A stretch of 40,551 bases of DNA from Terriglobia bacterium (GTDB lineage: Bacteria; Acidobacteriota; Terriglobia; Terriglobales; Acidobacteriaceae), in NCBI GenBank assembly GCA_021324365.1, contig JAJPJE010000072.1, positions 1 to 40,551 on the forward strand, in the 5' to 3' direction. Position numbers and translations under genes: made by a program. Positions 1-40,551 of this stretch are shown here, piece after piece. The first letter of the stretch is position 1. Each line of letters starts with the position of its first letter. Below the pieces are notes generated by a model that saw nothing but the letters and a program-made list of their open reading frames with translations, did not search any database and was not told the DNA's origin.

Positions 1-22
1 CCGGGCGCGCGGTAGCTCACCC

Positions 23-103
23 GGATCCTTCGCTCGCGATACCGCTGCTCGCTCGAGGATGACAAACAGGGCGGACAGGCCTGCCCTGAGCGAAGCCGAA
101 GGG
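23..103. repeat. Interspersed GC-rich repeat remnant upstream of the VOC gene
   Basis: The block holds GGATCCTTCGCTCGCGATA near position 23 and the string GAGCGAAGCCGAAGGG at 88-103. A near-identical GGATCCGTCGCTCGCGATA recurs at 17564-17582. This looks like a degenerate intergenic mosaic repeat. It reads open in one frame and so extends the first ORF upstream, but I treat it as non-coding. Confidence 0.5.
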
Positions 104-145
104 AATGTCCGCGCCACACAAACATGCTTACGGTACACTCGCACG

Positions 146-514
146 ATGATTCATCAGATCGTTCCTCTGTTCTTCACTACCGACATTCCACGCACGCTAG
201 CCGATTACAAGGACAAGCTGGGTTTCGAGTGCCTGGGTACGTGGCAGGATCCGCCGATCTACGCCATCGTGGCGTGCGATCGGCATGCGATCCACTTCCG
301 CTGCGCTGCGCCGCCCACTCCAAATCCGGAGAAATACGACGAGGAGTTGCTCGACGCCTATATTTACGTCGAAAGTGCGGACGCTCTTTATGCCGAGTAC
401 GCTGCCAAGGGCGTCGAATTCGTGCGAGGGCTTGGGAATATGCCATGGAACTCGCGCGAGTTTGTGGTGAAGGACTGCGATGGGCGTCTGCTGGCCTTCG
501 GCTCGAACTTATAG
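146..514 (+). CDS. VOC-fold (glyoxalase/bleomycin-resistance-like) protein
   Basis: A 122-residue single-domain protein of the vicinal-oxygen-chelate superfamily, which includes glyoxalase I, dioxygenases and antibiotic-binding proteins. It begins IVPLFFTTDIPRTLADYKDKLGF, the usual VOC opening strand and helix with the 'YxxxLGF' signature. The core has the HAIHF strand and ends FVVKDCDGRLLAFG, the typical last strand pair. The length fits one VOC domain. An in-frame ATG at 59 would add 29 residues translated from repeat DNA, so I start at 146. No good Shine-Dalgarno is visible. The substrate cannot be inferred, and the family includes both enzymes and binding proteins. It is convergent with the acyltransferase gene that follows. 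Confidence 0.8.
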   Translation: MIHQIVPLFFTTDIPRTLADYKDKLGFECLGTWQDPPIYAIVACDRHAIHFRCAAPPTPNPEKYDEELLDAYIYVESADALYAEYAAKGVEFVRGLGNMPWNSREFVVKDCDGRLLAFGSNL

Positions 515-530
515 GTCAATCGCAGAGAAA

Positions 531-1661
531 TCACGAAGCGGCGCCGGCGCCAAGAGGAGCGCTCGACCGCCCCCGTAGGCGCTTCGCTTCAGGTTTTCCA
601 AAGATGTGTGCCGTCAATAGCAGTCCGGAGAAGGTGATCGTCAGCAGGAATACCTGCCCCCATCCGGTTACCATCGAGGCGTTGCCCATCATCGTCAGTC
701 CAAAAAAGCAGAAGAACAGGTGGGCGCAGAATACCTGCAGCGAAGACTGCCCGAGCAGGACGAGCGGGTGCACGGCTAGCGGCTTCACCAGCCATTGGAA
801 GCGGATGAGGAGGACGGCGAACGCGCTGAAGTCGATAAGGCGAACCACGCCGAGATGCCATTTGTCCACGTTGAACGCCAGGCTGCCGAGTTCGAATCCC
901 GCGCCGACCATGTAGCGCAGTACCAGCAGAACAGGAACGATGAATATCGCCGGGATGGTTAGCCGCCGTGCCCATCTCGTTAGTGGCAGATCGTTTTTCG
1001 CCCAGCGCACGCCCAGCCACAGTCCGAGAATCCACAGAAATTGCCAGGCCCAAAGGTCGAATGATCCCATTTCGTTGAGCGGAATCTGCAATCCCACGTG
1101 GGCGAGGAAGTCGTGCGCGTACTGACGCAACCCAAATTGCGCGAACAGCCAGAAGAAGGCACTGAAGCCCAGGACGTATTTCCAGCCCCTGCGCATGGTC
1201 ACCATCAGGACGATGGGCGTGATCAGCAGAAACAGGATGTACATCGGCAGGATGTCGAGCAGTGGCGGACGATAGATCAGCAGGACGCCGTCGATGGCAG
1301 AGTGAATCGGCCCTACAGCGAAATAGTAGTCGAGCAGGTTATGAAGTCCGGGACGATTGCCGCGCTGGGCGATGGGCACGGCGATCAGGAAAGTAAGCGC
1401 GAGCAGAACGATGTGGTACCAGTAGAGCTTGAGTGTGCGCAGCGACAGCTTGCGATACATCGCGCGGAATCCGTCGCGGGATGCCGTTCGAAAGTAGATG
1501 TGCCCGGTAAACAGGGCCGATAGAAAGATGAAGCCCTCAGCAGCGGAGAAGAATCCGAGCGGCTGATTTACATAAGTGCTGATCACGGTAGGCAGATGGG
1601 TGAGCGTGATCCAGACGAGCATCAGCCCGCGAGCAGCATCGAGTTCAAGTCTGCGTTCCAA
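531..1661 (-). CDS. OpgC-like integral membrane acyltransferase
   Basis: A 376-residue polytopic membrane protein opening RRLELDAARGLMLVWITLTHLP. This is the N-terminal signature of the OpgC/acyltransferase-3-like family, in which a charged 'LDxxRG' precedes the first transmembrane helix. About ten hydrophobic segments follow. OpgC proteins transfer succinyl groups to periplasmic glucans, and relatives modify other envelope glycans. The acceptor here is unknown. The start codon is TTG. It is kept because the LDAARG motif lies at residues 7-12, as expected for a complete N-terminus. No opg partner genes are nearby, so the role in glucan modification is inferred from family only. Confidence 0.75.
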   Translation of the reverse strand: MERRLELDAARGLMLVWITLTHLPTVISTYVNQPLGFFSAAEGFIFLSALFTGHIYFRTASRDGFRAMYRKLSLRTLKLYWYHIVLLALTFLIAVPIAQRGNRPGLHNLLDYYFAVGPIHSAIDGVLLIYRPPLLDILPMYILFLLITPIVLMVTMRRGWKYVLGFSAFFWLFAQFGLRQYAHDFLAHVGLQIPLNEMGSFDLWAWQFLWILGLWLGVRWAKNDLPLTRWARRLTIPAIFIVPVLLVLRYMVGAGFELGSLAFNVDKWHLGVVRLIDFSAFAVLLIRFQWLVKPLAVHPLVLLGQSSLQVFCAHLFFCFFGLTMMGNASMVTGWGQVFLLTITFSGLLLTAHIFGKPEAKRLRGRSSAPLGAGAAS

Positions 1662-2003
1662 AGAGTCCCCATCCAGAGGCCCCCACAGGCTTCTCAGGAC
1701 TTGCGATCGGCGTTACAGGTTAGATGAAAATCGCATAAAGCCGGCTTACCCGGTTACAAATGTTTACGTTCAGCCAGATCGGTTTCTTTTCTATAGGTTG
1801 GCCGGAAAAGGCCAGAAGAATACAAATCTTTTACACAAGCAGGGCTTTCGGGGCTGCGCAGCAGCTAGACGGTCACTTGCGAGTAGCTGACTTACAGTCC
1901 CACCGTTCGGGGTGGGCTAAAGCTCGCCATTAAGACGGCGCGGCTGAGGCGATAAGACGGCACAGCTGAGGCGACGCCGCTTCATAGCGGGAAGCATTCA
2001 GAT
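1662..2003. other. Gene-free stretch with hairpin and short tandem duplication
   Basis: This stretch lies between the 3' end of the radical SAM gene and the 5' end of the OpgC-like gene, both on the minus strand. It contains a CCCACC/GGTGGG hairpin near 1899-1917 followed by a 22-bp tandem duplication at 1931-1974. The middle (about 1730-1840) is less GC-rich than its surroundings and probably carries the OpgC promoter, although I could not pick a convincing -35/-10 pair. No ORF here is credible. Confidence 0.4.
1931..1974. repeat. Two-copy 22-bp direct tandem repeat
   Basis: Two adjacent 22-bp units, 1931-1952 and 1953-1974, start TAAGACGGC and end GCTGAGGCGA. They differ at two positions only. 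They sit about 30 bp beyond the radical SAM stop codon on the minus strand. Confidence 0.7.
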
Positions 2004-3650
2004 CTACGAAGATGCTGCCCAGTTGCGGCGCTCGAGAAAAGTCGGTGGCTCGTAGGTTGTGCCTCGGGCAAGGCGACGTTCTTCCCGCCTGGTGCTCCAG
2101 AGCATGAACGGACCGGCCAGGCGCGAGACCCAACGCGTAAACGAACCGAATTCTATTTCGAGTTCGCGGCGCAGTTCGCCGATGCGCCCGCTGATTTCGG
2201 CGTTCGAGCCACGGAGTTGACGCTCCATCGCCCAGAGTGCAGGGCCGTAAGTTTTTCGAAGTTCCTGGGCTTCGCGCTCGTAGCGCTGGCGCACACGCGC
2301 ATCGGGATGGTTCTTGTATTTGCGCCAGCCCTGAAGCGTGGTGCGGCAGATGCGGTAAATACTGGGGCCATTCAATTCGAAGTCACGCGTGAAGGCCCAG
2401 TCGAGGAAGCGTTTGGAATCATCACGGCCGATGGCGGCGTGCTTGAAGTTAAATTTGAACTGGCCGTGAATGTCGGCAAGATCGCCGGGGAGAAGACGCC
2501 CCTGATCGAGCATCTCTTTGTACAGAGGCGTGCCGGGGACGGGAGTGTAGAGCATGAACTGGTGAAATTCGGTGTCGTGCGCGATGGCCTGCTCCACTTC
2601 ATCACGAATATTTTCGGGCGTGTGATGCTCGAGTCCGATGATCGTCGATCCCAGAGCCTTGATGCCATGTTCGCGCAGTTCGCGGACAAGTTGGACCGTG
2701 TCGGTGCCGTTCAGTTTGTCGTAGCTGCTCTGGCGCGATTCAAGGCCCATCCAGATCCAACTCACGCCCAGGTCCACTAGTTCTTCGACCGTGTACTTGC
2801 GGATCGCATTGGCGGAAGCGAAAACATAGAAGCCCCAGCTCTTATTGTGGGCTTTCATCAGTGCCAGCAGTTCGATTGCGCGGTGGCGGTACAGCAGGAA
2901 GTTCTCATCCATGATGAAGAAGAAGCGTGTGTTGGTTTTCGCTTCCATCTCGCACATGATGTCGAAGAGCTCGCGTCCGGTCTCATAGAAGTTGACCGAC
3001 TTGCCTTTACCGCCGAAAAACGCTGATGTCGTGCAGAAGTTGCAGCCCATAGGGCAACCGACAGAAGGAATGATCGTGACAGCGATGTCGGCGGGCTTCT
3101 CGTTCAGCTTGCGTCCCATGATGCGGAAATCGAAGCCCGACGTGATGCGCGGATGTCGGAATGGCGCGTTTGGATCTTCACCCAGGTATTCGCGCATCCA
3201 CCGTATGCCTTCGCCCTTCACGATGTGGTCGGCATCGATCATGCGTTCGAGTCCGGGAATGGCGGCGACGTGCCCCCCGACCACTATTGTCGACGCGGGC
3301 GAGAGTTTGCGAATGATACGGCACATCTCGCGAACTTTGCCGACGTTTACGATGATGGAGGAGATGCCGATGATGTCGTACTGCTGCTCGGTAATTTCGC
3401 GTGCGAAGGCTTCGCGCGTGGGAAAGTCCAGGACGGTGCAGGGAGCCGAGATGTTTTCCTGGATCATCATGATTCCCCAGGAACGGTGAAACAGCCTCGG
3501 GGAGTATGCGCCCTGCATACGAGTGACCTGGTTGTAGTACAACTCCATGGGGTTGATGGAGCGGCTGCCGAATTCGTCGTCCTGCGCGTAGGGACCAAAC
3601 ACAGACGATAAGAGAACGCGAGCGCTGGTCCCCTTAGGATGCATCTCCAT
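2004..3650 (-). CDS. B12-binding-domain radical SAM enzyme
   Basis: A 548-residue protein with the two-part layout of cobalamin-binding radical SAM enzymes. Residues about 50-155 look like a Rossmann-type B12-binding domain, including YDIIGISSIIVNVGKV and IVVGGHVAA. The classical DxHxxG cobalamin-ligand motif is not evident. The radical SAM core starts with IPSVGCPMGCNFC, placing the cluster cysteines at C199, C203 and C206 (CxxxCxxC). Downstream core elements include FFFIMDENFLL and WIWMGLESR. The C-terminal 130 residues are basic and partly helical. The ATG at 3650 has an AGGAGGT Shine-Dalgarno 12 nt upstream (3663-3669). Families of this shape include hopanoid and tetrapyrrole methylases and lipid-modifying enzymes. 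I cannot assign the substrate. Confidence 0.85.
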   Translation of the reverse strand: MEMHPKGTSARVLLSSVFGPYAQDDEFGSRSINPMELYYNQVTRMQGAYSPRLFHRSWGIMMIQENISAPCTVLDFPTREAFAREITEQQYDIIGISSIIVNVGKVREMCRIIRKLSPASTIVVGGHVAAIPGLERMIDADHIVKGEGIRWMREYLGEDPNAPFRHPRITSGFDFRIMGRKLNEKPADIAVTIIPSVGCPMGCNFCTTSAFFGGKGKSVNFYETGRELFDIMCEMEAKTNTRFFFIMDENFLLYRHRAIELLALMKAHNKSWGFYVFASANAIRKYTVEELVDLGVSWIWMGLESRQSSYDKLNGTDTVQLVRELREHGIKALGSTIIGLEHHTPENIRDEVEQAIAHDTEFHQFMLYTPVPGTPLYKEMLDQGRLLPGDLADIHGQFKFNFKHAAIGRDDSKRFLDWAFTRDFELNGPSIYRICRTTLQGWRKYKNHPDARVRQRYEREAQELRKTYGPALWAMERQLRGSNAEISGRIGELRRELEIEFGSFTRWVSRLAGPFMLWSTRREERRLARGTTYEPPTFLERRNWAASS

Positions 3651-3662
3651 ACTGCGGGTACG

Positions 3663-3669
3663 ACCTCCT
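3663..3669 (-). promoter_or_regulatory. Strong Shine-Dalgarno of the B12/radical SAM gene
   Basis: AGGAGGT on the minus strand, a full anti-SD match, lies 12 nt before the ATG at 3650. It supports that start over downstream methionines. Confidence 0.7.
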
Positions 3670-3810
3670 CTTGAAAGCGCAATGGTAGTAATAGGCGGCT
3701 CCTGAACGCAGTGAGATCAGCACATCAGCAGGGGGAATTACAAAAGAATTACAAAGATGAGCGGCGTTCTTCCTGGTATTCGGTCCAGCAAGCGCAAAGA
3801 ATCCCGAGAC

Positions 3811-5217
3811 TTAGTGCGAACTGGCCCAGCGGTCAATGTACTGCTGCGCAGCGAACTTCTTGAGCGTGCTATCGTGCGACATGTAACGGATCAGACCAAA
3901 AATCGGTCGGGGAAACCAAGGGCGATCCATTTTCCCGGCAATGGACCAGGCAATCCCGAGATAGCCGTTGGGGTCGCGGCCGTCAAGGAAGTATTTGTCG
4001 TTCAAATAGACGGTGGTTTCGTATGCCTGATAGGGATTGGCCGACCATTCTAGAATCTTCTTCGCCCAATACATGCGCATGTAGTTGTGCATCCAGCCGG
4101 TTTTGAGCATTTGACGTTGTGCAGCATTCCAGAGTTCATCGTGCGTTTCTGCATGCTCAAGTTCCAGGCGCGTATATAGGAACGGGCGCCGGTCGGAAAT
4201 GTGCTCGGCAAGCGTTTTCCTGGCCCAGGGCTCAGCGCACTCAAAGTTGTCGTACTCAGGGTGGAAGCGGACAAAATTGATAGCCAGTTCTCGCCAGGTA
4301 ATGAGTTGATCGAGATAGGCGCTCTTGTCCGCCTCGGACGCGTTCGACGCTTGGATGGCACGAGCAACGGTAACCGGGCTGATTTGTCCGAAGTGGAGAT
4401 ACGGTGAGAGCGAACTGGTGCCGTCCATCTCCGGATGATTGCGATCTACGTTGTAAGTGCGGAGCGCACCTGAGGTGAATTGCTTCAGGCACCGCAGAGC
4501 TTCCGTAGTACCTCCGCAAAAACTGCTGACGGGAGAAGCGGAGTTGTCGACTGGCCAATCCCGAAGAATGTCGAAATCTGTAGGAAGTGATTGAATGCTT
4601 TTCGATGCTCTCCATGAGTGTTTTGCTTTGGAGTTCTTACTGCGAACGAGAAAGTGGTTCAGGTGACCCTGGATAGCAGGTCGAATAAAGCGTGCCGCGG
4701 TGAAGCGCTTATTCAACAGTGTGCCGGGGATAACAACGTCGGAATCGACCGTCCAGAAAGGAACGCGAAGCTCTTGGGTGGCAATCTGGCGCCAGTGCTC
4801 CGGTTCGCGTAATGGATTTTCGTCTCCGACGACCAGCGCTGGTTTCACTTCTGCGCAAAAGCGCAGCAGGCTGTGGTCGGGATAGCGGCGAAGCACAAAT
4901 CCAATGTCGCGCTTCGCAAGCTCGGCAGCAATGTCGGAAATGCCTTCGGCAAGGAATTTGTAATGACGCAGATTTGCATGCGGGTAGAAGGGCACTGGCG
5001 CAAAGAAAACCAGCACAGGCTTGCCGAGCAGATTTGCGGCTTCTACCGCAGTGTCCAGAGCTGGATTATCCAGCGCGCGTTGCGAGCGCTGCATCCAGTA
5101 GACCACGCACGATCCTTCCCTGAGGGGTTCGCCTGTACGGCGAACTGTTACTCGGGGATCTTCAATGAGAGTCTTCCAATTCAATCCAGGTCGCGTCAGG
5201 AGCTTCGCACCAGCCAT
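3811..5217 (-). CDS. phr: Class II CPD photolyase (deoxyribodipyrimidine photo-lyase)
   Basis: A 468-residue flavoprotein that repairs UV-induced cyclobutane pyrimidine dimers using blue light. The N-terminal half has the Rossmann antenna domain (CVVYWMQRSQRALDNPAL, about residues 37-54), and the WMQRSQR motif is diagnostic of class II enzymes. The C-terminal FAD-binding helical domain contains WMHNYMRMYWAKKILEW and LDGRDPNGYLGIAWSIAGKMDRPW, both class II hallmarks. The length matches the family. The start overlaps the upstream chelatase-like gene by 22 bp, so translation of the two is probably coupled. A mid-protein segment (SKNSKAKHSWRASKSIQSLP) seems less conserved and may be a linker. Confidence 0.93.
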   Translation of the reverse strand: MAGAKLLTRPGLNWKTLIEDPRVTVRRTGEPLREGSCVVYWMQRSQRALDNPALDTAVEAANLLGKPVLVFFAPVPFYPHANLRHYKFLAEGISDIAAELAKRDIGFVLRRYPDHSLLRFCAEVKPALVVGDENPLREPEHWRQIATQELRVPFWTVDSDVVIPGTLLNKRFTAARFIRPAIQGHLNHFLVRSKNSKAKHSWRASKSIQSLPTDFDILRDWPVDNSASPVSSFCGGTTEALRCLKQFTSGALRTYNVDRNHPEMDGTSSLSPYLHFGQISPVTVARAIQASNASEADKSAYLDQLITWRELAINFVRFHPEYDNFECAEPWARKTLAEHISDRRPFLYTRLELEHAETHDELWNAAQRQMLKTGWMHNYMRMYWAKKILEWSANPYQAYETTVYLNDKYFLDGRDPNGYLGIAWSIAGKMDRPWFPRPIFGLIRYMSHDSTLKKFAAQQYIDRWASSH

Positions 5218-5696
5218 TTTGGCATAACGTGTTCTGACATGATCTGCCAGATCAGCCGCTGGAAACGCGGATCTTCATTGATGGCGGGCAGCAGTTCGAT
5301 TTCGACCGCGGCGTACTTGTGGCACAACGACTGCAGCAGTTCTGGGACCTCGTCCGTCACGCGTTCCTCATGCGAGAGAAACAGGGGAAGAACACGAAAC
5401 TGGTGGACACGACGAGAGAGTAGATCTTCAATGACTTCCGGCAAAGATGGCGAGATAAAGCGCAGGTACGCAACCCGCACTGAGTCGCGGCCAAAATTGC
5501 GTTGCGCTCGATCGCCAATCCTATCCAGGGGCACGCGCCAGCAGGGGTCCTTGCTGCCATGCGCAAGCATTATGAGAGTCGACCGTGTCGCCGAATTCCG
5601 ATCAGCCAGGACAGGCAGTTGTTCAAAGCTATCTTGATCCGATGATGCGAACAACTCCGTTGCAATAAAGAAGGTTACTGGGTCGAGTTCAGCCAT
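5196..5696 (-). CDS. CbiX/SirB-like sirohydrochlorin chelatase-family protein
   Basis: A 166-residue single-domain (short-form) member of the CbiX/SirB family, which inserts Co2+ or Fe2+ into sirohydrochlorin for B12 or siroheme. The STLIMLAHGSKD strand at about residues 39-50 supplies the conserved metal-binding His46. The second conserved block reads FRVLPLFLSHEERVTDEVPELL, close to the family's 'PLFLxxGxHvxxDIP'. The second His is shifted (SHEE instead of GxH), so catalytic competence is uncertain. The first 40 residues are an extra leader not typical of the family. The ATG at 5696 is supported by a GAGGATAG Shine-Dalgarno right before it. The gene overlaps phr, and no other tetrapyrrole genes are visible nearby. 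Confidence 0.75.
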   Translation of the reverse strand: MAELDPVTFFIATELFASSDQDSFEQLPVLADRNSATRSTLIMLAHGSKDPCWRVPLDRIGDRAQRNFGRDSVRVAYLRFISPSLPEVIEDLLSRRVHQFRVLPLFLSHEERVTDEVPELLQSLCHKYAAVEIELLPAINEDPRFQRLIWQIMSEHVMPKWLVRSS

Positions 5697-5852
5697 CTAT
5701 CCTCGATAATAGAGGTGGGCGTAACAGGACACTTCCGCGCGCTCACGCGTGCGGCCTACCGCCCTGCCACGCCCTGTGTCGGGCATCATGTCCGGAGGGA
5801 CATGAGTTTCCTAGACCTCTTACCTATTATCGACGTCGGAGTTTCGGGTTTG
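5697..5852. repeat. Inverted-repeat-bounded intergenic element
   Basis: The imperfect inverted repeat TCGATAATAGAGGT (5703-5716) and ACCTCT-TACC-TATTATCGA (5815-5833) bounds a 130-bp stretch. That stretch also contains the hairpin CATGTCC-GGA-GGGACATG near 5787-5804. The structure resembles a small palindromic mosaic element. No protein-coding gene is visible in it. Confidence 0.45.
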
Positions 5853-6161
5853 TTACAGCGCTAGACGAAATGAATTCCAGTGCTGACGGACTAAAAGATT
5901 GGTAGCTGGTTCTGCATTTTTCCTGCCAGATACACCAAGAAATGCCCATTTTTTCGGTTCGCATCGATCGGGTTCGTCGACAGGAGAACCCGGCTCAGTG
6001 TCAGGGTCGTCCGGAGGCTCTTCGACCGGAGCAGGGGGAGTTTGCGTCGGAGGTTGAGGTGGCTCGCCATCGTTACGCGGTGCCAGGAGATGCAACCTGC
6101 GAAAGAAGTCCCAGGTTCGCGTCTGTCGACAGGGCGCGAGCCTGGGTCGCTTAAGTTTCAT
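5853..6161 (-). CDS. Doubtful small Pro/acidic-rich protein
   Basis: A 102-residue reading frame whose ATG overlaps the stop of the upstream H1-like gene as ATGA (6158-6161), the arrangement of a coupled pair. The middle is PPQPPTQTPPAPVEEPPDD followed by more acidic and proline residues, a low-complexity linker-like composition. The N-terminal 20 codons overlap an inverted repeat (6110-6146) that has a second copy at 13523-13557, so at least that part is repeat-derived. I recognise no family. It could be a real small protein carrying a repeat insertion, or an accidental open frame in repeat DNA. Confidence 0.35.
   Translation of the reverse strand: MKLKRPRLAPCRQTRTWDFFRRLHLLAPRNDGEPPQPPTQTPPAPVEEPPDDPDTEPGSPVDEPDRCEPKKWAFLGVSGRKNAEPATNLLVRQHWNSFRLAL
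6110..6146. repeat. CCCAGGTTCGCG / CGCGAGCCTGGG inverted repeat
   Basis: Twelve-base arms with one mismatch (6110-6121 and 6135-6146). A relative with the same CCCAGGTT...AACCTGGG arms is at 13523-13557. This copy lies inside the doubtful small ORF next to the H1-like gene. Confidence 0.55.
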
Positions 6162-6895
6162 GCTGCGCGGCCGTTCTGACGGCCGCGCGCGGAAGAGGTA
6201 CGCCGCGAACGTGAGCTGGCGCGTTCCGATGTCGCCGAGGTTGAACGAGTGCTGCGCGCTGCTTTCTTTCCCGTGGATTGTCGTGAACTGGACTGTCCGC
6301 GCGAGGATGTCCTGCGAGAACGCGATCCCGTGCTGCGAGTGCCTGCCGACGCACGCTTCGACGCGCTGCGCCCCGAAGCGCTACGTCTGCCGGAAGCCGT
6401 CTTACGAGACGATGACCGCGAGGCAGATTTCCGCGATGCCGTTCGTGAACCTGACGCCTTGCGCGCAGAAGTGGACCGCGAGCCCTTGCCTTTTCCGTGA
6501 CTGCGCGCTTCACTGGAACGGGCTCTTGCCGAACGAGCGCCGCCACGGTGGCCGCGCACGGACCGCCGGCTGGCTTTGATGTCTCCCTCTTCGCGCGCTT
6601 CAGCCGTTCCGCGCGCAATAATCTTATTGAAATTGCTCTGCTGGCCGCGTGCCGTTTCTTCCTGGAATAACAAGGCAAGTCCGCGCTCATCGAACTTCTG
6701 GAACCAGTCATCCCAGGAAATCGGCTGCAGCGACTGATCGCGAGCGCCGGGAGCACCGGGAAATTCCAGCCGAAGCATGCCAATGTCTCCTTCTTCACCA
6801 GTCCCACGAACGCACGCGGGTTCAGCGCCGCGATCCTCCGCCCATTTCCGAATTTCGTCATGATCGGTGCTTACTCTGCTTTGCGCGCTCGCCAT
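6158..6895 (-). CDS. Conserved small domain fused to a histone-H1-like Ser/Arg-rich tail
   Basis: A 245-residue protein in two halves. Residues about 9-95 form a compact acidic domain (STDHDEIRKWAEDRGAEPA, then GDIGMLRLEFPG, then ISWDDWFQKFDERGLALLFQE). I recognise this as a conserved bacterial hypothetical domain, sometimes mislabelled as branching enzyme. Residues about 100-245 are almost entirely Ser, Arg, Ala, Lys, Gly and Thr, with repeats such as SRTASRKSASRSSSRKTASG, like bacterial histone-H1/Hc1-type DNA-binding tails. Nucleic-acid binding is inferred from the charge. The ATG at 6895 has a TGAGGAGAT Shine-Dalgarno (6903-6909). The gene is the last clear one in the minus-strand run headed by crcB, 92 bp after mrpD. 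Confidence 0.8.
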   Translation of the reverse strand: MASAQSRVSTDHDEIRKWAEDRGAEPACVRGTGEEGDIGMLRLEFPGAPGARDQSLQPISWDDWFQKFDERGLALLFQEETARGQQSNFNKIIARGTAEAREEGDIKASRRSVRGHRGGARSARARSSEARSHGKGKGSRSTSARKASGSRTASRKSASRSSSRKTASGRRSASGRSASKRASAGTRSTGSRSRRTSSRGQSSSRQSTGKKAARSTRSTSATSERASSRSRRTSSARGRQNGRAA

Positions 6896-6987
6896 GGCAT
6901 CATCTCCTCAAAAATGAAGTTCCGTATCCTTTAAGTAGTTGCGCCGAAGGAGAAGGGCGTTGCTTATCGGATTGCGAGAAGGTGCAG

Positions 6988-8826
6988 TCACATGCCGAAT
7001 CGACGAATCAGCAGTCCGAGTACGATACCTATGGCGGCGGCACCGAGGGTCAAGAACGCAACGTAATCGCCAACGTGTCCGCTGTGCAGCGAGCGCAAGC
7101 CACCCATGACAAGTTTGAAGGGGCGCACAATAACGTCCTGCTTGGGCCATAGCGGGGAAAGCGACCACGCCGCGAGTAGCAGTCCGAACACAATCGCGCA
7201 GGAGGTTGAGATCAGAGTTGGTGTGAGCGCCGTCTGGCCGGGCGGAGCGAAGGTGTTCGGTAGATGTGCGCCATCCAAGACGCGAGACTGGTATGCTGCA
7301 GTGTCTGCCATCGTGAAGGCACCGGTCTCCGCGGCGCGACGCAATTTGGGAGTTAGCGTCAGCCCGAGTGCAGCGATCACCATCAGGAATGCTGGAAGGA
7401 TCATGACAGCGGGAATGCGATGGTGCGGACCGGCGGTCTCGCGTTCCTCAGGAATTTGCTTGCCGGTTCTGAGACTTTCCCGGTCACCCCAGCCCAGATA
7501 GACCCTTCCGTAGACACGTAGCACCGCCGCGGAGGTTATTGCTCCTGAAAATGCAAATATGACGGGAATCCAGTCCTGATGCACTAGTGTGGCTGCATGA
7601 TCAATTGCATGCTCGCCGAGGAACGTAAGATTTGGTGGTACACCAGCCAGCCCCAACGCTCCAAGAAGAAACACAATTCCCGAGAAGTGATGCCGCTGCG
7701 CGCGTCCGCGAAGTTCGAGTTCATCGACCGACCCATAGCGATGCAGCAGAATACCGGCGCCAATAAACAAGGACGCTTTCACCAGACCATGACCGGCTAC
7801 GTAGAGCGCCACTCCCGAGAGCGCATGCGGATCGAGTAAGGCAAACCCAATCACCAACAGTCCAGTGTGGCTGATCGTAGAAAAGGCGAGCAGTCGCTTC
7901 AGATGACGTTGGCCAAAACACATAATCGCGCCAAGCAGGGAGGTAATTGTTCCGATGACCAGCAATAACGACATCAGCGCACCACGGTGGGCTGCAAAGG
8001 GACCAGCCATGATTGCCCAATACACGCGTGCTACCGCGTAGACTCCCAGTTGCACCATGATCCCGCTGAGGAGAATGCAAACAGGGGTAGGAGCGACGGC
8101 ATGAGCGTCAGCCAGCCAGAAGTGGAAGGGAAAAATTGCCGCCTTTACGTAGAAGCCGACCAGCAGAAAAACGAAGGCGGTAATTACCGTTGCATCCGAT
8201 TGCTGTCCGAGCGCGCGGCCTATCTGAGCCATGTTCAAGGCGCCAGTGCGCGAATACAGCATCGCGATTCCGCAGAGAACGAGGAAGGCTCCGATGGTAT
8301 TTGTAATGGCGAAGTTCAACGCTCCCTGCTGTGCGGTGGTTTCTTCATTTTTGTATCCGCAGAGCGCAAACGCAGAGGCGCTCATTAATTCGAAGAAAAC
8401 GAACAGGTTGAAGAGATCGCCGGTGAATGCAAATCCCGACATCGCTGCCAGAAAGCCCAGAACGAGCACGTGGAACATGGTGCCGATGGAATCGAAGTAG
8501 CGCAGCGAGAAAACAAAGGCCACCAGCACCAGCACAGAGATGAGCATGGCCAGTGCGCAACTCAGCGGATCGATGACAAAACAGATACCGAGCGCGGCAC
8601 CCGACCGCGGAGCCCATCCGCCGTACCAATACACGAATGGCTGGCTACGGACGCTGTAAAGCAGCAACGTCTCAGTGAAAAGTGTTACCAATGTTGCCAG
8701 AATGGCAAGGGTGTCGGCCATCCGACGCGGGAGAAATTTGTTCAGTGCAGCAAGAACTGCGGCAGTTCCAAGCGGAGTAGCAACAGGAAGAGCCGTGATA
8801 TGAGCAACAATGCTGGAGAGAGACAT
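6988..8826 (-). CDS. MrpD/MbhH-like antiporter subunit (proton-conducting membrane transporter)
   Basis: A polytopic protein of 612 residues from the complex I NuoL/M/N superfamily. Recognisable blocks are the conserved LFVFFELMSASAFALCGYKNE region with the TM5 glutamate, VGFYVKAAIFPFHFWLADAHAVAPTPVCILLSG (TM7 lysine and following loop), and the TM8 segment ending FSTISHTGLLVIG. It is longer than usual MrpD (about 500 residues). The extra C-terminal part ends RSLHSGHVGDYVAFLTLG, a motif seen at the C-termini of larger NuoL-type subunits. The ATG at 8826 lies 4 bp after the mrpC stop. An upstream alternative start would run back through mrpC. This is the only large antiporter-like subunit in the cluster. 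Confidence 0.9.
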   Translation of the reverse strand: MSLSSIVAHITALPVATPLGTAAVLAALNKFLPRRMADTLAILATLVTLFTETLLLYSVRSQPFVYWYGGWAPRSGAALGICFVIDPLSCALAMLISVLVLVAFVFSLRYFDSIGTMFHVLVLGFLAAMSGFAFTGDLFNLFVFFELMSASAFALCGYKNEETTAQQGALNFAITNTIGAFLVLCGIAMLYSRTGALNMAQIGRALGQQSDATVITAFVFLLVGFYVKAAIFPFHFWLADAHAVAPTPVCILLSGIMVQLGVYAVARVYWAIMAGPFAAHRGALMSLLLVIGTITSLLGAIMCFGQRHLKRLLAFSTISHTGLLVIGFALLDPHALSGVALYVAGHGLVKASLFIGAGILLHRYGSVDELELRGRAQRHHFSGIVFLLGALGLAGVPPNLTFLGEHAIDHAATLVHQDWIPVIFAFSGAITSAAVLRVYGRVYLGWGDRESLRTGKQIPEERETAGPHHRIPAVMILPAFLMVIAALGLTLTPKLRRAAETGAFTMADTAAYQSRVLDGAHLPNTFAPPGQTALTPTLISTSCAIVFGLLLAAWSLSPLWPKQDVIVRPFKLVMGGLRSLHSGHVGDYVAFLTLGAAAIGIVLGLLIRRFGM

Positions 8827-8830
8827 TGTG

Positions 8831-9175
8831 CTATCCCTGCAGTTCCCGCAAATGATCGGGATTGAGAGTGCCGGTTCCCTTGTGCACCTGCACCGCGAGC
8901 GAGAGCAGCAGTGCAACGACAGTGGCTTCCACCACAATGTCGGTCAACATAAGCGCCTGCACCACAGGATCCACAGCGGGTGTTCCGACCGGCACACCTG
9001 CAAATACGGGAGGCATTCCTCCTATGCGATATCCGATCGTGAGCAGCAGGACATAGGTGGACGACTGCACGACAGCAAGGCACATCACCAGGTGAATGAA
9101 GTTGCGGCTGGTTACCACCCCATAGAGGCCGATACAGAAAAGCCACGCCGCCACGAGATAGGGAAAGAGGCTCAT
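8831..9175 (-). CDS. mrpC: MrpC/MnhC/MbhG (NuoK-like) subunit
   Basis: A 114-residue NuoK-like membrane protein with three predicted helices. It begins SLFPYLVAAWLFCIGLYGVV and has the family signature HLVMCLAVVQSSTYVLLLTIGY. The C-terminal helix reads DIVVEATVVALLLSLAVQ, including the conserved DIVV-A-T pattern. It overlaps the upstream MrpB-like gene by 4 bp (9172-9175) and precedes mrpD by 4 bp, so it is tightly coupled. In Mrp/Mbh complexes this subunit belongs to the membrane ion-translocation module. Confidence 0.92.
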   Translation of the reverse strand: MSLFPYLVAAWLFCIGLYGVVTSRNFIHLVMCLAVVQSSTYVLLLTIGYRIGGMPPVFAGVPVGTPAVDPVVQALMLTDIVVEATVVALLLSLAVQVHKGTGTLNPDHLRELQG

Positions 9176-9969
9176 TTGCCTCCTTGGACGCGAAGTTTGA
9201 CCTCGAGCGTCTGCTCAAGAAAGACGTAGATCAGCTGTACAAAACCTCCTGAAACGGCCAGGCCGGTGGCGATGTTCAGCAGCGCAACAGTGCCGGCAGA
9301 AATCACTGATCCAGTCTGTCCCAGGGGAAGCAAATTCTGCAGGAATGCGCCACCAACGAATAGACCGAGCAGTCCGACGAGTACGAAGCCAAAGATGCCC
9401 GCCCCTTCGATTGCCTCGACCCATTCCTGGCGCGTGATGCGCTTGAACGTTTTTAGATCGCCGGCGAGGTAGACGAGTAGCGGCGGGGTCGCGAGAATCA
9501 CTCCACCCTGGAAGCCACCACCCGGTGTCAATTGACCGTGAGTGACGATGTACCAGCCGAAAACGATCAGCGGTCCGACCAAGGCGAGCGTGAGGACGCG
9601 CGCGGCATCGCTGGCTGCCGGCGCGCGACGGCGCTCACTTTCATCGAGATCGCGCTGCAGGCTGTTATCCGCTTTGCCATCGTTGTTGTCGGTCTCTTTC
9701 TTCTGAGGACGCAGCAGGAGACTGGTGCCGATTACCGACATGAACAGGATCGATTCTTCTCCGAGCGTATCGAAGCCGCGATAATCGAAGTTGACCGCAG
9801 TAACCACGTCGGTCGCGTGCCGTTCATAGACAGCAACGTGATTCAGAATGTCGCCATAAGGGCCGCGATAATGGCCGAAGGGCGGAAGGTCGTGCAGCCC
9901 CCATGCGAATACGCCGAAGAAGGCCACAACTGAAATCAGAAAGAAGTAGCGCCTGAAACGTGGATTCAC
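9172..9969 (-). CDS. MbhE-like domain fused to MrpB/MnhB
   Basis: A 265-residue membrane protein made of two usually separate pieces. Residues 1-90 resemble MbhE or the extreme C-terminus of MrpA (HATDVVTAVNFDYRGFDTLGEESILFMSVIGTSLLL). A charged linker at about residues 90-120 (KKETDNNDGKADNSLQRDLD) follows. Residues about 120-265 are the MnhB domain, with four helices and the signature THGQLTPGGGFQGGVILATPPLLVYLAGD. The gene overlaps the upstream MbhD-like gene (9966-9969) and the downstream mrpC by 4 bp each. It belongs to a cation/proton translocating membrane complex. Confidence 0.88.
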   Translation of the reverse strand: MNPRFRRYFFLISVVAFFGVFAWGLHDLPPFGHYRGPYGDILNHVAVYERHATDVVTAVNFDYRGFDTLGEESILFMSVIGTSLLLRPQKKETDNNDGKADNSLQRDLDESERRRAPAASDAARVLTLALVGPLIVFGWYIVTHGQLTPGGGFQGGVILATPPLLVYLAGDLKTFKRITRQEWVEAIEGAGIFGFVLVGLLGLFVGGAFLQNLLPLGQTGSVISAGTVALLNIATGLAVSGGFVQLIYVFLEQTLEVKLRVQGGK

Positions 9970-10253
9970 GCGGCCTCTTTCCCTTTTTTCTCGTGGCGTT
10001 TGCGCGCCTCATGTTCCTCGGTGTTGCGGCGAACTCGCGCCATGGTCAGCATGAACATGAGCGGCAGCGCAACCGCGCCGATGACAACTTGAGATAATCC
10101 GACGTCCGGGGCCTGAAATATGAAGAACATGCAGGCGAGCACGAGTCCAAAGAAGCTGAGTCCGATCACCTGGCTGCGCGGATCGCGGGTGAGCACTACG
10201 GCGGTCCCGAAGATCGCCACAAAGCAGAGAATCAGCATCTGAAGCAGTTGCAT
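9966..10253 (-). CDS. MbhD-like (MrpA-domain, DUF4040) small membrane subunit
   Basis: A 95-residue protein with about three helices. It contains RDPRSQVIGLSFFGLVLACMFF and QAPDVGLSQVVIGAVALPLMFMLTM, the latter a strong match to the DUF4040/MbhD domain that forms the middle of long MrpA proteins (the 'APDVALTE' motif, here APDVGLSQ). The C-terminus is very basic. As a free-standing protein it matches the archaeal Mbh arrangement. It ends in a 4-bp overlap with the MbhE-MnhB fusion and starts 1 bp after the mrpG stop. Confidence 0.87.
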   Translation of the reverse strand: MQLLQMLILCFVAIFGTAVVLTRDPRSQVIGLSFFGLVLACMFFIFQAPDVGLSQVVIGAVALPLMFMLTMARVRRNTEEHEARKRHEKKGKEAA

Positions 10254-10254
10254 G

Positions 10255-10590
10255 TCAGCCTCGCGGCGCCGCCCCTTCGATGTTCTCCTGGGGGTCGACA
10301 GACCAGTGACCCAACTGGCGGACGCGGGCTGCGCGAGCGGTGGCGTGTGTCAGTACTGCATTGATCAGCAGCAGCGCACCAAAAACGAGAATGGTCTTGA
10401 TTGCGGCTTGGCCAGCCCCTTCGTGAATGATGACGGCAATTAACAAGGGAATGAACGCGACCGTAGTGACGGGCGCGAGGTAATGCAGCCTCACGTAGAA
10501 GTCGGAGACAGTTGCAATGGCAATGCAGCATACAAGCGAAATGAGAACTACAATTGCCAGCAGCACGAAGATCCACACTGTGCCAGTCAT
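10255..10590 (-). CDS. mrpG: MrpG/MnhG/MbhC subunit
   Basis: A 111-residue protein with three hydrophobic helices. The central block DFYVRLHYLAPVTTVAFIPLLIAVII matches the family's 'D.y.RlHa.t...t.G' region with a variant sequence. A third helix LVFGALLLINAVLTHATARAARVR follows. It overlaps mrpF by 4 bp (10587-10590). Position and size match the small MrpG subunit, which is required for complex assembly in characterised Mrp antiporters. Confidence 0.87.
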   Translation of the reverse strand: MTGTVWIFVLLAIVVLISLVCCIAIATVSDFYVRLHYLAPVTTVAFIPLLIAVIIHEGAGQAAIKTILVFGALLLINAVLTHATARAARVRQLGHWSVDPQENIEGAAPRG

Positions 10591-10838
10591 AGCCAGCGTT
10601 CCAGGAAACGCGCAAAAACAAGTCCGCCACCAAATGCCATCAGGCCGGAGGCAAGAGCGAGATCGTAGAAATTCGGATTACCGAGCGCCTCCGAGAAAGT
10701 AATAAAGAACATGCTCACGATCACGCCCGCCATTTCCAGCCCGAGCAGGCGCTCGATGGGTGAGCCGCGAAACACGGCCACGCCGCACGGAATCAGGCAA
10801 ATCGCAAGACCGATGGAGGCCAGCAGCCAGGGATTCAT
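10587..10838 (-). CDS. mrpF: MrpF/MnhF/MbhB subunit
   Basis: An 83-residue membrane protein with three helices. It has the MrpF-type segment RGSPIERLLGLEMAGVIVSMFFITFSEAL and ends FARFLERWL. It overlaps mrpE by 4 bp (10835-10838) and mrpG by 4 bp, continuing the chain of coupled starts. MrpF is a small core subunit of the Mrp/Mbh ion-translocation module. Confidence 0.87.
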   Translation of the reverse strand: MNPWLLASIGLAICLIPCGVAVFRGSPIERLLGLEMAGVIVSMFFITFSEALGNPNFYDLALASGLMAFGGGLVFARFLERWL

Positions 10839-11320
10839 GGCTTCGCTCCGAGGAGTCTGGCCGTCAACGGCACAGATGACGGTTGAATTTCATGCAACAA
10901 CAACTCGTGGTGCTTCCGATCGATGCCGACAACGACGGAATCGGGTGGAATGGTGAGATAAGCGGTTACGAGAGTGCGGCGGGCTGAGGATTCCGGATCA
11001 TCGCCACCGGTATCAAAAGGAACCGCGTGGAATCGGGCAAGCGAGCGCTTATGCAGGATCGCACGAGCTAAATTGATGGTCAATCGCCCCGCGCCGATTA
11101 CCACATACCATGGTTCCAGTGCCGCCAAGCTGACCCAGAGAAGTCGCGGCCGGAATACGGCGAATCCGGATGCGCGCACGATGGCACGGCCGATAACTCC
11201 GAGAATTGCAACTGCAATGCCCACGCACAGCTCAGGCATTCGCGGACTGCTGGTGTACAGGATCCAGACACCCAGCATGACTGTGAAACTAGCGAGCAGC
11301 GCTATGGTGTTGCGTACCAT
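10835..11320 (-). CDS. mrpE: MrpE/MnhE/MbhA subunit
   Basis: A 161-residue protein with N-terminal hydrophobic helices and a soluble tail carrying RRTLVTAYLTIPPDSVVVGID and HHELLLHEI, the MrpE 'sITltPGTl...d.lyVH' region in variant form. I take the ATG at 11320 (MVRNTIALLA), which gives the family's normal length. A longer frame back to 11581 would add 87 unrelated residues and overlap the SDR gene. No clear Shine-Dalgarno is seen. It is the first gene of the seven-gene ion-translocation block and follows a 236-bp gap after the SDR. Confidence 0.85.
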   Translation of the reverse strand: MVRNTIALLASFTVMLGVWILYTSSPRMPELCVGIAVAILGVIGRAIVRASGFAVFRPRLLWVSLAALEPWYVVIGAGRLTINLARAILHKRSLARFHAVPFDTGGDDPESSARRTLVTAYLTIPPDSVVVGIDRKHHELLLHEIQPSSVPLTARLLGAKP

Positions 11321-11556
11321 TTGTTTGGATGTGAGAGCAACCAGAGAAGTGGGGTTGTATCGAATCCGGTCAATGCTCAGTTGGCCGGTAGCCAGTGGTC
11401 GGCGGTACTCATTATTATTGGTGCAATTTGTAGATGCACGGCTCTTCGGGTACGGAAGATCGACAACGTAGCTCCCTGGCCGACTGCTGTCGGATCGGGA
11501 AGACAAATCGGGCGGCGGCTCAACCCCGCCTCCCTTCAGAGCAACTGCGGACCGTG

Positions 11557-12651
11557 TTAGGAAGCTTCCATTGCCGTGCATTGATTCAGATTGCGGGCAG
11601 CTCGGCGGCCAAGTCTCGTGATAAAAGACCGGGTTACAGGCGTCTCGCTCTCAGTTCCCGTATAGCGGGTTGCAGGATCCCCTTGCGTGTCGGGAAGGAC
11701 TCGATTGGCAATAGCCATCATTTCGGAGGTCAAACCGGGAGCCACACCGTGTATCAATGCGATGGCTTTCGCCTGCGGAGAAAGGATCACCTCCGCACGA
11801 TGGTGGCGAATGGCACGGATAATTTTCCGCGCAGCAGCTTCGGCGCTGATGGAGGTGAACGGCAGAGTTGCGCCAAGGGAAAACCAGGTGAACTCGCCGT
11901 GATGATCTCCTTTGAAATATGCGTTCAGGTGCGAGCCGGTGCGCATCAGGCCGGGAGCGACAGTGGTTACGTGAATACCGGATTTAGCGAGTTCAGCGTG
12001 CAGGCCTTCCGAGAAGCCGACGGCCGCAAATTTCGCCGAGGAATAAGGAAGGAGGTGTGGCACCGAAACTTTCCCGCCAATCGATGTGATGTTTGCAATC
12101 GAGCCTTGCTGCCGCGCCTTCATGTGCGGGAGAACGGCAAGAGTGGCGTAGACCATGCCCCAGTACATGACGTCCATGGCTTCCTGGAAGTCAGACAGAG
12201 TTTGCGCTTCGAAGGGGCCAACGCTGATTACGCCGGCGTTGTTAATGAGGACATCGATACGCCCGAAATCGCGTAGCACGGTATTGATCCAGGAGACGAC
12301 CTCATCATTGTTGGTTACATCGCAGACATAAGTGCCGACTTCTGCATCCATGCCGATCTGCCGGCGTGCAGCTTCGAGTTCGCGCTGATCGCGGGCGCAG
12401 ATTGCGACGCGTGCGCCGTGACGAGCGGCTTCCTTCGCTAACGCAAAGCCAAGTCCGCGCGACGCTCCGGTAATCACCACGACCTTGCCTGACCAGTCCT
12501 CTGGCCGAGAGGCGGCACGCAGCAGTTTCCAGCCGAGCAGGCCAGCGGCGGCAGTTCCAAGCGTTACTCCGGCGGCAATGCCAGCGGCTCCGAAAGCAGC
12601 GACTTTTCCAACTTGGCGGGCAGTGCGATTCAGATCTCGGCGGGTGCGCAT
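11557..12651 (-). CDS. Membrane-anchored short-chain dehydrogenase/reductase
   Basis: A 364-residue classical SDR with an N-terminal extension. Residues about 16-45 form a hydrophobic Gly/Ala-rich anchor. The Rossmann nucleotide motif TGASRGLG is at 61-68 and NNAG at 137-140. The catalytic set is S190 with Y203 and K207 (YSSAK). Arg-rich residues after the first strand (CARDQR) suggest NADP(H), which is an inference. It probably oxidises or reduces an alcohol or ketone, with substrate unknown. The ATG has an AGGAGG Shine-Dalgarno. The gene lies 39 bp after the FNT channel gene on the same strand. Confidence 0.88.
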   Translation of the reverse strand: MRTRRDLNRTARQVGKVAAFGAAGIAAGVTLGTAAAGLLGWKLLRAASRPEDWSGKVVVITGASRGLGFALAKEAARHGARVAICARDQRELEAARRQIGMDAEVGTYVCDVTNNDEVVSWINTVLRDFGRIDVLINNAGVISVGPFEAQTLSDFQEAMDVMYWGMVYATLAVLPHMKARQQGSIANITSIGGKVSVPHLLPYSSAKFAAVGFSEGLHAELAKSGIHVTTVAPGLMRTGSHLNAYFKGDHHGEFTWFSLGATLPFTSISAEAAARKIIRAIRHHRAEVILSPQAKAIALIHGVAPGLTSEMMAIANRVLPDTQGDPATRYTGTESETPVTRSFITRLGRRAARNLNQCTAMEAS

Positions 12652-12690
12652 AGGACCTCCTGACCCCGACTCGTCTCGGGTGTAAGCAGT

Positions 12691-13494
12691 TTATTCGTTT
12701 TCGCCAGCTCGAACCTGTCCATAGTTCAGGAGCGTGACGATGGTGACGCCGCCAATGATGTTTCCAAAGGTGGCAAACAACAACCAGCGAAGATACATGG
12801 CAACACTAAGGTTTTGGCTGACTACGGCAGCAAGAATCTCCCCACTAGTGGCGATACAGTGAGAAAATCCACCAACGCCAACGACGAAAGTAAGCAGCCA
12901 GACGACCGCAATCTGTCCGATGGTCCAGTGACTGGCGGAAACCATCCAGGCGACCAGCGCAATGAGCCAGCCGCCGATCACGCCGCTCCAGAAGAAGAAA
13001 GTCGACGTGCCGGCGACTGCACCCACTCCCAGGATAACCAGTTCCTGCGCGGCTTTCGGACTTAACGCAGGGGTGCGCTCCGTGATGAGAGAGAACACCA
13101 GCGCGCCGAGCACATTACAGACGAAAACTACCGCCCAAAGCCGGAGCGTATTGAAGATGCATCGCCGGTCCTCGAGTACCAGGACGACGGGATACAGAGT
13201 ATTTTCGGTAAACAATTGGGCGCGCCCGATAATCACAGCAATGAATCCGGCTGGGTAAAAAAGTTGCGCGGCAAACTCCGCCCCAGGACTGTGGCCAAGC
13301 ACGGCGCGAACGACGGCCACCGATAGTCCGGTGAGACCCATGGCAAAGCCGCCGGCAAGCCCGGAGAGCGCGAGAGCCTTCGTGGAACGGGCAAGTTCCT
13401 CGCGGCCGTTGCTGATCACGTTTTCCAGGATTTCCGGAGCTGAGCGTCGTGTGGACTTCAGCTCCAGTTCTTGCCCGTGTTCCTGCGCTTGCAT
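12691..13494 (-). CDS. Formate/nitrite transporter (FNT) family channel
   Basis: A 267-residue membrane protein with six predicted helices. The N-terminus is a hydrophilic stretch (APEILENVISNGREEL) typical of the FNT subfamily related to YfdC. Characteristic elements are FIAVIIGRAQLFTENTLYPVV (the FNT 'xxxgaeLFTgN' slide region), the half-helix HCIATSGEIL carrying the central pore histidine, and a final TM with FGNIIGGVTIVTLLNYGQV. The family conducts small monovalent anions or their acids. The exact cargo is unknown. Given the upstream fluoride-responsive genes, a role in anion or proton homeostasis is plausible but is inference. Two hairpins separate it from the protease gene. Confidence 0.88.
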   Translation of the reverse strand: MQAQEHGQELELKSTRRSAPEILENVISNGREELARSTKALALSGLAGGFAMGLTGLSVAVVRAVLGHSPGAEFAAQLFYPAGFIAVIIGRAQLFTENTLYPVVLVLEDRRCIFNTLRLWAVVFVCNVLGALVFSLITERTPALSPKAAQELVILGVGAVAGTSTFFFWSGVIGGWLIALVAWMVSASHWTIGQIAVVWLLTFVVGVGGFSHCIATSGEILAAVVSQNLSVAMYLRWLLFATFGNIIGGVTIVTLLNYGQVRAGENE

Positions 13495-13522
13495 CGATGG
13501 TTAGATGCAGATTTCCATCGAC

Positions 13523-13557
13523 CCCAGGTTAGAGCCGTACGAAGGCGCGAACCTGGG
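13523..13557. repeat. CCCAGGTT...AACCTGGG intergenic hairpin
   Basis: Eight-base perfect arms (13523-13530 and 13550-13557) lie between the protease and FNT genes. The right half GGCGCGAACCTGGG resembles the repeat at 6110-6146. No T-run follows, so it is unlikely to be a strong intrinsic terminator. Confidence 0.55.
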
Positions 13558-13582
13558 CACCTGCCAGGGAACGACGGGCTAC

Positions 13583-14731
13583 TCAGGCAGCGGTCAGTTC
13601 GGCGCGGTTGCGAAGAATCTGCAGCAAGTTTCCGCGACTCAGGATGCCCAGCAAAATACCGTTTGATACGACCGGCATCTGGTTCACATCCTCGCGAGCC
13701 ATAGTTTCCATTGCTTCGAAGAGCGATGTGTCCGGCGCTAAGGTGTGCAGCTTGGCGAGGGGACGCATCACGTCGCGAACGCGAGCCTGCGACCAGTTCT
13801 GGCGCTCCGTTTGGCGTACTTCATGTGGTGTGATCAGGCCTACCAGATACCCATTCTCCTGAACCACAAAGCAGCGCTGGCCAGTGTGGAGTAGATACGA
13901 GTCAACGAACTCCTGAACACTGAGGTCGCCGGGGACATTTCCGCAGTCGCGCGACATGGCATCAGAGACGTTCAAGCCAGCAAGCGCGGTTTGGCTGCGC
14001 CGTAGGGCGAGAGAGTTCCCCGCCGCCTGAATCAAAAACCAGCCGATAATTGCCAACCAGATCGCGCCGATGCCCTCGCCGGTGAATAACCGAAACAGGC
14101 TGTACACGATGAAGAGCCAGCCAACCACCTGTCCTATGCTGGCGGCGACCCGCGTGGCGCGATCGGCGTTTTTGGTGACCCCCCAAATGATGGACCGCAG
14201 CACGCGACCGCCGTCCATTGGAAAGCCGGGAATCATGTTGAATGCTGCGAGAACGAAATTAATGTAGCCGAGCCATTCAAAAATCGCTGCGCCCGGGTTG
14301 TGTGCCATGGTCCAGAGCGTCCAGCCGAAAAAGAAATGTGCTATGGCCAGACAGGCGAAACCGAACGCGACGCTCATGGCAGGGCCAGCGATGGCCATCC
14401 AAAATTCTGTCGAAGCGCTCTCCGGTTCACGTTCGATTTGCGCGACACCGCCGAGAAGAAATAGTGTGATTCGATTCACAGGCAGGCCACGAGCCTTTGC
14501 TACCATCGCGTGCGAGAGTTCGTGCAGGATCAATCCAGCAAAAAACAAAAGTCCGGTGATGACGGCCGCCCCCCAGATGGTCAGTGTGGACCAGTCGGGG
14601 TTCGTGTAACGAAACTGCGCACCGAGCGAGAAGACGATGAGTACAGCAATAATCACCCAGGTGTAATGCAGCCGAAGATCGATACCGGCGATGCGACCAA
14701 AACGGAAACTGCCCTTCTGCGTGCCATTCAT
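13583..14731 (-). CDS. Site-2-type (M50) intramembrane metalloprotease with CBS pair
   Basis: A 382-residue protein with about six N-terminal membrane helices followed by a tandem CBS domain (about residues 250-378). The zinc motif HELSH is at H70-H74. The second metal-binding motif, NMIPGFPMDGGR, spans N165-R176 with the zinc-ligand aspartate at D173. This combination matches the SpoIVFB-like M50B group, in which CBS domains sense adenine nucleotides. The substrate is unknown. The start at 14731 is preceded by an AGGA Shine-Dalgarno. It sits 72 bp after the DUF190 gene, so it may share the fluoride-riboswitch transcript. Confidence 0.9.
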   Translation of the reverse strand: MNGTQKGSFRFGRIAGIDLRLHYTWVIIAVLIVFSLGAQFRYTNPDWSTLTIWGAAVITGLLFFAGLILHELSHAMVAKARGLPVNRITLFLLGGVAQIEREPESASTEFWMAIAGPAMSVAFGFACLAIAHFFFGWTLWTMAHNPGAAIFEWLGYINFVLAAFNMIPGFPMDGGRVLRSIIWGVTKNADRATRVAASIGQVVGWLFIVYSLFRLFTGEGIGAIWLAIIGWFLIQAAGNSLALRRSQTALAGLNVSDAMSRDCGNVPGDLSVQEFVDSYLLHTGQRCFVVQENGYLVGLITPHEVRQTERQNWSQARVRDVMRPLAKLHTLAPDTSLFEAMETMAREDVNQMPVVSNGILLGILSRGNLLQILRNRAELTAA

Positions 14732-14803
14732 GTGTGTTCCTGATCTGCGAAGCGCCTTTTATAAAGATGCTCGGGAGCATGGCATCGGACCAGCCCTATG
14801 TAG

Positions 14804-15151
14804 TTATTCGAGGCCTTGTTCGATCTGCACGTTTTCGCGCACGATCAGCCGGTGCGGAGCCATTTCACGCAGCGTAGGGAGCACTCGGGCAATATGCTCG
14901 TCGGTGTCGATGAATGTCAGCACCAGCGGGAGTTGCCCGCCCGCATCAACCAGGTGCGAAGCGTGTACCGCCTGTCGCCCGGTGAACCCAGCAACTGCAT
15001 GATAAACGCCGGCGCCGGCGACGTTTTCCTTGCGCAAATAGTTCAACAGTTCAATGTGCAGCGGACGGTGATGCCACCGGTCCGTTTCGTTGAGATACAT
15101 GGTGACCTGGACGGCCATGCGCAGTGTCTCCGGGCGCGAATTGTACTCCAT
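14804..15151 (-). CDS. DUF190-family protein next to crcB
   Basis: A 115-residue PII-like small soluble protein of the DUF190 family. Typical features are VTMYLNETDRWHHRPLHIELLNYLRKENVAGAGVYHAVAGFTG and a later LVLTFIDTDEHIARVLPTL strand. I choose the ATG at 15151 because AGGAG lies right upstream (AGGAGTTGCCAATG). The longer frame to 15199 has no such support. DUF190 proteins are often beside or fused to CrcB fluoride channels, which fits here: it follows crcB by 83 bp on the same strand. A sensory or modulatory role in fluoride resistance is inferred from this association. Confidence 0.9.
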   Translation of the reverse strand: MEYNSRPETLRMAVQVTMYLNETDRWHHRPLHIELLNYLRKENVAGAGVYHAVAGFTGRQAVHASHLVDAGGQLPLVLTFIDTDEHIARVLPTLREMAPHRLIVRENVQIEQGLE

Positions 15152-15234
15152 TGGCAACTCCTGTGAAGTGAGATGAGTTCTCGGTTCCACCTTTGGCAAG
15201 TAGAAGAGAGATACGCACCGCCGCCGAATGCAAA

Positions 15235-15609
15235 CTACAGAGCGCGGGCGAGCGCACCGCCGGCAAGCACCGCGGCGAGGCAGAACAAGTTACTAAGCAG
15301 AATATTGAGTCCAAACTGAAGCCATTGGCCCTGTTGGAAGTACGCCATGGTTTCGAATGCATAACTGGAGAAGGTGGTGTACGCACCGCAGAAGCCGATG
15401 GCGATCAGCAGTCGCCAGCGCGGATCGGCGAGGACGCGTTCGGTCGTCCATACCAGGAAAAATGCGAGGATGAAGCTGCCCGTGATGTTGATGATCAGGG
15501 TGCCGTAAGGAAAATCTGGCGAAAGTGCATGTGCAACCCAACGGCTCAGGAAATAGCGCGCATTGGCGCCGATGATGGCTCCCAGGGATATCCAGAGAAC
15601 GGCTTGCAT
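15235..15609 (-). CDS. crcB: CrcB/Fluc fluoride channel
   Basis: A 124-residue membrane protein with four helices, forming the dimeric fluoride-specific export channel. The signature GTLIINITGSF carries the pore Asn41. The Phe-box region is GFCGAYTTFSSYAFE, where the usual second box phenylalanine appears as Tyr83, with F80 retained. The ATG at 15609 has an AGGAG Shine-Dalgarno. The longer frame to 15693 would translate part of the fluoride riboswitch and is rejected. It is the first gene downstream of that riboswitch. Confidence 0.94.
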   Translation of the reverse strand: MQAVLWISLGAIIGANARYFLSRWVAHALSPDFPYGTLIINITGSFILAFFLVWTTERVLADPRWRLLIAIGFCGAYTTFSSYAFETMAYFQQGQWLQFGLNILLSNLFCLAAVLAGGALARAL

Positions 15610-15675
15610 GGAGTTCTTTCTCCTTCTGCGAATCGAGTCGCAGATACCGGTCGCGCCGGAATTCCAATCGGCATT

Positions 15676-15731
15676 GGTAGGAGTTATCAGCACCGGCTGC
15701 GGGCCGGGCGGTTATGGCGAACTCCATCGCC
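15676..15731 (-). ncRNA. Fluoride riboswitch (crcB motif)
   Basis: On the minus strand the RNA starts with the P1 hairpin GGCGATGGAGTTCGCC (15731-15716), then ATAACCGCC. A second stem follows (CGGCCCGCAGCCG), then TGCTGATAACTCC. The P1 loop GGAGTT (15725-15720) is an exact complement of the 3' AACTCC (15685-15680), the pseudoknot that defines this aptamer. Order, spacing and the CTGAT joining segment match the known crcB motif. It lies 67 nt upstream of the crcB start. An expression platform between it and the ribosome-binding site is not obvious. Confidence 0.93.
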
Positions 15732-15749
15732 GTAACAACGTGACATGAA

Positions 15750-15758
15750 AGTTTACCA
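15750..15758 (-). promoter_or_regulatory. Candidate extended -10 for the crcB operon
   Basis: On the minus strand, TGGTAAACT reads as an extended -10 (TGn plus TAAACT). It would start transcription about 12 nt before the riboswitch P1 helix. The -35 region is weak. The match is by eye only. Confidence 0.35.
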
Positions 15759-15839
15759 AATGCAGGAATCAGGCCGTAACTCAGAAGTGCTGACACTGGC
15801 GACGCCGGCGTCCCATTTTTATGAGAGCATGAGCACGCG

Positions 15840-16562
15840 ATGCTGGACCGCTTTCTTTTATCGACAGACGCTGAACGGGCCTCGAACACGCTTCTGAAAC
15901 TCGCGCGTCATGACATCAGTGCCTGGGCAATCACTGGAGGTCTGGCAGTCGAAATTCACCTCCTTCAGTTGGGTCACCAGTGCTCCGTTCGCGCGCTCAA
16001 CGATATTGATTTCCTGGTAGATTCTTTCTGCTGTGTTCCCCAAGGCATGGCGCCCAAGTTTCTGTTTCGGCACATTCATCCCGAAGATCCTCCCGGTAAG
16101 GTCGTCGCGCAGTTCGTGGATGCGGGGACTGCAACTCGCGTGGACGTATTCCGGTGCGATCGTGCGGTAATGGCGCGAACGTTTCCGCTGAACCTTGGCC
16201 CGATATCCCTTCGTATTGTTTCATTGGAGGATCTGGTCGCCAGACATGCGCGAATCTTGCTCGGGATGGCGGAAGGCAAGGCAATTCCAAACAAGCATGC
16301 GACTGACTTCCTCCGGCTGCGAAGCCTGGTGAATGACGAAGTACTAGAAAGCGTGTGGCAAAGTCACCGAAATGCGAATCATCCTTCAAGATTTACAGAC
16401 ACCGTCAGCTTGCTTGAAATACTGATCGACGGCCACCCCGAACAACTGATCACGCAGAAGTACTCCACGGACGTCGACGATAGTTGCAGCCGGTGTAGGA
16501 TGATGTTTCCGTTTCAGCTGGCGGACCCGAAGCTCATCCTCTCTTTGCTCGGATACTGCTAG
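15840..16562 (+). CDS. Nucleotidyltransferase-fold hypothetical protein
   Basis: A 240-residue protein with the core pattern of minimal nucleotidyltransferases. A GG motif is at G33-G34 (ITGGLAVEIHLLQLG), followed by RALNDIDFLVD with D55 and D57 as likely metal ligands, and a third strand TRVDVFRCD. This resembles the AbiEii/DUF6036-type fold found in toxin and housekeeping contexts. There is no adjacent antitoxin-like gene, so a toxin role is unsupported. The C-terminal half is helical and ends with a short Cys pair (SCSRCRMMF). The gene diverges from the fluoride operon. Its activity is unknown. Confidence 0.65.
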   Translation: MLDRFLLSTDAERASNTLLKLARHDISAWAITGGLAVEIHLLQLGHQCSVRALNDIDFLVDSFCCVPQGMAPKFLFRHIHPEDPPGKVVAQFVDAGTATRVDVFRCDRAVMARTFPLNLGPISLRIVSLEDLVARHARILLGMAEGKAIPNKHATDFLRLRSLVNDEVLESVWQSHRNANHPSRFTDTVSLLEILIDGHPEQLITQKYSTDVDDSCSRCRMMFPFQLADPKLILSLLGYC

Positions 16563-16674
16563 AGGCTGGTCGGAACGAACCGCACATCCCGTTGCAGAAC
16601 CACAGTGCTACAGCATCGTGGAGCTTCATAAATTCTGCTGCAAAGCCTGGGTTGGCTCGACTAGGATGCTGGGC

Positions 16675-17529
16675 ATGTCTACTAATTCTCTGAGCCGTCG
16701 TACTTTCCTGGCTCTTTCCGCGATGCTTCCGGTTGCATGGTCGTCCAATAGGGTCGGCAAACGAAATTCGTCGATTCCGATTGGGCTCGAGATGTATTCG
16801 GTGCGCGATCCGCTGAAGCAAGATGCACAAGGCACGGTTCGTGCCGTCGCGCAGATGGGCTATCAGGGACTGGAATTCTATGCGCCTTACTACCAGTGGA
16901 CAGATGAGCAAGCGAAGGACATGCGCAAGCTGCTCGATGATCTCGGAATACGCTGCTTCTCGACGCACAATGACGAGAGCTATCTGAAGCCGGACAAGAT
17001 TTCGCGCACCCGCGATCTAAACGGAATTCTTGGCACAAAGTACGCAGTGCTGGCCAGCAGCCTGAAAGAAGGCTCAGCCCTGGACGAATGGAAGGGAATT
17101 GCCGACCTGCTGAATACGGCCAACGACCAGTTAAAGACGGCGGGCATTCACGCCGGGTATCACAATCATCAGCCAGAATTCAAAAAGGTAGATGGGAAGT
17201 ATCCGATGGAAGTGTTGGCGGCGAACACGCATCCCGAAATCATGCTGCAACTCGATGTGGGCACTTGCGTTGCCGACGGCGTTGATCCGGTGTGGTGGAT
17301 CAAGTCAAACCCGGGGCGCATTCGTTCGCTGCATCTGAAAGACTGGTCGCCGGATCAGGGATATCAGGTTCTCTTTGGGGACGGCGTGGCCAAGTGGCCG
17401 GAGATATTCGCGGCTGCTGAGGGCGTCGGGGGAGCGGAGTACTACCTGATGGAACAGGAAGGCAGCCGATTGGGGCAGATGGACACAGCAAAGGTCTGCC
17501 TGAATTCCTACCGCAAGTTGCGGGCGTAA
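16675..17529 (+). CDS. Tat-exported sugar phosphate isomerase/epimerase-like TIM-barrel protein
   Basis: A 284-residue protein of the xylose-isomerase-like / AP-endonuclease-2 superfamily. The N-terminus MSTNSLSRRTFLALSAMLP has a twin-arginine signal (SRRTFL, residues 7-12), so export or periplasmic location is likely. The barrel contains IGLEMYSVRDPLKQD, GLEFYAPY, the metal-site-like HNHQPEF, MLQLDVGTCV and SLHLKDW. Such secreted members are common in soil bacteria and act in sugar degradation, but the substrate is unknown. I chose the ATG at 16675 because an AGGA lies about 11 nt upstream and the Tat motif then falls at the expected position. Longer GTG/ATG starts exist at 16618 and 16666. 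Confidence 0.85.
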   Translation: MSTNSLSRRTFLALSAMLPVAWSSNRVGKRNSSIPIGLEMYSVRDPLKQDAQGTVRAVAQMGYQGLEFYAPYYQWTDEQAKDMRKLLDDLGIRCFSTHNDESYLKPDKISRTRDLNGILGTKYAVLASSLKEGSALDEWKGIADLLNTANDQLKTAGIHAGYHNHQPEFKKVDGKYPMEVLAANTHPEIMLQLDVGTCVADGVDPVWWIKSNPGRIRSLHLKDWSPDQGYQVLFGDGVAKWPEIFAAAEGVGGAEYYLMEQEGSRLGQMDTAKVCLNSYRKLRA

Positions 17530-17563
17530 CCAGTTGTTGCGGAACTCAAGGAGAAGCTCGCCT

Positions 17564-17582
17564 GGATCCGTCGCTCGCGATA
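17564..17582. repeat. Second copy of the GGATCC-TCGCTCGCGATA repeat
   Basis: GGATCCGTCGCTCGCGATA differs by one base from the copy starting at 23. It lies in the 215-bp gap before the FecR gene. Confidence 0.55.
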
Positions 17583-17744
17583 AGGCCGCTCGCACAAGCA
17601 TGACGACACAACCCTGCCTGGAAGAGCAGGATCCTGTGCGAAGACGGCGCCATTTTCCCTGTAAGCCTCGTCAAACGAGCGAGTTGGCGCTGCGACGAAA
17701 GGCCAATTCCCGCATCTAAGTATTAGAGGTTTAAGAGAAGAAAT

Positions 17745-18794
17745 ATGCAGCTGTCGAGGATGAAAGGTTTCATAGCGAGTTTCTTCCTGGCAGCCGCTCT
17801 ATCTGCGCCAGCTTTAGCCGACGCAAATCCAGCGCTACCAGGAACACTGAACTTTGTAGAGGGGAACGCCGCGGTTGGATATCAGGCACTAACTCCCAAG
17901 TCCGTCGGGAGCACTACCCTGGAGGCGGGCCAAACAATCAACACCAAGACTGGAAAAGCCGAAGTGCTGTTGACGCCTGGCGTGTACCTGAGAGTGGGCG
18001 ATAACTCGTCGGCAGAACTGGTTAACCCTAGTATCACCGACACTAAAGTGGCTCTGAACCAGGGGAACGCTATCGTGGAAGTCGATCAACTGCACAAGCA
18101 GAACGATTTGCAGATCGTCGACGCAAACTCGACGGCCCGGCTGATGAAAACAGGGTTGTACGAGTTCGATACGGACCCGGCGGCAGTGCGGGTTTTCAAA
18201 GGCCAAGCCGATGTTGAGGTCGGCAATCGGATGATAAAGGTGAAAGGCGGGCACCAGCTTGCTCTGGCTGAGCCGACGGCTCGCAAACTGAAGGAGAAGG
18301 GCTTCGACAAGAAGACGTATGAGTCCAGCGATCTGTACCGCTGGAGCAGTCTGAGGTCGCAATATTTAGCAGAGGCGAACGTCGACGCCGACCAGATCTA
18401 CTATGACAACGGTTGGATTGGGCCCGGTTGGTACTGGGATCCGTTCTTCGCGTCGTACACGTTCCTGCCGGGCGCGGGAATGCTGTACAGCCCGTTTGGC
18501 TGGGGTTTCTACTCTCCGGCGTTCTTTTACTCGTACGGATATCCGTACTATTACGGAGGCTATCCGTACCGGGTGTACGGCCCAACCCTCTACAGTGGCC
18601 ATGTATACGCGCCGCACGCATGGAACCATCCGATGGCACGTGGCCCGGTTGTCGCTCCTCGCATAGCAGCTCCGCGCATGGCTGCTCCTCGAATGGCGGC
18701 TCCAGTTGGCGGAGGCTTCCACACTTTCGGCGGCGGTGGATTCCGAGGCGGGTTTACTGGCGGGTTCCATGGCGGTGGCCGAATGGGTCGATAA
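17745..18794 (+). CDS. Secreted FecR-domain protein with Tyr/Gly/Pro-rich tail
   Basis: A 349-residue exported protein. Residues 1-25 are a signal peptide ending ALADA. Residues about 55-175 form a FecR-like beta domain (TKTGKAEVLLTPGVYLRVGDNSSAELV and VRVFKGQADVEV). The last 130 residues are low complexity: Trp/Tyr/Pro-rich (GWIGPGWYWDPFFASYTF, YSYGYPYYYGGYPYRVYG), then three AAPR(M/I) units, then Gly-rich (GGGGFRGGFTGGFHGGG). No anti-sigma transmembrane arrangement or neighbouring sigma factor is seen, so classical FecR signalling is unlikely. A cell-envelope or surface role is an inference. A clear intrinsic terminator follows the stop. Confidence 0.8.
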   Translation: MQLSRMKGFIASFFLAAALSAPALADANPALPGTLNFVEGNAAVGYQALTPKSVGSTTLEAGQTINTKTGKAEVLLTPGVYLRVGDNSSAELVNPSITDTKVALNQGNAIVEVDQLHKQNDLQIVDANSTARLMKTGLYEFDTDPAAVRVFKGQADVEVGNRMIKVKGGHQLALAEPTARKLKEKGFDKKTYESSDLYRWSSLRSQYLAEANVDADQIYYDNGWIGPGWYWDPFFASYTFLPGAGMLYSPFGWGFYSPAFFYSYGYPYYYGGYPYRVYGPTLYSGHVYAPHAWNHPMARGPVVAPRIAAPRMAAPRMAAPVGGGFHTFGGGGFRGGFTGGFHGGGRMGR

Positions 18795-18817
18795 ATCATT
18801 AACAAACTCTTCATTCA

Positions 18818-18844
18818 GGCGCTGGCCACAGCGCCTTCTTTTTT
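18818..18844 (+). terminator. Intrinsic terminator of the FecR gene
   Basis: A perfect 7-bp stem GGCGCTG-GCCA-CAGCGCC (18818-18835) with a 4-nt loop is followed by TTCTTTTTT. It lies 24 bp after the stop codon and just before the DUF1697 start. Confidence 0.88.
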
Positions 18845-18872
18845 GCCGAATCCCGCAGCTATACTGCCGCGC

Positions 18873-19427
18873 ATGACCATCGTGATCTCGATGCTGCGCG
18901 GCGTTAATCTGGGTCCACACAACCGAGTCAAGATGGAAGAGTTGCGCGCGCTGTATAAGTCGTTGGAGTTAGAGAACCCGCGGACTTACGTGCAGAGTGG
19001 GAATGTATTGTTCAAAACCAGGGAACCCGATCTGACGAAATTGAGCGTGCGGATAAAGGCCGCGATCGAAAAAAGGTTTGGGATAAATACCGAAGTGATC
19101 TTGAGAACCGCGGAAGAAATGAGGACACTGGCGGCAGAAAATCCGTTTGCCGGCAGAAAAGGTATTGAACCAAGCAAACTGCTCGTATCCTTTTTGGCCA
19201 ACGAGCCCGGGATAGAAGCCTCTAAGAGACTACGCGAGCTCGATACCGCGCCAGAGGAGTTGGTCATCAATGGTCGCGAAATCTTTGTCTACTACCCGAA
19301 TGGGATGGCGCGTCCGAAGTTTCAATGGACGAAGGCCGACAAGATCCTGAATATCCCCGGCACGGGACGAAACTGGAACAGCGTCACGAAAATGCTGCAG
19401 ATAGCCGAGGAGATGGAAGGAGAGTAG
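18873..19427 (+). CDS. DUF1697-family protein
   Basis: A 184-residue soluble protein matching DUF1697 by its opening TIVISMLRGVNLGPHNRVKMEELRALYKSL, the motif TYVQSGNVLF and the C-terminal ATG-like block FQWTKADKILNIPGTGRNWNSVTKML. The ATG at 18873 gives the family's normal length. A TTG at 18843 would lie in the terminator T-tract of the preceding gene and is rejected. The function of DUF1697 proteins is not established. It stands alone between a terminator and a repeat. Confidence 0.9.
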   Translation: MTIVISMLRGVNLGPHNRVKMEELRALYKSLELENPRTYVQSGNVLFKTREPDLTKLSVRIKAAIEKRFGINTEVILRTAEEMRTLAAENPFAGRKGIEPSKLLVSFLANEPGIEASKRLRELDTAPEELVINGREIFVYYPNGMARPKFQWTKADKILNIPGTGRNWNSVTKMLQIAEEMEGE

Positions 19428-19477
19428 CGGGTGCGTGAGTTGGTTGTTTGGGTATTAAGCCCTATCTGTCATTGATG

Positions 19478-19507
19478 TCGCGGGCGAGGGCGCTCGCGCT
19501 ACATTGC
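19478..19507. repeat. GCGGGCGAGGGCGCTCGCGCTACA palindromic repeat, copy 1
   Basis: A GC-rich imperfect palindrome (GCGGGCGAGGGCGCTCGC) in the pyrD/DUF1697 convergent gap. Related copies are at 24661-24684 (inside hisF) and 36024-36047 (inside the GT39 gene). Confidence 0.7.
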
Positions 19508-19517
19508 GGAATTCACC

Positions 19518-20498
19518 TTACTCGGTTTTCATCGCGCCAGTAAGTTCGGTGATGTGCTCGATCCGATGTTCGAAAGCCCAGCTTTCCAATCCTTCGACGA
19601 GCTTCTCTGTTGCGCATGGATCCCAGTAATTTAGTGTGCCGACTTGAATTGCTGCGGCTCCGGCGAGCATGAACTCGACGATATCCGTAGCGGTGCTGAT
19701 TCCTCCCATGCCGATGACGGGGATGTTCACGGCGTGCGCCGCTTCATAGACCATACGTAAAGCGATCGGCTTGATAGCCGGGCCGGAGAGTCCGCCAGTA
19801 ATCGTGGCGATTCGCGGGCGTCGCGTTTCGGGATCGATGGCCATAGCGCCGAACGTGTTCACCAGGGAGATCGCGTCGGCACCGGCGTTTTCCGCGGCTT
19901 TAGCCATCTTCGCAATACTGGTTACGTTAGGTGAGAGTTTCACAATCAGCGGCCGCTGGCAGACGGGCTTCACCGTGGAAACGACTTCTTCCAGCATCAT
20001 GGGGTCGGTGCCGAAGACGATGCCGCCGGCTCTCGTATTGGGGCAGGAGACGTTCAATTCAAACGCAGCGATGCCTTCCCCTTCATTCAACATCGTGATC
20101 ACGTCGCGATAGTCTTCGCGCGTGTAACCGAAAACGTTGACGATGATTGCAGGTCCCTTGATCTTACGCAGGTGGGGCAGCTTTTCCTTCAGGAATGTCT
20201 CGGCGCCGACGTTCTGCAGTCCGATAGAGTTCAACATCCCCGCGGCGGTTTCGAACAGGCGCGGCGGTGGATTGCCGGGCATTGGGTCGCGCGAGAGTCC
20301 CTTAACAACGAACCCTCCCAGCTTTTCCAGAGAGACGATGTCCTCGAATTCGATGCCGTAGCCGAAGGTGCCGCTGGCGGCAATTACGGGATTCGTCAGA
20401 GGGATGCCAGCCAGGCGAACCCGCAGGTCAGGCTTGGGTTGCGCGCCACGATGTGGTTTGGCCGGAGTAGCCATCGTTGGGGTTGTGGTCTCGCTCAA
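19518..20498 (-). CDS. pyrD: Dihydroorotate dehydrogenase, class 1B-like catalytic subunit
   Basis: A 326-residue FMN TIM-barrel enzyme that oxidises dihydroorotate to orotate in pyrimidine synthesis. Landmarks are NPVIAASGTFGYG, FVVKGLSRDPMPGNPPPRLFET, and FELNVSCPNTRAGG with the catalytic Cys at 152 (class 1 uses Cys, class 2 uses Ser). Further landmarks are IVKLSPNV and GMGGISTATD. Class 1B enzymes normally pair with PyrK, which is not visible here. The start is TTG at 20498, supported by an AGAGGAC Shine-Dalgarno. It overlaps the stop of the upstream phosphatase gene by 4 bp. The first 25 residues are an extra polar leader, and an internal ATG lies at residue 9. Confidence 0.94.
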   Translation of the reverse strand: MSETTTPTMATPAKPHRGAQPKPDLRVRLAGIPLTNPVIAASGTFGYGIEFEDIVSLEKLGGFVVKGLSRDPMPGNPPPRLFETAAGMLNSIGLQNVGAETFLKEKLPHLRKIKGPAIIVNVFGYTREDYRDVITMLNEGEGIAAFELNVSCPNTRAGGIVFGTDPMMLEEVVSTVKPVCQRPLIVKLSPNVTSIAKMAKAAENAGADAISLVNTFGAMAIDPETRRPRIATITGGLSGPAIKPIALRMVYEAAHAVNIPVIGMGGISTATDIVEFMLAGAAAIQVGTLNYWDPCATEKLVEGLESWAFEHRIEHITELTGAMKTE

Positions 20499-22129
20499 TG
20501 CTTGTCCTCTTTGCTGGTTTCCGCTGGAATCATGATGCCACGGCGGGCGGCGGCATTGGGGGGAATTCGGAGAGCCTCCGTGAGCACCCGTCCGACAGCG
20601 CTGTTCGGGGCGTTAATACCCAGGAGCGAAGCGAGTGTCACCGCAAGATCCACCGGTTCCGAGTGTTCGCGGTAAACGCCAGGCTGAAACGGCAACCCGA
20701 AAAAGGCGAGCGGAACGTGCGTGTCGTAGTTGTAAGGGGAAGCATGATCCGTGCCGCGCGAGGTGCCGACGAAATAGGGCGCGGGGACGCCCAGGACATA
20801 CCAGCTGGGTTCCGGAGAAAAGCTGTGCAGATAACGGCGTCCGAGTTCGTCAGCTGGTACGCGGAAATCGGCAAGTTCGGATCGCGTGAAGTAAGAGCGC
20901 ATTCCGACCTGCTTCAGCGCTTCTCCGGCTGTGTGCTCGGCATCGGCCTCTCTGACGTTCTTACCGGCAAACGCATTTTCGTCGAGAAAAAGAACCGGCC
21001 AGGAAAGTCCGCCACGTGGAACATATGTGCCGGGACCGTACTTCGCTGCGAGGATGTCATTAAGTCTGGCGCTGAGTTGTCGCTCGTCCAGGTTGGCAGC
21101 GGGGAGGCGAAAGCTGCTCGCGACCGGCGGCATCGGCGAGATGCCATGATCGGCCGACAGCGCGATCAACACATTCCCGAGGCCGATCTGTTTCCCCAGA
21201 AATCCAAAGAAGCCGGCCAGCTGTCGGTCGAGCGCCAGAGCCATGGCTTCGATTTGAGGCGAATCTGGTCCGACCTGGTGACCAAGGATGTCGTTGGCCG
21301 AGAGGCTGATCAGAAGAAGGTCAGTTGCCGGACCCTGGCCGAGTTTTTCATTTGTAATTAGTGTGCGGGCGAAATCAAACTCGTAATCATTTGCGAACGG
21401 CGTGCTGCCGATAATGCCGTAAAAGTCGGCCTTCTGAGCAGGTTTGTTGGTATTGCGAAGAACCTGCCCTGCATTATTCTTCCACTCGCGATTCCAGTAC
21501 TTATCGGAATTTCCTGACGAATTGAACTGCTGCACCCATGCGGGCAGCGAGTTCATGTAGTAGGTCGAGGTGATCCACGCGCCGCTCGAATGGTCGATCC
21601 AGTAGGCTGCGTTCGCGCTGAAGCCGCCAGGAAGGACGGCAGAACGATCCTTCAAAGAAATCGAAAAGACGCGCGCTCTGCCTTGGGTCGCGAGCCTGAG
21701 TTCGTCGCCAATGGTGTCGGCGAGCAGTTTGTGTGGCGATGCCCCGGGTTCGCCGCCGGAGACGCCAACGATCCGGGTCGTGTCGTCCTCAACGGACGTG
21801 ACCATTTTCTTCTTTACCGGATCCCACCACTCATTCGCGAGAATGCCGTGGCCGTCGGAATAGGCACCCGTGAAAAGGGTAGCGTGGCCGGGCGCGGTGC
21901 GCGTGTTGGCATATCCGTAATTGCAGCTATCGAAGTACGCACCGCGATCGATAAGCAGCCGGAATCCATCGGGGACCAATTGGTCATGCGCGCGTTCGAG
22001 ATAGTCACCGCGGAACTGGTCTATGACAATGACCACCACCAGTTTGGGTTGCGCGTTGTAAGCGGAAGCGGAAAGCACCGTGCAGTTGAGGAGAACAGTG
22101 AGCAGAAGCGCAGCAATGCGATATCTCAT
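20495..22129 (-). CDS. Secreted alkaline-phosphatase-superfamily phosphatase/phosphodiesterase
   Basis: A 544-residue exported metalloenzyme with a signal peptide at residues 1-23. The first metal-binding strand is VVVIVIDQFRGDYLER (D37). The nucleophile region is NTRTAPGHATLFTGAYSDGHGI, with Thr78 the likely nucleophile, as in PafA-like and NPP enzymes. A late metal site is LSADHGISPMP. It resembles PafA-type phosphate-monoester hydrolases, but mono- versus diesterase specificity is not resolvable. It is likely periplasmic. The ATG at 22129 lacks a strong Shine-Dalgarno. Translation is coupled to pyrD by a 4-bp overlap, an odd pairing with a cytoplasmic enzyme. Confidence 0.88.
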   Translation of the reverse strand: MRYRIAALLLTVLLNCTVLSASAYNAQPKLVVVIVIDQFRGDYLERAHDQLVPDGFRLLIDRGAYFDSCNYGYANTRTAPGHATLFTGAYSDGHGILANEWWDPVKKKMVTSVEDDTTRIVGVSGGEPGASPHKLLADTIGDELRLATQGRARVFSISLKDRSAVLPGGFSANAAYWIDHSSGAWITSTYYMNSLPAWVQQFNSSGNSDKYWNREWKNNAGQVLRNTNKPAQKADFYGIIGSTPFANDYEFDFARTLITNEKLGQGPATDLLLISLSANDILGHQVGPDSPQIEAMALALDRQLAGFFGFLGKQIGLGNVLIALSADHGISPMPPVASSFRLPAANLDERQLSARLNDILAAKYGPGTYVPRGGLSWPVLFLDENAFAGKNVREADAEHTAGEALKQVGMRSYFTRSELADFRVPADELGRRYLHSFSPEPSWYVLGVPAPYFVGTSRGTDHASPYNYDTHVPLAFFGLPFQPGVYREHSEPVDLAVTLASLLGINAPNSAVGRVLTEALRIPPNAAARRGIMIPAETSKEDKH

Positions 22130-22181
22130 CGGTATGAGTAGTGTACCGGAGAGAGTCAGGACTCAGGGAGTGTTTGAAGAA

Positions 22182-22214
22182 TCCCACATCCGCCGGCAGC
22201 GGGCAGATGTGGGA
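22182..22214. repeat. TCCCACATC...GATGTGGGA inverted repeat
   Basis: Perfect 9-bp arms (22182-22190 and 22206-22214) lie downstream of the Pal-like gene. It is similar in style to the inverted repeat inside the GT39 gene at 37069-37100. It may also slow transcription out of the pal unit, but no T-tract supports intrinsic termination. Confidence 0.6.
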
Positions 22215-22278
22215 CCCCATCAAGTTGTGCTGCGGTCGCGGGCGGCGCTCGCAACCTGGCAACACGCCGGCCTACGAG

Positions 22279-23007
22279 CTACTCCGCAATCGCGAAGTGC
22301 GCGCGGCGGTTCATCTGATAACAGGCATCCGTATTGTCCGTGCAGAAGGGCTTCTCTTTTCCGTAGCTGATGACCTTCAGACGGTCGGACGTGATGCCAA
22401 GCTTGTCCAGCAACTGCTTGGTTGCGTTCGCACGATTGTCACCGAGTGCGAGGTTATATTCTTCCGAACCGCGCTCGTCGCAGTGACCCTCAATGACGAC
22501 CTTCAGATCCGGATGCTCCGCCAGAAATTTGGCATCGGCTTCGGCAATGCTCTGATCGGAAGACCGGATGTCGTACTTGTCGTAATCGAAGTAGATGTCC
22601 TTAACATTCTGCGCGAACAATTCCTGAATGCTGGGTCCAGCCTGTGCGACCGGTGCCGGCGGGGCAGTAACGGTGACGCGTGCCGATGCTTCGGCGCTTC
22701 CACCCGCACCTTTTGCCATCAGGTGGTAGGTGGTCGAGTCAGCGGGGCTGACCTGCTGGCTGCCGGAAGCAGCAACTGTCCCGAGTCCATCGATGTTGAT
22801 CTCGCTAGCATTCTCTGTGTTCCACGAAAGCGTGACCGATTGCCCTTTTTCAATGGACGGCTGGCTGGCGGTTAAAGTGGCGGTTGGAGCCGCGGGCGGT
22901 GGCGGCGGTGGAGTTTTAGCAACAACTTTTTTCTTGGCGCAGGCACCGAGAAACAGCATGCCGGCCAGCAGAGAAAAGGTAACGGCGAATTTTAACGATG
23001 ACTTCAT
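22279..23007 (-). CDS. Pal-like OmpA-domain lipoprotein
   Basis: A 242-residue outer-membrane lipoprotein. The signal peptide ends in the lipobox LFLGAC with the lipidated Cys at 23, then a Pro-rich linker (TPPPPPPAAPTATL). Residues about 45-110 resemble a bacterial Ig-like domain (LSWNTENASEINIDGLG). Residues about 130-242 are the OmpA/Pal peptidoglycan-binding domain (DIYFDYDKYDIRSSDQ, VVIEGHCDERGSEEYNLALGDNRA). The ATG at 23007 has GGAGGA 3 nt upstream. Pal links the outer membrane to peptidoglycan with the Tol system. The usual tolB-pal-ybgF context is missing. The added Ig-like insert is unusual for Pal. Confidence 0.9.
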   Translation of the reverse strand: MKSSLKFAVTFSLLAGMLFLGACAKKKVVAKTPPPPPPAAPTATLTASQPSIEKGQSVTLSWNTENASEINIDGLGTVAASGSQQVSPADSTTYHLMAKGAGGSAEASARVTVTAPPAPVAQAGPSIQELFAQNVKDIYFDYDKYDIRSSDQSIAEADAKFLAEHPDLKVVIEGHCDERGSEEYNLALGDNRANATKQLLDKLGITSDRLKVISYGKEKPFCTDNTDACYQMNRRAHFAIAE

Positions 23008-23084
23008 ACATCCTCCAAGACGAAGTGTGAGCCGTGACGTGCGGCTTTTGATTGGCAAAGAATCGAGTACGGGAAGAAAAACTT

Positions 23085-23375
23085 CTAACAGCGAAGTTCA
23101 GTGGCCAGATTCAGCGAATGCAACCTTGGTGGCGCTATGCAATCCATCCTGCTGCTGATCGAACTTTGAAAACAGAGCCACGCCTTTGGCAGCCGCAGCA
23201 TCGACAGCAAGGTAATTGCACAGTAGATGAGAAGAGCGTACAGCCGCGCTCGACCGGTCGATACCGGACCATGAGTAGCGGAAAACGATCCACGTGCCGC
23301 TGGGAATAGAAACAGGAGTAGCACGCAGATTACTACCAGTATTGCCAGCCTAATGTTGGCAATCCGAACGAGCAT
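23085..23375 (-). CDS. Small two-helix membrane protein, hypothetical
   Basis: A 96-residue frame with two hydrophobic segments (about residues 8-27 LAILVVICVLLLFLFP, and 42-57 LYALLIYCAITLLSML) joined by GSFSATHGPVSTGRAR. I take the ATG at 23375, which has GGAG six bases upstream. The frame also opens further to a TTG at 23408. I recognise no named family. The C-terminal 25 residues look non-conserved. It sits between hisA and the Pal-like gene on the same strand with about 80-bp gaps. Real expression is plausible but unproven. Confidence 0.5.
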   Translation of the reverse strand: MLVRIANIRLAILVVICVLLLFLFPAARGSFSATHGPVSTGRARLYALLIYCAITLLSMLRLPKAWLCFQSSISSRMDCIAPPRLHSLNLATELRC

Positions 23376-23498
23376 TGCGACTCCATCCCGAATAGTCCGG
23401 TAATTCAAACACAGTAGTTGAAACAGAGTTGCTCAATCCAGTTACTTTTGAGCGTCCGGCAGTACAGGACTAGCTGGGCTAGACCGTACCTGTCCGTT

Positions 23499-24173
23499 TC
23501 AGGCCTCCAGGCGGCCGGTGTAGATGGCCATGCCAGCAATCGCGTCCACTCCAAGGCGGTCTAGCTGTTCGACCTCGTCCCGGCGTGTAATTCCTCCTGC
23601 CACAATGAGTTTGCGGCTGGTCGCGGCGAGCAGATCGGAAACTAGGTGCTGTGGAAATCCCTGGAGCAGGCCTTCGGTATCGACATTCGTGTAGAGGAAA
23701 GCGCCACAGAAATCGTTCAGAGCGCGCATGGCTTCCGGGGCGGTGAAGTCGGTGAGCGTGCGCCAACCGTGGATCGCCACCCGGCCCTGCTTCGTATCCA
23801 CGCCGAAGGTCAGCCGCTCGGGGCCAAGTTCGCGGGCGAGATCGGCGGCAAAGTCACGCTGCATCTGGCCTTCCTTAAAGAGTGCGGACCCGATGATCAC
23901 GCGCCGTGCGCCGAGCGACAGCGCCTCACGTGCGGAAGCCAGCGAACGAATGCCGCCGCCAACCTGGCATGGCAGTTTCGACAGGAAGCGGGCTATCAGT
24001 TCACGGTTGTTGCCGGTGCCGATGGCAGCGTCCAGATCGATGAGTTGCACCAGCGGGTATTTCGAAAAACGCTCGGTCCAGTAGTCGAAATCGTCAAAGT
24101 CGAGGGCCTTCTTCTCGCCCTGCACCAGTTGGACGATCTTGCCGCCCATGAGATCGATGGAAGGAATAAGCAT
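23499..24173 (-). CDS. hisA: HisA, ProFAR isomerase
   Basis: A 224-residue TIM-barrel isomerase of histidine synthesis, converting ProFAR to PRFAR. It starts MLIPSIDLMGGKIVQL with the catalytic Asp at residue 7. The phosphate-binding and catalytic blocks are [34 protein letters not shown] (second Asp) and KLIVAGGITRRDEVEQL. It is slightly shorter than typical HisA (about 240). It is the last his gene, 121 bp after hisF. Confidence 0.93.
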   Translation of the reverse strand: MLIPSIDLMGGKIVQLVQGEKKALDFDDFDYWTERFSKYPLVQLIDLDAAIGTGNNRELIARFLSKLPCQVGGGIRSLASAREALSLGARRVIIGSALFKEGQMQRDFAADLARELGPERLTFGVDTKQGRVAIHGWRTLTDFTAPEAMRALNDFCGAFLYTNVDTEGLLQGFPQHLVSDLLAATSRKLIVAGGITRRDEVEQLDRLGVDAIAGMAIYTGRLEA

Positions 24174-24294
24174 AGTTGTCAGTTGCTCGTTGTCTGTTCT
24201 AAGAGCACTGCCAGTTCGCGCAGTACTTGCTCACAAAGAGGTCCGTTCCGAACAGTTCGAATTCATTTGCATTCCCAGCTTCCTCTGCGGAGAA

Positions 24295-25095
24295 CTAAGC
24301 CGGCCAGCGCATCGGAACACCTGCGCGCTGCAGATGTTGTTTCAATTCACCGATCGATTCCAGTCCGAAGTGAAAGATTGAAGCTGCCAGAGCCGCATCG
24401 GCGCAACCTTTGCGAAGAACATCGACAAAATGATGCGGCGATCCGGCACCGCCAGAAGCGATCACGGGAATAGAGACGACCGCCGCAACTGCTGCCGTCA
24501 GTTCACAATCGAAGCCGGCGCGCGTGCCGTCGCGATCCATTGAAGTCAGCATAATTTCTCCCGCTCCGCGTGACTCCGCTTCCCGTGCCCAATCGAGCAC
24601 ATTGCAGCCAGTGGGCTTACGGCCACCGGAAACGTACACTTCCGCAGGAAAACTGTTCTTCGCGGGCGACGGCGCCCGCGCCACATCGGTGTCGATTCGG
24701 CGCGCATCGATCGCGATGATTACAGCCTGCGATCCGAAACGCTCGGCAATGCAGGTGATCAAAGAAGGATCAGCTACCGCAGCGGAGTTGATGGTGATCT
24801 TGTCGGCGCCGGCATCAAAGATGGCGCTGGCATCTTCGAGCGAGCGGATCCCGCCGCCAACTGTGAACGGAACGAAAAGCTTCCGTGCCGTGCGGCGAAC
24901 GGTATCAACCAGTGTTTTGCGCTTTTCGTGAGTTGCGGTGATGTCGAGCAGAACGATTTCATCGGCGCCATTGGCCGCATGCATGGCTGCGAGTTCCGCT
25001 GGGTCGCCGGCGTCGCGCAGGTTCACAAACTGCACGCCCTTGACGACGCGTCCAGCATCGCAGTCGAGGCAGGCGATGATGCGCTTGGTTAGCAT
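24295..25095 (-). CDS. hisF: HisF, cyclase subunit of imidazole glycerol phosphate synthase, with repeat-derived insertion
   Basis: A 266-residue TIM-barrel that works with HisH to form imidazole glycerol phosphate and AICAR. The catalytic residues are in [15 protein letters not shown] (D11) and VIIAIDARR. Phosphate-site blocks are [12 protein letters not shown] and [15 protein letters not shown]. Between AIDARR and [10 protein letters not shown] it carries about 20 residues, including [14 protein letters not shown], where Thermotoga HisF has about 8. The extra part is encoded by a copy of the GCGGGCG palindromic repeat (24661-24684). The insertion lies after a catalytic aspartate, in the beta5 region. 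The reading frame is intact, so the enzyme is probably functional. It overlaps hisH by 7 bp. Confidence 0.93.
24661..24684. repeat. GCGGGCGACGGCGCCCGCGCCACA repeat inside hisF, copy 2
   Basis: CGCGGGCGACGGCGCCCGCG followed by CCAC, an imperfect palindrome matching copies at 19478-19507 and 36024-36047. On the minus strand it encodes VARAPSPA within HisF, the same octapeptide that copy 3 encodes in the GT39 protein. Confidence 0.8.
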
Positions 25096-25685
25096 GCCAG
25101 TTCCGCGAAATTTCTCAGAATTGTCAGACCGGCAGCCCCCGATTTCTCCGGGTGAAACTGCACGCCGAAGACGTTGTCGCGTTCGACGACACCACTGAAA
25201 TCGGCACCATACCTGGTTTTTGCAACCGTACCATCCACAACTGGTGCGCGGTAGGAATGCGTGTAGTAGACAAATGACTGATCGGGGACGTCCCTCAGCA
25301 GTCGCGACCCAGGTAGGATTTCTACCTGGTTCCAGCCGACGTGCGGCGACTTCACGTCACACGGGAATTTCTCGATCATCGCGGGGAAAAGCGAGAGCCC
25401 GGGTGCGCCTGGCGCCTCCGTGCTGCCCTGGAACATCCATTGCATGCCGACGCAAATGCCGAGGAATAACGCTTCGCCGTTGAGCGCGTCGCAGATCGCT
25501 TCGCGCAGGCCGCTCTGTTCCAATTGCAAGGTCGCGCCGAAGTGGCCGACACCCGGAACAACGATGTGACGCGAACGGCGGACGATGTCAGGATCTTCGG
25601 TCACCTGGACCTCGCAACCGAGGTGCTCGAAGGCCTTGCGAACGGAAGCAAGATTGCCTGCGTGATAATCAACAACTGTGATCAT
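25089..25685 (-). CDS. hisH: HisH, glutamine amidotransferase subunit of IGP synthase
   Basis: A 198-residue class I glutamine amidotransferase supplying ammonia to HisF. It starts [19 protein letters not shown], has [10 protein letters not shown], the nucleophile elbow [12 protein letters not shown] (catalytic Cys), and the His-Glu pair in [12 protein letters not shown]. The length is typical. It overlaps hisF by 7 bp and hisB by 4 bp, which keeps heterodimer synthesis coupled. Confidence 0.95.
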
Positions 25686-26269
25686 AAAAGTCCCTTGGTG
25701 CTCGGCAACATTTCCGCGAGCTGCTTATCGCGAGCGCAGGCGACGCGTAATGCACGCGCGAAAGCCTTGAAGAGAGCCTCGATTTTATGGTGATTCGAGC
25801 GGCCGTACATCGTCTTCAAATGTACGTTGGCTCGGGCGCCGCGAGCGAATCCGTCGAAGAAGTCGTACACCAGTTCGGATTGCAGATCGCCGACCAGACG
25901 AGTTCGAACTTTTGCGTCGACGACAACCGCCGTCCGACCGCTCAGGTCAATGGCAGCAATGCCAAGCGTTTCGTCCATCGGCATCAGAAAGTAGCCGGCT
26001 CGATTGATACCTTTTTTATCGCCCAGTGCGCGGTCGAAAGCCTCGCCGAGGGCGATGCCAACGTCTTCGACCGTGTGGTGCTGGTCGACATCGAGGTCGC
26101 CTTTGCACGCCAGCGACAGATCGAAGCCGCCGTGGCGCGTGAACAGCTCGAGCATGTGATCGAGAAAACGTATGCCGGTTGACACCTGGTACTTTCCCGT
26201 ACCCTCGATGCTCAGTGCCAGATCGATCTGGGTCTCTGTCGTGTTACGAGTTACGTGAGCTTTGCGCAT
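25682..26269 (-). CDS. hisB: HisB, imidazoleglycerol-phosphate dehydratase
   Basis: A 195-residue monofunctional dehydratase. The metal-binding motifs are [38 protein letters not shown] and, in the second repeat, the C-terminal [19 protein letters not shown]. The N-terminus [20 protein letters not shown] is normal for the family. No phosphatase domain is fused. It lies 15 bp after hisC and overlaps hisH by 4 bp. Confidence 0.95.
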
Positions 26270-26284
26270 GGATATCGCTGCCGA

Positions 26285-27379
26285 TTAGCGCGGATGAACG
26301 CCGATCGCTTCTCCTGTTTTCGAGATTTCCAGTTCGGCTAGCGTGGCTGTCATGGCTGCCAGCACTTGATCTGTATGCGCGCGCATGCCAATAGTGATGC
26401 GCACGCATCCTGCGCAGCCTGGATCGGAATTGCGATCTCGCACCAGGATTCCGCGTAGCTGCATCGCCTGAATAAAGTCCCGATACTTGTGACCGATTCG
26501 GACCAGCACAAAGTTTGCATGACTGGGCCAATGCTCCAGGCCGGCTTCGGCGAAGAACTGTTGCACGCGCAGGCGGCCTTCGATCACCTGGCGAAGGTAA
26601 TCAGCCACATAATCCTGATCGCTGAGAGCAACCGGAAGTGCTGCCAGCGCTGCGGCATTAACGTTGTACGGCGAGCTGACACGTCGGACCATTTCCATTT
26701 GTGCGGCGCTCCCGATCAGGGCGCCTACACGAAGGCCCGCAAGGCCGTAAGCCTTTGAGAAGGTGCGCGCGACGAAGAGATTGTCGTAATTCGCAACGGC
26801 GGCCAGCACGCTCTGCCCGTAAAACTCAAAGTACGCTTCGTCGATGAGAACGGCGGCGTTTGGCGCGCTCTTCACGATTCGCAGCAAGTCGTCAGCCCCC
26901 GCGACGGTGCCGCTGGGGTTGTTTGGGTTTGCTAGGGCGATCATCCGTGTTCTCGGCGAAGTGCGCGCGATGATCTCGTCGATGGGAAAAGAGAAATCCT
27001 TGTGCATGGGAACGTTGATGATCTTCGCGCCGGTCGCCTGGATGTAGATGCCGTACATGCCAAACGTTGGCACAACGAGCATGGCTTCGTCCTCTTCGCG
27101 TAGATAGGTCTCGCAGACGAGGTGCAGACCTTCGTCGACTCCATTCGTGAGCACGACTTGATCCGGTTGGATGCCGAGAAAGCGGGCGACAACTTCCTCG
27201 CAATGGTCGCGATGGGGATAGCGGGAAACTTCTTCCGCCGTCAGGCTTGCCAGCTTCCGGTAGACGCGCGGCGAACATCCGGCGGTGTTCTCATTCATGT
27301 TCAGGTTAAGTCCGGTGAGACCCGCAGACGGGGAATGGTAAGACTTCATACCAAGCACGGCTGGACGCGGTTCAAGCAC
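26285..27379 (-). CDS. hisC: HisC, histidinol-phosphate aminotransferase
   Basis: A 364-residue PLP fold-type I aminotransferase. Recognisable parts are LNLNMNENTAGCSPRVY, LTNGVDEGLHLVCETYL, IALANPNNPSGTVAG, VLIDEAYFEFYG and the PLP-lysine region VARTFSKAYGLAGLRVGALIG. A GTG at 27379 is preceded by a good GAGGTG Shine-Dalgarno, whereas the ATG at 27349 (residue 11) has none, so I use GTG. It overlaps the hisD stop by 8 bp. Confidence 0.94.
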   Translation of the reverse strand: MLEPRPAVLGMKSYHSPSAGLTGLNLNMNENTAGCSPRVYRKLASLTAEEVSRYPHRDHCEEVVARFLGIQPDQVVLTNGVDEGLHLVCETYLREEDEAMLVVPTFGMYGIYIQATGAKIINVPMHKDFSFPIDEIIARTSPRTRMIALANPNNPSGTVAGADDLLRIVKSAPNAAVLIDEAYFEFYGQSVLAAVANYDNLFVARTFSKAYGLAGLRVGALIGSAAQMEMVRRVSSPYNVNAAALAALPVALSDQDYVADYLRQVIEGRLRVQQFFAEAGLEHWPSHANFVLVRIGHKYRDFIQAMQLRGILVRDRNSDPGCAGCVRITIGMRAHTDQVLAAMTATLAELEISKTGEAIGVHPR

Positions 27380-28619
27380 GGCTGCACCTCACGCGAACGG
27401 ATTCCGCATGCGCTTGTAGTCCCTCGGCTTCGGCAAGCGTCGTTACCACGGGGGCGATCCGTACCAGCGCCTCGCGCGAAACTTCCTGCACGGTGATGAT
27501 TTTCACGTAGTCGAGCACGCTGAGGCCACCTCGGTAGCGGGCCGCACCTGCGGTGGGGAGCACATGATTCGGCCCGGCGGCATAGTCGCCGAGCGATTGC
27601 GGAGAGTAAGGGCCGAGGAAGATAGATCCTGCACTGAGCAGTGACCCGAGTTGATCGCGCGACAGCGTAATGTGCTCAGAGGCAATGGCATTCGCAACTT
27701 CAATGGATTCCGCCCGAGAGTTGGTTACGAAGATCACGCCATTGTGGCTGAGCGACTCGCGTGCGATGGCGTTCGTCTTCGAGCGCACTTTGAGTTCGGC
27801 GGCGACCTGTTGGCCGAGAGCGGCCTTGCTTGTAACGAACACGACGCTCGTGTCGGGATCGTGTTCCGCCTGAGCAATAAGATCCGACGCCCAGAATGCC
27901 GGGTCGCCATCTTCTGCGATCACAATTGCCTCGGTGGGACCGGCAAGCATGTCGATCGCGCAATCGAACGAGACGAGCTTCTTTGCCGTGGTAACGAAAC
28001 GGTTGCCGGGACCGACAATCTTCACCACTGCTGTGATGGACTTCGTTCCGTAGGCGAGCGCGGCAATCGCTTGTGCTCCGCCGGCGCGGTAGAACTCCGT
28101 TACGCCGACCAGCGCCGCGGCAGCGAGCGTCTCCTGTGCAGGACGGGGTGAGCAGACCACGATGCGCGCTACGCCCGCGACCTGCGCGGGAATGACAGTC
28201 ATCAGCAGCGATGAGGGGAGAGGATAACGGCCACCCGGAACGTAGCAGCCGACGGAATCAATAGGCCGAATGATCTGGCCGACGCATAGCCCCGACTGAA
28301 TCTCTTTCGTGAATTCCTGCGGCTTCTGCCATTCGGCGAATTTGCGGATATTGTGTGCGGCGGTTTCAAGCGCGTGACGAAGGTTGGAGGGAATTGAAGC
28401 GAGTGCAGATTTCAGTTCATTTTCGCTTACGCGCAGCGACTGTTTCGGGGCAAGACCGTCCCATTTTTTCGCATAGCGCCGGAGAGCCGTGTCGCCGTTT
28501 TTGCAAACATCGTTAATGATTCGTGCCACCGCGCGTTCAGTATCGGCCGAAAAGAGCAGGCGGCGATTCGCGAGTTTGGCGACTTCGTGCGCGATCGATC
28601 GGCCCCGGACTATGCGCAT
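27372..28619 (-). CDS. hisD: HisD, histidinol dehydrogenase
   Basis: A 415-residue zinc- and NAD-dependent enzyme carrying out the last two oxidations to histidine. It has the GCYVPGGRYPLPSSLLMTVIPAQVAGV motif, the FYRAGGAQAIAALAYGT block, IDMLAGPTEAIVIAEDGDP with zinc-site neighbours, LIAQAEHDPDTS, ASEHITLS and the terminal zinc region AAGPNHVLPTAGAARYRGGLSV. The start is ATG. The gene begins a tightly packed hisD-C-B-H-F run. It is separated from hisG by a 307-bp repeat-rich gap, so it may have its own promoter. Confidence 0.95.
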   Translation of the reverse strand: MRIVRGRSIAHEVAKLANRRLLFSADTERAVARIINDVCKNGDTALRRYAKKWDGLAPKQSLRVSENELKSALASIPSNLRHALETAAHNIRKFAEWQKPQEFTKEIQSGLCVGQIIRPIDSVGCYVPGGRYPLPSSLLMTVIPAQVAGVARIVVCSPRPAQETLAAAALVGVTEFYRAGGAQAIAALAYGTKSITAVVKIVGPGNRFVTTAKKLVSFDCAIDMLAGPTEAIVIAEDGDPAFWASDLIAQAEHDPDTSVVFVTSKAALGQQVAAELKVRSKTNAIARESLSHNGVIFVTNSRAESIEVANAIASEHITLSRDQLGSLLSAGSIFLGPYSPQSLGDYAAGPNHVLPTAGAARYRGGLSVLDYVKIITVQEVSREALVRIAPVVTTLAEAEGLQAHAESVRVRCSRA

Positions 28620-28926
28620 GGGCGAGCCTCAATCGTCCTTACAAGACTTGTGAACATTTGCGAAACTATCCGGCACTGAAGTGCCGGGCTACTGCCAGTG
28701 CGTCCCGCTGGGACGCCAAGACGGCGCGACGCATGGTCCCTCGACTCGGATCGGGATTGCTTCGCCCGATCTTGGGTCGGAATGATAACGCAGGCCAGTT
28801 TGGCTCGGCCTGAGCGGCCGAGGGCGGCTGCTTCCAAGTGAGGTTCCGAAGCACGACGTCCCTCGACTCGAACGCGTTCTGTATCCGTGTTCCCGCTCGG
28901 AATGACAGATGTGACGTACTTCGCCA
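28620..28926. repeat. Repeat-mosaic gap between hisG and hisD
   Basis: A 307-bp gene-free stretch inside the his operon made of several palindromes. These are CCGGCAC-TGAA-GTGCCGG (28670-28687), CGTCCC-GCT-GGGACG (28701-28715), and two copies of a 'GTCCCTCGACTCG' module (near 28736 and 28858). The second of these ends TCGGAATGACAG. It looks like a bacterial interspersed mosaic element. A 105-codon frame through it is judged spurious. A promoter for hisD could hide here, but I see no clear one. Confidence 0.6.
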
Positions 28927-29811
28927 CTACATCACCACCTTGTTCAGCGGATATTCCACGATGCCCTGGGCCTTCGCGGCTTTCAGCTTGGGGATGATAT
29001 CGCGGGCCGTGGTTTCTTCAATGATGGTATTGACCGCAACCCACTGCTCGCCGTTATTCGCAGCCAGTTCGGAAATCGTCGGGCGTTTCAGCGCAGGCAG
29101 AACCGCAATCACTGCAGGCAAATCTTCTTTCTTCACATTAAGCATCAGGCCAACGCGTCCCTGGGCCGCGATTGCGCCGCAAAGCATGAGAGCGAGATTC
29201 TGGATTTTCTCGCGCTTCCAGCCATCCCGCATCGAGTTCTGATTGGCGATCACCTGGGTGAAGGATTCCATCACTGTATCGATGATCCGCAGGCGATTGG
29301 CGCGAAGCGACGACCCGGTTTCGGTGACTTCCACAATCGCATCCGCCAGTACCGGCGGCTTTACCTCGGTTGCTCCCCAGGAAAAGTCGACCTGCACGTT
29401 GATGTTTTTCGCGGAGAAATATCTCTTTGTCGCATTTACCAGCTCCGTCGCGACCACGCAGCCCTCGAGATCTTCGGCACGCTGAAAACGCGAGTCTTCG
29501 GGAACCGCGAGTACCCACCGCACTTTGCCCCGGCTCTGCTTGGCGTAGACCAGGTCGGCAATGGCATCTACATCCAGCCCGCTTTCGACTACCCAGTCCA
29601 TCCCGGTGAGCCCGACGTCGATGACACCCTGCGCGACGTAGCGCGCCATTTCCTGCGCACGAATCAGCATGCATTCGATTTCGGGATCGTCAGTTGAAGG
29701 AAAGTAAGAGCGGCCGCTGACGTAGATTTTCCACCCCGCCTGCGCGAAGAGTGCGACGGTGGCATCCTGGAGCGAGCCTTTGGGAATACCAAGGCGTATC
29801 TTTTGCGACAT
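28927..29811 (-). CDS. hisG: HisG, long-form ATP phosphoribosyltransferase
   Basis: A 294-residue first enzyme of the pathway, condensing ATP with PRPP. The length and C-terminal ACT-like regulatory domain (about residues 218-290, [30 protein letters not shown]) mark the long form, which needs no HisZ and is usually feedback-inhibited by histidine. The catalytic domain shows [33 protein letters not shown] and the PRPP loop [18 protein letters not shown]. It abuts hisI by one shared base. Confidence 0.95.
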
Positions 29812-30143
29812 TATTGCGCCTCCATGGTCGGCAGTTCGCGCGTGAAGCAGGAGCGCGTGCCCTCATGGCAAACCAGGCCATCGCCCTCTACACGCACGCG
29901 GAAGAGCAATGCGTCCTGATCGCAGTCCGTGGAGGCGGAGACGAGACGCAGACGGTTGCCGCTGGTTTCACCCTTCATCCAGAGCTTCTGGCGGGTGCGG
30001 GAATAGAAGGTCACGTATCCGGAAGAGAAGGTGCGCTGGAGAGATTCGGGGTTGACGAAGCCGAGCATGAGAACGTCACCGTTCTCGGAATCCTGAACAA
30101 TGGCGGGAGCAAGCCCGCCCATCTTTTCGAAGTCGATATTCAT
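29811..30143 (-). CDS. hisI: HisI, phosphoribosyl-AMP cyclohydrolase
   Basis: A 110-residue monofunctional cyclohydrolase. Motifs are [38 protein letters not shown], the metal site [13 protein letters not shown], and CHEGTRSCF. No HisE pyrophosphatase domain is fused. The ATG at 30143 is chosen because GGGAGAAGG lies directly upstream. A longer frame to 30314 would translate the attenuator and leader region and is rejected. It is the first structural gene after the hisL attenuator. Confidence 0.94.
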
Positions 30144-30161
30144 TCCTTCTCCCTGAGAAAC

Positions 30162-30191
30162 AAAAAGCCCGCTGATTTCGTCAGCGGGCTT
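30162..30191 (-). terminator. his operon attenuator terminator
   Basis: Minus strand: AAGCCCGCTGA-CGAAA-TCAGCGGGCTT, an 11-bp perfect stem with a 5-nt loop followed by a T-rich run (TTTTTGTTT). It ends about 20 nt before the hisI ATG, inside the operon, so it must be conditional. The 5' arm (30180-30187 contains CCGCTGAC) can instead pair with GTCAGCGG in the leader ORF (30232-30239). Confidence 0.9.
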
Positions 30192-30217
30192 CGAATCTTG
30201 TTCTACTTTGCTTTTCG

Positions 30218-30289
30218 CTAGTAGCAGACCTCCGCTGACATGCTCGCCGCATGGTGATGGTGATGATGGCGATGGGTCAACGTGGTCAT
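30218..30289 (-). CDS. hisL: hisL, histidine leader peptide
   Basis: A 23-codon ORF on the minus strand, ATG at 30289 to TAG at 30218. It starts MTTLTHRHHHHHH and continues AASMSAEVCY. Seven of eight consecutive codons (30274-30251) are His. It lies upstream of an intrinsic terminator and hisI, the classical layout of a ribosome-mediated attenuator, comparable to enterobacterial hisL. The GTCAGCGG segment (30239-30232) lies after the His codons. A ribosome stalled for lack of His-tRNA would leave it free to pair with the terminator's 5' arm and block termination. A ribosome at the stop codon would cover it. The sequence also allows a GTTGAC (30281-30276) / GTCAGC pause hairpin. No Shine-Dalgarno is present, and the predicted transcript starts only a few bases before the ATG. 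Confidence 0.92.
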   Translation of the reverse strand: MTTLTHRHHHHHHAASMSAEVCY

Positions 30290-30300
30290 TGCGAAAGGGT

Positions 30301-30330
30301 AGAATAGAGGTCAACGCGCGCGGGTGTCAA
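30301..30330 (-). promoter_or_regulatory. his operon promoter
   Basis: Minus strand: a perfect -35 TTGACA (30330-30325), an 18-bp spacer, and -10 TATTCT (30306-30301). Transcription should start near 30294, only about 4-6 nt before the hisL ATG. A small palindrome TCAAA-TTG-TTTGA (30345-30333) sits immediately upstream of the -35. Confidence 0.75.
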
Positions 30331-30353
30331 TCTCAAACAATTTGAAAATTCTG

Positions 30354-31643
30354 CTACGACAGATCGGATTTTCCGATGGTGTTCGCCGGCAGGAGTTCCG
30401 GTTCATCTTCGTCGTGGTGCTCGGCTCCGCAAGCACACGATTCTTCGGCCCACCGTATCGATTCCAGGTAGGCGAGCGAAAGATCGCGTTCCGTCAATTT
30501 CCACGCTCCGGCGGCATTGCGACAGGACTGCCATTCGCAGCGTTCATACTGTTCCGCGATGTGCAGCAGTTGCCCGATCGCGTTGCTACCGCCTGTCAAT
30601 CCTGCTTTGAGATCGGAAGACAAAGGAAGTTGTTCGAGGATCAAGGGCAGTGGAAGCGCAAGCACGGCATCGAAACGGGAAAGCATGCCCGCAAAGAAGG
30701 CATCTCCGGCAGAAACCTCAGTCAGCGGCGAGAGGATTTCACAAAATCGCGCTCGCGCCAGGCAATCGGCAATCACTTCGGGAGGTTGTCCGTTAGCGGC
30801 GACGCCGACCGCACTCACCATCGCCCACTTGCGAAATTCGCGTTCGCCCAGCAGCATGACCGCGTGCCGAATCGAGGTGATGCGATCGCGAAAACCAAAA
30901 GTAACGGAGTTCAGTCGGCGCAGCAGTCGGTAGCTCAGTGAGGGCTCCGATTTCACGATTCTCTCAATCGCGATGAGATCGAACTGTGGCTGATTCAGCG
31001 CTGCGAACAGTCGGATGTGATTGCCTTGATTGGGAGGTATCTCGCGAGCCTCGAGCATTGCGGGCCGACAGAAATAATATCCCTGGAAGTATTTGTACCC
31101 CTCAGACAACGCCGAGCGAAATTCTTCGGCAGTTTCTACCTTTTCGGCAAGTAGCGTAGTCCGGTACCGTGCAGACACCCGCAATATTTCGGCGCGCTGC
31201 TCGGGTGAGATGATCTGCAGGTCGACCTTCAGGATGTTGGCAATTTCGACAAGCGGCTCCCATGCAGGAGAGGGAAGGAAGTCATCGAGTGCAAGCTGGT
31301 ATCCAATCTCTTTCGCTCGCTGGCAGGCTGCGATCACCTCTGCGTCGGGAGAGATGTTCTCCAATACTTCCAGCACCGTGAGATCCTGCGGGAGAATCGT
31401 GTACAGGCCGCCGATGAGCACTTCGCGCGTGCAGTTGAAGAAAGCCTTCCGCCCCCGGCACAGGTTTTCGAGCCCCAGCAGAAGCGAGCTGTCGAGCATG
31501 TGTTGTGACGCCGCGGAGCTGTCTCCCGAGAAGTAGTTTGCCGGCCCACAGCGAAATAGCAGTTCATAGGCATAGAGATTTCGGCCGCGATCGTAGATGG
31601 GCTGGCGAGCGAGAAAGCGAGTTGGCGCCTGAGAGCAGTTCAC
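30354..31643 (-). CDS. EAL-like / HDOD two-domain signalling protein
   Basis: A 429-residue cytoplasmic protein of the YuxH/CdgJ type. Residues about 5-200 are an EAL-like domain starting FLARQPIYDRGRNLYAYELLFR. The catalytic EAL is replaced by ELL, and other phosphodiesterase motifs are eroded (LALDDF retained), so c-di-GMP hydrolysis is unlikely. Residues about 205-400 are an HDOD domain (IVKSEPSLSYRLLRRLNS, ITSIRHAVMLLGEREFRKWAM), which lacks HD phosphohydrolase residues and usually mediates protein interactions in motility or stress signalling. The start is a GTG at 31643 without a clear Shine-Dalgarno. The stop lies 24 bp before the his -35 box. Confidence 0.9.
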   Translation of the reverse strand: MNCSQAPTRFLARQPIYDRGRNLYAYELLFRCGPANYFSGDSSAASQHMLDSSLLLGLENLCRGRKAFFNCTREVLIGGLYTILPQDLTVLEVLENISPDAEVIAACQRAKEIGYQLALDDFLPSPAWEPLVEIANILKVDLQIISPEQRAEILRVSARYRTTLLAEKVETAEEFRSALSEGYKYFQGYYFCRPAMLEAREIPPNQGNHIRLFAALNQPQFDLIAIERIVKSEPSLSYRLLRRLNSVTFGFRDRITSIRHAVMLLGEREFRKWAMVSAVGVAANGQPPEVIADCLARARFCEILSPLTEVSAGDAFFAGMLSRFDAVLALPLPLILEQLPLSSDLKAGLTGGSNAIGQLLHIAEQYERCEWQSCRNAAGAWKLTERDLSLAYLESIRWAEESCACGAEHHDEDEPELLPANTIGKSDLS

Positions 31644-31821
31644 GAGGTATCAATCGGCAAGAGCCCGGAATTGATGAGAGCACAATTGCTTGCGGTTGTT
31701 CCGGAGGGCCGGAGCCGATCCCGTGAGCACGACAGCAACAATTGCGTGGGCGCCTACATGTGACAAACCTGCCATATCAACTTGGCTTCGAAATCAGGGC
31801 TAAAATATTGATAGTGCAGTT

Positions 31822-32937
31822 ATGTCCTCCCTGAAGCAGATTCTCGATCAAAATGTGCGCGAAGCCGCGCCAGAACTGGTCGACACACTCGACGATAAGA
31901 AGCGTATCCGATGCTATTCCTGCGGGCACGAATGTCCTATACCTGACGGGCAGTCCGGCGTATGCAAGGTGCGTTACAACCGTGGCGGACATCTTTATGT
32001 GCCGTGGGGATACGTCGGCGGGGTGCAATGCGATCCCATTGAGAAGAAGCCGTTTTTTCACGCCTACCCCGGAGCACTGGCCTTCAGCTTTGGCATGCTC
32101 GGCTGCGATTTGCACTGCTCGTATTGTCAGAACTGGGTGACATCACAGGCGTTGCGCGATCCCGAAGCGGTGAGCCCGCCGATCCAAGCCTCACCGGAGC
32201 AGTTGGCGCAGGCAGCCTTGCGCCAGGGCGCTCGCGTGCTGGTGAGCACATACAACGAACCTCTGATCACCAGCGAATGGGCAGTTGCGGTTTTCAAAGA
32301 AGCACGCGCTCTCGGACTTGGGACTGGGTTTGTGTCGAACGGAAACGGCACGCCGCGAGTTCTCGAATTCCTGCGCCCGTGGATCGATCTATATAAGGTC
32401 GATCTTAAGAGCTTTGACGATCAGCACTATCGCAAGTTGGGCGGGCGCCTGCAGCCGATCCTCGACACGATCCGGCGGCTGAAGCAGATGGATTTCTGGG
32501 TAGAAATCGTCACGCTCGTGATCCCCGGCTTCAACGATTCCTCTGATGAGTTGCGGCACATGGCGGACTTCATTGCCAGTGTTTCGCCGGAAATCCCTTG
32601 GCACGTGACCGCATTCCACGAGGACTACAAGATGACCGATTGCGGGGATACACCTGTCGAGACACTATTGCGCGCGGCGGAATTCGGCCGAGAAGCGGGA
32701 CTGCAGTTCGTATATGCGGGCAATCTTCCGGGCCGGACTGGCAAGCTGGAGAACACCTACTGCGCGCATTGTCATGAGCTGCTGATCGAACGCTATGGGT
32801 ATCTAATCACCGATTACCGTGTCACCGCCGAGGGCGCCTGCCCGAGGTGTCACACCAGCGTTCCGGGGAAGTGGGATAAGAAGTTCGGCGGCCAGCGAAC
32901 TTCGCGACCGTTCGTGCCGGTCAACGCGATGCGGTAA
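31822..32937 (+). CDS. amrS: AmmeMemoRadiSam system radical SAM enzyme
   Basis: A 371-residue radical SAM protein of the AmrS family. The N-terminal region carries a Cys cluster (C31-x2-C34-x3-C38 and C48), as in pyruvate-formate-lyase-activase-like relatives. The SAM cluster motif is GMLGCDLHCSYCQNW with C95, C99 and C102. Later blocks are VSTYNEPLITSEWAV, FVSNGNGTPRVLEFL and DLYKVDLKSFDDQHYR. The C-terminus adds two CxxC motifs (CAHC, CPRC). Family members co-occur with AMMECR1 and Memo proteins, which are not seen in this window. The biochemical reaction remains undefined. Transcription diverges from the EAL/HDOD gene. Confidence 0.93.
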   Translation: MSSLKQILDQNVREAAPELVDTLDDKKRIRCYSCGHECPIPDGQSGVCKVRYNRGGHLYVPWGYVGGVQCDPIEKKPFFHAYPGALAFSFGMLGCDLHCSYCQNWVTSQALRDPEAVSPPIQASPEQLAQAALRQGARVLVSTYNEPLITSEWAVAVFKEARALGLGTGFVSNGNGTPRVLEFLRPWIDLYKVDLKSFDDQHYRKLGGRLQPILDTIRRLKQMDFWVEIVTLVIPGFNDSSDELRHMADFIASVSPEIPWHVTAFHEDYKMTDCGDTPVETLLRAAEFGREAGLQFVYAGNLPGRTGKLENTYCAHCHELLIERYGYLITDYRVTAEGACPRCHTSVPGKWDKKFGGQRTSRPFVPVNAMR

Positions 32938-32980
32938 CTACGTTTAACCCGCAGAGGCACAGAGAAGAATCGGGCGATCT

Positions 32981-34395
<1,415 letters not shown>

Positions 34396-34473
34396 AGCAG
34401 GAAGTCAGACCTGGCGAAGTAAGAAGGGCCAGGAGTCTGAAGTACAAAGTACAAAGTGGAAAGTAACTGGAAC

Positions 34474-34520
34474 TACTTCTGACTTTGTACTTCTGACTTC
34501 CTACCTCGTACTTCTGACTT
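34474..34520. repeat. Three TACTTCTGACTT units between serS and the next gene
   Basis: TACTTCTGACTT occurs at 34474-34485, 34488-34499 and 34509-34520. The preceding segment 34405-34460 (AAGTCAG, GTCTGAAGTACAAAGTACAAAGT) is a loose inverted version, so the 140-bp gap can fold extensively. Confidence 0.65.
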
Positions 34521-34549
34521 CGTCCTGCTAAACTTTGTATCGGCAGACA

Positions 34550-34912
34550 ATGTGGAACACGATTAAAAGCTACATCTTCTGGACGCACAAACGTGCCGGA
34601 TTTCACTACGACGTGATGGTCACGTTGATCCTGCTGTTCATCTTTCTGACGCCGCGCACATTTTTCAAAGACAAACCCATCCAGCACACGCCGCATCAGA
34701 GCGAAGTAGTCGTTGCACCCGAAGGCGATACCGGTTTCGTCTATGAAGTGGACGGAAGTGCGGTTCCGGAAGGGGCGAATGACGAAGCCGTACGAGAAGC
34801 TCTATTGCGCGTAATCGAACCCATTTCCGGAGAGGTTGAAATTAGCAAATGGGAAAAGGTGAAAGATGCGCGCGGCCGCGTGACTGCCTATAAGGTGCAT
34901 GTTGAAAGATAG
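34550..34912 (+). CDS. Single-pass membrane protein, hypothetical
   Basis: A 120-residue protein with one clear transmembrane helix (about residues 23-40, VMVTLILLFIFLTPRTFF) near the N-terminus. The C-terminal part is soluble and acidic, of mixed alpha/beta composition (GFVYEVDGSAVPEGANDEAVREALLRVIEPISG). I recognise no named family. I start at the ATG 34550 rather than the TTG 34535. It overlaps the LolA-like gene by 14 bp, so the two are probably co-translated and may act together in the envelope. Confidence 0.7.
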   Translation: MWNTIKSYIFWTHKRAGFHYDVMVTLILLFIFLTPRTFFKDKPIQHTPHQSEVVVAPEGDTGFVYEVDGSAVPEGANDEAVREALLRVIEPISGEVEISKWEKVKDARGRVTAYKVHVER

Positions 34913-35606
34913 ATCCCGCCGTTCCACAGCACTTACCTGCCTGATTCCGATCTTCATTTTTGCGCTGTTGTTCTCATCTATTTTGTTCGCGCAGAATGAC
35001 AAGGCCGCTCTCGAACAGATTCTCAATCGAATGGACCAGACCGCTGCCACATTTCACGCGGCAAAGGCGGATTTCGATTGGGACACGTTCACGGCCGTCG
35101 TCAACGAACATGATCGCAAGGTCGGCACGGTTTACTATCGCAAGCAGGGCAAGTCAGTTGAGATGATGGCGGAAGTGCGTAAGCCGGACAGCAAGTCTGC
35201 CGAGGAATATGTGCTCTACAAGAGCGGGAAGGTTCAGATCTACTACCCAGGTACCGGCCAGGTGCAGGAGCACCCCGTCGGGAAGAACAAGGCAGATGTG
35301 CAGACGTTCCTGTTGCTTGGATTTGGCGGCGCAGGCCACGACTTGGCGAAGTCTTTCGACGTGCACTACGCCGGCACCGAGAAGATCGGCACTGTCGACG
35401 CAGCGAAACTGGAGCTGACTCCCAAATCGGAAAGCGTCAAAGGAATGTTCAACAAGATCATTCTCTGGATCGATCCCAGGACCGGACTTTCCGTGCGGCA
35501 GGAACTGATGTCTGCCAGTGGAGACTACAAGCTGTCGAAGTACAGCGATATTGAAGTGAACCCCAAATTGCCGCCAGACGTCTTCAAACTGAAAAAAGCC
35601 GAGTAA
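34899..35606 (+). CDS. LolA-like outer-membrane lipoprotein-sorting/carrier family protein
   Basis: A 235-residue exported protein. Residues about 1-32 are a signal peptide (ALTCLIPIFIFALLFSSILFAQ). The mature part has the LolA-type half-barrel pattern: ALEQILNRMDQTAATFHAAKADF, then GTVYYRKQGKSVEMMAEV, YVLYKSGKVQIYYPGTGQVQ and LWIDPRTGLSVRQELMSASGDY. LolA carries lipoproteins across the periplasm. Distant members such as this may carry other lipids. It starts inside the 3' end of the single-pass membrane protein gene. Confidence 0.82.
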   Translation: MLKDRSRRSTALTCLIPIFIFALLFSSILFAQNDKAALEQILNRMDQTAATFHAAKADFDWDTFTAVVNEHDRKVGTVYYRKQGKSVEMMAEVRKPDSKSAEEYVLYKSGKVQIYYPGTGQVQEHPVGKNKADVQTFLLLGFGGAGHDLAKSFDVHYAGTEKIGTVDAAKLELTPKSESVKGMFNKIILWIDPRTGLSVRQELMSASGDYKLSKYSDIEVNPKLPPDVFKLKKAE

Positions 35607-35726
35607 CTCGTTCCAGGTATCTACAGATTCTCTAGTATTGCTGGTCACCCGCAGCTATACTGTGCAACCATTGGCGTCGTGTGGGGCGTCCCAACTGCTT
35701 AGCAGTTTTGAAATGCAGGTGAGGTA

Positions 35727-35948
35727 ATGGGTAAAGTTTTTACGATTCCGGTGACGCCCGATCCGGGCCGGCGCAAGCGAGAACGCAGCACCGATCCGCG
35801 TTATGTCGAAGGCCAGCGCCTGCTGGTCGAAGCCATGAAGTATCTCGCTCAATCAGATCCCGTGCAGAACAAGGAAGCGATCCAGCTTCTTTCCGAACAC
35901 TTTCGCACCCAATTCAGAATGACGGACTCGCCACTGCGTATGCAGTGA
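35727..35948 (+). CDS. Small hypothetical protein
   Basis: A 73-residue soluble, basic protein (MGKVFTIPVTPDPGRRKRERSTD, then helical YVEGQRLLVEAMKYLAQSDPVQ). The ATG has AGGTGAGGT a few bases upstream, a good Shine-Dalgarno. This favours it over the overlapping 65-codon frame on the opposite strand. I recognise no family. The 120-bp gap from the LolA-like gene suggests a separate unit. Confidence 0.65.
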   Translation: MGKVFTIPVTPDPGRRKRERSTDPRYVEGQRLLVEAMKYLAQSDPVQNKEAIQLLSEHFRTQFRMTDSPLRMQ

Positions 35949-35981
35949 CGCCGTTTTAATCAGTAATCCCGTTAGTTGTCA

Positions 35982-37550
35982 TTACAAGTCGCGCAGCGGC
36001 GAGGGATCTACAGATGTTTCACTCGCGGGCGAGGGCGCCCGCGCCACTGCTGGCACTTGATTCCGACCGGCTAACCCAATACCGGCCAAGGCGAGTATCG
36101 CCGGATAGCATTCCAGCATGTAGCGCGGTTCGGGATTCGGCATATACATCAGGAAAACGGAGCGGATCGCTATGAAAATTGTGACGATTGCAATCCCGAA
36201 CAGGCATCCGCGCCAGCGGAATGCGCCAACCGTAGCGGCGGCCAGATAAAAAGCGTTGATGAGCGCGAGCAGCAGGGCAAGCGAGAAGTCATGCGGATCG
36301 TCGCTGAAATGCCACCAATGCACGTCGATCGGCAGCATTTCTGTGCGAGGCCTAAGCCAAAGATCTGCCAGGCGGAGCAAAGGAAGCCAAACGTAGTATC
36401 GAAAGCGCGAGTCGCGGATGCGTTGATTTGCTAATTGCGCGAAGCGCGCGTCGAGTTCCGGAGTGATCACCTTGCGTCCGGAGTTGTAGTCGTTGAATAG
36501 CTCCTCCGTCTCCTGCTTTTGCTGGGGAGAGTCGAATGCACGGGCCGGGAGATCGTCAACACTGATTTCCGTGAATGGAACATTGAACCAGATGTCTTCC
36601 AGTGACGAATAATCCACCACCCAGGTTTTGAACCATTTCTGAAAACCGTACGCAACGAATTCGTCGGGAGCGTTCGCATTGATCGGCGTCAGCGGCTGAA
36701 ATAGGTGGTATAGCTTCCAGTTGCGGATGGTCCATGGGATCAGCGGCGCGAGCGAGAAAACTCCGATAAGAACAATCGCGGTGAGAAATCGCATCTGACG
36801 GGTGCGAAAGAATCGCCATAAGAGATAGGCGCCGATTGCCATCAGCAGCATGCCGCCGTCCGGTCGCAGAAAGATGCCGGCAGCGAGCGCAATACCACAG
36901 ACGATCCAGCGGGCTTTCCTCTCAGGAGATCCGAGCGCCACAAGTGCGAGATCAATGGACAGTGCCGCGAAGAAGATGGCCAGAGTCTCGGTGAGTGCCG
37001 CGGAAGAATAGCTGGCGAAAAGTGGGCAGAGGGCAGCGAGTGCGAAGGCGACGAGAGGTGCTTTTTGGCCCACCTCCGCCGAACCAAGGCGGAGATGGGG
37101 CACCCGACTGTTCTGTTGTTCCACCTCGCTCGCCGCGCTCACTCGTGATGACAAGCGCAAAAGAGTGCGTGGTCCTAAAAACCTCCTCGTCAGGTCGGCG
37201 ATCAGGAAGCAGGTGCCGAGGTCGATCACAATCTGCACGATCAGGACAGCGGTGTAATGCTCCATTCCAACGATGCGCCAGATGGAAGCCAGAAAAGCTG
37301 GATATCCTGGCATGCGAATGTAGGTGGGCTCAGGTCCATTGGCCAAACTGATGCCATAGATTCCCGATTCGAGCCAGTTTTTGGCGATATCGCCGTAGAC
37401 GAAGCTATCCGCAGTCAACATCCGGAACTGCAACAGGAACCACACACGGAAGGCAATTGCGATTAAACTAAATAGCAGAAAAAAACGCCAATGGTGCCGT
37501 AGGAAACAGGGCTCAGCCGCGTCGACATGCGCAAAGCAGGGTTTCTGCAT
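35982..37550 (-). CDS. GT39-type membrane glycosyltransferase with two repeat-derived segments
   Basis: A 522-residue polytopic protein of the ArnT/PMT-like glycosyltransferase superfamily, which uses polyprenyl-phosphate sugars outside the membrane. The first loop has MLTADSFVYGDIAKNWLESGIYG and IRMPGYPAFLASIWR, typical of the catalytic loop with acidic residues. About eleven helices follow. Two parts look foreign. Residues about 133-166 (LSSRVSAASEVEQQ and VPHLRLGSAEVGQK) come from a palindromic repeat at 37069-37100. The C-terminal tail ([17 protein letters not shown]) comes from the GCGGGCG repeat at 36024-36047. The frame is intact throughout. Acceptor and donor are unknown. Confidence 0.85.
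   Translation of the reverse strand: MQKPCFAHVDAAEPCFLRHHWRFFLLFSLIAIAFRVWFLLQFRMLTADSFVYGDIAKNWLESGIYGISLANGPEPTYIRMPGYPAFLASIWRIVGMEHYTAVLIVQIVIDLGTCFLIADLTRRFLGPRTLLRLSSRVSAASEVEQQNSRVPHLRLGSAEVGQKAPLVAFALAALCPLFASYSSAALTETLAIFFAALSIDLALVALGSPERKARWIVCGIALAAGIFLRPDGGMLLMAIGAYLLWRFFRTRQMRFLTAIVLIGVFSLAPLIPWTIRNWKLYHLFQPLTPINANAPDEFVAYGFQKWFKTWVVDYSSLEDIWFNVPFTEISVDDLPARAFDSPQQKQETEELFNDYNSGRKVITPELDARFAQLANQRIRDSRFRYYVWLPLLRLADLWLRPRTEMLPIDVHWWHFSDDPHDFSLALLLALINAFYLAAATVGAFRWRGCLFGIAIVTIFIAIRSVFLMYMPNPEPRYMLECYPAILALAGIGLAGRNQVPAVARAPSPASETSVDPSPLRDL
36024..36047. repeat. GCGGGCGAGGGCGCCCGCGCCAC repeat inside the GT39 gene, copy 3
   Basis: CGCGGGCGAGGGCGCCCGCG followed by CCAC, matching the hisF copy at all but one base. 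On the minus strand it encodes VARAPSPA near the C-terminus of the glycosyltransferase. Confidence 0.8.
37069..37100. repeat. CCCACCTCCGCC...GGCGGAGATGGG inverted repeat inside the GT39 gene
   Basis: Twelve-base arms with one mismatch (37069-37080 and 37088-37099) flank GAACCAA. The wider segment of about 37060-37150 also contains CTCGCTCGCCGCGCTCACTCGTGATGACA, resembling intergenic repeat text elsewhere in the window. It translates as a hydrophilic insert between two membrane helices. Confidence 0.7.
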
Positions 37551-37603
37551 CTAATGAGTAATTTTCCTATTTAATGTATACCACCGGTAACAAGCACTCT
37601 GGT

Positions 37604-37632
37604 TTGACGCGGGTGGGTGCCGAATCTAGGAT
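37604..37632 (+). promoter_or_regulatory. Candidate promoter of the three-module polysaccharide gene
   Basis: TTGACG (37604-37609), a 17-bp spacer and TAGGAT (37627-37632) place a start near 37640, about 55 nt before the ATG at 37695. It is a good sigma-70-type match by eye. Confidence 0.5.
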
Positions 37633-37694
37633 GGAATCCGCAGCCCGGCAAATCGGAGGCGGGTTCGCCGTCGTCCCGAGGCCCGCAATCAAGC

Positions 37695-40551
37695 ATGGTT
37701 AAACCCGTTTTTTATGATCCGCAACGCAAACGCTGGAGAAGGTTCCGGCGGATCATCGATGTGTGCGTGCTGCTGCTCACGCTACTGCTGGTGTTTTTCA
37801 TTGCCTCCTTGCTGAAGGGCTCAAGCCTGCCCTCCCTCCTGCTGCCGGAACAGAAAAAATCCTATAAGGCTCTGAAGGAGAAAGAGCCTCGCCACACCAA
37901 GCCGTTGTACGTAAGTAAGCGCCGAAAGACGACGAAACCGGCCTCGCAGGTCGTGTTGAACTCGGATGAAGGTATCCGCGCCGCCTTTTACGTCACCTGG
38001 GACGCGGGCAGTTTTGCCTCGTTACGCGAGTACCTGCATCAGATCGACATTCTCTATCCCGAATGGCTGCACATGGTCACGCCTGATGGCAGTATCCAGG
38101 CGGTAAGCGAGGAGAACAAGCTTTACCCCGTGATTCAGGGCGACAAGATTCAGCCGGTCGACCCCAGAGTGATGCAGTTGATCCGGTTCGAAAAGGCAGA
38201 TACCGAAGTCCTGCCGATGGTCAACAACTTCGATCCGGTCCACAACCAGTGGCTGCTCAGTATTGGCGACATGATGAACGACCCGCAGGCGCGAGCGAAT
38301 TTTCGCCAGCAGATACTCAAGTTCCTCGCCAGCGACCATTACAAAGGCATAAACCTGGACTTCGAAGGTTTCCCAGTGGAAGCGCAGGGCGGGTACAAGG
38401 CGCTGGTGCAGGAGCTCTATCAGGATTTCCACGAACGCGGGCTGAAGTTGCACATCAGCGTACCGGTTACAGATAAAGACTACGACTACCCATTCCTTGC
38501 CGCGAACTCCGACGGCTTGGTGCTGATGAACTACGACGAGCACTACTCGGAGGGAGATCCGGGGCCGATCGCATCACAGCAATGGTTTACGAACAACCTG
38601 GTCAGCGCCCTGAAAGTGATCCCGCGCGACAAGATCATCTGCGGTGTCGGCAGTTACGTCTACGACTGGCTGATGCCGGACAAGAAGTCGAAGAAGAAGA
38701 CGCCTGAGGCTATGTCCGTCTCGGTTCAGGAGGCTTGGCTTTCGGCGACCGACGCTGACGCCACGATTGATTTTGATTCCGACAGCCTGAACCCGCACTT
38801 CGCCTATCTCGATGACGACAACCGGCGTCATGAATTGTGGTTCATGGATGCGGTCACTGCGTTGAACCAGATGCGTGCAGCGCAGTCTCTCGGCATTCGG
38901 ACGTTTGCGCTCTGGCGCCTTGGTTCCGAAGATCGCTCGTTGTGGGCCGTATGGGACTTGCCCCAGGATCCGAAAGCGCCCGAGAAGCTGAAGAATCTGC
39001 TTCCGGGCCAGGACGTCGACATGGAGGGCAAGGGTGAGATTCTTCAGATCGTCAAGCGCCCTGCGCCGGGTTCGCGCGACGTTACGCTCGACACGAACAC
39101 CGGGCTGATTACTGACGAGGAGATCACGCAGTATCCGGTGCCCTATGAAATCGATCAGTATGGCGCAGCCCCTAAGAAGGTCGCGCTCACATTTGACGAT
39201 GGTCCCGATCCGACCTGGACCCCGAAGATTCTCGATGCGCTGAAATCACGAGGGGTTAAAGCCACGTTCTTCCTGATCGGCGTGCAGGTGGAAAAATATC
39301 CGAGTGTTGCGGACCGCATTTACCGGGAAGGTCACGAGATCGGTAACCACAGCTTCACACATCCCGATATCAGCGCGATTTCCAAGCGCTACATGCGGCT
39401 CGAGCTGAACCTCACAGAGATGCTCTTTGCCAGCCGCTACGGCTTCAAGACGCTGCTTTTCCGGCCTCCGTACTCAATCGACCAGGAGCCGGATACAGCG
39501 GACCAGGTGAGGCCGCTGGAAATCTCGCAGGACATGGGATTGATCACGATCGGCGACAAAATCGATCCCAACGACTGGAAAAATAACCCGCATCCATCAC
39601 CGCAGGAAATCACCGACAGCGTGATCAAGCAGCTTGGCCATGGCAGCATCATCCTGCTGCACGATGGCGGAGGAGATCGCAGCAACACCGCGAAAGCGAT
39701 CCCAATGATCATTGACGAGCTGCGTGCCCGAGGGTACGAGTTCGTCACCGTGGCGCAGTTGCTCGGCAAGCCGGAAACCGATGTCATGCCGCGGCTCACC
39801 GCCAATGAGCGCTGGAGCGCGCGCATCGATCGCGTCGGCTTTGAGCTGTTCGGTCTACTCATGGCCGGAATCGTCGCCGTGTTCTATGTTGGCGACATCC
39901 TGATGAGTTTCCGTCTTTTCGGAGTGGGCGCTCTAGCCGTATGGGATCGTTTCTGGCGTGGTCGCAAGGAGAAGAAAAGAGAAGGCATTGAGTTCACGCC
40001 GGCAGTCGCGGTGCTGATACCGGCGTATAACGAAGAGAAAGTCATCGAGCGGACGGTACGGGCCGTGATGATGTCCCACTACCCGAAGCTGCGCATCATC
40101 GTGGTCGATGATGGTTCGAAAGACCAGACGCTGAAAGTGGTACAGGACTCTTTCCCAGCGGAAATCGCTTCCGGAAAATTAACCGTATTGACGAAACCAA
40201 ATTCCGGCAAAGCTGACGCGCTCAACTACGGCCTGGAATTCGTGACCGAGGAGATCTTCGTCGGCATTGATGCGGATACGGTGATCGCGCGCGACGCCAT
40301 TTCGCGGCTTGTACCGCATTTCCTCGATTCGCGCATTGGTGCGGTGGCTGGAAACGCGAAGGTCGGAAACCGGGTGAACCTGTGGACCCGCTGGCAGGCG
40401 CTGGAATACATCACCAGCCAGAACTTCGAACGCCGCGCGCTCGACGCGCTGGGAGCCGTTAGTGTTGTGCCGGGCGCGATCGGCGCATGGCGGACTTCGG
40501 CCGTGCGAGATGCCGGATTTTATAAAGTCGATACAGTGGCGGAAGATGCCG
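37695..40551 (+). CDS. GH18-like / NodB deacetylase / GT2 three-module enzyme (3' end outside window)
   Basis: An open frame of 952 codons that continues past the edge. A short cytoplasmic basic start (KPVFYDPQRKRWRRFRRI) precedes a membrane helix (about residues 22-42). Residues about 92-440 are GH18-like (AAFYVTWD; the catalytic motif KGINLDFEGFP with the Glu at about 223; LVLMNYDEHYSEGDPGP). Residues about 494-690 are a NodB polysaccharide deacetylase (LTFDDGPDPTW, metal motif HEIGNHSFTHPD, RPPYS, SIILLHDGGGD). A second membrane segment (about 716-740) leads to a GT2 domain (VLIPAYNEEKVIERTV, VVDDGSKDQT, DXD-like GIDADT). The layout suggests membrane-bound synthesis and external trimming/deacetylation of a beta-linked (N-acetyl)glucosamine polymer, which is inference. 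The catalytic QxxRW would lie beyond the edge. Confidence 0.9.
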   Translation, partial: MVKPVFYDPQRKRWRRFRRIIDVCVLLLTLLLVFFIASLLKGSSLPSLLLPEQKKSYKALKEKEPRHTKPLYVSKRRKTTKPASQVVLNSDEGIRAAFYVTWDAGSFASLREYLHQIDILYPEWLHMVTPDGSIQAVSEENKLYPVIQGDKIQPVDPRVMQLIRFEKADTEVLPMVNNFDPVHNQWLLSIGDMMNDPQARANFRQQILKFLASDHYKGINLDFEGFPVEAQGGYKALVQELYQDFHERGLKLHISVPVTDKDYDYPFLAANSDGLVLMNYDEHYSEGDPGPIASQQWFTNNLVSALKVIPRDKIICGVGSYVYDWLMPDKKSKKKTPEAMSVSVQEAWLSATDADATIDFDSDSLNPHFAYLDDDNRRHELWFMDAVTALNQMRAAQSLGIRTFALWRLGSEDRSLWAVWDLPQDPKAPEKLKNLLPGQDVDMEGKGEILQIVKRPAPGSRDVTLDTNTGLITDEEITQYPVPYEIDQYGAAPKKVALTFDDGPDPTWTPKILDALKSRGVKATFFLIGVQVEKYPSVADRIYREGHEIGNHSFTHPDISAISKRYMRLELNLTEMLFASRYGFKTLLFRPPYSIDQEPDTADQVRPLEISQDMGLITIGDKIDPNDWKNNPHPSPQEITDSVIKQLGHGSIILLHDGGGDRSNTAKAIPMIIDELRARGYEFVTVAQLLGKPETDVMPRLTANERWSARIDRVGFELFGLLMAGIVAVFYVGDILMSFRLFGVGALAVWDRFWRGRKEKKREGIEFTPAVAVLIPAYNEEKVIERTVRAVMMSHYPKLRIIVVDDGSKDQTLKVVQDSFPAEIASGKLTVLTKPNSGKADALNYGLEFVTEEIFVGIDADTVIARDAISRLVPHFLDSRIGAVAGNAKVGNRVNLWTRWQALEYITSQNFERRALDALGAVSVVPGAIGAWRTSAVRDAGFYKVDTVAEDA

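Follow-up and report, generated by a model that had tools for sequence, protein, structure and literature searches.

A putative ribosome-mediated histidine attenuator with a probably leaderless leader peptide upstream of hisI in the family Acidobacteriaceae

The window, i.e. the whole stretch of 40,551 nucleotides that was analyzed, comes from an assembly of 4.44 Mb in 125 contigs and carries on its minus strand a histidine operon in the order hisI-hisG-hisD-hisC-hisB-hisH-hisF-hisA, with a putative leader directly before hisI (Table 1). The acidobacterial host suggested by the initial annotation was borne out by the closest named relatives of hisI, which are from Acidobacteriaceae (the list includes Terracidiphilus gabretensis, Granulicella, Edaphobacter, Acidipila rosea, Acidicapsa and Terriglobus roseus). 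When hisG, hisD, hisC, hisF and hisA of the window were used as queries, counterparts were found in relatives, and hisG follows hisI in close succession in 95 of the 96 loci of the window's family that have a hisG match. Elsewhere in the window, a fluoride riboswitch (RF01734, 50 bits; 15671-15740, minus strand) lies upstream of a CrcB-like ORF (15693-15235, named by eye), which is an ordinary arrangement.

Table 1. Features of the putative his leader, the his operon and the upstream gene in the window
Feature	Position	Strand	Basis or remark
EAL/HDOD-like gene 5' of the leader	31643-30354	-	named by eye
-35 hexamer TTGACA	30325-30330	-	scores, with the -10 box, 10/12 against the consensus
-10 hexamer TATTCT	30301-30306	-	11 nt 5' of the leader ATG; 18 nt from the -35 hexamer
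Leader ORF (hisL-like), 23 codons, MTTLTHRHHHHHHAASMSAEVCY + stop	30218-30289	-	sequence
Regulatory His codons, codons 6-13 (H R H H H H H H), 7 His in 8	30251-30274	-	sequence; run conserved in the family
Strand 1, CGTTGAC	30276-30282	-	pairs with GTCAGCG (30239-30233) in the minimum-energy, ribosome-free fold
Small hairpin, CATGC 30253-30249 (last His codon and next bases) with GCATG 30243-30239	30239-30253	-	covariation
Antiterminator strand 2, ATGTCAGCGG	30232-30241	-	exact 8-nt core 30239-30232
Intrinsic terminator hairpin, strands 3 and 4	30164-30192	-	12 pairs, loop of 5
Strand 3 core, CCGCTGAC	30187-30180	-	inside the terminator hairpin
T-run of the terminator	30166-30162	-	sequence
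hisI (phosphoribosyl-AMP cyclohydrolase), first gene of the operon	29811-30143	-	PF01502 match; protein search
hisG	29811-28927	-	PF01634
hisD	28619-27372	-	ORF; name read from translation
hisC	27379-26285	-	ORF; name read from translation
hisB	26269-25682	-	ORF; name read from translation
hisH	25685-25089	-	ORF; name read from translation
hisF	25095-24295	-	ORF; name read from translation
hisA	24173-23499	-	ORF; name read from translation

The initial annotation had described a 23-codon ORF with seven His codons in eight positions, a terminator with a T-run before hisI, and an exact 8-nt complement that would form a competing antiterminator. The ORF was recovered base for base, the terminator hairpin and its T-run are present, and the two 8-nt stretches, GTCAGCGG (30239-30232) and CCGCTGAC (30187-30180), are exact reverse complements. 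Folding of the terminator stretch of 56 nt gave -21.2 kcal/mol (z of -4.55), and the 141-nt leader as a whole folded with a z of -4.70, none of 200 shuffled sequences being equally good. The hexamers upstream of the ORF point to a sigma-70-like promoter for the leader.

Of 150 genomes from the window's family, 111 gave a match in a HisI search, and 90 of these loci, including that of the window, were examined after the weakest and the fragmentary ones had been left out. A His-rich ORF stands before hisI in all 90 loci, with four to eight His per eight codons, as against none of 90 for antisense stretches before hisI containing at least four His in eight. Among 144 control stretches (500 nt upstream of leuA, trpE and ilvB, both strands, 72 loci; ORFs of 6-60 codons), this density was reached once; seven of the 72 control loci are cut by contig ends, so that a few control stretches fall inside a gene. 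Under a loose rule that allowed three start codons and accepted some ORFs with only four His in eight, a His-rich leader was also found within 600 nt in 77 of 80 named loci, which share genomes with the 90 family loci and are thus not an independent set; the three without a leader belong to one acidobacterial metagenome-assembled genome, a Prevotella and a Hymenobacter.

When 396 genomes of the phylum were scanned with the covariance model R1, matches were obtained in 42 of the 44 members of the window's family. Half of these 42 genomes (21) lay outside the 90 loci examined, from which the loci for building the model had come. The leader RNA is present in all 42 members that have hisI and hisG and in neither of the two that lack them; relatives with hisI and no leader, which the initial annotation had named as a refuting observation, were not found in the family. 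The two members concerned, G210 and G273, are perhaps histidine auxotrophs, as neither hisI nor hisG was matched in their nearly complete genomes. By script, a hairpin followed by a T-run was detected before hisI in 87 of the 90 family loci (at -15 kcal/mol or stronger in 85), ending at a median of 51 nt 5' of the hisI start. A loosely conserved ATCA..AGATTC-like stretch was also seen in the consensus of the family loci between the leader stop and the terminator (alignment A1, columns ~165-185).

The covariation test that had been suggested for the terminator and antiterminator stems was carried out on an alignment of 89 of the 90 family leaders (L112 was left out, and L100 is short at the 3' end), and both stems covary. 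The antiterminator, which joins the leader tail to the 5' arm of the terminator, is paired in 92.4% of 865 cells, whereas sliding the partners by 1-3 columns leaves only 28.6-43.6% paired; two-sided changes occur at four of its ten pairs, in 36 cells versus 8.2 on shuffling. The clearest of these pairs is U-A 48 times, C-G 14 times, U-G 13 times, G-C once and other 12 times, and a typical compensation at this position is the change of Ser TCG to Pro CCG together with that of the terminator arm from GA to GG. For the terminator, pairing holds in 91.8% of 879 cells, and two-sided cells number 72, versus 32.8 on shuffling. When changes were counted along a tree, a weak one built from HisI only, antiterminator pair 116:224 showed four same-branch changes, three of which keep the pairing and one of which ends unpaired; pairs 118:221 and 117:223 showed one each, and terminator pair 215:248 showed seven, while pairs taken off register averaged 1.0 and did not exceed 4. 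The tree-aware support for covariation is modest to weak. RNAalifold with the 89 rows recovered only the lower stem of the terminator.

What appears to be a third conserved element, additional to those of the initial annotation, is the small hairpin at the last His codon, in which CAC..GTG or CAT..ATG pairs and the partner is the start of strand 2. It is paired in 87.6% of 443 cells, with 32 two-sided cells versus 14.2 on shuffling; the number of its pairs with a two-sided change (three) was not above that of the shuffles, 385 of 500 of which reach three, and sliding by +2 still leaves 69.9% paired. The initial annotation had further proposed a pause stem of 30281-30276 with 30239-30234, which is present in the fold of the window but whose register is not conserved: its columns pair in just 18-60 of 84-89 family sequences per position, and the 1:2 stem was rejected as a conserved element in that register. 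Strand 2 pairs with upstream sequence in 87 of 88 folds, again in no conserved register, a count made without a shuffled control.

These data bear on other explanations of the locus. The leader might encode a functional His-rich, metal-binding peptide, with RNA folding secondary, and hexahistidine stretches bind metals. A leader peptide acting in trans also has a precedent, peTrpL of Sinorhizobium meliloti, described in PMC7298713. However, the non-His residues vary widely among leaders, the most constant ones (V/M, S/P and A) coincide with strand 2 and are explained by RNA pairing, and in the loci that were read the leaders stand before his genes, so that we regard this explanation as very improbable. 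Hardly any likelihood is left for the hairpin being a mere terminator of the EAL/HDOD-like gene with an incidental His run: this gene has the same orientation, with 162 nt between its end and the hairpin, but the promoter and the leader ORF stand between the two, the leader tail and the terminator covary, and an ORF-length test puts the gene 5' of the leader in the opposite orientation at 18 of 98 family loci (same in 49, unclear in 31). Equally slight is the likelihood of attenuation at hisI translation by sequestration of the ribosome-binding site, since, although translational attenuators exist (PMC9413887), the covariation sits in the terminator stem, and the strong GC-rich stem with an immediate T-run, at a median of 51 nt before hisI, leaves room for a ribosome site.

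The exclusive pairing was then considered as a switch in a folding model, which covered the RNA up to strand 4 in 88 of the 90 family leaders, with an assumed ribosome footprint reaching from 18 nt 5' to 12 nt 3' of the first base of the A-site codon and the stalled state taken as the mean over up to four His codons. For the window, the modeled P(2:3) was 0.00 with no ribosome, 0.80 with the ribosome stalled at His and 0.00 with the ribosome at the stop codon. Among the relatives, P(2:3) in the stalled state was at least 0.5 in 78 of 88, the antiterminator being weak in the other 10; with the ribosome at the stop it was below 0.5 in 57 of 88 and at least 0.5 in 31, in which a tail of 14-23 nt separates strand 2 from the stop, and with no ribosome it was at least 0.5 in 49 of 88. 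The textbook picture of attenuation would thus fit the window and the majority of relatives in the model, whereas about a third, with the longer tail, do not fit it at the stop. At equilibrium, the terminator wins in every modeled state (median P(3:4) of 0.87), and therefore the switch would have to be kinetic, decided during transcription.

The computation gives the anatomy, the conservation, the covariation of both mutually exclusive stems and, for the window, a switch between the stalled and the stop states. With these, the element is very probably a ribosome-mediated transcription attenuator of the hisIGDCBHFA operon, as far as sequence and modeling can indicate. This is also how the initial annotation had read it, a reading that gains support from the conservation and from the covariation of terminator and antiterminator, and under which we infer read-through on histidine starvation. 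Transcription would start at, or a few nucleotides before, the leader ATG, and the ribosome would probably load at the 5' end of the RNA without a Shine-Dalgarno sequence. When charged tRNA-His is ample, the ribosome would pass the His codons and reach the stop codon, where strand 2 would be covered or folded back into the leader; strand 3 would then pair with strand 4 and transcription would end before hisI. When charged tRNA-His is scarce, the ribosome would stall on the His codons, masking strand 1 and opening the small hairpin, and strand 2 would capture strand 3 ahead of the synthesis of strand 4, so that no terminator would form and the operon would be transcribed.

The start of the leader is a point that is absent from the initial annotation. 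PMC3160421 lists Acidobacteria among the groups with leaderless genes and recognizes such genes by a TA-like signal some 12 bp ahead of the start codon. The leader has this character, with a -10 box about 10-12 nt before its start and no Shine-Dalgarno sequence. A promoter scoring at least 9/12 was found in 79 of the 90 family members versus 5.8% of shuffles, and 77 of the 79 start 34-45 nt before the leader start; with a score of at least 8.5 (80 of 90), the -10 box lies a median of 10 nt from the start, with gaps of 6-23 nt overall and of 6-14 nt in 73 of 80. Shine-Dalgarno pairing (-4.5 kcal/mol or stronger) before the leader was seen in 10 of 90 versus 12 of 90 after shuffling; around the hisI start it was seen in 53 of 90, in a longer stretch that is not like for like with the leader count. 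Among named leaders, 57 of 68 have the promoter, with gaps of 4-15, and nine of 68 a Shine-Dalgarno-like stretch. The start about 10 nt after the -10 box and the lack of a Shine-Dalgarno sequence suggest that translation of the leader is probably leaderless or nearly so, and in the window a 5' UTR of about 3-5 nt would be expected. We suggest tentatively, as a possibility worth considering, that Acidobacteriota have a distinct class of leaderless his attenuators, in which the mRNA would begin at or next to the leader ATG, a ribosome would bind the RNA end immediately on its emergence from the polymerase, and one arm of a regulatory hairpin would consist of the His codons. In other families, similar promoter spacing was seen before several leaders, some of them before hisG, and before others no promoter was recognized there; given the similar spacing before hisI in several families and some hisG genes, leaderless leaders of this kind may have arisen early in the phylum.

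In Enterobacteria, the first gene of the his operon is hisG. The operon in the window differs in starting with hisI, and its leader is below the cut-off of the Rfam class RF00514 (His_leader), with 23.3 bits versus a gathering cut-off of 49; no match above the cut-off was obtained in the window or in the whole genome. Below-threshold matches to amino-acid leaders fall at the same strand and place for Trp_leader (26.5 bits) and Thr_leader (26.5 bits) as for His_leader, and these count in favor of an attenuator here. A T-box riboswitch was also considered and was rejected, with no match in the window at the gathering threshold nor among the 23 matches up to an E of 10 in 30140-30360. What is shared with the enterobacterial hisL attenuator, as outlined in PMC9413887, is the leader peptide with His codons, the terminator before the first his gene and the mutually exclusive antiterminator. 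By contrast with it, the acidobacterial leader probably has a very short 5' UTR or none and lacks a Shine-Dalgarno sequence, and it has the extra hairpin at the last His codon and no conserved 1:2 register. PMC9413887 also reports, as comparative-genomic predictions, His-leader attenuators in the Bacillus cereus group, Peptostreptococcaceae/Eubacteriales and Erysipelotrichales; these Firmicutes leaders follow the same logic but are from another phylum and have 3-5 His codons in a row. The main text of PMC9413887 does not contain the string 'Acidobact'. Leaderless leader peptides are described for trpL of S. meliloti (PMC7298713) and, from RNA-seq data, for leuL, trpL, ilvL, thrL and metL of Streptomyces lividans (PMC8079986). 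Their ORF starts at or adjoining the transcription start with no 5' UTR, as is predicted, from promoter spacing only, for the acidobacterial leader, but they concern other amino acids and phyla.

No earlier account of a his attenuator in Acidobacteriota was found in the open literature searched, a body that mostly excludes subscription papers. A comparative study of attenuation across bacteria was reportedly made by the Lyubetsky group in about 2010. Passages of PMC2965389 (2010) mention predicted acidobacterial attenuators with almost no associated functions, and passages of PMC4833913 mention peaks of leader-gene spacing in Acidobacteria and name no his case there. We thus regard the element as a known mechanism in a phylum for which no description was found, its own features being the probable leaderless start and the additional conserved hairpin. 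Ribosome-mediated histidine attenuation would hereby be extended to a large phylum, with his regulation predicted in cultured Terriglobus, Granulicella and Edaphobacter; the leader is one that escapes a standard RNA library at its cut-off. The probably leaderless attenuators also make up a large and conserved collection for testing how ribosome loading at the 5' end is coupled to termination.

As for the spread in the phylum, a first survey of the regions upstream of hisI in 30 genomes (L001-L030) gave the leader in none. In families outside the window's, no His-rich ORF precedes hisI in any of the 13 loci where hisI comes after hisF, and judging from these other loci, we think that the absence in L001-L030 is misleading where hisI is not the first gene. 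At hisI-first loci outside the window's family that were not picked by a model match, the leader is present in 12 of 14. Two of these 12 leaders have only four His in eight codons, and one (L316) is from family f2, which belongs to the same class as the window. Of the two loci without a His-rich ORF, one offers only 269 nt of upstream sequence. By name, leaders before hisI belong to four Bryobacteraceae/Bryobacterales records (4-5 His in eight) and one Ca. Acidiferrales record. Where hisG comes first, the leader was found in all 12 loci of family f22 among L271-L300 and in none of the loci of other families (0/16 among L271-L300 and 0/20 among L301-L340), counts that leave out rows without a hisG query match or with the start off the stretch (2/30 and 12/40). 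This distribution suggests that presence or absence of the leader follows lineage. A few further hisG-first leaders were found through model matches.

The tested leaders outside the window's family, many of which were chosen through model matches, have a hairpin and T-run in 20 of 21 hisI-first cases and a leader-tail complement (shuffle p of at most 0.05) in 8 of 21; the same complement was seen in one of the 10 hisG-first leaders tested. Leaders of the f22 type have only weak hairpins (-7 to -14 kcal/mol) and are candidate attenuators at most. Those before hisG in f22 (e.g. L282, L287 and L298) have a different flavor: several end with the residues RVN, and some keep the usual promoter spacing.

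Similar leaders for leuA, trpE and ilvB were found in none of 24 loci each (25 relatives each; seven of the 72 loci cut by contig ends), in a search whose leuA-like matches include paralogues and in which the gene may not be the first of its operon at some loci. With the amino acid switched to His, these filters recover 88 of the 90 hisI leaders. No His-rich ORF accompanies the weak second model matches in G249, G023 and G261 or the matches in G131 and G216. Finally, the weak second match to the leader model in G337, at L415 (G337:C7, 1201-1323, minus strand), contains an ORF of 40 residues that begins like a signal peptide and is rich in His toward its end, and which sits upstream of a frame resembling, by eye, the carbamoyl-phosphate synthase small chain.
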